Assembly: GCF_900182585.1 (NCBI RefSeq)
Contig: NZ_FXTM01000022.1
Location: forward strand, 1 to 34,483
Direction of reading: 5' to 3'
Origin: Balnearium lithotrophicum
Lineage (GTDB): Bacteria > Aquificota > Aquificia > Desulfurobacteriales > Desulfurobacteriaceae
DNA length: 34,483 nucleotides
The position numbers were made by a program, and so were the translations under genes. Each line of letters opens with the position of its first letter. Within the stretch, counting starts at the first letter, position 1. This document shows, piece after piece, positions 1 to 34,483 of this stretch. Below the pieces are notes generated by a model. The model was not told the origin of the DNA. It made no database searches and was given only the letters and a program-made list of their open reading frames with translations.

Positions 1-302
1 ATCTGAGGTTGTCTTACTCTGTGAGGTCTTTTGTTTCTGTCTTTGAGGCCTTCTAAACCGTACTTTTTGTATCTAATTTTCCATTTGTAGAAGGTAGTTG
101 GACTTATTCCGAAGTATCTGCAGGTTAGTCTTGCATTTTGGTGTTTTTCGTAATGTTGAATCCATTTAAGTCTTTTTCTCACGTTTGGGTCTTTTGTTAG
201 GTCGAGTTTGGTTTTTATTTTCGTTCCTCTTTTGATTGTTTTTTTGAAGGGTGTATTTGATATGTGCAGGGATGCACCTTTGAATTTCTTTAATTGTTTC
301 AT
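1..302 (-). CDS. IS481-like transposase, N-terminal part (truncated by window edge)
   Basis: Read leftward from the ATG at 300-302, an open frame of about 100 codons reaches the window edge without a stop. It begins MKQLKKFKGASLHIS and contains a helix-turn-helix: LTCRYFGISPTTFYKWK, then KYGLEGLKDRNKRPHRV. This is the typical DNA-binding front end of IS481/IS3-group transposases with a downstream rve (DDE) domain. A good Shine-Dalgarno, GGAGG (complement of 312-316), sits 9 nt upstream of the ATG. The catalytic domain of this copy is outside the window; the copy at the right edge shows the matching C-terminal half. Family assignment rests on this HTH plus the right-hand rve fragment, so IS481 versus a related rve family is not settled. 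Confidence 0.75.
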   Translation of the reverse strand, partial: MKQLKKFKGASLHISNTPFKKTIKRGTKIKTKLDLTKDPNVRKRLKWIQHYEKHQNARLTCRYFGISPTTFYKWKIRYKKYGLEGLKDRNKRPHRVRQPQ

Positions 303-354
303 TGGTGGACACCTCCTTTTGTTGGAGTTCAAATCTTATTTTAGGGTGTCCACC
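300..354 (-). promoter_or_regulatory. Hairpin formed by IS terminal repeat and transposase RBS region
   Basis: On the minus strand the IS end GGTGGACACC (complement of 345-354) is exactly complementary to GGTGTCCACC (complement of 304-313), 31 nt further in. The inner arm overlaps the last bases of the Shine-Dalgarno GGAGG (312-316) and ends one base before the ATG. RNA entering from outside the IS would contain both arms and could fold, hiding the ribosome binding site. Transcripts starting inside the IS would lack the outer arm. The same logic is known for IS10 and IS50; here it is inferred from the sequence. Confidence 0.5.
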
Positions 355-380
355 TTCTTTCTGAACTTCAACAGGAAGTT

Positions 381-1907
381 TCAGAGCTCTATCCCCAAGG
401 ACTCCTCCAAAATTTCACAGAGCTCCTCCTCTGCCCTTCTCCTGTCCTCCTCAGCCTCCTTCACCATTACAACGGCATCCTCTAACGGAAGAACTTCCTC
501 TTCTGTTGAAATTGTTATGTACCTTGAAGGGCTCAGGTTGTAATCGTTAGCCCTTGCCTCCTCTAAGGTTATTATTCTGCTGAACTTTTCAACCTCCTTC
601 CAGCCGTGGTAAACCTCGGATACTTCCCTTATTCCCTCCTCTGTAAGGATGTTTTTCGGCCTTCCCTTCTCAAACTTTTCGGAGGCATTTATTAAGAGAA
701 TCTCTTCCCTGTGCCTTTTGTTCTTATTCAGAACGATAATTACTCCCGGCGCAGTTGTGTTGTAAAAGAGGTTCTCGGGAAGGAGTATAACGGCCTCTAT
801 TAAATCGCTCTCAACGAACTTCTTCCTTATGTCCCTCTCCCTGTTACTCCCCTCTGCTCCGCTTCCCCTTGATACGCTCCCTGTATCCAAAACAATGCAG
901 GCCTTTCCGTTTCCTTTGAGCGAGGCATTAACGTGCTGAATCCATCCCCAGTCTGCAGATGAGGAGGGAGGATAACCGAACGTGAACCTTCCAAACTGGT
1001 CATTTTCGTAGGTTGACTGTGGAAAATCCTGATTCCACATTGGATTTGTAGCAATCAGGTCAAACTGCATCAGGGAGCCGTCGCTGTTTTTAAAGGCTGG
1101 ATGGTTCATTGTATCTCCAAGGGCAATTTCTGCGTCCATATCGTGGATGAAAATGTTCATCTTTGCCATTGCATAGCTAAAGTGGAGTATTTCCTGACCG
1201 TAGAATTTAAGGTCTGCAACAGTTTTTCCCCTGTACTTCTCCTTAAAGTAGAGCTGGTTCTTTATTAAAAGTCCGGCAGAGCCAACACACGGGTCGTAAA
1301 TCGACTGTCCGGGCTCAGGGTCAAGGATGTGAGCTATTAAAATTCCAACCTCCCTCGGAGTGTAAAACTCCCCTGCAGACTGACCAGAACCCTCTGCAAA
1401 CTTCCTAAGCAGGTACTCGTAGGCATTTCCTATTATGTCGGGAGGAACGTCCCTTATTCCGAGCCTGTACTTACTGAGAACGTTGATGAGTGCGTGGAGC
1501 CTTTCATCGCTGATTATTCTCTTTCCAGCCATTGTTGCATTGAAGTCAACAATATCGACAACACCCTGGAGCTTCGGGTTTTCCTTTGCTATTGCCCTAA
1601 CGGCATCGGTTAAGTACATTCCAAGACCGTGAACCGGATGCCTTTTTATGTTTTCCCACCTTGCAACTTCCGGAATAAAAAACCTAACGAAGGAGTGGTC
1701 TGACTCAACTATTTCTAAAGCCGTCTCTCTATCTCCAAACTCCTCTGAGAGCTTCTCTATCTCGTCTTCAAATACGTCTGAGAGCCTCTTTATGAATATC
1801 AACGGGAGTATATACTCCTTGTACTTTGGAGCGTCCACCTCTCCCCTGATTTTGCAGGCAGCTTCCCAGAGCCAGTTTTCAAGTGTCTTTATATCAAGCT
1901 CGGCCAT
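381..1907 (-). CDS. hsdM: Type I restriction-modification DNA methyltransferase subunit M
   Basis: This 508-residue protein matches HsdM, the adenine-N6 methyltransferase subunit of type I restriction-modification systems. The N-terminal helical domain starts MAELDIKTLENWLWEAA, with the family-typical IFIKRLSDVFEDE near residue 40. The AdoMet motif I appears as DPCVGSAGLL, usually DPACGSGGFL. The catalytic motif IV is TNPMWNQDF instead of the common NPPF, a deviation worth noting though the Asn-Pro is kept. The C-terminus is acidic and helical. The start is the ATG at 1907, preceded by GGAAGGAAGGA. No hsdS or hsdR lies in the window: the IS begins 27 bp after the stop codon, so specificity and restriction subunits were either displaced beyond the IS or lost. 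It is divergent from lpxB across a 70-bp gap. Confidence 0.92.
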   Translation of the reverse strand: MAELDIKTLENWLWEAACKIRGEVDAPKYKEYILPLIFIKRLSDVFEDEIEKLSEEFGDRETALEIVESDHSFVRFFIPEVARWENIKRHPVHGLGMYLTDAVRAIAKENPKLQGVVDIVDFNATMAGKRIISDERLHALINVLSKYRLGIRDVPPDIIGNAYEYLLRKFAEGSGQSAGEFYTPREVGILIAHILDPEPGQSIYDPCVGSAGLLIKNQLYFKEKYRGKTVADLKFYGQEILHFSYAMAKMNIFIHDMDAEIALGDTMNHPAFKNSDGSLMQFDLIATNPMWNQDFPQSTYENDQFGRFTFGYPPSSSADWGWIQHVNASLKGNGKACIVLDTGSVSRGSGAEGSNRERDIRKKFVESDLIEAVILLPENLFYNTTAPGVIIVLNKNKRHREEILLINASEKFEKGRPKNILTEEGIREVSEVYHGWKEVEKFSRIITLEEARANDYNLSPSRYITISTEEEVLPLEDAVVMVKEAEEDRRRAEEELCEILEESLGIEL

Positions 1908-1931
1908 TCCTTCCTTCCAAAAATTGAGTTA

Positions 1932-1956
1932 TTGTTAATGTAGCAAAGTTTAACAA
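1932..1956. promoter_or_regulatory. Inverted repeat in the hsdM/lpxB divergent promoter region
   Basis: TTGTTAA (1932-1938) and TTAACAA (1950-1956) form a 7-bp inverted repeat with an 11-nt spacer in the 70-bp gap between divergent hsdM and lpxB. The position suits an operator, but the region is AT-rich and the repeat is short, so chance is a real alternative. No convincing -35/-10 pair could be fixed for either gene. Confidence 0.25.
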
Positions 1957-1977
1957 ATGTAGGATTCAGGATTTAAG

Positions 1978-3051
1978 ATGAAAAAGTTATTGATTGTTAC
2001 AGGAGAGCTCTCCGGATTCATCTATGCGAGGGAGATTGTTAGGGAGCTCTCACCTTTTTTTGAAATTTTTGGAGTTTTCACTGAGGAAGTTCCGGGAAGT
2101 AAAAGGATTTTGGACTCAAAGGAGCTTACCGCCTTTGGACTCTTTGAGGTTATTTCAAAACTTCCAAGCATCTTAAGAGGAAAGAGGAGAATCGTTTCGT
2201 TTTTGGAAAGTGAAAAGCCCGATGCCGTTCTGCTAATTGACTTTCCCGGATTTAACCTTCAGATAGCAAAGGAGGCAAAGAAAAGGGGAATTAAGGTTCT
2301 CTACTTCATCCCTCCAAAGGTATGGGCTTGGGGAAGGGGGAGAGTTGAAAAGTTAAGGGCTTACTGTGACAGAATTTTCGTCATCTTTCCCTTTGAAGTT
2401 CCCTTTTACAGTCAGTTTGGAATTGATGTAACCTACGTTGGAAATCCGCTAATTGACATAGTTAAGCCTAACAGGGAGAGAAAGGAGTTCTTAGAAACCT
2501 TTGAAATTGAAGAGCCCTTCTATGCACTCCTTCCAGGAAGCAGGCCTTCGGAAATTAAGTATTTGCTGCCAACGTTAAAGGAATTTTCAGAGAGCTTTGG
2601 AGGCAACTGGGTCATTCCTGTTGCAGATACGGTTAAGGAACTTTTTAAGAACTTCCACTCTAAGAACATTAAACTCGTTCCGGAGGGTGAAAGGTACAAC
2701 GTTTTAAGATACTCTGAGGCCGGAGTAATTGCATCAGGAACGGCATCTTTAGAGGCCGCAATTTCGGAGCTCCCCCATGTTGTCGTTTACAGAGTTCATC
2801 CGTTAACCTACTTTATAGCTAAAAGGGCTGTTAAACTTCCTTTCGTTTCCCTTCCAAACCTTATAGCCGGAAAGGAGGTCGTTCCGGAGCTCCTCCAGGA
2901 TAGGTTCAACAGGGAAAACTTGTTCCTGACGTTTGAAACCCTCCTTGAAAATAGAGATTGGTGCAGGGAAGTTTTGAGAAAGGAGGTAAAGGAGAAACTT
3001 TCGGGAGGAGCAGTAAAGAAACTCTCAGAGGAGATTAAGAGGGAGATTTAG
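1978..3051 (+). CDS. lpxB: Lipid-A-disaccharide synthase LpxB
   Basis: The 357-residue protein has the LpxB layout. The glycosyltransferase N-terminal motif reads GELSGFIYAREIV, with LLIDFPGFNLQIAK near residue 90, YFIPPKVWAWGRGRV near residue 112, and the donor-binding region YVGNPLIDIV and LLPGSRPSEIK in the second half. LpxB transfers GlcN-acyl from UDP-2,3-diacylglucosamine to lipid X at the inner membrane face in lipid A synthesis, so the organism should have an LPS-type outer membrane. In most LpxB proteins the first motif is GExSGD; here the Asp is replaced by Phe, an oddity. The start is the ATG at 1978, after a weak AGGA. The next gene begins 1 nt after its stop codon, so the two are probably co-transcribed. 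Confidence 0.93.
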   Translation: MKKLLIVTGELSGFIYAREIVRELSPFFEIFGVFTEEVPGSKRILDSKELTAFGLFEVISKLPSILRGKRRIVSFLESEKPDAVLLIDFPGFNLQIAKEAKKRGIKVLYFIPPKVWAWGRGRVEKLRAYCDRIFVIFPFEVPFYSQFGIDVTYVGNPLIDIVKPNRERKEFLETFEIEEPFYALLPGSRPSEIKYLLPTLKEFSESFGGNWVIPVADTVKELFKNFHSKNIKLVPEGERYNVLRYSEAGVIASGTASLEAAISELPHVVVYRVHPLTYFIAKRAVKLPFVSLPNLIAGKEVVPELLQDRFNRENLFLTFETLLENRDWCREVLRKEVKEKLSGGAVKKLSEEIKREI

Positions 3052-3052
3052 A

Positions 3053-4186
3053 ATGGAGCTCTTTGCAGTTTCCCAGCCGGGGCTTGAGGAGGTTACAAGG
3101 AAAGAACTTGAGGATTTGGGAATAGAGGGAAAGGCTGTTCCGGGAGGAGTTCTCTTTTCCGGAGGTCTTAGGGAAATATACCTTACAAACCTGTGGCTCA
3201 GGAGCGCAACGAGGGTTCTTTTAAGGCTCTGTTCATTTAGAGCTCTCCACTTTGCCGAACTTGTCAGAAAGGCAAAAAGGTGCAAGTGGGAAAAGTTTAT
3301 AAGTCCAAACCTCCCTGTTAAGTTCAGGGTAACATCAAGAAGGTCAAAACTCTACCACACAAAGGGAATAGAAGAGAGAATCTTAAGGGCCATTGAGGAG
3401 AGGTTGGGCTTTGAGCCAAGAGTTGCAAGGTTTGAAGATGAGGGAACGAGCATAGTTGTAAGGGTTGAGAACAACGTATTTACGATAAGTGTAAATACAT
3501 CGGGAGCTCCACTCTACAAGAGGGGCTACAGGGTAGTCGAAACTGAGGCTCCCCTGAGGGAGAACATCGCCGCCGGAGTGATTCTAATGTCAAACTGGAG
3601 GGGGGAAATTCCGCTAATTGACCCCTTCTGTGGTTCGGGAACGATTCCAATAGAGGGAGCTCTCATAGCATCAAACACTCCTCCTGGTAAAAACAGGAAG
3701 TTTGCATTTATGGAGTGGAAAAGCTTTGATGAGGAGCTCTGGAACGAGCTCTTAGAGGAGGCAGAATCAAAAAGGAAAGAGATAAACGTTCCAATAATGG
3801 GCTTTGACATCGAACCAAAGGCCGTTGAAGCATCTTTAAAGAACGCAGAAGCTGCTGGAGTTTCAAAATTTGTGGAGTTTAAAAACCTCTCTCTTCCTGA
3901 AATTAAAATGGAGAGAGTTCTAATCGTTACAAATCCCCCATACGGGGTGAGGCTTTCAGAGAGAAAGTTGGGGGAAATCTACGCCCGATTTGGAGAGTGG
4001 GTCGAGAAGAATTTTAAGTACTACTCGGTTTACTTTCTATCTCCCTCAAGGAGACTTGCCGAGAGGACACTTCTCAACTTTGAGCTCCTAACCTACCTCT
4101 CAAACGGCGGAATCAGGGTAGGACTTTACAGGGCGAGTAATTTTCCTACTATTATGGACAGAAATTATTCGGAGGTTCAGGATTGA
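3053..4186 (+). CDS. THUMP-domain class I RNA methyltransferase (RlmL/TrmN-like)
   Basis: This 377-residue protein begins MELFAVSQPGLEEVTRKEL, the ferredoxin-like start shared by RlmL (23S rRNA m2G2445) and the archaeal Trm14/TrmN enzymes. A THUMP region follows (about residues 50-150), then a Rossmann methyltransferase domain with the AdoMet motif DPFCGSGTIPIEGA and the catalytic NPPYGVRL typical of guanine-N2 methylation. It is shorter than E. coli RlmL because it lacks the fused RlmK half. Target RNA (23S rRNA or tRNA position 6) cannot be told from sequence alone. It starts 1 nt after lpxB and its stop TGA overlaps the TTG start of prfB, so it is the middle gene of a three-gene transcript. 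Confidence 0.85.
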   Translation: MELFAVSQPGLEEVTRKELEDLGIEGKAVPGGVLFSGGLREIYLTNLWLRSATRVLLRLCSFRALHFAELVRKAKRCKWEKFISPNLPVKFRVTSRRSKLYHTKGIEERILRAIEERLGFEPRVARFEDEGTSIVVRVENNVFTISVNTSGAPLYKRGYRVVETEAPLRENIAAGVILMSNWRGEIPLIDPFCGSGTIPIEGALIASNTPPGKNRKFAFMEWKSFDEELWNELLEEAESKRKEINVPIMGFDIEPKAVEASLKNAEAAGVSKFVEFKNLSLPEIKMERVLIVTNPPYGVRLSERKLGEIYARFGEWVEKNFKYYSVYFLSPSRRLAERTLLNFELLTYLSNGGIRVGLYRASNFPTIMDRNYSEVQD

Positions 4187-5305
4187 TAGAGAGGATTCAG
4201 GAGTTAAAGGAGGAATTAAAGAAGGTCAAGGAGAAGTACGGAGAAATAAGGGGGTATTTTTGACTTAGATGAGCTCAAAAAGAGACTTTCGGAAATTGAA
4301 GGGGAAATGTCGTCTCCTGAGTTCTGGAACAACCCCGAAAAGGCTCAGAAACTCTCACAGGAGAGGAACAGAATAGAGGAGGAGCTCAACGAAATTTCCA
4401 AGTTAAACGACAAGTTAAACGAAAAGATTGAGGAGTGTGAGGTTCTCATTGAGATGGCTGAGGAGGAGAACGAGAGAGAGCTCCTTGGCGAAGTAGAGGA
4501 AAATCTAAAGGAAGTAGAGGAATCATTAAGCAAACTTGAAATAAAGAAACTTCTCTCTGGAGAGTACGATAAGAACAATGCAATAGTAACAATCCATGCA
4601 GGAGCCGGAGGAACGGAATCCTGCGATTGGGCCCAAATGTTGATGAGGATGTACTTCAGGTGGGCAGAGAGGAAGGGATTCAACGTTGAAATATTGGACA
4701 TTCAGGAAAACGAAGAGGCAGGAATAAAGAGTGCGACGTTCTTAGTTAAGGGAAACTATGCTTACGGGCTTTTGAAATCTGAACATGGAACCCACAGGCT
4801 TGTAAGGATTTCACCCTTTGATGCAAATGCAAGGAGACACACCTCCTTCTGCGGTGTTATCGTTGTTCCCGAGATAGACGATGACGTTGAGGTTGAAATA
4901 AGGGAGGAGGATTTAAGAATAGATACGTACCGCTCCTCTGGGGCTGGAGGACAACACGTTAACACAACAGATTCTGCAGTTAGGATAACCCACATTCCCA
5001 CAGGAATTGTCGTTACGTGTCAAAGTGAACGCTCTCAGATTCAGAACAGACAGAGAGCTCTGAAAATCCTGAAAGCCCGCCTCTATGAACTAAAAATGAG
5101 GGAGAGGGAGGAAAAGCTTGCCCAAGCACGGGGAGAGCACAAAAGCATAGCTTGGGGAAACCAGATACGCTCCTACGTTTTTCAACCCTACCAGCTTGTA
5201 AAGGACCACAGAACAGGAACGGAAAACTCGAACGTTCAGTCTGTAATGGATGGAGACATTGACCAGTTCATAGAAACTTACCTGAAACAAAGGGCTACAG
5301 TATAA
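4183..5305 (+). CDS. prfB: Peptide chain release factor 2, with programmed +1 frameshift
   Basis: RF2 terminates translation at UGA and UAA. The zero-frame part starts at TTG 4183 (overlapping the upstream TGA; GGAGG 7 nt before it). It codes for 26 residues, MIERIQELKEELKKVKE to EIRGYF, and stops at UGA 4261-4263. A +1 shift continues as DLDELKKRL through to 5305, giving 373 residues in all, a normal RF2 length. The codon-recognition tripeptide SPF is seen in RISPFDANARRHTSF and the hydrolysis motif GGQ in SSGAGGQHVNT. An annotation that begins at ATG 4307 would lose the true N-terminus. The shift makes RF2 synthesis depend on RF2 scarcity. The gene is the last of the lpxB transcript; about 170 bp separate it from a cytochrome that itself contains a UGA to be read through. 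Confidence 0.95.
4249..4264 (+). promoter_or_regulatory. prfB programmed +1 frameshift site
   Basis: The sequence AGGGGGTATTTTTGAC holds all known parts of the prfB shift signal. AGGGGG is the internal Shine-Dalgarno-like element, a short spacer follows, then the slippery codon UUU and UGA followed by C, the context most prone to slow termination. E. coli uses CUU as the slippery codon; here it is UUU, which also allows P-site re-pairing in the +1 frame. Frame continuity was checked by translation on both sides. Confidence 0.93.
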
Positions 5306-5473
5306 ATTCTCCTTGCTTCCCTTCTTATCCTCCTTTTTGTTTTTAGCTTTTCAAATAATGAAAAAATAAGGATTACTTTATGTAATAAAAATTTTATTTT
5401 AAAATAAGTCTTATTGAAATTTATAAAATTGTGAATTAAAATTAAATAAAATTTCCTAAATTCGGAGGAAGAG
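5306..5473 (+). promoter_or_regulatory. AT-rich upstream region of the first selenocytochrome, with candidate promoter
   Basis: This 168-bp gap is very AT-rich and contains no ORF. A possible sigma-70-type promoter is TTGAAA (5414-5419), 17-bp spacer, TAAAAT (5437-5442), about 30 bp before the ATG. Further upstream is a small palindrome, ATTAC-TTTAT-GTAAT (5372-5386), which could be an operator or a weak attenuating hairpin. A strong ribosome binding site CGGAGGAAGAG directly precedes the ATG at 5474. No clear terminator for prfB is seen. Confidence 0.35.
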
Positions 5474-8400
5474 ATGAAAAGGAGGAGGTGGAAAGCGGCT
5501 TTATCTACGGGAACTCTCTTCCTATTAGGAGTTTCTGCTCAAGCCTTAGGTCACCCGGCAGTTCCTCTAAGAGACATCAATGGAAAGCCAATTTCTGAAA
5601 CCCTTAACCCTTCAGACACCATAACAATAGGAAACTCAACTTACATTGCCGGAAATCCTGTAAGTTGGGAAGTCACATGTGGTTCATGCCACAAGGAAGT
5701 TACGGGAGATGTAAAAGGAGGACTTCACTCCCCCGGTCCAATACATGCGACCTACCACATAGGTAGGGGTTGGGATGAGTTAAGTGATGACTTTGGTTAT
5801 GAGAGAGTAAAAGCCGGAAAGGACTGGAGGAAATTTTTACGCTCCTTCGGTGATGATGGAGCCTGGTGACCACCTTCGTACCGCCAGTTGGCGGCAAAGC
5901 ACCCTTCAAAGGACCCCGGGCTTTCTCCAGATATTAACAATGGAGTCGATTACAGAGGAAATGTTAAGTACGACATGGATATGGGAACTCCCGATAAGGT
6001 ATTCACATGTGCATCCTGCCACTCCGGTGGAATTATGGCCTTTGATAGGGACAGCGGAAAGCGCCACGACGAAGTTGAAACCTGGGACAACCAGACCGAT
6101 GGAACAGGATTTTTCTCAAATGCTACCTACTCAGACAGTGAAGTTGACGGAGACTACTTCTCCTATACCGCAGATGAAGAATCAAGGGGATACATCGGAA
6201 TGCCCCACAAGTTCAACTGGAAAAAGTCGGGAGTTTTAGATACAGACTGTCTCCTCTGCCACTCAGACCGTTCCTTAGCTGAAAAAGAAAAGCTTGTAGT
6301 TACTACTTCAAACGGTTGGAATGCTTCAAATCCAACCCCTGCAAACCCAAGGGTTTTTGTCTTTGTTAAGAAGGACAATAACGGAAAGGTTGTTGAGGTT
6401 TCTTTAGGATTTCCTCCACAACTAACACAGGATGAAATTAACAACGGATACACAATCGATTCAGCAGCTTTCTATTCCGACCCTCTTGAGAGATTGGTAA
6501 GTGTTTACTATTCAGACGTTATTCAAGGAGTTATAAAGGATGAGTTAAAACAGTCTGGAATAGACCCAGCAACTCTGAACCAGCAGCAGATGATGACTAT
6601 TCAGAGCTTCACAATAGGTACTATCTCAGGTTATCTGAAACATGGAACGACTACAGGATTTACAATCCCATACTCACAGCTTGGTCAAAAGATAGGTGTT
6701 GACCTTCAGGATTACAACTATGACGATTCTAAATTTAACAATAGACTCTCCGGTTTCTTTGGCCAGTTCTACCTTGATATCGGAGCTCCAAACTTCTCAG
6801 CCCGTGACTACCTGAGAAACGCATTTTTCGAGTCAACAGTTGAGGGTCAGCCTTACGTCGGTTCAGGATTTGTGGTTAGAGCTGCAAATGCAACGAGCAA
6901 TTACTCTTACAAACCGAACGACCCAAACGTTCCGTTTGTAAACCTTGCAAGGGCAGGCCACTTCTTTGGATGGGCAGCAACGGGAACATTAATGTCGATA
7001 GCAGACCCTAACAATCCATCAAAACCTATTGCCTTTGTAAGACTTGAAAAACAACAGGACGGAACGTTCAAGGCTGTAGCTTACTACAAGAATGACGTTG
7101 ACCTTGACAACGTTCAACTGCCCATTCTTGAAACAAGTAACCACTATACTCTAATAAAGGCAGACTCAAGCAGTAAGGATGGTGTATCAGTTTCTCATAC
7201 AGGAGATAAAGATAAAGACCTTTCATTAATGTGTGCCCAGTGCCACTTTGCCATTCCGGACACAGAAAACAAGTGGACTGTAGATGGACAACACTTCTTC
7301 CCCAACTGGTACGTAAGGAGGGGAATCATTGGACTTGGAGCTGACGTTGTTAAGAGAGCTGCGGTCTATGCACCGGATGAGAAACAGAACGACCAATCCG
7401 TTGCCCCGATAGCCATTACTCCAGATGGAGAAATGGCAAAGTACAGCAGTATGAACGATACTATGAACTACTCCGACGGTCTTCCTGTAGGTTACGACGT
7501 TCACATGGCAAAGGATGGTGGGAATTTGTCGTGTCTATCCTGTCACGGACAGGACAATCTTCCCAAAGATGTTAAGGAACACCACAATCCTCACAACTTC
7601 CTGAAAGGTAATGACTCTGCCGGTGAAGTTATGCCTGCACTCGACTACAATCCTTCAGTTAGAACCTGTTCAAGTTGTCACTGGGGAACAGATGACGGCG
7701 CAGCAAAGGCACATGAAGCTTGGTTTGGGCCTGCAGCATCAGCCCACATCAACAAAATTCAGTGTCAGGTATGCCACATACCGTTTAAGACCTACTGGAC
7801 GTTCAGATTCTTCGATGATTCACTTGGATACTCCAACCAGTTTGACGATAGATTAATGAAAATGGATAACGGAACTGTTTATCAGTTTCCTCCAGAGTGG
7901 GCAATTCCTGCCTTTGGACCGACTCCAACCTACGGACTGAACTTCTCTTACGTCATTGCCCAAACGGACGATAACGGAACTGACAAGCTACTTCCAATAA
8001 CGTCAATTGATATGGACCCTTACAGAGCTCTCATGAGGGTCAACAATTCAAACTTTGGACTCTGGAACATTCCTTCGGAAAACTTTCCATGGAGATGGGA
8101 ACCTGCAATTATCAAACGTTGGACTATAAACGATAAGGGAGAGCCTGTCTTAAGGGCAGGTCTAATCAGTCCGATTCAAGTATTTACATGGATTGATGCA
8201 GCAACAGGAAGGGCCCTCTTTGTTCGTGAGATGAACATGGCAATTGATGGAGTTGCCTACGATTCAAATGGAACTCCAGTTGGAAAATCAACCATAGACC
8301 CAGAACTTCCCGAAAAGAGCGTTCCAGGGTTGACGATTGATCCAAAAACTGGAAAAGTTGCATTTAAGATTCACTGGGTAGACGGCAATCCTGGTGGATA

Positions 8401-9454
8401 TGTTGACTATATTGACGATGATGACGGAGATATGGTTCCAGAAATCAGCACAAACGAGGAGTACGAAGCCCTAAAAGCTGCCATTAAACAGGTTCTTGAT
8501 AAGGAAGATCCAGGACATCCTCATAATCCTGTAATCATGACGTTTATGGCACCATTTGGCATTGACCACGGAGTTCTACCTGCTGAGTATGCCCTTGGAG
8601 CTCAGAAGACTGGTCCTCTTTCCTGTAACGCTTGTCACAACTCAGATGAGAGTAAGAACAGGTTGAGTCCGGCGGTCTGGGAAGGGGATGAAAGTGCAGG
8701 AAGGAAGGTAACTCTCACGTTCCACGCCCTACCAGATGAGGCCGTCAGCGAGTCTAAGGCAACGGGAATGTGGATGTTACCGGAGGGAACTAAGTCTGAG
8801 AACGGTAGGTACGTGATTACTCAGGGAGCTCTCTGCAGAGTAACGTCCGTTGGAGTCGAAAGTAAGGAATTTTCTGCTTTCTACTTAGTTACTCCTGATG
8901 GTACTGTAACAGGACCTGTCTCAGATGAAGTAAAAATTTCTGTAGACAAAGGAGCAGTGGATGTTCCAACTTCTGTTAAAGTCGAAAAGGTTGAGAATGC
9001 AAACATTGAGGAATCTGCAGTTGAAGCTGCAAAATCGTACGGAATAGATACTCCCGTTCTTGCAACTGAAGTCTTGGATATTCATACGAAAACAAACAAA
9101 TTTAATTCACCTGTAACATTTACAATTAAGTACGACCCATCCAAGGTGGCAAACAAGGTATTAATTCTTGCAAGTGAGGACGGTAAAAACTGGACAAAAG
9201 TTACAGAATTTGGCGTTGACCCGAACAATCCTTACGTAACGTTTGCAAGGAGCCAGCTCAGCTACTTTGCAGTTGTAGGTGAAGCTCCTTCATCAATTCC
9301 TTCAGGAACAGCACAAACTACAACCGGAGGTGGTAGTGGAGGTGGTTGTTCAATTTCTCCTGCTGTAGAGCCAGTTTCTGGAGGAGTTAGCCTTCTAACG
9401 ATGCTTTCAGGTCTAATAGGGCTTCTCCTTGGAAGGAAAAAAAGGAAAAACTAA
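5474..9454 (+). CDS. Octahaem c-type cytochrome with in-frame UGA (probable selenoprotein)
   Basis: Read through the UGA at 5867-5869 as selenocysteine (residue 132), this is one frame of 1326 residues. A Sec signal peptide (MKRRRWKAALSTG..., cleavage near AQALG) leads to eight CXXCH haem sites: CGSCH ~69, CASCH ~179, CLLCH ~259, CAQCH ~587, CLSCH ~686, CSSCH ~732, CQVCH ~764, CNACH ~1050. A beta-rich domain follows (about 1130-1260), then a Gly-rich linker, GCSISP, a hydrophobic segment and RKKRKN, resembling a surface-sorting tail. The UGA context is GAW-U-PPSYRQLAAK, shared with the paralogue at 25099. A separate start at TTG 5888 is unlikely: it lies inside the hairpin, has no ribosome binding site and would yield a cytochrome without signal peptide. 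It is probably monocistronic, ending at a strong terminator. Extracellular electron transfer or reductase role is inferred; substrate unknown. Confidence 0.9.
5867..5899 (+). promoter_or_regulatory. Candidate bacterial SECIS element and Sec UGA codon (cytochrome 1)
   Basis: The UGA (5867-5869) is followed by a hairpin: CCGCC (5881-5885), loop AGUU (5886-5889), GGCGG (5890-5894). The apical loop begins 16 nt after the UGA and has a G in its first two bases, matching the general rules described for bacterial SECIS (spacing about 16-37 nt, short stem, early G). CUU (5874-5876) can pair with AAG (5897-5899) to extend the lower stem across a small internal loop. It recurs with one base changed, outside the upper stem, in the second cytochrome. 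Confidence 0.82.
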
Positions 9455-9681
9455 TCTTTAGGGGGCTTCTGCCCCCTATTTTCCTCATTTTTCTTTCTGT
9501 ACTTTACCTTCAAAAAGCTCATGGCGCTGACCAGCGCAACCAAGTAACCACCACTTCAGACGGGACAGTTCGGCTGTCCACAACCACAGGCTAAAAACGA
9601 CGAAATTCCAGCGCTACTTCCCAAAGTTAAAAGTCCGGCTGTTTTCAGTTTCTCCCACTTTTTCTTCACCCAACTCCTCAC
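9451..9681 (-). CDS. Small Cys-rich membrane ORF with in-frame UGA (candidate selenoprotein)
   Basis: This reading frame begins at GTG 9681 (GTGA overlap with the stop of the upstream 49-residue gene; GAGGAG lies close by). It starts MRSWVKKKWEKLKTAG and has a hydrophobic stretch, then FLACGCGQPNCPV, and reaches UGA at 9558-9556 (codon 42). If the UGA is selenocysteine the frame goes on as SGGYLVALVSAMSF, KVKYRKK and a polar tail to TAG at 9453-9451, 76 residues in all. The extension is a hydrophobic helix followed by basic residues, protein-like rather than random. The codons just after the UGA (GCG CTG GTC AGC GCC) are rich in G and C, unlike the neighbours, as expected where an RNA hairpin is being kept. 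I do not recognise the family. The alternative is a 41-residue product ending at the UGA. The tail overlaps the shared terminator, which weakens the case slightly. Confidence 0.5.
9459..9482. terminator. Rho-independent terminator after cytochrome 1 (possibly bidirectional)
   Basis: TAGGGGGC (9459-9466), loop TTCT, GCCCCCTA (9471-9478) and then TTTT form a perfect 8-bp GC-rich stem with a short U-tract, 4 bp after the cytochrome stop codon. The stem also lies at the end of the convergent leftward operon and overlaps the 3' end of the small Cys-rich ORF if that ORF reads through its UGA. On the minus strand the U-run (TTTTT) is about 8 nt further on. Confidence 0.85.
9524..9558 (-). promoter_or_regulatory. 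Candidate SECIS element and Sec UGA codon (small Cys-rich ORF)
   Basis: On the minus strand the UGA (9558-9556) is followed by a hairpin: GCGCU (9537-9533), loop GGUC (9532-9529), AGCGC (9528-9524). The loop starts 23 nt after the UGA and opens with GG; GGUC also forms the core of the E. coli fdhF SECIS loop (GGUCU). The hairpin is a perfect palindrome, inside a coding frame that stays open for 34 codons beyond the UGA. Its sequence differs from the cytochrome hairpins, so it would be an independent element. Confidence 0.5.
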
Positions 9682-9827
9682 TTTTCAGACAGAATTGCCA
9701 GAACATAAACAACAAATGCCAAAAAGAACAGAAGGAGAATCAGATACCAGGAAAATTTAAATATTCTTTTCTTCCAACAGTCTTCCCTTTTCTTCTCTCT
9801 GTAGTAGTCCCTATCGTAAATTCCCAT
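9678..9827 (-). CDS. Small single-span membrane protein, 49 residues
   Basis: The ATG at 9827 lies 1 nt after the cysS stop codon. The frame codes for MGIYDRDYYREKKREDC, a basic WKKRIF stretch, one transmembrane helix (WYLILLLFFLAFVVYVLAIL) and LSEK, stopping at 9678-9680. The charged N-terminus with the YDRDYYR pattern followed by a C-terminal anchor suggests a cytoplasmic-facing tail-anchored protein. I do not recognise a function. Tight spacing to cysS and a 4-nt GTGA overlap with the next small ORF show that it is translated as part of the leftward operon. The length, clean TM helix and operon fit make it a likely real gene. Confidence 0.7.
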   Translation of the reverse strand: MGIYDRDYYREKKREDCWKKRIFKFSWYLILLLFFLAFVVYVLAILSEK

Positions 9828-9828
9828 T

Positions 9829-11244
9829 CTAACCTCTCTTATAGACTGTTCCCGTAGGTAGGTCCTCCAAAGTTATCCCCAACTCCTTCAGTCTGTCCCT
9901 TATTAAGTCCGCAAGTTGGAACTCCTTTTTCTTTCGGAGCTCTCCCCGAACCTCTACGAGGAGCTCTATGAGTTTATCCTCTATTCCCCCTTCCATTTCT
10001 CTCTCCTCCTTAAAGCCCAAAATGTTCAAACACTCCTTAACAAAATCAACAGCCTCTAAGTAGGAAAATTTCTCCTCCTTACTTATCTTTCCCTCTTTTA
10101 GAGCTCTATCCTTAACTAAGTTTCCTTCCTTTACAACTTCAAATAGAACACTGAGAGCCTTAGCAGTGTTGAAGTCGTCGTCCATTGCAGACTCAAAATC
10201 CTTCCTGTACGTTGAAACTGAAATAGGCTCTTTTCCATAATCAGTTTCAGCTAAACTTTCAATTATTGAAGCAGATTTAATAAAGTTCTGAATTCTCTCA
10301 AGAGCCCTCTCTGACTCCTTTAATCTGTCCTTTGAGAAGTCTATCGGACTTCTGTAGTGAACTGATAGGAGGAAGAACCTTAAAACGTTTGGGGAAAATT
10401 CCTTTAGAATCTCCTTTATCGTAAAGAAGTTCCCTAAGGATTTACTCATCTTCTCTTTGTTTACCATTACAAATCCATTGTGAATCCAGTACCTTGCAAA
10501 GGGCTTTCCTGTATAGGCCTCAGATTGAGCAATTTCGTTTTCATGGTGGGGGAAAATCAGGTCTAAACCCCCTCCGTGAATGTCCATGGTTTCACCCAAG
10601 TACTTCATAGACATAACTGAGCACTCAATGTGCCATCCCGGCCTACCAACTCCCCAAGGTGATTCCCATCCGGGTTCTCCTTCCTTGCTCTTCTTCCAGA
10701 GGGCAAAGTCTAAAGGGTCTTTCTTCTTCTCCCCTGGTTCTATCCTTGCTCCGGCTAAGAGCTCATCCAAGTTCCTCTTTGAGAGCTTTCCATACTCAGG
10801 AAATTTCCTAACAGAAAAGTAAACGTCTCCATCCGCTTCATAGGCAAATCCCTTGTTTATCAGTCCGTCTATCATTTCAATAATTTCCCTTATGTGCTCT
10901 GTGACTCTCGGCTTAAAGGTTGGCTCCTTTACGTTTAAGGTTTCCATGTCCTCTTCGTACGACTTGATGTACTTATCTGCAACCTTAAACCATGGAATTC
11001 CTTCCTCATTTGCCCTCTTTATTATCTTGTCATCTACGTCTGTGTAGTTCCTAACAAAAATTACCCTGTAACCCCTGTACTCAAACCACCTTCTTATAAC
11101 ATCAAAAACAATTGCACTTCTTGCATGTCCAATGTGGGCATGGTCGTAAACTGTGGGACCACAGACGTAGATTTTTACAACTCTATCTTCAAGGGGTTTA
11201 AATTCTTCCTTTTCGTCCGTCATCGTGTTTGTAACGTAAATCAT
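9829..11244 (-). CDS. cysS: Cysteinyl-tRNA synthetase
   Basis: At 471 residues this is a standard bacterial CysRS, which charges tRNA-Cys. The class I signature appears as CGPTVYDHAHIGHARS near residue 28, where the first Cys is a zinc ligand. Further on are GRPGWHIECSVMS and FPHHENEIAQSEA with the remaining zinc ligands, and KMSKSLGNF with the KMSKS loop. A C-terminal helical anticodon-binding part follows. The start ATG overlaps the hemW stop as TAATG. CysRS lies directly upstream of two tiny membrane ORFs, one very Cys-rich, but a functional link is only a guess. Confidence 0.96.
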   Translation of the reverse strand: MIYVTNTMTDEKEEFKPLEDRVVKIYVCGPTVYDHAHIGHARSAIVFDVIRRWFEYRGYRVIFVRNYTDVDDKIIKRANEEGIPWFKVADKYIKSYEEDMETLNVKEPTFKPRVTEHIREIIEMIDGLINKGFAYEADGDVYFSVRKFPEYGKLSKRNLDELLAGARIEPGEKKKDPLDFALWKKSKEGEPGWESPWGVGRPGWHIECSVMSMKYLGETMDIHGGGLDLIFPHHENEIAQSEAYTGKPFARYWIHNGFVMVNKEKMSKSLGNFFTIKEILKEFSPNVLRFFLLSVHYRSPIDFSKDRLKESERALERIQNFIKSASIIESLAETDYGKEPISVSTYRKDFESAMDDDFNTAKALSVLFEVVKEGNLVKDRALKEGKISKEEKFSYLEAVDFVKECLNILGFKEEREMEGGIEDKLIELLVEVRGELRKKKEFQLADLIRDRLKELGITLEDLPTGTVYKRG

Positions 11245-12374
11245 TAGACCTCCCAGAGTTCCTTAATTAAGAGGGATATAACTGCATTTGATGTAAAGTA
11301 TGCCCTTTTGTCAAGTTTTAATTTAGGAAATTCATAGATTAGGTAGCCTTCATCGATTAAACCTTTTAGAACCTCTGAACTCTTTAGAGCTCTATCCATT
11401 TCCTCTTCAATCCCTATCTCTTTAACGTCTACTCCTTCGGTTAATCTGAGCCCCATAATGAGCTTAATCTCCTTTAAACCCCTTCCTCTAAACTCTTCTC
11501 TCTCCTCGATAGGTAGAGTCTCCTCATTTATTTTACTTATGTACTCTCCAATGTCGCTAATATTCTTTGTGTAAACTCCATCCTCAAAGGAAGCAGCCGA
11601 AGGGCCAAGACCTACGTAGTTTTCCAATCTCCAGTAACTTAAATTGTGTTTCGATTCAAAGCCGGGAACCGAAAAGTTTGAAATTTCGTACTGTTTGAAT
11701 CCCCTGCTTTCAAGCAGTTCAACTGCCTCATAGTACATCTTTGATACCTTTTCCTCCTCAGGCAGCGAAAATTTCCCTGCATTAAGGAGCTCCTCAAAGG
11801 GAGTTCCCTCATAAATAGTTAGGGCGTAGAGGGAGACGTGTTTTACTGGAAACTTAAGTAGAAATTCCAAATCCTCTAAAAACTCCTCAATACTCTGTCC
11901 CGGAATACCGTAGATAATGTCGGCTGATACGTTGGAGAAGAGAGATAGCGTCTCCTCAAGAGCTCTTACGTTATCCTCTCTGTTCTGTCCTCTTCCTAAA
12001 AATTTTAGAAATTTATCGGAGAAACTTTGAACTCCAAGGCTAATTCTGTTTACTCCTACTGAATTGAGTGAGGAGAGGAAATCCCTTTTTGCATCCTCAG
12101 GGTTAACCTCAACTGTAACTTCTGAAAATTGACTCAACTTCGAAAGTAGGGTTTCAAAAAATGAAGCCTCCATGAGCGATGGAGTGCCGCCTCCAAAGTA
12201 AACTGTTGGAAACTGGGAAAACTCTGGAGCTCTGATTGAAAGCTCCTTAAAAATGGCCTTCTTGTAGTCATCCTTCAATTCGAAAAAGTTCCCAGAGTAG
12301 AAATCGCAGTAGGGACACTTTTTTCTACAGAAGGGAACGTGAACGTAAAGGGAATTAACCAAGTTCCTTCTCAA
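11244..12374 (-). CDS. hemW: HemW-like radical SAM haem chaperone
   Basis: This 376-residue protein has the HemN/HemW radical SAM fold. The iron-sulfur motif is CRKKCPYCDFYSG near residue 16, followed by TVYFGGGTPSLM, VTVEVNPED, RISLGVQSF and DIIYGIPGQ. These are the classic steps of the family, with a HemW-like C-terminal domain (HNLSYWRLENYVGLGPSAASF). Family members of this length that lack the N-terminal HemN extension act as haem chaperones rather than coproporphyrinogen dehydrogenases; the exact role is inferred. Start choice is uncertain: TTG 12374 overlaps the TPR gene by 20 nt, and TTG 12362 is a possible shorter start. A haem chaperone fits an organism making two octahaem cytochromes. 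Confidence 0.87.
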   Translation of the reverse strand: MRRNLVNSLYVHVPFCRKKCPYCDFYSGNFFELKDDYKKAIFKELSIRAPEFSQFPTVYFGGGTPSLMEASFFETLLSKLSQFSEVTVEVNPEDAKRDFLSSLNSVGVNRISLGVQSFSDKFLKFLGRGQNREDNVRALEETLSLFSNVSADIIYGIPGQSIEEFLEDLEFLLKFPVKHVSLYALTIYEGTPFEELLNAGKFSLPEEEKVSKMYYEAVELLESRGFKQYEISNFSVPGFESKHNLSYWRLENYVGLGPSAASFEDGVYTKNISDIGEYISKINEETLPIEEREEFRGRGLKEIKLIMGLRLTEGVDVKEIGIEEEMDRALKSSEVLKGLIDEGYLIYEFPKLKLDKRAYFTSNAVISLLIKELWEV

Positions 12375-13845
12375 TTTTCTTTATTTTTTCCTCTAAATCA
12401 GGGTCCTTTAGAACTTCCTGAGCTGATTTGTACCAGTGGAGAGCTCTCTCCTTATCTCCCATATTCCTGTATATTTCACCTATCTCAACCTCAATTTGTG
12501 CCTTTTCCTCTGGAGATAGATTCTCCTTTAAAACATCGAAGAGCAAGGAGAGCGCTTCCCTATCTCTACCCTGTTTTTTTAGAGATTCCGCAGTTAAAAT
12601 GGCAGCCCTTACCCTTTCTTCAGTTTTCAAAGCTTGCCTGGCAAACTTTTCTGCCTCTTTGTAGTCTCCTATGCCTAAAAAAGCCTCTGCCATCGATACA
12701 AGTCTTTTTCCATCTGTATTCTTCTGAAGGAGCTCTATTCCTGCTTTTATATCCTCGGAAGACTCCCTCTCCTTCGTTAAGGACTCCAAAGATTCCAGTG
12801 TAGAGCTATTAATGTCTAAAACCTCATCGAAAACTTTAAGAATTTCCTCCGGTTCAGGAATTTCCTCCGGCTTCTCTGTTTTGAAGGACAGAATCCTAAC
12901 TCTTCCCTTCCTAGACATGTAAGATTCCAGTTTATCGTAGAGCTCCTTATTAATCAGTCCTACTTTTTCAAGGTACTCTTCAGCGTTTTCCTCTTCTCCA
13001 AGTTCGTGCTCTATCATGGCTAAATAGACGTACTTTAAGAGAGGGTCTTTAAGACCATTGATAACTTGTTTTAAAAGACTTAGATTGTTATTCTCTTTGA
13101 ATTGAGAAACAGCGAACTCAATGAAATCGAAATCCTTTTCGTGTTTTCTAATAAGTGAGGAAAGAACCTTTATTATTTCTGGTCTTTCTTCCTTTATATG
13201 TGAAATTACTTCAATTATTTGTTTATCAATAACATCATTTGCTTTTAATTCCCTTGCTTTTAAAAATACTTTTAAGGCAGACCGAGGTCGTTTTAAATTC
13301 ATGTAGAGATTACCGGCAAGGATGTAGTTAATAAATGCTTCTTCTTTATAACCAGCTTTGGCCAAAGCATCTGCATAACGCTCGTAGAAAATAGGATGGA
13401 AATATTTTTCAACGAATCTGTCTAAGAGTTCTTTTATGGGAGTAGGGTCTTTACCAGCTTCAACAAACTTTTTAAACGAATTTAATAAAACCTCAAAAGC
13501 TTCATACAGAAGTTCCTTTCTTATGTAAGTTTCTGAGAGTAATTTTATAGCTTCCAAGTTAAAAGGGTCCAGTTTTAGAGCTCTATTTAAGAGAGTAATT
13601 GCTACATCATAGTATTCTTCGTTAATCTTTCTTTTAGCGAACGAGATAATTTCGCTGACAGCCTCTTTTTTTCTATCAAATTTAACTAATGCATCTATAT
13701 AGGGGGTGAATATTGATAAAGAATCTGGGTGTTTTCTTAGTAAAATTCTCCCTAAATTTATTATTTTTGTATAATCACGTTTCTTAACAGCTTCTTCAAA
13801 CTGCTCCTCTTCTGTCTTTTTTCGAAAGAAATCAAAGAAGGCCAT
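12355..13845 (-). CDS. TPR-repeat protein
   Basis: The 496-residue protein is almost all alpha-helical with repeated tetratricopeptide-like pairs, for example ALKLDPFNLEAIKLLSETYI, AEAFLGIGDYKEAEKFARQAL and IGEIYRNMGDKERALHWYKS. It starts MAFFDFFRKKTEEEQFEEA and has no signal peptide or clear membrane segment, so it is likely cytoplasmic. The partner is unknown. The ATG at 13845 is preceded by the ribosome binding site AGGAGG. It is the first gene of the leftward operon leading to hemW, cysS and two small ORFs, and is divergent from the gene at 13904. Confidence 0.85.
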   Translation of the reverse strand: MAFFDFFRKKTEEEQFEEAVKKRDYTKIINLGRILLRKHPDSLSIFTPYIDALVKFDRKKEAVSEIISFAKRKINEEYYDVAITLLNRALKLDPFNLEAIKLLSETYIRKELLYEAFEVLLNSFKKFVEAGKDPTPIKELLDRFVEKYFHPIFYERYADALAKAGYKEEAFINYILAGNLYMNLKRPRSALKVFLKARELKANDVIDKQIIEVISHIKEERPEIIKVLSSLIRKHEKDFDFIEFAVSQFKENNNLSLLKQVINGLKDPLLKYVYLAMIEHELGEEENAEEYLEKVGLINKELYDKLESYMSRKGRVRILSFKTEKPEEIPEPEEILKVFDEVLDINSSTLESLESLTKERESSEDIKAGIELLQKNTDGKRLVSMAEAFLGIGDYKEAEKFARQALKTEERVRAAILTAESLKKQGRDREALSLLFDVLKENLSPEEKAQIEVEIGEIYRNMGDKERALHWYKSAQEVLKDPDLEEKIKKIEKELG

Positions 13846-13903
13846 TAATCCTCCTGCTGAGGAATGTTAGAATATTATATATAAAAATTCCTTGGAAGTG
13901 ATA

Positions 13904-14782
13904 ATGAAAGGAAAGCTTGAGCTTCATCCAAAAAGAGCAAGAAAAGTAGGGAGCACTCTCTTAGAAGAAGTAAAAAAAGGGGGAATTTTCGGACACAGGG
14001 AACTTCCAGATGATATGGTTAAATCCATTGCTGATGAAGTAGATACTGAAACGTTACTTTTAATAGTGACACTAACAACATCGTTAGACTACATGAGAAA
14101 CGCAAACGAGCTGTGGGAGAACTCCCTCAAGACCCTCAAAGACGATGAAACAAAGTGGCTGTTTGACCCTCACAAAGTAGCAGAAAAGGGGGACGATGAG
14201 CTCCTCAAAGCCCTGTCAAAACACGGTTTAGCAAAAAAGAAGAAGAGGGACCTTCTCATCTGGAAAACAATTTCAAAAACCCTTTCTGAAAAGTACAGCG
14301 GAAGCGTTAAAAAGCTCTTTGAGGAGTATGAGTTTAAAGTTGATAGGATGTTTACAGACTTCCTAAAGAACAGAAAGGGAGAGTTTCCCTCCTTATCGGG
14401 GACAAAACTCTTTCCCCACTGGATTCGGAGCTTAAAGGAGAAAGTTGTCCTTCCATTTAAGGGCGTAGAGAACCTCCCAATTCCTGTAGATGTTCATGTG
14501 GCAAGGGCTACATTTACAACGGGATGTATAACTGGAAAGTACAAATCTAAAGGAGTTAATGAAACGATAAAAAAGAAGGTTATTGAGGTTTGGAGGAAAG
14601 GATTAGAGGGAACGGAAATTCTCCCCGTTGATATGTTCCGCCCCTTGTGGCTTCTCTCCAAGTATGGATGTCACTACAGGCAGGACGGCAAAAGGCCAAA
14701 ACTGAAGGAGTGTCCGGTAAAAAACTACTGTGTAAGCGGAAAAGTAATTGTGACCTCGAATAGAGTGGAGATAGAGACTTGA
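13904..14782 (+). CDS. Possible HhH-type, iron-sulfur DNA glycosylase-like protein
   Basis: This 292-residue protein is alpha-helical and starts MKGKLELHPKRARKVGSTLL. Two parts recall helix-hairpin-helix base-excision glycosylases: VDVHVARATFTTGC near residue 210, which resembles the conserved Asp-x-His-Val-x-Arg of that superfamily, and a C-terminal Cys cluster YGCHY...ECPVKNYC, like the iron-sulfur loop at the end of Nth/MutY proteins. Only three Cys are obvious in that loop, and Cys in TTGC could be a fourth. I cannot name the family with certainty. The ATG at 13904 is preferred over TTG 13892 because GGAAGTG sits just upstream of it. The next gene overlaps its stop codon. Confidence 0.45.
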   Translation: MKGKLELHPKRARKVGSTLLEEVKKGGIFGHRELPDDMVKSIADEVDTETLLLIVTLTTSLDYMRNANELWENSLKTLKDDETKWLFDPHKVAEKGDDELLKALSKHGLAKKKKRDLLIWKTISKTLSEKYSGSVKKLFEEYEFKVDRMFTDFLKNRKGEFPSLSGTKLFPHWIRSLKEKVVLPFKGVENLPIPVDVHVARATFTTGCITGKYKSKGVNETIKKKVIEVWRKGLEGTEILPVDMFRPLWLLSKYGCHYRQDGKRPKLKECPVKNYCVSGKVIVTSNRVEIET

Positions 14783-15267
14783 GGAGGTTTGGATTTACGC
14801 TTTTGGAGCTCCTTATAGTTTTAGTAATTCTATCGGTAGTACTGTCGGTGTCCTTTCCCAAGATTGTTCAAATCAACTTATCTTCAGAGGAATCCACTAT
14901 TAATAGAATAAAATCTCTGTTTTCTAACAGTTTTTCCCTATCAAATCCTGTTGAGGTGTGTTTAAACTTTAAGAAAAATGTTCTTAGTGTAGGGGGAGAG
15001 GAAGTTAAACTACCGTTTACAGCCGAGACTGTAGTTTTCCCCGGAAAGCTAATTTCCTCAGAAAGGGTCAGTAAATTCTGCTTTCAGGTCAAAAATTTAA
15101 ACTATGGAGCAATAATTGGAAAAAAGGAAAATGAATACGGTGCCATTTTTTTTACACTACCTTTAGGGGAAATTAAAATATACCATTTGAACAGTTCTGA
15201 GGAGGAGACTTTAAAGGATAAAATTGAAAAGGGAAGAATAGTGCAATGGTTCAATTATTACTTATAA
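14779..15267 (+). CDS. Type II secretion / type IV pilus pseudopilin (GspH/FimT-like)
   Basis: The N-terminus MRRFGFTLLELLIVLVILSV is a textbook prepilin signal. There is a short basic leader, cleavage and N-methylation between Gly and Phe, Glu at position +5, and a hydrophobic helix used both for membrane insertion and pilus packing. The remaining 130 residues are beta-rich, with two Cys (VCLNFKK and FCFQVKN) that could form a disulfide. The 162-residue length suits a minor pseudopilin. The start TTG 14779 overlaps the upstream TGA; GGAG lies 8 nt before. PilT is encoded 6 kb away, so a pilus or related machine is present. Which minor pilin this is cannot be told. Confidence 0.78.
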   Translation: MRRFGFTLLELLIVLVILSVVLSVSFPKIVQINLSSEESTINRIKSLFSNSFSLSNPVEVCLNFKKNVLSVGGEEVKLPFTAETVVFPGKLISSERVSKFCFQVKNLNYGAIIGKKENEYGAIFFTLPLGEIKIYHLNSSEEETLKDKIEKGRIVQWFNYYL

Positions 15268-15482
15268 TTAACTTCATCCTTATAGTGCTTCTATTCTTTC
15301 TGCTAATAGGAGAATTTATGTTTATTAAAAACCTCAAAGAGAGGATTGATGAAATAGAGAGTAATCTAATAAAGGTTGATTCAAAGGCATCAAACAGTGA
15401 ATTTGAAATGGATAAAATAAGAGAACAACTTTCATTCCTTAAAAACCAGGTTAAAACAATTCTATCCTACATCAGGAGGTAA
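15246..15482 (+). CDS. Small protein with N-terminal TM helix and coiled coil
   Basis: This 78-residue protein has one hydrophobic helix (LLLIINFILIVLLFFLLIGE) followed by a heptad-like charged region (LKERIDEIESNLIKVDSK to FLKNQVKTIL), giving a membrane-anchored coiled coil. The general build resembles FtsB/FtsL-type or pilus-assembly helper proteins, but no specific motif supports a name. It overlaps the pseudopilin by 22 nt and ends 3 nt before argF, so it belongs to the same transcript. A job with the pseudopilin is an inference from position. Confidence 0.65.
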   Translation: MVQLLLIINFILIVLLFFLLIGEFMFIKNLKERIDEIESNLIKVDSKASNSEFEMDKIREQLSFLKNQVKTILSYIRR

Positions 15483-15485
15483 TTA

Positions 15486-16415
15486 ATGAAGGATTTCATA
15501 TCAATGTTGGATTCGGATAGACTCTTCATAGAAAACATACTCTCCCTTTCATCGTTTTTAAAGGAGAAGGTAAAGAAGGGGGAAATCTACAGACCTTTAG
15601 ACGGTTTCACTGCGGCCCTGATTTTTGAAAAGCCTTCAACGAGAACGAGAGTCTCTTTCGATGTTGGAGTTTATCAGCTTGGAGGTTATGGAATCTACAT
15701 GGATACAAAGGGTTCTCAGTTGGGAAGAGGGGAGCCGATAAAGGATACGGCAAGGGTCCTCTCGAGGTACGTTGACTTAATAGTAATAAGAACATTTGGA
15801 CAGAACAGAGTAGAGGAACTTGCAAAGTACTCGCAGGTTCCTGTAATCAACGCACTTACAGACGAGGAACACCCCTGTCAGGTTCTTGCAGACCTATTCA
15901 CGATTTGGGAGTACAAGGGGAGATTGGAGGGACTGAAAGTTGCATACCTTGGAGATGGAAATAACATGTGCAACTCCTGGCTGATAGGTGCAGCTTACAT
16001 GGGTATGAATTTTTACGCTGCAACTCCAAAGGGCTACGAACCTATGGAGTTTTACGTGGAAAAGGCTAAGGAGATAGCAAGGGATACTGGAGCTGAAATT
16101 GTCGTTACAAACGACCCTGTAGAGGCAGTAAAGGACGCAGATGTTGTCTACACGGACGTTTGGGCATCGATGGGGCAGGAGGAAGAAGCTGAGGAGAGAA
16201 GGAGAATTTTCATGCCTTACCAGGTTAATTCTGAGTTGGTTAAACACGCAAAACCAGATTACCTCTTTATGCACTGTCTTCCTGCCCACAGGGGTGAGGA
16301 GGTAACAGAGGAAGTTATCGAGGGAGAACGTTCAATCGTTTGGGACCAGGCAGAAAATAGGCTTCACACTCAAAAGGCCTTAATTTTGAAACTTGTAAGA
16401 AAGGTAAGGCCTTAA
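15486..16415 (+). CDS. argF: Ornithine carbamoyltransferase
   Basis: At 309 residues this is a standard OTCase, which makes citrulline from ornithine and carbamoyl phosphate in arginine synthesis. The carbamoyl-phosphate motif KPSTRTRVSFDVG is near residue 50. HPCQVLADL and the ornithine-side LGDGNNMCNSW follow, and FMHCLPAHRG carries the catalytic Cys. The ATG at 15486 follows AGGAGG closely. Its stop codon lies inside a hairpin shared with the convergent valS. Confidence 0.96.
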   Translation: MKDFISMLDSDRLFIENILSLSSFLKEKVKKGEIYRPLDGFTAALIFEKPSTRTRVSFDVGVYQLGGYGIYMDTKGSQLGRGEPIKDTARVLSRYVDLIVIRTFGQNRVEELAKYSQVPVINALTDEEHPCQVLADLFTIWEYKGRLEGLKVAYLGDGNNMCNSWLIGAAYMGMNFYAATPKGYEPMEFYVEKAKEIARDTGAEIVVTNDPVEAVKDADVVYTDVWASMGQEEEAEERRRIFMPYQVNSELVKHAKPDYLFMHCLPAHRGEEVTEEVIEGERSIVWDQAENRLHTQKALILKLVRKVRP

Positions 16416-16443
16416 GGGGAGAACCCCTTAGGCCATATTTTTT
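16408..16443. terminator. Bidirectional terminator shared by argF and valS
   Basis: GGCC-TTAAGGGG (16408-16419), loop AGAA, CCCCTTA-GGCC (16424-16434) pair over 11 bp with one bulged base, followed by ATATTTTTT on the plus strand. The stem contains both stop codons: TAA of argF (16413-16415) and TAA of valS (16430-16428). Two convergent genes thus end inside a single hairpin. Confidence 0.8.
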
Positions 16444-19061
16444 AACTGTTCAATGGTGCTTTCAAGCTTCTTTAAAATCTCCTCAAGTTCTGAGAGTTCC
16501 ACTCTGTTCTTTTCAACAACCTCCTTCGGGGCTCTCTCAAGGAAGTTTTTGTTTGAGAGCTTCCTTCTTAACTTCTCAGCTTCCTTCTCTATCTTCTTAA
16601 GCTTTTGGGAGAGCCTCTCAATTTCACTTCCGACGTCTATCAACTCTCCCACGTTTACGTAAACCTCAATACCTGGAAGGAAGAAGGAAATCGTCCCGGA
16701 AGGTTGCTCATCAACCTTTTTAATCTTTGAGACTCTCGCCATTTGTTTTATAGATGGAATCATCTTCTCAATAACGTCCAATAAATCGCTGTTATCGGTT
16801 TTCAGGAAAACTTCAACCTCTGTTGAAGGGGAAATGTTAAGTTCAGCCTTTACGTTTCTTATTCCCCTAATAATCTCCTTGACCGTTTCAACGAGGACGG
16901 CAGTCTCAGGGAAGGAGCAACATTCTGAAGAAGGCCAGTTGGAAATGGAAATAGATTCAGCATCCCTGTTTGGAAGTTTTTGGTAGATTTCCTCAGTTAT
17001 AAATGGCATTATAGGGTGAAGGAGCTTTAAGCTGTCCCTTAAGACTGTAAGCAGTGTGTGGGCTGCAGTTCTTTTCTCCTCATCACTTCCCCTGTAGAGC
17101 CTGTACTTTGTAAACTCTACATACCAGTCTGCAAGCTCGTTCCAGATGAACTGGTAGATGGCCTTAGCTGCCTCGTTGAACCTGTAAGCTGAGAGCTCCT
17201 CATCTACCCTTTTAATAGTTTCTGAAAGCTTTGTAAGTATCCACCTATCCTCGGGAGAGTAGGAAACCTCTCCGATTTCACTGATTCCTTCGGTTGTACT
17301 TAAAACAAACCTTGCAACGTTCCATACCTTGTTCGCAAAGTGTCTATATCCTTCAATAATTCTCTCAGAGAGCCTAATGTCCCTACCCTGAGCTGCTAAA
17401 GCTGTCAATGTAAACCTCAGAGTATCTGCTCCGTACTTTTCAACCATTTCCAAGGGGTCAATAACGTTACCCCTCGTTTTACTCATCTTCTGTCCCTTTT
17501 CATCTCTAACAAGGGCATGAACGTAAACGTCAGAAAAGGGCTTTTTACCTGTAAAGTGGTAGCCCATCATCATCATTCTCGCTACCCAGAAAAAGATGAT
17601 GTCAAATCCTGTAACCAGTAAATCTGTTGGGTAAAAGGCCTTTAAATCATCCGTATCCTCGGGCCAACCGAATACTCCAAATGGCCAGAGGGAAGAGCTG
17701 AACCAGGTATCCAAAACGTCCTCGTCCTGCTTCAAACTCTCACTACCGCAGTTTTCACACCTTTTAGGAGTTTCCTCAGAAACGTTTACATGGCCGCACT
17801 CCAAACAGTACCAGGCAGGGATTCTGTGTCCCCACCATATCTGTCTTGAAATACACCAATCCCTTATGTTGTACATCCAATCAAAGAAGGTATTCTCCCA
17901 CTGTTTCGGAATGAACTTAATTTCACCGGACTTAACTGCCTCAATGGCCCTTTCTGCCAAGGGCTTTGTCTTTACAAACCACTGGTCAGATAGGTAAGGT
18001 TCAACAACTGTCTTACACCTGTAGCAGTGACCTACAGAGTGAACGTGTACTTCTTCCTTTTCTAGGAGTCCTTCATCCTTAAGAAGGGCAACAACTGCTT
18101 CCCTTGCCTCAAACCTATCCATTCCCTTAAATGGTGGAACGGTTATTCTTCCCCAGTCGTCCATTATCTGAATGGGTTCCAATCCGTGCCTATTTCCAAC
18201 TTCAAAGTCGTTGAAGTCGTGGGCAGGTGTAATCTTCACAGCTCCGGTTCCAAACTCAGGATCAACGTACTCATCTGCAATTACCGGTATCTCCCTTCCA
18301 ACTATTGGAAGCCTGACCTTTTTCCCTACAAGGTGTTTATACCTTTCATCGTTGGGATTAACAGCAACCGCAACGTCTCCGAGGAGAGTTTCCGGTCTTG
18401 TCGTTGCAACAACAATGTATCCTTCACCATCAACGAGGGGATACCTTATGTACCAGAGTTTTCCAGTTTCCTCCTCGTGTTCAACTTCAAGGTCGGAGAG
18501 GGCAGTATGACAGCGTGGACACCAGTTTATAAGCCTCTTTCCCCTGTAGATTAGACCTTCTTTGTATAAGGTAACAAATGCCCTTCTCACAGCCTTTGAA
18601 AAACCCTCATCCATTGTAAATCGCTCTCTCTCCCAGTCACAGGAAGTCCCTAACTTCTTAAGTTGGTTTATGATTCTGTTTCCGTACTGCTCTTTCCACT
18701 CCCAAACCCTCTTTAGAAACTCTTCCCTTCCGACGTCGTGTCTTGTTAAACCCTCTTTTGCCAGTTCTCTCTCAACGACCCACTGGGTAGCTATACCTGC
18801 ATGGTCTGTTCCCGGAATCCAGCAGACCTCATAACCCTTCATTCTCTTCCAGCGACAAATAACGTCCTGAAGGGTTGAGTTTAAGGCGTGTCCTACGTGG
18901 AGAACTCCCGTAACGTTTGGAGGTGGCAGAACGACACTAAACTTTTTCCTTTCTCCGTTTAAAACCTTCTTTTCGTTGGCATGAAAAAATCCTTTTTCAA
19001 TCCAGAATCTGTACCATTTATCCTCAAAGAGAGAAGGGTTGTAGGTAGGTTCCATCTCCAT
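16428..19061 (-). CDS. valS: Valyl-tRNA synthetase
   Basis: The 877-residue protein is a class Ia ValRS. HVGHALNS is the HIGH motif, the CP1 editing domain shows TTRPETLLGDVAVAV, and two zinc-finger-like inserts are seen (CYRCKTVVE; CLECG with CENCG). KMSKTRGNVIDP is the KMSKS loop. The C-terminal anticodon domain ends in the usual ValRS coiled-coil arm (LSQKLKKIEKEAEKL). The ATG at 19061 has GGGAGG just upstream. It is divergent from tRNA-Arg and convergent with argF. Confidence 0.97.
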   Translation of the reverse strand: MEMEPTYNPSLFEDKWYRFWIEKGFFHANEKKVLNGERKKFSVVLPPPNVTGVLHVGHALNSTLQDVICRWKRMKGYEVCWIPGTDHAGIATQWVVERELAKEGLTRHDVGREEFLKRVWEWKEQYGNRIINQLKKLGTSCDWERERFTMDEGFSKAVRRAFVTLYKEGLIYRGKRLINWCPRCHTALSDLEVEHEEETGKLWYIRYPLVDGEGYIVVATTRPETLLGDVAVAVNPNDERYKHLVGKKVRLPIVGREIPVIADEYVDPEFGTGAVKITPAHDFNDFEVGNRHGLEPIQIMDDWGRITVPPFKGMDRFEAREAVVALLKDEGLLEKEEVHVHSVGHCYRCKTVVEPYLSDQWFVKTKPLAERAIEAVKSGEIKFIPKQWENTFFDWMYNIRDWCISRQIWWGHRIPAWYCLECGHVNVSEETPKRCENCGSESLKQDEDVLDTWFSSSLWPFGVFGWPEDTDDLKAFYPTDLLVTGFDIIFFWVARMMMMGYHFTGKKPFSDVYVHALVRDEKGQKMSKTRGNVIDPLEMVEKYGADTLRFTLTALAAQGRDIRLSERIIEGYRHFANKVWNVARFVLSTTEGISEIGEVSYSPEDRWILTKLSETIKRVDEELSAYRFNEAAKAIYQFIWNELADWYVEFTKYRLYRGSDEEKRTAAHTLLTVLRDSLKLLHPIMPFITEEIYQKLPNRDAESISISNWPSSECCSFPETAVLVETVKEIIRGIRNVKAELNISPSTEVEVFLKTDNSDLLDVIEKMIPSIKQMARVSKIKKVDEQPSGTISFFLPGIEVYVNVGELIDVGSEIERLSQKLKKIEKEAEKLRRKLSNKNFLERAPKEVVEKNRVELSELEEILKKLESTIEQLKNMA

Positions 19062-19114
19062 TTTTCCTCCCGATTGAAAATGAAAAATGTTGGAATAAAT
19101 TTATACCCGACTCT

Positions 19115-19191
19115 GCGCCCGTAGCTCAACTGGATAGAGCGTGGGACTACGGATCCCAAGGTTGCAGGTTCGACTCCTGCCGGGCGCGCCA
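19115..19191 (+). tRNA. tRNA-Arg (anticodon ACG)
   Basis: A full cloverleaf can be drawn. The acceptor GCGCCCG pairs with CGGGCGC. The D arm is GCUC/GAGC, and the anticodon arm is UGGGA-CUACGGA-UCCCA with anticodon ACG. The T arm is GCAGG-UUCGACU-CCUGC, with discriminator G and an encoded CCA (19189-19191). A34 of this tRNA is the known substrate of TadA, whose gene begins 20 nt downstream. Confidence 0.97.
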
Positions 19192-19211
19192 CAAACTTTT
19201 TTCGGTGTCCT

Positions 19212-19676
19212 ATGGAAGACCAGGAGTTCCTTAAAAAGGCCCTTGAGGAGGCTAAAAAGGCTTACAAGTTTGGAGAAGTACCAATCGGAGCTCTCATAGT
19301 CAGGAACGGTCAGATAATCTCAAAAGCCTTCAACAGGAAGGAGTTCCTCCAAGACCCTACAGCTCACGCTGAAATTATAGCAATTAGAGAGGCCTCAAGA
19401 AAGCTTAATTCTTGGAGGTTAACGGACTGTACCCTCTACTCAACGGTTGAGCCCTGTGTAATGTGCTGCGGTGCTATAATACAGTCAAGGATAAAAAGGG
19501 TTGTCTACTCGGTTCCAGACCCAAAATTTGGGGGAGTTGAGAGTCTGTTTAGAATTCTCTCCGATAAGAGGAACAACCATAGACCAGAAGTTGAAAGGAT
19601 AGAGCTCTTAGAAGCCGAGGAACTCCTCAAGAGCTTCTTTAAGGAACTCAGGGAGAGGTGCCGGAGCCTGGCTTAA
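19212..19676 (+). CDS. tadA: tRNA-specific adenosine deaminase TadA
   Basis: TadA turns A34 of tRNA-Arg(ACG) into inosine so that it can read CGU, CGC and CGA. This 154-residue protein has the zinc site of the family: TAHAEIIAI, with the catalytic Glu and the His ligand, and EPCVMCCGAIIQSRI, with both Cys ligands. These are followed by the usual VVYSVPDPKFGGVESL. The gene lies between its substrate tRNA-Arg(ACG) and tRNA-Ser(CGA). The last 25 nt, coding for the terminal residues up to RCRSLA and the stop, are also the 5' end of tRNA-Ser. There is no good Shine-Dalgarno before ATG 19212, only a weak GGTG, which is unusual here where most genes have GGAGG. Confidence 0.95.
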   Translation: MEDQEFLKKALEEAKKAYKFGEVPIGALIVRNGQIISKAFNRKEFLQDPTAHAEIIAIREASRKLNSWRLTDCTLYSTVEPCVMCCGAIIQSRIKRVVYSVPDPKFGGVESLFRILSDKRNNHRPEVERIELLEAEELLKSFFKELRERCRSLA

Positions 19677-19746
19677 CGGGCCCGACTCGAAATCGGGTGT
19701 GCGGGTAGCCCCCGCACCGCGGGTTCAAATCCCGCCCTCTCCGCCA
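19652..19746 (+). tRNA. tRNA-Ser (anticodon CGA)
   Basis: This is a class II tRNA. The acceptor GGAGAGG pairs with CCUCUCC. The anticodon arm CCCGA-CUCGAAA-UCGGG gives anticodon CGA. The long variable arm GUGCGGG-UAGC-CCCGCAC is typical of serine, and the T arm is GCGGG-UUCAAAU-CCCGC, with discriminator G and encoded CCA. Its first 25 nt overlap the 3' end of tadA in the same direction. Confidence 0.97.
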
Positions 19747-19771
19747 TTTAAAAACCAATTAGGAGTCCTTT

Positions 19772-20794
19772 ATGCAGGAAGAGAGGAAAAAAGTTCTACA
19801 GGAAGCTCTAAAAAAGATTAAGAAGGAGTTTGGTGAAGGCTCTGTAATGTTCTTGGGAGAAAAGCCCGTTGAGAGGATACCTGCAATTTCAACAGGTTCG
19901 ATAGCAATAGACTACATAACGGGCATAGGAGGAGTTCCAAGGGGAAGGATTACGGAAATTTACGGTCCAGAATCCTCAGGTAAGACTACACTTACGCTGC
20001 ACATAATAGCAAATGCACAGAGGGAAGGGGGAGTTGCTGCTTTCATAGATGCAGAGCACGCCCTTGACCCGACGTATGCAAAGAAGTTGGGTATAAATCT
20101 TGAGGAGCTCTTAGTTTCCCAGCCTGACAGTGGAGAGCAGGCTTTAGAGATTGCAGAGACACTTGTGAGAAGTGGAGCGGTTGACGTAATTGTTGTTGAC
20201 TCTGTTGCTGCCTTAGTTCCAGAGGCAGAGATAAAGGGAGACATGGGGGATTCCCACGTTGGCCTTCAGGCAAGGCTCATGTCTCAGGCCCTGAGAAAGT
20301 TGACAGCAGTTGTAAGTAAGAGCAATTGCGCACTGATTTTTATAAACCAGGTAAGGGAAAAAATAGGAATGATGGGCTATGGAGGCCCTCAGGAAACTAC
20401 AACGGGAGGTAGAGCCCTTAAGTTCTACTCCTCAATGAGGATAGAGATAAGAAATTCGGGGCAGATAAAGGATAGGAACGATGAGAGAATAGGACATAAG
20501 GCGAAGGTGAAAATCGTTAAGAACAAGCTTGCCCCACCTTTCAGGGAGACGGTAGTTGAAGTTTACTACGGAGAGGGAATTTCCAGGGAAGCGGACTTGC
20601 TCAACTTAGGAGAGGAGTTGGAGATAGTTAAGAAGAGCGGTTCTTGGTATTCCTTCGGAGATGTGAGACTTGGGCAGGGAAAGGAAAATGCCAGACAGTT
20701 TCTGAAGGAGAATCCCGAAGTTGCTGCTGAGTTGGAGGAAAGGATAAGGGAGGCTTTGGGTGTTCCAGGAAAGAGCGAAGATAGACCTCAATGA
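19772..20794 (+). CDS. recA: Recombinase RecA
   Basis: At 340 residues this is a normal bacterial RecA, the strand-exchange ATPase of homologous repair and SOS induction. It has Walker [10 protein letters not shown], Walker B in [12 protein letters not shown], loop 1 with [16 protein letters not shown], and loop 2 in [17 protein letters not shown]. The ATG at 19772 follows AGGAG. It lies 25 bp after tRNA-Ser. The downstream pilT start overlaps its 3' end by 35 nt, coupling the two. Confidence 0.98.
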
Positions 20795-21866
20795 ACTACT
20801 TAAAAAGGCTTTTAAGGTAGGTGCCTCTGACGTTCACCTAAGGGTAAAGTCTCCTCCCATTTTGAGAATAAGTGGAAATTTAGTTAAGACCGATTTACCT
20901 TCCCTTGAACATTCAGACATACTCAACTTTATCAACCAAATTCTTCCCTTAGAAAAGAGGAGGCAGTTACCATACATAAAGGATATAGATGTCGCCTACT
21001 CTCTTCCAGGTGTGTGTAGGTTTAGGGTGAACATATTCCGACAGAGGGGAACATTTGCTATTGTTATGAGGTTGATTCCGTACAACGTTCCAGAAATCGA
21101 TGAGCTTAACCTTCCAGCCATTTTAAAGGAAATAGCGCTTTACCAGAGGGGACTCGTCCTTGTAACTGGAACGACAGGTTCTGGTAAGTCAACCACCCTT
21201 GCAGCAATGCTCAACGAACTAAACAGGAAGGATGCAAGAATAGTTATAACAATAGAGGACCCTATCGAGTACCTTCATAAGGATATAAAGTCACACTTTT
21301 ACCAGAGGGAAATCGGAGAGGATGCAGAGGACTTTTTCACCGCCCTGAGGGCTGCCCTCAGGGAAGACCCCGACGTTATCCTTGTAGGAGAGATGAGGGA
21401 TACTGAAACTGTGAGAACGGCCCTTGATGCTGCCGAAACCGGGCATATGGTTTACTCAACCCTCCACACTCTTGATGCTAAGGAAACTGTAAACAGAATT
21501 ATTTCCTTCTTTCCCCTCTATGAACAGCAGGCAATAAGGTTTCAGTTGGCATCTGTTTTAAGGGCAACAATTTCCCAAAGGCTCTTGCCAAGGGCAGATG
21601 GTAGAGGTAGAGTTCCTGCAGTGGAAATCATGATTGTTACAGAGGCAATCAAGGAGAGAATTCTTAATCCAGACTTAACCGATGAAATACCTGAATTTAT
21701 AGCTAAAGGAAAGGAGATTTACGGTTCTCAAACCTTTGACCAATCACTCTATGACTTATGGAAGAAGGGACTGATAACGAGGGAAGATGCTCTTAAGTAC
21801 GCATCACGTCCAGACGATTTGAAACTTAAAATGGAAGGAATCTTTACAGGTGGAGAAGAAATTTAA
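20760..21866 (+). CDS. pilT: Twitching-motility ATPase PilT
   Basis: PilT is the hexameric ATPase that retracts type IV pili. The 368-residue protein has the PAS-like N-terminal part ([17 protein letters not shown]), Walker [16 protein letters not shown], the Asp box [11 protein letters not shown], Walker B region [16 protein letters not shown], and the His box [11 protein letters not shown]. The C-terminal region matches the PilT family but the usual AIRNLIRE motif is not evident. The GTG at 20760 is chosen because AAGGGAGG lies 6-7 nt before it. It starts inside recA and ends inside recX, an unusual place for pilT. Confidence 0.94.
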
Positions 21867-22302
21867 GGGAGCTCTCTCCTACGCTATCTCTCTCCTTTCG
21901 AAAAGGGACTATTCAGTTAAAGAACTACTAAGAAAAGTTAAGGTTAAGTTTCCAGATTTAAAAGAAGAAGAATTAAAACTTCTGGAAGAGGAGCTCTTAG
22001 AAAATAAATTCCTGGATGAAAAGAGAGCCGTTGTTAATTACTTTCTTTCAAAAATTGAAAGAGGCTGGGGGAAAAGGAAAATTAAAGGGAACCTGTTAAA
22101 GTTAGGGTTTCCTGAGGAGTTAATTGATGAAGTTTTTTTAACTGTTCCTTTTGACTACTCCTTTATTGTCCAAGAATTAGGAAAAAGATACGAATTGGAA
22201 AATAGGAAAGAGAGAGAAAGGGCAAAGAGATTTTTACTTCAAAGGGGATTCTCATTTCAAGAAATACATGAAATTCTAAGAATGATAAAGGAAAGAGATT
22301 AG
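21850..22302 (+). CDS. recX: RecA regulator RecX
   Basis: This 150-residue, helical, basic protein fits RecX: ALSYAISLLSKRDYSVKELLRKV at the start, LLENKFLDEKRAVVNYFLSKIERGWGKRKIKGNLLKLGF in the middle (the family pattern of a short-range deletion helix followed by an aromatic-Gly-x-x-x-Ile element), and LLQRGFSFQEIHEIL at the end. RecX binds RecA filaments and limits their activity. The GTG start at 21850 overlaps pilT by 17 nt, so recA, pilT and recX are translationally linked. Codons are a little more AT-rich than in the neighbours. Confidence 0.85.
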   Translation: MEKKFKGALSYAISLLSKRDYSVKELLRKVKVKFPDLKEEELKLLEEELLENKFLDEKRAVVNYFLSKIERGWGKRKIKGNLLKLGFPEELIDEVFLTVPFDYSFIVQELGKRYELENRKERERAKRFLLQRGFSFQEIHEILRMIKERD

Positions 22303-22312
22303 GTTAAAATAG

Positions 22313-24980
<2,668 letters not shown>

Positions 24981-24982
<2 letters not shown>

Positions 24983-25003
24983 GGAGAGTTTCTCTCTCCC
25001 TTC
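24981..25003 (+). terminator. Hairpin after alaS (probable terminator)
   Basis: AGGGAGAG (24981-24988), loop TTTCT, CTCTCCCT (24994-25001) give an 8-bp perfect stem that overlaps the alaS stop codon. Only a short pyrimidine run follows (TCCTAATAAT), so termination may be incomplete and some transcription may enter the cytochrome gene. Confidence 0.5.
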
Positions 25004-25098
25004 CTAATAATATAAAAAATTCTTAAAATATTGCTCCATTTATCGAAATTTGATAGGATATCTTTTGTAAAAGTTTTGTAAATTCTTTTGGAGGAAAG
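25004..25098 (+). promoter_or_regulatory. AT-rich upstream region of the second selenocytochrome
   Basis: This 95-bp gap is AT-rich and has no ORF. It contains an imperfect palindrome ATCGAAATTTGAT and, nearer the gene, a direct repeat of TTTTGTAAA with an 11-nt period, close to one helical turn. Either could bind a regulator, but no -35/-10 pair stands out. The ribosome binding site GGAGGAAAG precedes the ATG at 25099. Confidence 0.3.
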
Positions 25099-28000
25099 AT
25101 GGGAAGGAAGTGGAAGAGGAGCAGTCTAAAAGTAACAACAGGCCTCATACTATCAACAGTGCTGGCATCCCAAGGGTTTGCACAGCACCCGTCGGTTAAA
25201 CTCTTAGACCTTGACGGAAACTCCGTTAAAAGTTCCCTCAATGCAACAGATACCGTGACCCTTGTCTCAAACAACGGAACAGAAGTTACTCTGGAAAGAG
25301 GAAACCCTGTAAGTTTTGAAAAGACATGTGGACAGTGTCACGAGAACATTATTGAAGACGTTAGAGCATCCCACCATGGCGCAGTTGGCCTTCACGACAT
25401 GGGATGGATTGATAACAGAGAAACGTTCGGGGACGATACAGGAAGTAAGGACTTTGTTACAAACGTTGTTCTGAAAATGAGGTACTTCCGCTCAAAGTCC
25501 CACTACGGCGGCTGGTGACCACCTTCATACCGCCAGTTGGCGGCAAAGAAACCTTTAAACGACCCTGCAGTTCCAGATGGGGCCGTTGACGGAATCAACC
25601 CTGCAGACCAGAATGCCTACAAGGGTTTCAACTTTGATATGGGCACTGCAAACCACAACATAACCTGTAACTCCTGTCACGCAGGTGGTGGTGCAGCCCA
25701 GTTTGGAAGGGAAAACAAACCCTTAGATGAAGTGTTAAAGGAGAAGTTAGGAGAGGATAAGTTCAACGATTTGGAGAACAAGGACTGGTTTATAGATATC
25801 GACAACGACACTGACTACAACATTCCTATTGATGGAGACCTCTTTGCCTATTCTGACTACGAGGTCGGTGGAGGTTACATAGGGAAACCCCACCTATTTA
25901 ACTTCAAGCGTTCTGGTGTAAACGATACAGACTGTCTCATGTGTCACGCCGATGCAACTCAAAGAGCCAAAACTGTAAAGACGGAAATAAACAATACAAC
26001 TCTTTCTCCCATAATGCCTGCGAATCCAAGGGTTATGGTGTTTAAAGGGATGACATCTGATAATGAGACAATAGTCATTTCATTAGGTGTTCCTCCAAAA
26101 GTTGGAGAGACGATAAACGGAAAAACTGTTGCAAAGGTTGATTCTGCTTACTACAACTCTGTTCCTATAACTGTTCTTAAATCCCTCTACGGATTGTCCG
26201 ATGATGATATATCCAACATCGAATCAAACAATGGAACGTGGTCAAGATTTTTCATCTATCCAAACAATGCAAACGGAGCAACGAGGGAAGTTGCAAGGGT
26301 TACCTACTTTGAACATCCCAAGAGCACAAAGGATAAGGACGGTGGGGATGTTTACGTTAACGGCGGAGCTGTAACCTTTAAGGACGATAATGGAGATACC
26401 GTTTACAGGACGTTTGCTGGATTCTTCTTTAAGTACATATCAACAGCCTCTCTAATGGGAGTAGATACAGACCAGGATGGAGTTCCTCTTGCCTACGTCA
26501 GGTTTGTTAAGGAAAACGGCATCTGGAAACCTGAAGTTTACTACGACGTTAAAGAGTTTAACGATAAAGGAGAGGTGGACCTTCCAATCTTAGAGAACAG
26601 AGTTGGTGATAAGAACACACCAGCTACAGAGGTTTCTCCTAAGGATTACAACTATTCAGTTCCTACGGCTTTAGGAAATGCCGATAATCCTTATCCTCAA
26701 ATGACAACTCCTGCCGAAGGGAGTGATAAGAATAGAGCCTGGGGATACGTATGTTCTTACTGTCACATGGCAATTCCCTACGAGGATGGAAAGCTTCCAG
26801 ATGGAAACTCAACATACGCCTGGGTAACGAGGAAGGGAACTCTCGGACTTGGAGCTGAAATCGTTAAAAGGGGAGACGTCTTCTCCTACGATTTACACAG
26901 AGGTGGAGAGGAGAAAGGAAACTTACCAGCAGATGCATTCAAGAACGTAGACCTTTCAAACAGTACTCAAGCCCAGCAGGCTTTCCACAGAATGTTAACT
27001 GCAAAGTCCGTTCAATCGATTGATGATATCCCAATAGGTTACGACGTTCACTTTGACAGTGAAAAGGGAGGAATGACCTGTCTCTCTTGTCACGGTGAGG
27101 GAACACTCTCTCAGGAGGAGAAAGAGTACCATCCTATACACCACGACTTTTTAAAGGGTAACGACTGGGGAGGTCACTGGGACCAGTCCTTAGACTACAA
27201 CCCTTCACTTAAAACGTGTTTAGACTGTCACTTTGGAGGTTCAAGGCAGCTTGCTGCCCAAGTTCATAGCGATGCATTTGGACCAGAAGGAAACGCTGCA
27301 ATCCACATGGAGAAGGTCTCCTGTGAAGTCTGCCACATTCCATTTAAAACCCACTGGACATTCAGAACGTTCTACGACGTCCTTGGATACTCCTACAACT
27401 TTGACAACAGAATTCTTGGATACAATCTAAACAACGGTACAACTGTACCTCTTCCTGAAAGTATGTTTACTCCAGGATTTGGTCCATTTATGCCAATTGC
27501 AGGGTACGGAGCTCCCCAACCTTTCTGTATTGTGAGAACGGACAACGGTAAAGATACTCTTGTTCCAATATATCAGGCTGACTTTGACCCAAGGCAGGCA
27601 GCCCTAAGGCTTGAGAAGAAAGAATTTGGAATTTGGAACGTTCCAGACATTTCATTCCCATGGGCCTGGGCTCCAGTAATAATCAACAACGGATTTAGAC
27701 CTGACGTTCCAGGTGGACAGAAGTTCATGTACAGAATAGCAGACCCCCTAACACTTGTAACCTGGTACGACAAATCAACTGGAAAAGTTCTGTACACAAG
27801 GGAAATGGCAGCTGCACTTGATGGAACTGAATATTCAGAACACGCAAAGAAAAACGTTCCGGCCTACTTTATACACGATGGAAAGGTATGTGTTAAAACA
27901 ATCTTAGGTGACTACATATGTGACGACAACGGCGATTACCTACCTGAAATAGATACAGACGAAGAGTACGAAGCAATGAAGTCTGCCCTTACAGATGTTC

Positions 28001-29601
28001 TAAAGAGAGAGGGGGTTAAAAATCCTGACCCTGTCTTCTACATCTGGACTGCTCCGTTCAGCATAGACCACGGTGTCCTTCCAAAGGATTATGCCCTTGG
28101 TGCAGGAAAAACCGTTAATGGAGAGGAGCTCAACTGTTCTGCCTGCCACGATGCTAAAAATGGAAGGCTTCCTCAGGCAAACATGGCAGACATTGAGGGA
28201 AGCTCAACACTCAAAGAGCTGATAGTTAAAGACAGTAAAGGAAACGTTAAGTTCTTCGGTCTTGGAAGGGAGATTGTTACAGTTCCAACCAAGATTCCGC
28301 CTACGGCTTACAAGGAAGCAGTTAGGGTATTCTTCAACTCCCCTGAGGATGAGAACGGCAATCCTAAGTATGGAACAATGAAGATTAAGGTTGCTGGAAC
28401 TGAAAAGGACATTGATGTCATGTACACAACGGCTGGAGATATCTTAGTTAATGCCCTTACAAACGGAGTTGATATAGACAGGCACCTTGTTCCGATTCCT
28501 GTAGAGAGCTCCGGAATAGATGGAGCTGCATTTGCCCTTCCTGATAAGAAGTCAACCTGGAAGATGAGAATCGAAGGAGTTGAGACGGAAGTTGAAACAG
28601 AAGCTCTCGAAAATGACGAGATGCCAAGAAGGGCAATCGTTGTTAGAATGAAGAACGAAATGCCGGAGCTCTTAGGCTTTGAGCACCTTGCAGAAGAGAT
28701 AATGTCTGCCGGAGAAGGGAACTACGTAGCGGTATTCACACCTATAATTCCTTCAGAGTACATAGAAAAAATGACGTTTAATCTTGCCAACTTAAAGGTT
28801 GCTGACCCTGAGAACCTCTCAATCAACTATGCAAAAATTCACAAAGTAAGAGTATCTGAAGAAAGTAACGTTCACTACGAAGTTGACAAGGAGAACTTTA
28901 AGCCAGAGTCAATTTCCGTTAAGGAAGCAATCAGCAGGGGATGGGCTTACTACGACCCATCTACCGGAGAGTTGGTAGTAAACGTTAAAGCTATGAGTGA
29001 GGAAGTTCCCGGAGAGGGAGAGCTTGCATTTTCCGTTATGAGAAAGGTTGGAAGTGAAGTTATCCTTCCAGAAGAAGTTCAAACCAATAACGGTCAGATT
29101 GTTGCTAAGGTCGAAGGAAAAGAGGTTACAGTCAGTGTAGCAGATGCAGCAATAGACGAAGTTCTCAGACCTGTAGACCTTCTAAAATTTGCCCAAGAAC
29201 TGAGACTTAAAAAGGTGGTCGTTGGTTTTAAGGTTACAGATGAGGACAACAACTTCTCTATTGAGATTGACCCGAACGGCGCTATTGACTCAAACAGGGC
29301 TGTTGCCTACATCATCGTTAACGGAGAAAAGCATAAATGTAAACCAACTGTTGAAAGCAACGGTAAACTCAAGGTTACCTATCCATGTACAAGGTCTGAA
29401 ACAAGGGCTACCGAACCGATTGAAGTTGTAGTTGGTGAGGAGAGCTCCACGCCGACGGTCTCCGGTGGAATCAGCGGAGGAGGCGGTGGAGGTGGTTGTT
29501 CCATTTCTCCTTCAACAACTGCCTCAAGTGGACTGTTTAACTTAGGACTTCTCCTATCCGGACTTTTAGGGTTCTTCGGGTTTAGAAGAAAGAAGCACTA
29601 A
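25099..29601 (+). CDS. Octahaem c-type cytochrome with in-frame UGA (probable selenoprotein), second copy
   Basis: With the UGA at 25516-25518 read as selenocysteine (residue 140) this is a single frame of 1500 residues. It has a signal peptide (MGRKWKRSSLKVTTG..., cleavage near GFAQ) and eight CXXCH sites: CGQCH ~76, CNSCH ~190, CLMCH ~278, CSYCH ~552, CLSCH ~661, CLDCH ~707, CEVCH ~742, CSACH ~1012. Blocks shared with the 5474 paralogue include CHIPFKTxWTFR, DxLGYSxxFDxR and IDHGVLPxxYALGA. The long region after haem 8 (about 1020-1440) is different from the paralogue and beta-rich. The C-terminus is a Gly run, CSISPS, a hydrophobic helix and FRRKKH, a likely surface-sorting tail. Context at the Sec is GGW-U-PPSYRQLAAK. 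The gene looks monocistronic, between a hairpin and a strong terminator. Substrate unknown; extracellular electron transfer is inferred. Confidence 0.9.
25516..25548 (+). promoter_or_regulatory. Candidate bacterial SECIS element and Sec UGA codon (cytochrome 2)
   Basis: UGA 25516-25518 is followed by CCGCC (25530-25534), loop AGUU (25535-25538) and GGCGG (25539-25543). Spacing from UGA to loop is again 16 nt. From the TGG before the UGA to the AAG after the hairpin, 36 nt match the first cytochrome with one synonymous change (Ser TCG to TCA). The Arg in the stem is CGC, where neighbours mostly use AGG or AGA. Confidence 0.82.
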
Positions 29602-29620
29602 TTTAAACTAAGTTAATTCA

Positions 29621-29656
29621 AATCCCCGGTTCTCCCTGTAGGCCGGGGATTTTTTT
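29621..29656 (+). terminator. Rho-independent terminator after cytochrome 2
   Basis: AATCCCCGG (29621-29629) and CCGGGGATT (29643-29651) form a perfect 9-bp stem around a 13-nt loop, followed by an unbroken run of T to 29656. This separates the cytochrome from the downstream lipoprotein gene, which must have its own promoter or rely on read-through. Confidence 0.92.
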
Positions 29657-29686
29657 ATACTTTATCCACAACTTTTGGAGGAATTA

Positions 29687-30967
29687 ATGAGAAAGGCTTT
29701 ACTACTTTGTTTAATACTTCTTGCTTCATGCGGCTTAGGTTCGGAGAGTAAAAAGCAGACCTCTAATGTTGAAACTAAAAAAACGGCCGTTTGCTCACAG
29801 GATACAGTACTTGCAGAAGGAAAGGGACTGAGAGTAACCCTATCGGACTATAAGTATACTCAGAGCTTACTTAACAGTAAGTCGAAGTCTTTCTTCTCCT
29901 CCCATCCTGAAGAACTTTTGAAGAGGATGGTGAACAGGAGGTTAGTCCTTAAGTATGTGGAAGACTCAGGACTTTCTAAGAAATATGGTTTGGATAGTGA
30001 GATAGAGGAATTTAAGAAAGACTACCTCTCAAGGCTTTACGTGTCTGAGGAAGCCAAGAAGAGACTTAAACCTGTAACCGATGAGGAGATTGTAAAACGG
30101 TTCAAGGAGCTCTTTCCCAAAAAGGACCCTTCAAAAATGAGTAAGGGTGACAGAAATTTTATAGAGAACGAACTGAAGGTTAAACACTACGATGAAGCCG
30201 TTAAATCAATATACAGTGAGGTTGAAAGAAAACTAAAGGTAAGTGATAAGGATGGAAAAATAACAGTAAGCTGCTGCTCAATAGAGGTTTCACAAAATCT
30301 GAAAGGGGGAGAGGATAAAAGCAGAGTTGAAAATCAACTTAAGGAGAGGTTTTTCAAGGAGTATTTCTACAAAAAGGCATTGGAAAAGGGATTTGACAAA
30401 GACCCAAACTTTCAAAGGATGTTAACCGAGTACTTTGCAAATAGGGCTATTGAAATCTTCAGGAAGGAGCTTGAGAGGGAAATTCACCTAAGCCCTGAAG
30501 AGTTGAAGGACTTTTATGAAAAGAACAGAGAAAAGTTCAAGATGCCAGACAGGGCTCAAGCAGTTGTTCTACTCTTTGAAGATAAGAAAAAGGCCATTGA
30601 AGCGAAAAAGTTACTCGAGTCCGGAAAGAGCTGGGAGGAGGTTTCAAAGAGGTTTGGAAAGTTTAATGCCAAACCAAAGTTCTACTTTAAGGATGCAAAG
30701 GATCCTGTAGGCTCCCTCATCTTTGCAGAAGGAGAACCAGAGAAAGGAAAGATTATGGTTGCTCAGTTCGGAGATAGGACGTACGCTGTTATCTACGTTA
30801 TTAAGACTGTTAAGGGAGGAGTCCTTCCCTACGAGAAGGTTAAAAACTACGTGAAGTTGGTTTTAAAGAGGGAAAAGCTGAGGAAACTGGAAGAGGAAAA
30901 GTTGAGGGAGCTCTGGAAAAAGTACAACGTAAAATTGGAGAATCTTAACTGTATAGGGAGCTCTTAG
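29687..30967 (+). CDS. PpiC/SurA-like peptidyl-prolyl isomerase lipoprotein
   Basis: Starting at ATG 29687 (GGAGGA lies just upstream; a TTG at 29675 falls inside that ribosome binding site and is rejected), the 426-residue protein opens MRKALLLCLILLASCGLG. This is a lipoprotein signal with lipobox LASC, so it should be a periplasm-facing lipoprotein. The long helical N-terminal part (MVNRRLVLKYVEDSGLSKKY) resembles SurA/PrsA chaperone domains. A PpiC-type rotamase-like segment follows at about residues 285-380 (MPDRAQAVVLLFEDKKKAI; GKSWEEVSKRFG), but the parvulin catalytic residues are not obvious. It may assist folding of outer-membrane or secreted proteins; serving the cytochrome upstream is a guess. 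It converges on and overlaps the pfkB-family gene by 4 nt. Confidence 0.75.
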   Translation: MRKALLLCLILLASCGLGSESKKQTSNVETKKTAVCSQDTVLAEGKGLRVTLSDYKYTQSLLNSKSKSFFSSHPEELLKRMVNRRLVLKYVEDSGLSKKYGLDSEIEEFKKDYLSRLYVSEEAKKRLKPVTDEEIVKRFKELFPKKDPSKMSKGDRNFIENELKVKHYDEAVKSIYSEVERKLKVSDKDGKITVSCCSIEVSQNLKGGEDKSRVENQLKERFFKEYFYKKALEKGFDKDPNFQRMLTEYFANRAIEIFRKELEREIHLSPEELKDFYEKNREKFKMPDRAQAVVLLFEDKKKAIEAKKLLESGKSWEEVSKRFGKFNAKPKFYFKDAKDPVGSLIFAEGEPEKGKIMVAQFGDRTYAVIYVIKTVKGGVLPYEKVKNYVKLVLKREKLRKLEEEKLRELWKKYNVKLENLNCIGSS

Positions 30968-31935
30968 GAGAGGAGCTCCTCCTTTGTCCTCTCCCATGTT
31001 GTTTGTGGAGAGGGAAACTTCTCCTTAAAGAAGTGTTCGTACCTCCTTACAACCTTTTCCCAGTTTGGGAGGCTCGTTTGTGCCCCTTCTGCTTCAATTG
31101 TAAACGAGGCGACAACAGAGGCAATCCTTCCAGCCGTTTTAACGTCGTAACCCTTTAGAAGGGAGGATAGAAATCCCGCCCTGTGGGAATCTCCAGCTCC
31201 AGTTGGGTCAACGACCCTTGACGGTTTTACAGCCGGAATCTTAAAGAGTTCTCCTTTAAACAGGATTATTGAACCTTGAGCCCCGAGGGAAACGCACACA
31301 AGCTTAGGGCCACTTATCTGACGGATACTTCTAATTTTCAAAATTTCCTTTAATCTCTTTGCCTCGTGATTGTTCATAAAGAGCATGTGAACAAACGGCA
31401 AAATCCTTACAACTCTGTAAGGATAATTAAAAGTCTCCTGACCTGGATCAAAGCTAACAACATTTTTTACTTTTTTCTTTAAAAGTCTGTAGTAGAACTC
31501 AAAGTGTCCTGTTGAAAAGTGGCAGATTTCACTCTCGGAAGATAGTTTGTACGCCTTCTCAATATTTTCAAACAAAATTTTTCTCGTTTCTCTCTTGTTT
31601 TCGTAGTAGTATAGAACTTGGTCATCGCTGTTTTCCTTGCTTACAATAAAGCTTCTGGGCATTAAACACCTTGAGGGAATAATTCCGCTTGTATCCACTC
31701 CCTCATTTTTTAAGTGTCTTTTATAGTTCGTCTTCTCAAAATCCCTTCCGGAGACTGCAAAGAGGGAGCTCTTAACACCTAACCTTGCTGCAGCAACGGC
31801 AACGTTTGCTCCTGCTCCTCCGTACGTGTACCTGTACTTTTCAGCTAAAACGGTTTCATTGATAGAGGGAAATCTCTTTACGACCAATACGTTATCTATC
31901 ACGATACTACCAAAGGAAAGTAACTCCCTTTTCAA
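30964..31935 (-). CDS. PfkB-family carbohydrate/nucleoside kinase
   Basis: This 323-residue protein has the ribokinase-like fold. It starts LSFGSIVIDNVLVVKRFP, then shows the first PfkB signature YGGAGANVAVAAARLG near residue 38. The second signature is VDPTGAGDSHRAGFLSSLL near residue 240, with the catalytic Asp in GAGD. Most family members have GAGDxFxGGF; the His in place of Phe is unusual. The sugar or nucleoside substrate cannot be told (ribokinase, fructokinase or adenosine kinase-like). The TTG start at 31935 overlaps the stop of the ylxR-L7Ae gene, making it the last gene of the rimP-nusA transcript, where infB would be expected. Confidence 0.85.
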   Translation of the reverse strand: MKRELLSFGSIVIDNVLVVKRFPSINETVLAEKYRYTYGGAGANVAVAAARLGVKSSLFAVSGRDFEKTNYKRHLKNEGVDTSGIIPSRCLMPRSFIVSKENSDDQVLYYYENKRETRKILFENIEKAYKLSSESEICHFSTGHFEFYYRLLKKKVKNVVSFDPGQETFNYPYRVVRILPFVHMLFMNNHEAKRLKEILKIRSIRQISGPKLVCVSLGAQGSIILFKGELFKIPAVKPSRVVDPTGAGDSHRAGFLSSLLKGYDVKTAGRIASVVASFTIEAEGAQTSLPNWEKVVRRYEHFFKEKFPSPQTTWERTKEELLS

Positions 31936-32465
31936 TCCTCCCTCCTCAAACTTTTAAGTTTCCTGCCAACCTCGTAGAGCTTCCTTCCAAGCCCAACCTT
32001 CTCCACAAACAGAGCTCCAATCCTCGTTTCTTTTCTTATAGCTCCACCTAACTCCTCAGAGGAGAAAACATCCTCTAAGGGGAAAAATCCTTTTTTCTTT
32101 AGGTTTTCTTTTGTTTTAGGACTTAAATCTGAAGAAAGAATGAGAATTCCTTCTCTGCCGTCCTTGAGCTTTTTTATGTTGTCCTGACCTATTACGGTTA
32201 CTCCCGTTTTATGGCAGAGGGAGAGAAGGTGTAGAAAATAGTTTTTTAGTGCATTGAATGTTTCACTGTAAACATCTTCGGGATTTAACCTTCCCTTAAA
32301 CTGCTTTTTAACAAACCTCTTTATACAATCGTAACTGGGGCAAACATTAAATCCCCTACCGGGCAACTTCCTTGCAACGTCCGGCAGGGGTTTACCTTCA
32401 TGAATTACAAACCTTATAAACTCCTCATTCTCTCCCTTTTTCCTGCAACCTGAACAGGTCCTCAA
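31932..32465 (-). CDS. YlxR (DUF448) and L7Ae/YlxQ-like fusion protein
   Basis: The 177-residue protein joins two small RNA-binding proteins usually coded side by side after nusA. Residues 1-75 are YlxR-like: MRTCSGCRKKGENEEFIRFV, then LPDVARKLPGRGFNVCPSYDCI. Residues about 85-170 resemble the L7Ae/YlxQ fold: YFLHLLSLCHKTGVTVIG, ILILSSDLSPKTKENL. It probably binds structured RNA or the transcription-translation machinery; the precise role is unknown. The TTG start overlaps the nusA stop as TTGA and the gene sits between nusA and a PfkB kinase. Confidence 0.82.
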   Translation of the reverse strand: MRTCSGCRKKGENEEFIRFVIHEGKPLPDVARKLPGRGFNVCPSYDCIKRFVKKQFKGRLNPEDVYSETFNALKNYFLHLLSLCHKTGVTVIGQDNIKKLKDGREGILILSSDLSPKTKENLKKKGFFPLEDVFSSEELGGAIRKETRIGALFVEKVGLGRKLYEVGRKLKSLRRED

Positions 32466-33601
32466 TCCTCGTCTCCAATCTCTTCTTCCAACTCTTCAAG
32501 CTTTTTAAAGTCACTTTCCTTAATTATGTCTATTCCCACAACGTGACCTGCCTGAGCTGCCAATTTTGAAACGAGCCTTGCATTAACTCCTCTCTTTCCA
32601 ATAGCCAGCGAGAGCTGGTCGTCTGGAACAACAACCTCTACGCGGAGCTCCCCATTTTCATCCTCGTAAGCTTCAGACTGTATAACCTGAGCCGGGGAGA
32701 GAGCCCTTGCAACAAGCTCTGCGATGTCATCAGACCATCTGATAATCTCTATCTTCTCCCCTGAGAGCTCCTTGGATATGGGAAGAATCCTATTCCCCTT
32801 AACTCCAATACATGCTCCAACTGGGTCTATGTAATCAACTTTTGAATCAACAGCTACCTTAGCTCTGACTCCCGGTTCCCTTGCAACTGCCTTTATCTCA
32901 ACCAAACCTTCCGCAACTTCAGGTATTTCAATTTCCATTAATCTCTTCAAAAACTTTGGATGAGTCCTTGAAAGAATTACGTAAGGAGGTGGATAATCAT
33001 CCACTCTGCTTGGTTTTTTCCTGTTGTAGTGCTTGTAGTCAAAGACAACGTCGTAAATGAGAGCTCTAACTCTGTCACCAATTTTGAATCTCTCCTTGGT
33101 TATCTGCTCCTCTTTAGGGAGAATTCCAACAACCCTTCCTAAATCAACGATAATATCCCCGTTTCTCTTTATCTCCTTAACTGTTCCAGAAATGATGTCA
33201 CCTATCTTTTCCTTAAAGTAGTCGTAGAGAGCTTTCCTTTCAGCCTCTGTAATCTTGTCGTGGATTACCTGAGCCGCTGCCTTTGCAGCAATCCTTCCCA
33301 ACTCTTCAGTCTTTATCTCAACCAGAACCTCATCACCGGGCTTAATACTCTCTCCGAACTGCTTTCTTGCCTCCTCCAAAGAGATTTCGTGGTCCAGGTC
33401 CTTTACCTTCTCAACAACGACTTTCTTCTGGTATATACCAAACTCCTTGCCATCCTCACCTATCTTAACTACCAGGTTTCCCCTGTAACCAGCCTTCTTT
33501 GCTGCATTGATAATTCCAACTTTTACCGCTTCTAAAACGTCCTCCTTAGAGATTCCCTTTTCCCTGCAGAGGAGCTCTACTGTTTTGCTCAAACTTTCCA
33601 T
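32462..33601 (-). CDS. nusA: Transcription factor NusA
   Basis: At 379 residues this is the short form of NusA without the C-terminal acidic repeats of E. coli. The N-terminal RNA-polymerase-binding domain starts MESLSKTVELLCREKG. An S1 domain follows at about residues 135-205 (GDIISGTVKEIKRNGDIIVDLG). Two KH domains come next: ARVKAK-type segment GACIGVKGNRILPISKEL and then LSLAIGKRGVNARLVSKLAAQ. NusA modulates pausing, termination and antitermination. The ATG at 33601 follows GGAGGAATGTAA. It is preceded by rimP, the classic order. Confidence 0.95.
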   Translation of the reverse strand: MESLSKTVELLCREKGISKEDVLEAVKVGIINAAKKAGYRGNLVVKIGEDGKEFGIYQKKVVVEKVKDLDHEISLEEARKQFGESIKPGDEVLVEIKTEELGRIAAKAAAQVIHDKITEAERKALYDYFKEKIGDIISGTVKEIKRNGDIIVDLGRVVGILPKEEQITKERFKIGDRVRALIYDVVFDYKHYNRKKPSRVDDYPPPYVILSRTHPKFLKRLMEIEIPEVAEGLVEIKAVAREPGVRAKVAVDSKVDYIDPVGACIGVKGNRILPISKELSGEKIEIIRWSDDIAELVARALSPAQVIQSEAYEDENGELRVEVVVPDDQLSLAIGKRGVNARLVSKLAAQAGHVVGIDIIKESDFKKLEELEEEIGDED

Positions 33602-33617
33602 TTACATTCCTCCGTAT

Positions 33618-34106
33618 TTACTTGTTAAAGAGTGAATCAATATCAATCCTTGCACTCTTAATATTTTCGTAAGGTATCTCTACCTCAGAGTTTCTTGAAA
33701 CGTCGTGAATAGTTACTCCTCTTTCAGATGTTGAAACAATCTCACCCTTAAAATTCCTTTGATTATCCATAGGTTCTTGAGTCTTTATCTTTACAACAGT
33801 TCCTTTATGTCTTTCAAAGTCCCTCTGAGTTTTTAAGGGTCTATCCAGTCCAGGAGATGAGACTTCCAAGTTGTAGGAGTGGTGAATGATATCCTCAACG
33901 TCTAAAACAGTTCCTATTCTCTCACTTATCCACTGACAGTCAGAGATTGTTATTCCACCCCCCGGCCTGTCTGCATATATTCTTAAAACCCAACCTACAG
34001 GTTCCCTTACAAACTCAACGTCAACCAATTCAAAACCACCCTCCTCTAAAATGGGTAAAAGTAAATCCTTTACCTTTTCAACAACTTCCTGGATTTTCTC
34101 TTCCAT
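33618..34106 (-). CDS. rimP: Ribosome maturation factor RimP
   Basis: RimP assists 30S subunit assembly. The protein (162 residues from ATG 34106) has the two-domain form: ILEEGGFELVDVEFVREPVGWVLRIYADRPGGGITISDC in the alpha/beta part, with LEVSSPGLDRPLKTQRDFERHKG, the best-kept family motif, before the SH3-like C-terminal domain. The ATG 34106 is preferred over TTG 34112, because AGAGG lies 6 nt before that ATG. It is the first gene of the rimP-nusA operon, 16 bp upstream of nusA. Confidence 0.93.
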   Translation of the reverse strand: MEEKIQEVVEKVKDLLLPILEEGGFELVDVEFVREPVGWVLRIYADRPGGGITISDCQWISERIGTVLDVEDIIHHSYNLEVSSPGLDRPLKTQRDFERHKGTVVKIKTQEPMDNQRNFKGEIVSTSERGVTIHDVSRNSEVEIPYENIKSARIDIDSLFNK

Positions 34107-34130
34107 GCTCAACCTCTGATTGGCTTTAAA

Positions 34131-34159
34131 TAAAAAGGAGCGGTTCCGAAGAACCGCTC
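34131..34159 (-). terminator. Rho-independent terminator upstream of rimP, with UUCG tetraloop
   Basis: On the minus strand GAGCGGUUC, loop UUCG and GAACCGCUC (34159-34138) form a perfect 9-bp stem with the extra-stable C(UUCG)G loop, followed by a run of U (complement of 34131-34136). It would stop leftward transcription coming from the IS or from whatever gene lay upstream before the IS inserted, so rimP needs a promoter between this stem and its start, or partial read-through. Confidence 0.8.
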
Positions 34160-34195
34160 TACAGAAAGTATAAGTGCGATGAACACAGACAGCTT

Positions 34196-34483
34196 CTAAC
34201 CGCCGAGATTAAATTTAGTGCACCCCACAATCCAAGGCAAATGGATGTTCTCGTTCAATACATGGTGGACACCCTGGAGTTTTTTAATATATTCCTCAAA
34301 CTTCTCTACTGGAGTCTTATAACCAAGACCTTGATGAGGCCTAACGAAGTTGTAAAAGTTTAGATACCTAAATAACTTCCTGTTCATCTCATCAACTGTC
34401 GGCTCAGTCCCTTCTATCATCCACAGTTCCTTCTCCACCGTCTGTATGAACCTTTCAACATGTGCATTGGTCTTGGGAGACCT
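34196..34483 (-). CDS. IS481-like transposase, C-terminal part (truncated by window edge)
   Basis: The frame enters from the right edge and reads RSPKTNAHVERFIQTVEKEL, then FYNFVRPHQGLGYKTPVEKFEEYI. This is the end of an integrase-core (rve, DDE) domain, with the catalytic Glu in HVERF and the typical N-x-x-RPHQGLGYKTP tail of IS481/IS3-type transposases. The IS terminal repeat GGTGGACACCCT (34264-34275) falls inside the frame, so the last 20-odd residues up to the TAG at 34196-34198 are coded by flanking DNA. The natural stop may be provided by the insertion site. The 5' part lies outside the window. Confidence 0.8.
   Translation of the reverse strand, partial: RSPKTNAHVERFIQTVEKELWMIEGTEPTVDEMNRKLFRYLNFYNFVRPHQGLGYKTPVEKFEEYIKKLQGVHHVLNENIHLPWIVGCTKFNLGG
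34264..34483 (-). mobile_element. IS481-like insertion sequence, transposase-end side (partial)
   Basis: The element's end is marked by GGTGGACACCCT at 34264-34275, the inverted form of the 12-bp repeat at 343-354. Both copies have the same orientation. Only about 220 bp of this copy is inside the window. The two ends may be from one IS type inserted at two sites; identity of the missing middle cannot be checked here. Confidence 0.72.

What the first reader, a model, noticed from the sequence alone, without database searches (positions are those of the whole stretch)
5864..5899. Octahaem cytochrome 1 continues through an in-frame UGA with a SECIS-like hairpin
Seen: the frame 5474-9454 is broken only by UGA 5867, stays in phase, and the downstream half has no plausible start of its own. 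A CCGCC-AGUU-GGCGG hairpin begins 12 nt after the UGA, with the loop at 16 nt. Established: bacterial Sec insertion needs UGA plus a nearby downstream hairpin. Inference: residue 132 is selenocysteine close to the first haem, giving a redox-active or haem-ligating selenol in a secreted octahaem protein. I do not know of a characterised enzyme of this exact type; previously described Sec multihaem cytochromes may exist.
Basis: partly seen in the sequence, partly recalled or inferred. Interest (0 to 1): 0.88.

Follow-up and report, generated by a model that had tools for sequence, protein, structure and literature searches.

The report
Selenocysteine in surface octahaem cytochromes
A heat-loving vent bacterium reads a UGA stop codon as selenocysteine in three large eight-haem cytochromes, and relatives in at least three other bacterial phyla do the same, so this is a real and apparently undescribed family of selenium-containing haem proteins whose selenium site travels with one particular haem.

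Summary
The frame 5474-9454 encodes a 1326-residue secreted cytochrome with eight CxxCH motifs, interrupted only by UGA 5867-5869. A paralogue in the same window (25099-29601) has UGA in the same setting, and a third lies elsewhere in the genome. The genome has selA, selB, selD and tRNA-Sec. All 36 matches of this family in Desulfurobacteriaceae carry exactly one in-frame UGA. In 37 aligned genes only five invariant residues use a single codon throughout; these are the five adjacent hairpin codons, although synonymous sites are near saturation. Sec relatives occur in three further phyla with a compensated stem and the same AGUU loop. A 54%-identical relative of one of them has Cys (TGC) and no hairpin. 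Other relatives have Ser, Asn, Asp or Leu.

New point: every Sec or Cys member keeps haem 2 (CxxCH-PGG), while the Asn/Asp/Leu forms lack it. I infer a selenol active site coupled to haem 2, probably a reductase of sulfur or other oxidised chalcogen compounds (about 0.4). Sec multihaem cytochromes are a known kind (ExtKL; one GenBank-annotated TIGR04315 entry), but this family matches neither model. Structure models failed; Sec incorporation is not shown biochemically.

The parts
5474..9454 (+). Gene A: secreted octahaem c-type cytochrome, 1326 aa, read through UGA as Sec132
   Evidence: eight CxxCH at residues 69, 179, 259, 587, 687, 732, 764, 1051; dN/dS about 0.07-0.15 where dS could be estimated, similar before and after the UGA
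5867..5869 (+). In-frame UGA = selenocysteine 132 of A
   Evidence: the aligned residue is Cys (TGC) in L156
5881..5894 (+). SECIS hairpin of A: CCGCC-AGUU-GGCGG, loop 5886-5889, 16 nt after the UGA
   Evidence: codons UAC CGC CAG UUG GCG invariant in 37 of 37 genes; compensatory pairs across phyla
5678..5692 (+). Haem 1 motif CGSCH (residues 69-73) of A
6008..6022 (+). Haem 2 motif CASCH (residues 179-183) of A; kept in all Sec/Cys members, lost in Asn/Asp/Leu members
9332..9451 (+). C-terminal tail of A: Gly-rich-Cys-Ser, hydrophobic stretch, basic end (likely surface-sorting tag)
   Evidence: sorting-tag models below cut-off
25099..29601 (+). Gene B: paralogous octahaem cytochrome, 1500 aa, read through UGA as Sec140
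25516..25518 (+). In-frame UGA = selenocysteine 140 of B
25530..25543 (+). SECIS hairpin of B: CCGCC-AGUU-GGCGG, loop 25535-25538

Best explanation
UGA 5867 (and UGA 25516 in the paralogue) is decoded as selenocysteine by the organism's own SelA/SelB/SelD/tRNA-Sec system, directed by a compact in-frame SECIS (CCGCC-AGUU-GGCGG) 11 nt downstream. The products are secreted, probably cell-surface-anchored, octahaem c-type cytochromes of a previously uncharacterised family with the motif W-U-PPSYRQLA. Shown by sequence comparison: UGA conservation, nucleotide-level selection on the hairpin, Sec/Cys replacement, presence of the machinery, and co-occurrence of Sec/Cys with haem 2. Inferred (about 0.4): the selenol sits at or near haem 2, attacks an oxidised chalcogen substrate (polysulfide, tetrathionate, thiosulfate or selenite) and is reduced again through the haem chain, as the cysteine-ligated haem of TsdA does with thiosulfate.
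For: Sec machinery: tRNA-Sec 78.9 bits (ARAGORN tRNA-SeC, anticodon tca), SelB 428 bits, SelA 625 bits, SelD 368 bits, itself with one in-frame TGA. One UGA, no other stop, in all 36 A/B/C matches in Desulfurobacteriaceae. Hairpin codons UAC CGC CAG UUG GCG invariant in 37 of 37 genes: exactly these 5 of 29 amino-acid-invariant degenerate columns use one codon, p = 1/C(29,5), about 8e-6, with dS above 1.5 or saturated. Across phyla 4 of 7 stem pairs show double changes; covariation score reached by 0 of 500 shuffles. Sec members in three other phyla, all with tRNA-Sec over cut-off. Cys (TGC) without the SECIS in L156, 54% identical to Sec member L144; BLAST aligns that Cys with U132 of the window protein. 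Haem 2 present in every Sec/Cys member, absent from nine Asn/Asp/Leu members. The hairpin meets the published bSECIS limits (PMC13188914).
Against: No protein or 75Se evidence. Hairpin stability alone is not beyond shuffles. Group D, a Sec-less paralogue, has Ser at the site yet keeps haem 2, so Sec is not essential for haem 2. No tRNA-Sec over cut-off was found in G004 and G020, which carry the Sec genes (only 78 of about 157 candidates per genome were scored, and G004 is 87% complete). AlphaFold models were too poor to place Sec relative to the haems. The substrate is unknown and the gene neighbourhood gives no clue.
Confidence: 0.93

Rival explanations
1. The UGA is a true stop or sequencing error: A and B are disrupted pseudogenes or two separate genes each.
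For: An ORF finder with the standard code splits each gene in two; a TTG (5888) could start the second half.
Against: The same single UGA occurs in A, B and C orthologues of 17 genomes and in three other phyla. Purifying selection is equal before and after the UGA. The TTG lies inside the hairpin and the second half would have no signal peptide. A Cys relative reads straight through.
Confidence: 0.02
2. UGA is read through by another route (near-cognate Trp or Cys insertion, or a frame-wide reassignment of UGA) and not as Sec.
For: No direct test of the inserted residue was possible.
Against: Complete Sec machinery. UGA recurs at this one site per gene, tied to the hairpin. UGA is used as a normal terminator (e.g. 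the end of L044's B gene). Cys occurs at the site in a relative that lacks the hairpin.
Confidence: 0.03
3. Sec is present but serves as an axial ligand or redox tuner of haem 2 in a pure electron conduit to minerals or electrodes, not as a substrate-attacking catalyst.
For: Multihaem, secreted, with a surface-tag-like C-terminus. Sec/Cys co-occur with haem 2. Chalcogenate ligands to c-type haems exist as Cys in TsdA (PMC6879331).
Against: Ser replaces Sec in group D while haem 2 stays. The invariant motif P-P-[SA]-Y-R-Q-L-A beside Sec looks like an active-site pocket (inference). Eight haems over about 140 kDa is peptide-rich; PMC7096707 links peptide-rich multihaem cytochromes with catalysis.
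Confidence: 0.3
4. Sec is used for protection: a surface peroxidase-like or resistance site that keeps the outer cytochromes working in mixed vent fluids.
For: Sec is common in peroxide-reducing enzymes (general knowledge).
Against: No thioredoxin-fold or peroxidase motif. No Pfam or NCBIfam match other than cytochrome models.
Confidence: 0.15

Closest known systems
ExtKL (NF040886), predicted Sec-containing c-type cytochrome of Geobacter (PMC5877670; listed in PMC13188914)
   Same: A secreted multihaem c-type cytochrome whose gene is split by an in-frame UGA read as Sec; linked to selenite and metal respiration.
   Different: Five haems, about 50 kDa, in the extHIJKLMNOPQS cluster. NF040886 does not match the window proteins even at E 10. 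Here: eight haems, about 140-160 kDa, stand-alone genes, three paralogues per genome.
Tetrathionate reductase family octahaem cytochrome (TIGR04315), of which PMC13188914 lists one GenBank-annotated Sec entry (WP_331457571.1)
   Same: Eight haems; a local profile match over the haem cluster at profile positions about 175-255.
   Different: Scores 22-50 bits against a cut-off of 375 for window proteins and relatives. I could not retrieve WP_331457571.1, so whether it belongs to the present family is open.
TsdA thiosulfate dehydrogenase/tetrathionate reductase
   Same: Works alike in the proposed mechanism: a chalcogen side chain at a c-type haem takes the substrate covalently (PMC6879331).
   Different: Dihaem, Cys not Sec, not homologous by any search done here.
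OmcA/MtrC outer-membrane decahaem cytochromes
   Same: Weak local Pfam match (MtrC/MtrF domains II/IV, 30.6 bits at cut-off 30); surface electron transfer.
   Different: TIGR03507 16 bits against 209; no Sec; ten haems.

Membership tests
bacterial SECIS element (model in PMC13188914) | Apical loop 3-9 nt and stem 4-16 bp | tested here: met
   4-nt loop; stem 5 bp in A/B, 4 bp in C, 7 bp in L144, L154, L155
bacterial SECIS element (model in PMC13188914) | G in the first two loop positions, followed by G or U | tested here: met
   Loop AGUU in all members; the own selD element has GGUC
bacterial SECIS element (model in PMC13188914) | 16-37 nt from UGA to loop | tested here: met
   16 nt in A, B, C and L142; 22 nt in L143, L144, L154, L155
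bacterial SECIS element (model in PMC13188914) | MFE at most -7.5 kcal/mol | tested here: met
   -9.4 and -9.5 kcal/mol, but not below shuffles for A
bacterial SECIS element (model in PMC13188914) | Binding by SelB and UGA decoding in vivo | not testable with these tools
   needs bench work
bacterial selenoprotein | selA, selB, selC, selD in the genome | tested here: met
bacterial selenoprotein | Sec/Cys pair among homologues | tested here: met
   L156 has TGC; only one Cys relative found
bacterial selenoprotein | UGA and flanks conserved among orthologues | tested here: met
ExtKL (NF040886) | Match to the NCBIfam model | tested here: not met
   not among hits up to E 10
ExtKL (NF040886) | Five haems, ext gene cluster | tested here: not met
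   eight haems; neighbours are prfB, cysS, alaS and other housekeeping genes, named from translations
TIGR04315 octahaem tetrathionate reductase family | Score at or above the curated cut-off of 375 | tested here: not met
   36.5, 36.1 and 49.5 bits; relatives 21-43 bits
OmcA/MtrC family (TIGR03507) | Score at or above the curated cut-off of 209.3 | tested here: not met
   16.3 bits
multihaem c-type cytochrome | Multiple CxxCH motifs | tested here: met
   eight in each of A and B
multihaem c-type cytochrome | Export signal | tested here: inconclusive
   basic and hydrophobic N-terminus by eye; no predictor run

The most novel reading that the evidence does not exclude
This is a new class of selenium-dependent multihaem oxidoreductase spread over at least four phyla, in which a selenocysteinate ligates or directly services haem 2, giving a natural selenolate-haem site outside the cell that reduces sulfur or selenium compounds.
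Probability: 0.25. Interest if true: 0.88.

Novelty: new variant of a known kind. Interest (0 to 1): 0.66.

Why it matters
Selenium is rarely linked to c-type haems: the 2026 survey of prokaryotic selenoproteins lists ExtKL and one GenBank annotation (PMC13188914). This family is larger than ExtKL, occurs as up to three paralogues in one small genome of deep-sea-vent chemolithotrophs, spans at least four phyla and has both Sec and Cys forms, so the value of Sec can be tested by exchange. Because Sec/Cys and haem 2 come and go together, the family predicts where the active site is. In standard annotation each gene is cut in two, so these proteins would be missed.

Tried and rejected
Two AlphaFold2 jobs (A residues 25-1075; C mature) gave mean pLDDT 48 and 51; I did not use them for fold searches, as such models give meaningless matches. 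Sequence searches of the PDB found nothing convincing. The genome-contig scan gave only Thermovibrio/Desulfurobacteriaceae; viral contigs and plasmids gave none. Hairpin energy as stand-alone evidence was rejected. Rfam has no family at the site. The pattern CCAACTGG...TCA alone is noisy (19 hits against 8 in the reversed-pattern control); only three hits carry the TACCGCC stem context. Published T. ammonificans and Aquificales genome papers note tRNA-Sec but no Sec cytochrome.

Full report
What is there. The frame 5474-9454 on the + strand has a good Shine-Dalgarno (GGAGGAAGAG-ATG), a basic-hydrophobic N-terminus and one internal stop, UGA 5867-5869; read as U it gives 1326 residues with eight CxxCH motifs. 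The hairpin CCGCC-AGUU-GGCGG is at 5881-5894, with its loop 16 nt after the UGA. A pattern search of the whole genome found a third (contig 35, 304-2754; KL-U-PPAYRQLAP; eight haems). I call the three genes A, B and C. The window belongs to a 1.73 Mb genome, 99.9% complete, close to Thermovibrio and other Desulfurobacteriaceae, phylum Aquificota.

Is it Sec? The genome encodes tRNA-Sec (78.9 bits; anticodon UCA), SelB, SelA and SelD, and its selD gene carries its own in-frame UGA with a GGUC-loop hairpin. A profile of the N-terminal 310 residues run over 136 Aquificota genomes found 36 A, B or C matches, every one with exactly one in-frame TGA, in 17 genomes. Purifying selection is strong and similar before and after the UGA, with synonymous sites near or at saturation.

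Is the hairpin functional? Its energy is not remarkable against shuffles, so energy alone proves nothing. Codon usage does. In 37 aligned A, B and C genes, 29 degenerate columns have an invariant amino acid; five of them use a single codon in all 37, and these are exactly the five adjacent codons UAC CGC CAG UUG GCG that form the hairpin. The flanking Pro, Ser and Ala codons vary freely. The chance that five single-codon columns among 29 fall exactly there is 1 in 118,755. Across phyla the stem changes by compensation: UUUCGCC/GGCGAAA in L144, UCGAGCC/GGCUCGA in L154 and L155. Four of seven pairs change on both sides and 0 of 500 shuffles reach the covariation score. L143, L154 and L155 have a two-residue insertion in the protein between Sec and the QLA motif, yet keep CCAGUUGG. 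These features satisfy the published bacterial SECIS limits (PMC13188914).

Relatives outside the phylum. A search of 391 genomes reaching other phyla found Sec members in G369 (L142, hairpin stem and loop identical to A), G305 (L144, fused to a formate-dehydrogenase-gamma-like cytochrome b) and G309 (L143); the phylum of G309 gave two more (L154, L155). All five genomes have a tRNA-Sec over cut-off. In the same phylum as G309, genome G393 encodes L156, 54% identical over 625 residues to L144, with W-C-SPAPLYRQLAPKK at the site, codon TGC, and no hairpin (CAGCTC in place of CAGUUG). BLAST places that Cys opposite U132 of the window protein. This Sec/Cys pair is the classical criterion for a selenoprotein. 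G393 also retains tRNA-Sec.

Sec and haem 2. Other relatives lack UGA: group D in Desulfurobacteriaceae has Ser; L145, L146, L157 and L159 have Asn; L149, L158 and L170 have Asp; L148 and L151 have Leu. Every Sec or Cys member keeps the haem-binding motif CxxCH-PGG that follows Sec by about 29-50 residues, whereas all nine Asn/Asp/Leu members have lost both cysteines (RH-VGGG or RH-xPGG) and keep seven haems. Group D keeps haem 2 with Ser. On a quick tree Sec members are not one clade and Cys L156 is sister to Sec L144; the Asn/Asp members form one clade and the Leu members another, with long branches, so the branching order is unsure. The association therefore rests on about two independent losses and is suggestive, not proven.

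How it probably works (inference). The proteins carry export signals, eight haems and a C-terminal Gly-rich-Cys-Ser, hydrophobic, basic tail that resembles surface-sorting tags although no curated model reaches its cut-off. The selenol is flanked by an invariant P-x-x-Y-R-Q-L-A segment in A, B and C. The simplest reading is an active site beside haem 2, where the selenolate attacks an oxidised sulfur or selenium compound and the haem chain supplies electrons. TsdA, in which a haem-ligating cysteine takes up thiosulfate, is a chemical precedent (PMC6879331). Sulfur-based growth of this bacterial family (general knowledge) fits but is not tested. A pure structural or ligand role for Sec is the main rival.

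Known or new. ExtKL of Geobacter is a predicted five-haem Sec cytochrome (PMC5877670), and the 2026 survey lists it along with one GenBank-annotated Sec protein named TIGR04315 octahaem (PMC13188914). The window proteins do not match NF040886 at all and match TIGR04315 only locally at about a tenth of its cut-off. I therefore place them as a new variant of a known kind, the Sec multihaem cytochromes. Whether WP_331457571.1 is a member could not be tested.

Limits. No protein data. Two genomes with Sec genes (G004, G020) showed no tRNA-Sec over cut-off, probably because of truncated candidate scoring and, for G004, incompleteness. Only one Cys relative was found. Structure prediction failed.

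Noticed in passing
window 25099-29601: Second Sec octahaem cytochrome with the same UGA and hairpin, not mentioned in the finding.
   Followed up: yes
L077:304-2754 (genome contig 35): Third Sec octahaem cytochrome of the same genome, beginning directly after a transposase fragment at the contig start.
   Followed up: yes
L018 about 1530-1580: selD itself has an in-frame UGA with a CUCAGCCC-GGUC-GGGCuUGAG hairpin (seleno-SelD).
   Followed up: partly
window 9332-9451 and 29484-29598; tails of groups A-D: C-termini end in Gly5-7-Cys-Ser, about 20 hydrophobic residues and RRKK: an apparent C-terminal sorting tag below the cut-offs of GlyGly-CTERM, MYXO-CTERM and JDVT-CTERM.
   Followed up: partly
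L158, L159, L161, L163: Asn/Asp-type seven-haem relatives and similar partial matches lie directly downstream of another octahaem ORF; in L157, L158 and L159 a cytochrome-b-like ORF appears to follow. This looks like a separate respiratory operon.
   Followed up: no
window 3-332 and 34196-34483 (- strand): Transposase fragments at both window ends, and a near-identical one at the start of contig 35, suggest that the assembly breaks at copies of one insertion sequence.
   Followed up: no
L121: The group D gene of genome G002 has a stop where relatives have Trp (HPG-stop-VDT), either a recent disruption or an assembly error.
   Followed up: no

Follow-up and report, generated by a model that had tools for sequence, protein, structure and literature searches.

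Candidate selenoprotein gene and its neighbours

The window, that is, the whole stretch of 34,483 nt of Balnearium lithotrophicum DNA that was analysed, carries on its minus strand a small frame at 9451..9681 that is described here as a candidate selenoprotein gene. When translated with TGA=U, it reads FLACGCGQPNCPV, then an in-frame UGA (9558-9556, minus strand), then SGGYLVALVSAMSFLKVKYRKK and a polar/basic tail. The product is 76 residues long from the GTG at 9681-9679, which overlaps the TGA stop of an upstream 49-codon gene with a transmembrane helix (GTGA), so that the two genes are translationally coupled. An alternative GTG at 9669-9667, four codons downstream, is preceded by a GAGGAG element and fits the Cys-containing homologues better; based on this element and the alignment, it was the preferred start, giving 72 residues. 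The stop codon TAG (9453-9451) lies within a 4-nt overlap with the end of a convergent cytochrome gene. The coordinates and the translation thus confirm the minus-strand frame 9681-9451, with its GTGA coupling and its UGA, that had been proposed in an earlier sequence-only reading of this DNA.

The upstream gene (9678..9827, minus strand) encodes a 49-residue single-helix protein, MGIYDRDYYRE..., for which Pfam gave no match; it is retained after cysS across most of the order's genomes. A terminator-like hairpin, GGGGGC-AGAA-GCCCCC, could be found at 9461..9476 between the convergent genes, without assignment to a strand, and the last ~8 codons of the candidate overlap it. The coding signal after the UGA was intermediate: an equal or higher score is reached by 11% of open out-of-frame stretches, and an equal or lower one by 9% of true coding stretches. 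Structure prediction returned two helices (residues 3-26 and 36-65) with low confidence (mean pLDDT 59.5). The membrane helix that the earlier reading had placed next to the Cys/Sec cluster is supported by hydropathy and by the layout of the Cys-containing family described below.

The convergent gene (5474..9454, plus strand) encodes a multihaem cytochrome that has a conserved Sec-UGA itself, at 5867-5869, and a second multihaem cytochrome with an in-frame UGA occurs at 25099-29601 (plus strand). The UGA context in both is GAW/GGW-U-PPSYRQLAAK. The UGA is present in all 27 cytochrome matches from the order, with the invariant ACCGCCAGTTGGCGGC after it, and a 16-nt hairpin block is likewise invariant in 27/27. 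The cytochromes look like a separate family of Sec cytochromes because they score far below the cut-off for NCBIfam TIGR04315. They end in GGGCSI, a helix and a basic tail, resembling a C-terminal sorting signal (weak JDVT-CTERM match).

SECIS-like hairpin and selenocysteine machinery

A SECIS-like hairpin, GCGCU-GGUC-AGCGC, is present on the minus strand at 9537-9524 with a 5-bp stem and an energy of -6.0 kcal/mol for the core, or -6.8 with flanks. As it starts 18 nt past the UGA, its loop opens at 23 nt. The position of the hairpin and its GG-opened loop agree with the earlier description, and the likeness to the fdhF loop that had been drawn there held on checking against E. coli records, where GGUC is identical. 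The codons beneath the hairpin had also been called GC-rich; 12 of their 15 bases are G/C, and merely 0.023% of in-frame 15-mers in long ORFs are as rich.

An equally strong hairpin in the SECIS position follows only 1.2-1.3% of all TGA triplets. Within the window, hairpins of such design starting 11-18 nt past a TGA were limited to the two cytochrome SECIS elements and the candidate, and one apparent terminator hairpin was seen with a TGA at 25 nt. When the 49 nt that begin with the UGA were folded with RNAfold, a different structure was preferred (-10.2 kcal/mol, z +0.66); the candidate hairpin does not correspond to the local energy minimum. The published bSECIS model describes an upper stem of 4-16 bp, a loop of 3-9 nt with G in its first two positions, a distance of 16-37 nt from the UGA to the apical loop, and a minimum free energy of -7.5 kcal/mol or lower (PMC13188914, Fig. 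2). The stem and loop of the candidate (5 bp, GGUC) and its spacing of 23 nt lie within this model, while its core of -6.0 kcal/mol falls short of -7.5, as does, by the same measure, the core of the peroxiredoxin hairpin of the same genome (-6.9).

The genome encodes the machinery for Sec insertion. A tRNA-Sec could be identified at C10:4261-4351 with 78.9 bits, above the Rfam cut-off, and SelB at C5:9529-11400 with 428 bits against an NCBIfam cut-off of 242. The formate dehydrogenase-like genes found in the genome contain no in-frame UGA and therefore give no local reference SECIS.

UGA codons were scanned over 831 kb, about half of the genome, comprising sampled stretches and the window. A UGA was retained when at least 30 open codons preceded it, at least 20 followed it, and no longer frame overlapped it. 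Among the 82 UGAs that passed, nine were followed by a hairpin of SECIS geometry at -6 kcal/mol or lower: seven belong to clear or likely selenoproteins (the two cytochromes, a peroxiredoxin, a hydrogenase large subunit, a CopZ-like protein, a ferredoxin-type protein, and a GGDEF protein), one is a terminator-like hairpin, and one is the candidate. Since seven of the nine are clear or likely selenoproteins, most UGAs passing both the filter and the hairpin search look like genuine selenoproteins. The loop distances of the seven were 16, 16, 16, 17, 18, 20, and 22 nt, and the candidate, at 23 nt, lies just outside this range. The filter was set after the candidate had been seen, and the ferredoxin-type and GGDEF cases were assigned by frame continuity and family matches; the result is therefore read as evidence of enrichment and carries no formal p-value.

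The peroxiredoxin (FTYV-U-PTE, L139:12086-12757), the hydrogenase large subunit (DP-U-IACAVH, following DP-U-xxC, L150:14035-15342), and the CopZ-like protein (GR-U-C, L153:8378-8614) are likely selenoproteins. The ferredoxin-type protein (KIVCPEDAFL-U-GIGCSG, L201:8724-9326, on contig C7) has a strong hairpin at 16 nt. The GGDEF (diguanylate cyclase) protein (L189:9788-11014, on contig C2) carries its UGA in a Cys-containing N-terminal part, FFCGVAGG-U-QGMSELSRRE, with the hairpin loop 22 nt downstream, and it possibly places Sec in a sensor of c-di-GMP signalling.

Cysteine-containing homologues and readings of the UGA

A search of the phylum revealed a family of small two-helix proteins (58-74 residues) with the motif CGCGxCPxC in Aquificaceae-type genomes. 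The initial matches were weak and proved to form one coherent family, with 11 homologues from ten genomes of one genus, in the same class, and one more distant genome. The best E-value against the family profile was 1.9e-34, some such members having been included in the profile, and five Aquificaceae/Aquificota loci were obtained when genome contigs were scanned with the Cys family. The motif consists of CGCG (once CACG) followed by x-CPxC, with a hydrophobic stretch on either side and a basic tail. The UGA of the candidate aligns with the last Cys, which is present in 11/11 homologues, CPxC being invariant where the candidate has CPV-UGA. Profile searches of Pfam, NCBIfam, and PDB gave chance-level matches at best for both the candidate and the Cys family.

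Because the family had been found using the candidate sequence, a reverse search was conducted, in which a Cys-only profile was run against the whole B. lithotrophicum genome. The sole match was the candidate locus, aligned across the UGA, with a weak E-value of 0.034. None of 5000 shuffles of the candidate protein reached its profile score. The profile signal lies almost wholly upstream of the UGA, and for the part after it 1489/5000 shuffles scored as well against the family; conservation past the UGA is therefore limited to composition and layout.

Within the order, the candidate gene was found in B. lithotrophicum only. Searching the order (24 genomes) with the whole frame gave, besides the candidate itself, chance-level matches only, and the exact codon pattern CGCGxxxCxxC/U was absent from the order, which is a weak test because its spacing is one residue shorter than that of the candidate. 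Scans of viral, plasmid, and genome-contig sequences with the candidate revealed no closer relative, and a Cys homologue used as query against plasmids gave no match. The earlier reading had suggested looking for Cys homologues beside cysS: homologues that have Cys in place of the UGA do exist, but they lie elsewhere, in another family, and not beside cysS.

With a probability of about 0.75, the UGA at 9558-9556 is read as Sec and the candidate is a selenoprotein, the Sec-containing version of a hitherto undescribed Cys family. The selenoprotein of about 76 residues that had been proposed from the letters of the window is thus well supported by the Cys homologues, the Sec machinery, and a SECIS-like hairpin as in the recognisable selenoproteins of the genome.

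Two other readings of the UGA were considered. It could be a recent nonsense mutation (TGC/TGT to TGA) in a Cys-type gene that is now decaying or truncated, the hairpin being coincidental. One base change would suffice for this, the UGA falls exactly on the conserved Cys, the gene occurs once in the order, and the similarity past the UGA is compositional only. However, a hairpin of such strength stands in this position after only about 1.2% of TGAs, most UGAs of such kind in this genome belong to selenoproteins, and past the UGA the frame has stayed open, coding for a hydrophobic stretch and a basic tail as in the Cys family, which makes a nonsense mutation unlikely. The UGA could also be an ordinary stop, as is the default reading, closing a functional 54-residue one-helix peptide that ends in CGCGQPNCPV and is unrelated in function to SGGYLVALVSAMSFLK and the rest of the downstream sequence. 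This would agree with a family profile signal located almost entirely 5' of the UGA; however, such a peptide would have neither the invariant last Cys nor the second helix of all homologues, and a spacer of ~75 nt would be left before the terminator hairpin. The spacer is absent in the genus mates G003-G005, where the 49-codon gene runs straight into the terminator hairpin. An ordinary stop is accordingly judged quite improbable.

Possible function and comparison with known systems

In the Cys-type genomes, the small gene is located between a gene for an outer-membrane-channel-like protein of ~475 residues and znuA (PF01297, 4.8e-42), which is followed by a znuB-type permease (PF00950, 2.7e-12). 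The upstream side is occupied by a gene for a secreted, HHHED-containing peptide with a pair of Cys residues and, in the majority of these genomes, by one for a DsrE-like protein (weak match, below the cut-off). The zinc-uptake-like operon is conserved in Aquificaceae-type genomes (L076-L085), in the order HHHED/Cys peptide, DsrE-like protein, outer-membrane-type protein ending in NFAIGAHGAHPF, CGCGxCPxC peptide, znuA, and znuB-type permease. As the Cys homologues adjoin znuA and the znuB-type permease, the operon context of the family points to metal uptake. The znuA gene of B. lithotrophicum is on contig C17 with no such small gene beside it, and because of this separate location the functional inference is a loose one. 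The candidate appears related to the Cys family in motif and layout, and a functional system shared with it has candidate status only.

The product would be a two-helix membrane peptide of 72-76 residues comprising a basic N-tail, helix 1, the loop CGCGQPNCPVU, helix 2, and a basic C-tail, in which the UGA would be decoded as Sec by the organism's own SelB and tRNA-Sec, with the hairpin at 9537-9524 acting as SECIS. By the positive-inside rule, basic tails of membrane proteins lie inside, and with such tails the Cys/Sec loop would face outward. CPVU could be a redox-type CxxU pair; alternatively, C-x-C…C-x-x-U could provide ligands for a soft metal. The two roles may also combine, CPVU forming with CGC a metal site that might help in delivering zinc or some other soft metal, or in protecting it. 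The favoured role is the handling of metal or thiols at the outer side of the inner membrane, at somewhat less than even odds. At about the same odds, the gene may represent a new selenoprotein family of two-helix membrane metal/thiol peptides (CGCG-CPxC/U) connected with zinc uptake in Aquificota, in which one lineage has Sec as the final ligand or redox residue.

The convergent cytochrome had been suggested as a partner, and both are immediate neighbours with predicted Sec; however, the cytochrome occurs beside cysS in G003-G005, and also in further genomes, without the candidate gene, and the Cys homologues are located in zinc-transport operons, so that a role as its redox partner is unsupported and very improbable, and dependence of the candidate on the cytochrome was dropped.

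Annotation readily overlooks very short selenoproteins, since the UGA resembles the end of a gene. If the Sec reading is true, an undescribed family would be added to the selenoprotein catalogue, and Sec would be suggested at an extracytoplasmic metal or thiol site. The selenoproteome of this lineage also looks larger than expected, with at least seven further likely selenoproteins in half of the genome.

Among the 119 selenoprotein families and subfamilies catalogued (PMC13188914), none could be recognised as the candidate, which also has no NCBIfam match, although it shares with the catalogued CxxU selenoproteins the motif (CPVU) and a UGA with a downstream hairpin. With the E. coli fdhF SECIS, it shares the loop GGUC and GGUUGC leading into the stem, whereas the fdhF loop opens 18 nt past the UGA and that of the candidate at 23 nt, without a clear lower stem. 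The candidate also resembles the SECIS of this genome's peroxiredoxin (L139) in its GC-rich 5-bp stem and its loop GGUC, the loop standing 17 nt past the UGA there and 23 nt in the candidate. Compared with the CGCGxCPxC family, the candidate has a Sec codon for the last Cys, an extra PN between CGCGQ and CP, a shorter segment after the motif, and a location beside cysS rather than znuA; it agrees with the family in size, basic N-tail, CGCG, the CP-x-C/U spacing, and the hydrophobic stretch and basic tail that follow the motif.

Follow-up and report, generated by a model that had tools for sequence, protein, structure and literature searches.

A conserved hairpin predicted to direct selenocysteine insertion at in-frame UGA codons of octahaem cytochromes in Balnearium lithotrophicum and its relatives

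Multihaem cytochromes with predicted selenocysteine (Sec) are already on record. A review lists the TIGR04315-type octaheme cytochrome WP_331457571.1 as Sec-containing by its GenBank annotation, together with ExtKL as a Sec multihaem cytochrome (PMC13188914), and the in-frame UGA of Geobacter ExtKL was proposed to be Sec in 2007 (PMC1914089, PMC5877670). The relevant literature that we found on Sec in octahaem or multihaem cytochromes was limited to this review and to two works on ExtKL, the proposal of 2007 and a later follow-up. For the bacterial SECIS (bSECIS) elements that accompany such codons, the published limits are a spacing of 16-37 nt, a loop of 3-9 nt, an upper stem of 4-16 bp and an energy of -7.5 kcal/mol or lower (PMC13188914).

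Here we analysed a stretch of 34,483 nucleotides of Balnearium lithotrophicum (NZ_FXTM01000022.1, positions 1 to 34,483; hereafter the window), which contains 2 octahaem cytochrome genes on the forward strand, one of family A (5474..9454) and one of family B (25099..29601). Their UGA codons at 5867..5869 and 25516..25518, read as the predicted Sec132 and Sec140, give proteins of 1326 and 1500 residues, respectively, each with eight CxxCH motifs and with the Sec position between haem motifs 1 and 2. Both proteins have a signal-peptide-like start and finish with a Gly-rich CS tail, a C-terminal hydrophobic segment and a basic end. Compared with TIGR04315, the tetrathionate reductase family octaheme cytochromes, the window proteins share the eight haems and a weak HMM similarity over about 80-100 middle residues, around the middle haems, but they are far longer, and the scores obtained (36.5, 36.1, 49.3 and 37.2 bits) lie well under the curated cut-off of 375 for membership. 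ExtKL (NF040886) resembles them as a multihaem protein of the c type whose gene has an in-frame UGA, likewise proposed as Sec; however, it has five haems, all in its N-terminal part, and its model gave no match to the window proteins at E <= 0.001. By these profile comparisons, the window genes match neither recorded family above cut-off, and the nearest records by name came from Thermovibrio and Desulfurobacteriaceae metagenome bins.

Both genes carry a block of 12 codons, W-U-P-P-S-Y-R-Q-L-A-A-K, located at 25513..25548 in the second copy (TGG TGA CCA CCT TCA TAC CGC CAG TTG GCG GCA AAG, with TGG at 25513, TGA at 25516-25518 and AAG at 25546-25548) and at 5864..5899 in the first, both on the forward strand, with TCG for TCA in the first copy as the one synonymous difference. 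The near-identity of this block, as described in an earlier sequence-only reading, is therefore exact, and so is its aligned position, the UGAs of both genes falling in one and the same alignment column. Equally correct was the statement that the proteins are otherwise diverged and differ in length, with an amino-acid identity of 37% over 1185 aligned codons. Where residues agree, 47% of codons are the same, and codon usage would predict 43%, indicating that synonymous sites between the 2 genes are saturated. Only 1 of 3 comparable codons is identical in the 10 codons upstream of the UGA, versus 8 of 9 in the 10 codons from the UGA onward, and within the block all degenerate codons but one are identical. 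Chance is thus excluded as the source of the shared block, since background synonymous identity is near expectation. The block also uses CGC for Arg, which accounts for 3 of 42 Arg codons in the first copy and 2 of 51 in the second, most of the others being AGG or AGA, in line with the rarity that had been remarked on.

A standard listing of open reading frames splits the gene at the UGA, as it would if the codon were a genuine stop, a nonsense mutation or an assembly error that leaves the genes split or dead. The same UGA, however, is present in 34 of 34 homologous genes of families A, B and C from 17 separately assembled genomes, including every family B gene found, and in the window genes the reading frame past it remains open for more than a thousand codons, with 7 of the 8 CxxCH motifs downstream. 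The probability of a true stop or an error is therefore negligible, and the sequence-only reading was right to set aside sequencing errors and nonsense mutations. The 22 genomes available for this family, a single family of Aquificota, include 17 with complete or partial genes of these types.

We then examined codon constraint in the alignment columns that hold one invariant degenerate residue across the 34 genes of the three families. There are 70 such columns, and exactly 5 of them are also codon-invariant; these are adjacent, occupying positions +4 to +8 relative to the UGA, and correspond to Tyr TAC, Arg CGC, Gln CAG, Leu TTG and Ala GCG. The prolines and the serine before this core and the alanine after it use two to four codons each. 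Random placement of 5 among 70 columns would hit exactly these once in 12.1 million, a figure that ignores shared ancestry. The peptide WUPPSYRQLA is itself highly conserved, which would agree with selection on the peptide only and an incidental codon identity; but codon choice varies at the 65 other invariant degenerate residues of these proteins, and the invariant five include rare codons for Arg, Leu and Ala (CGC, TTG and GCG represent 8%, 7% and 7% of the codons for their residues). We give that explanation hardly any credence. Selection at the RNA level besides that on the protein, as the sequence-only reading had proposed, is strongly supported, the five codons lying together in a hairpin.

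The core of this hairpin, CCGCC-AGUU-GGCGG, spans 25530..25543 in family B and, with identical sequence, 5881..5894 in family A, both on the forward strand. It starts 11 nt after the UGA and places the apical loop at 16 nt from it in both window copies, with the loop AGUU (G second, U third), a 5-bp stem and energies of -9.5 and -9.4 kcal/mol, all within the published bSECIS limits given above. In the third family the outermost pair is lost, leaving a 4-bp stem (CGCC-AGUU-GGCG), and in one of its members (L057) the energy of the 45-nt fold is no lower than -5.7 kcal/mol and so exceeds the published limit. The shuffling z-scores of the window hairpins are -1.9 and -0.6, and the TGA triplets of the window satisfy the SECIS rule with a hairpin energy of -7.5 or lower in 2.3% of cases, so a single hairpin is weak evidence and the signal resides in conservation. 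The pattern of UGA plus hairpin occurs three times in the genome of the window, always in octahaem genes; Rfam at its gathering threshold reported only two tRNAs in the window.

The same genome encodes the complete set that the bSECIS model expects of a host, namely a tRNA-Sec with anticodon UCA (78.9 bits), selB (428 bits), selA (625 bits) and selD (368 bits). Reading of UGA as Trp or Cys, through a suppressor tRNA or an altered code, would likewise keep the frame open, but release factor 2 is present in the window (prfB, 4307-5305), the Sec machinery is complete, and the hairpin that follows the UGA is of the same type as that in the predicted Sec-containing SelD, all of which makes such recoding very unlikely.

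The selD gene of this genome (L195; G000:C4:49883-50809) has an in-frame UGA within SGUGAK and is itself predicted to encode a selenoprotein with its own SECIS. Sec-SelD with its own SECIS is predicted likewise in 20 other genomes of the family. Across these 21 related genomes the SelD hairpin is AGCCC-GGUC-GGGCU, with the loop 17 nt after the UGA; it varies in L213, where AGUCC-GGUC-GGACU represents a compensatory change, and in L207, where AGCCC-AGUU-GGGCU has a tip identical to the octahaem AGUU. The octahaem and SelD hairpins therefore share their architecture and a common tip, N-G-U-N', in which N and N' are able to pair, while differing in that the protein is unrelated, the stem bases are other ones, and the octahaem tip is AGUU instead of the GGUC of most SelD hairpins. 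Among the five distinct hairpins of both genes, 97% of the cells pair and 4 of 6 pairs change on both sides, compared to 17-50% paired in a slid-partner control; this count comes from unrelated genes plus two changes within SelD, the octahaem stem core being invariant and free of covariation. The compensatory stem changes that the sequence-only reading suggested looking for thus occurred in these genomes among SelD hairpins and not within the octahaem genes. Sec-FdhA occurs in two relatives (GGUCU-type tip, 18 nt), and the FdhA-like proteins of the window's genome are without UGA. In four genomes of one genus (G009-G012, genus g3) both the octahaem family and Sec-FdhA are missing, and selB and Sec-SelD are retained; these genomes either have other selenoproteins or keep the Sec system for SelD alone.

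The fit to the SECIS model, the Sec machinery and the SelD hairpins of like architecture point to ordinary SelB-dependent Sec insertion into an octahaem family that has no model of its own. We put the probability that the UGAs at 25516 and 5867 are decoded as Sec through a SECIS at about 0.95, a figure that refers to insertion, with any catalytic role outside it. The hairpin CCGCC-AGUU-GGCGG would act as the bacterial SECIS element, its N-G-U-N' tip being bound by SelB with GTP and Sec-tRNA(Sec), and SelB would deliver Sec to the ribosome ahead of release factor 2 action. The same 15 nucleotides would double as the code for Tyr-Arg-Gln-Leu-Ala and so be fixed at both the RNA and the peptide level, which would explain an identical block in otherwise diverged genes. 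It is in this respect that the octahaem hairpin differs from the general bSECIS model, its sequence being fixed over 15 nt because a conserved peptide is encoded too. The locus would then be a clear case from nature of 15 nt under constraint as peptide and RNA signal at once.

The sequence-only reading had left room for another origin of the block, a recent local gene conversion or duplication that would leave an identical trace irrespective of RNA selection. We addressed it through codon sharing within genomes and the length of identical runs. Flanking codons are indeed shared slightly more often by copies of one genome than by copies of different genomes (0.575 versus 0.459, permutation p 0.027), and in one genome (G015) the two copies have a 41-nt identical run in common. 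Yet the rest of the genes likewise agrees more within a genome (0.491 versus 0.445), the longest stretch of identity, 42 nt across the UGA, joins copies of different genomes, synonymous sites between the copies are saturated, and none of the 34 genes, from all three families, departs from the core, while third positions beside it vary freely. Nor was identity raised in the flanks when synonymous divergence was computed along the alignment of the two window genes, contrary to what a recent duplication would leave. In addition, wherever the flanks are readable, family A lies between prfB and cysS and family B between alaS and a PPIC-type peptidyl-prolyl isomerase across genera, and these conserved but different neighbourhoods indicate that both families are old orthologous sets. 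Gene conversion was accordingly rejected as highly improbable and is not needed, and selection on the SECIS and its peptide remains the preferred account.

The third family (C) has the same UGA and hairpin core and is represented in the window's own genome by L052 (304-2757, G000:C35), as well as in relatives. Its proteins, of approximately 800-900 residues, have neither the long insertions nor the C-terminal parts found in the window proteins. Three Sec octahaem paralogues are hence found within one genome, which is unusual, as is the lack of a Cys form in Aquificota as searched: Cys in place of Sec was not found in 136 Aquificota genomes or in plasmids, where a tblastn with the third paralogue as query gave no match, with other phyla covered by a scan of close relatives. 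A fourth octahaem paralogue (L053, L054, L061) lacks the UGA, with Ser aligned to the Sec place, suggesting from the alignment that the Sec residue would be dispensable for the octahaem fold. The three families would add to the known selenoproteins a type that no model covers and for which the search gave no Cys form. As standard annotation would split or truncate the genes at the UGA, large exported octahaem cytochromes would be missed in accounts of vent metabolism.

By analogy with Sec in other oxidoreductases, we infer a redox or ligand role for Sec in the octahaem proteins, where it may take part in catalysis near haem 2. AlphaFold2 models of the family B core (1033 residues, pLDDT 43.9) and of the compact third family (780 residues, pLDDT 42.3) were too poor to place Sec near a haem, and sequence searches of the PDB gave no useful template for the Sec region. 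That these are lineage-specific octahaem enzymes strictly dependent on Sec, with selenium at or next to the catalytic haem of a respiratory reductase, is a tentative proposal, which we regard as somewhat less probable than its converse. If true, hot-vent bacteria would use selenium-haem chemistry in a respiratory reductase, and whether an octahaem reductase has selenium at its active haem becomes testable with the genes described here.

Other features of the window accompany these genes. In all these octahaem proteins the C-terminus (9325-9454 and 29475-29601 in the window) runs from a Gly-rich stretch through CS and a hydrophobic stretch to basic residues, an arrangement that resembles a protein-sorting tail; NCBIfam tail models gave no convincing match to these tails, and a similar tail seemingly ends other proteins in other Aquificota. 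A gene for a PPIC-type peptidyl-prolyl isomerase (29675-30967 in the window) comes after the second octahaem gene at 12 loci with a readable flank, and its product may be a dedicated folding helper. Finally, a programmed +1 frameshift is usual in prfB, for which CUU UGA is a common slippery site, and the prfB of the window (4200-5305) has an apparent programmed +1 frameshift with the slippery site AGGGGGTATTTTTGAC (UUU UGA).
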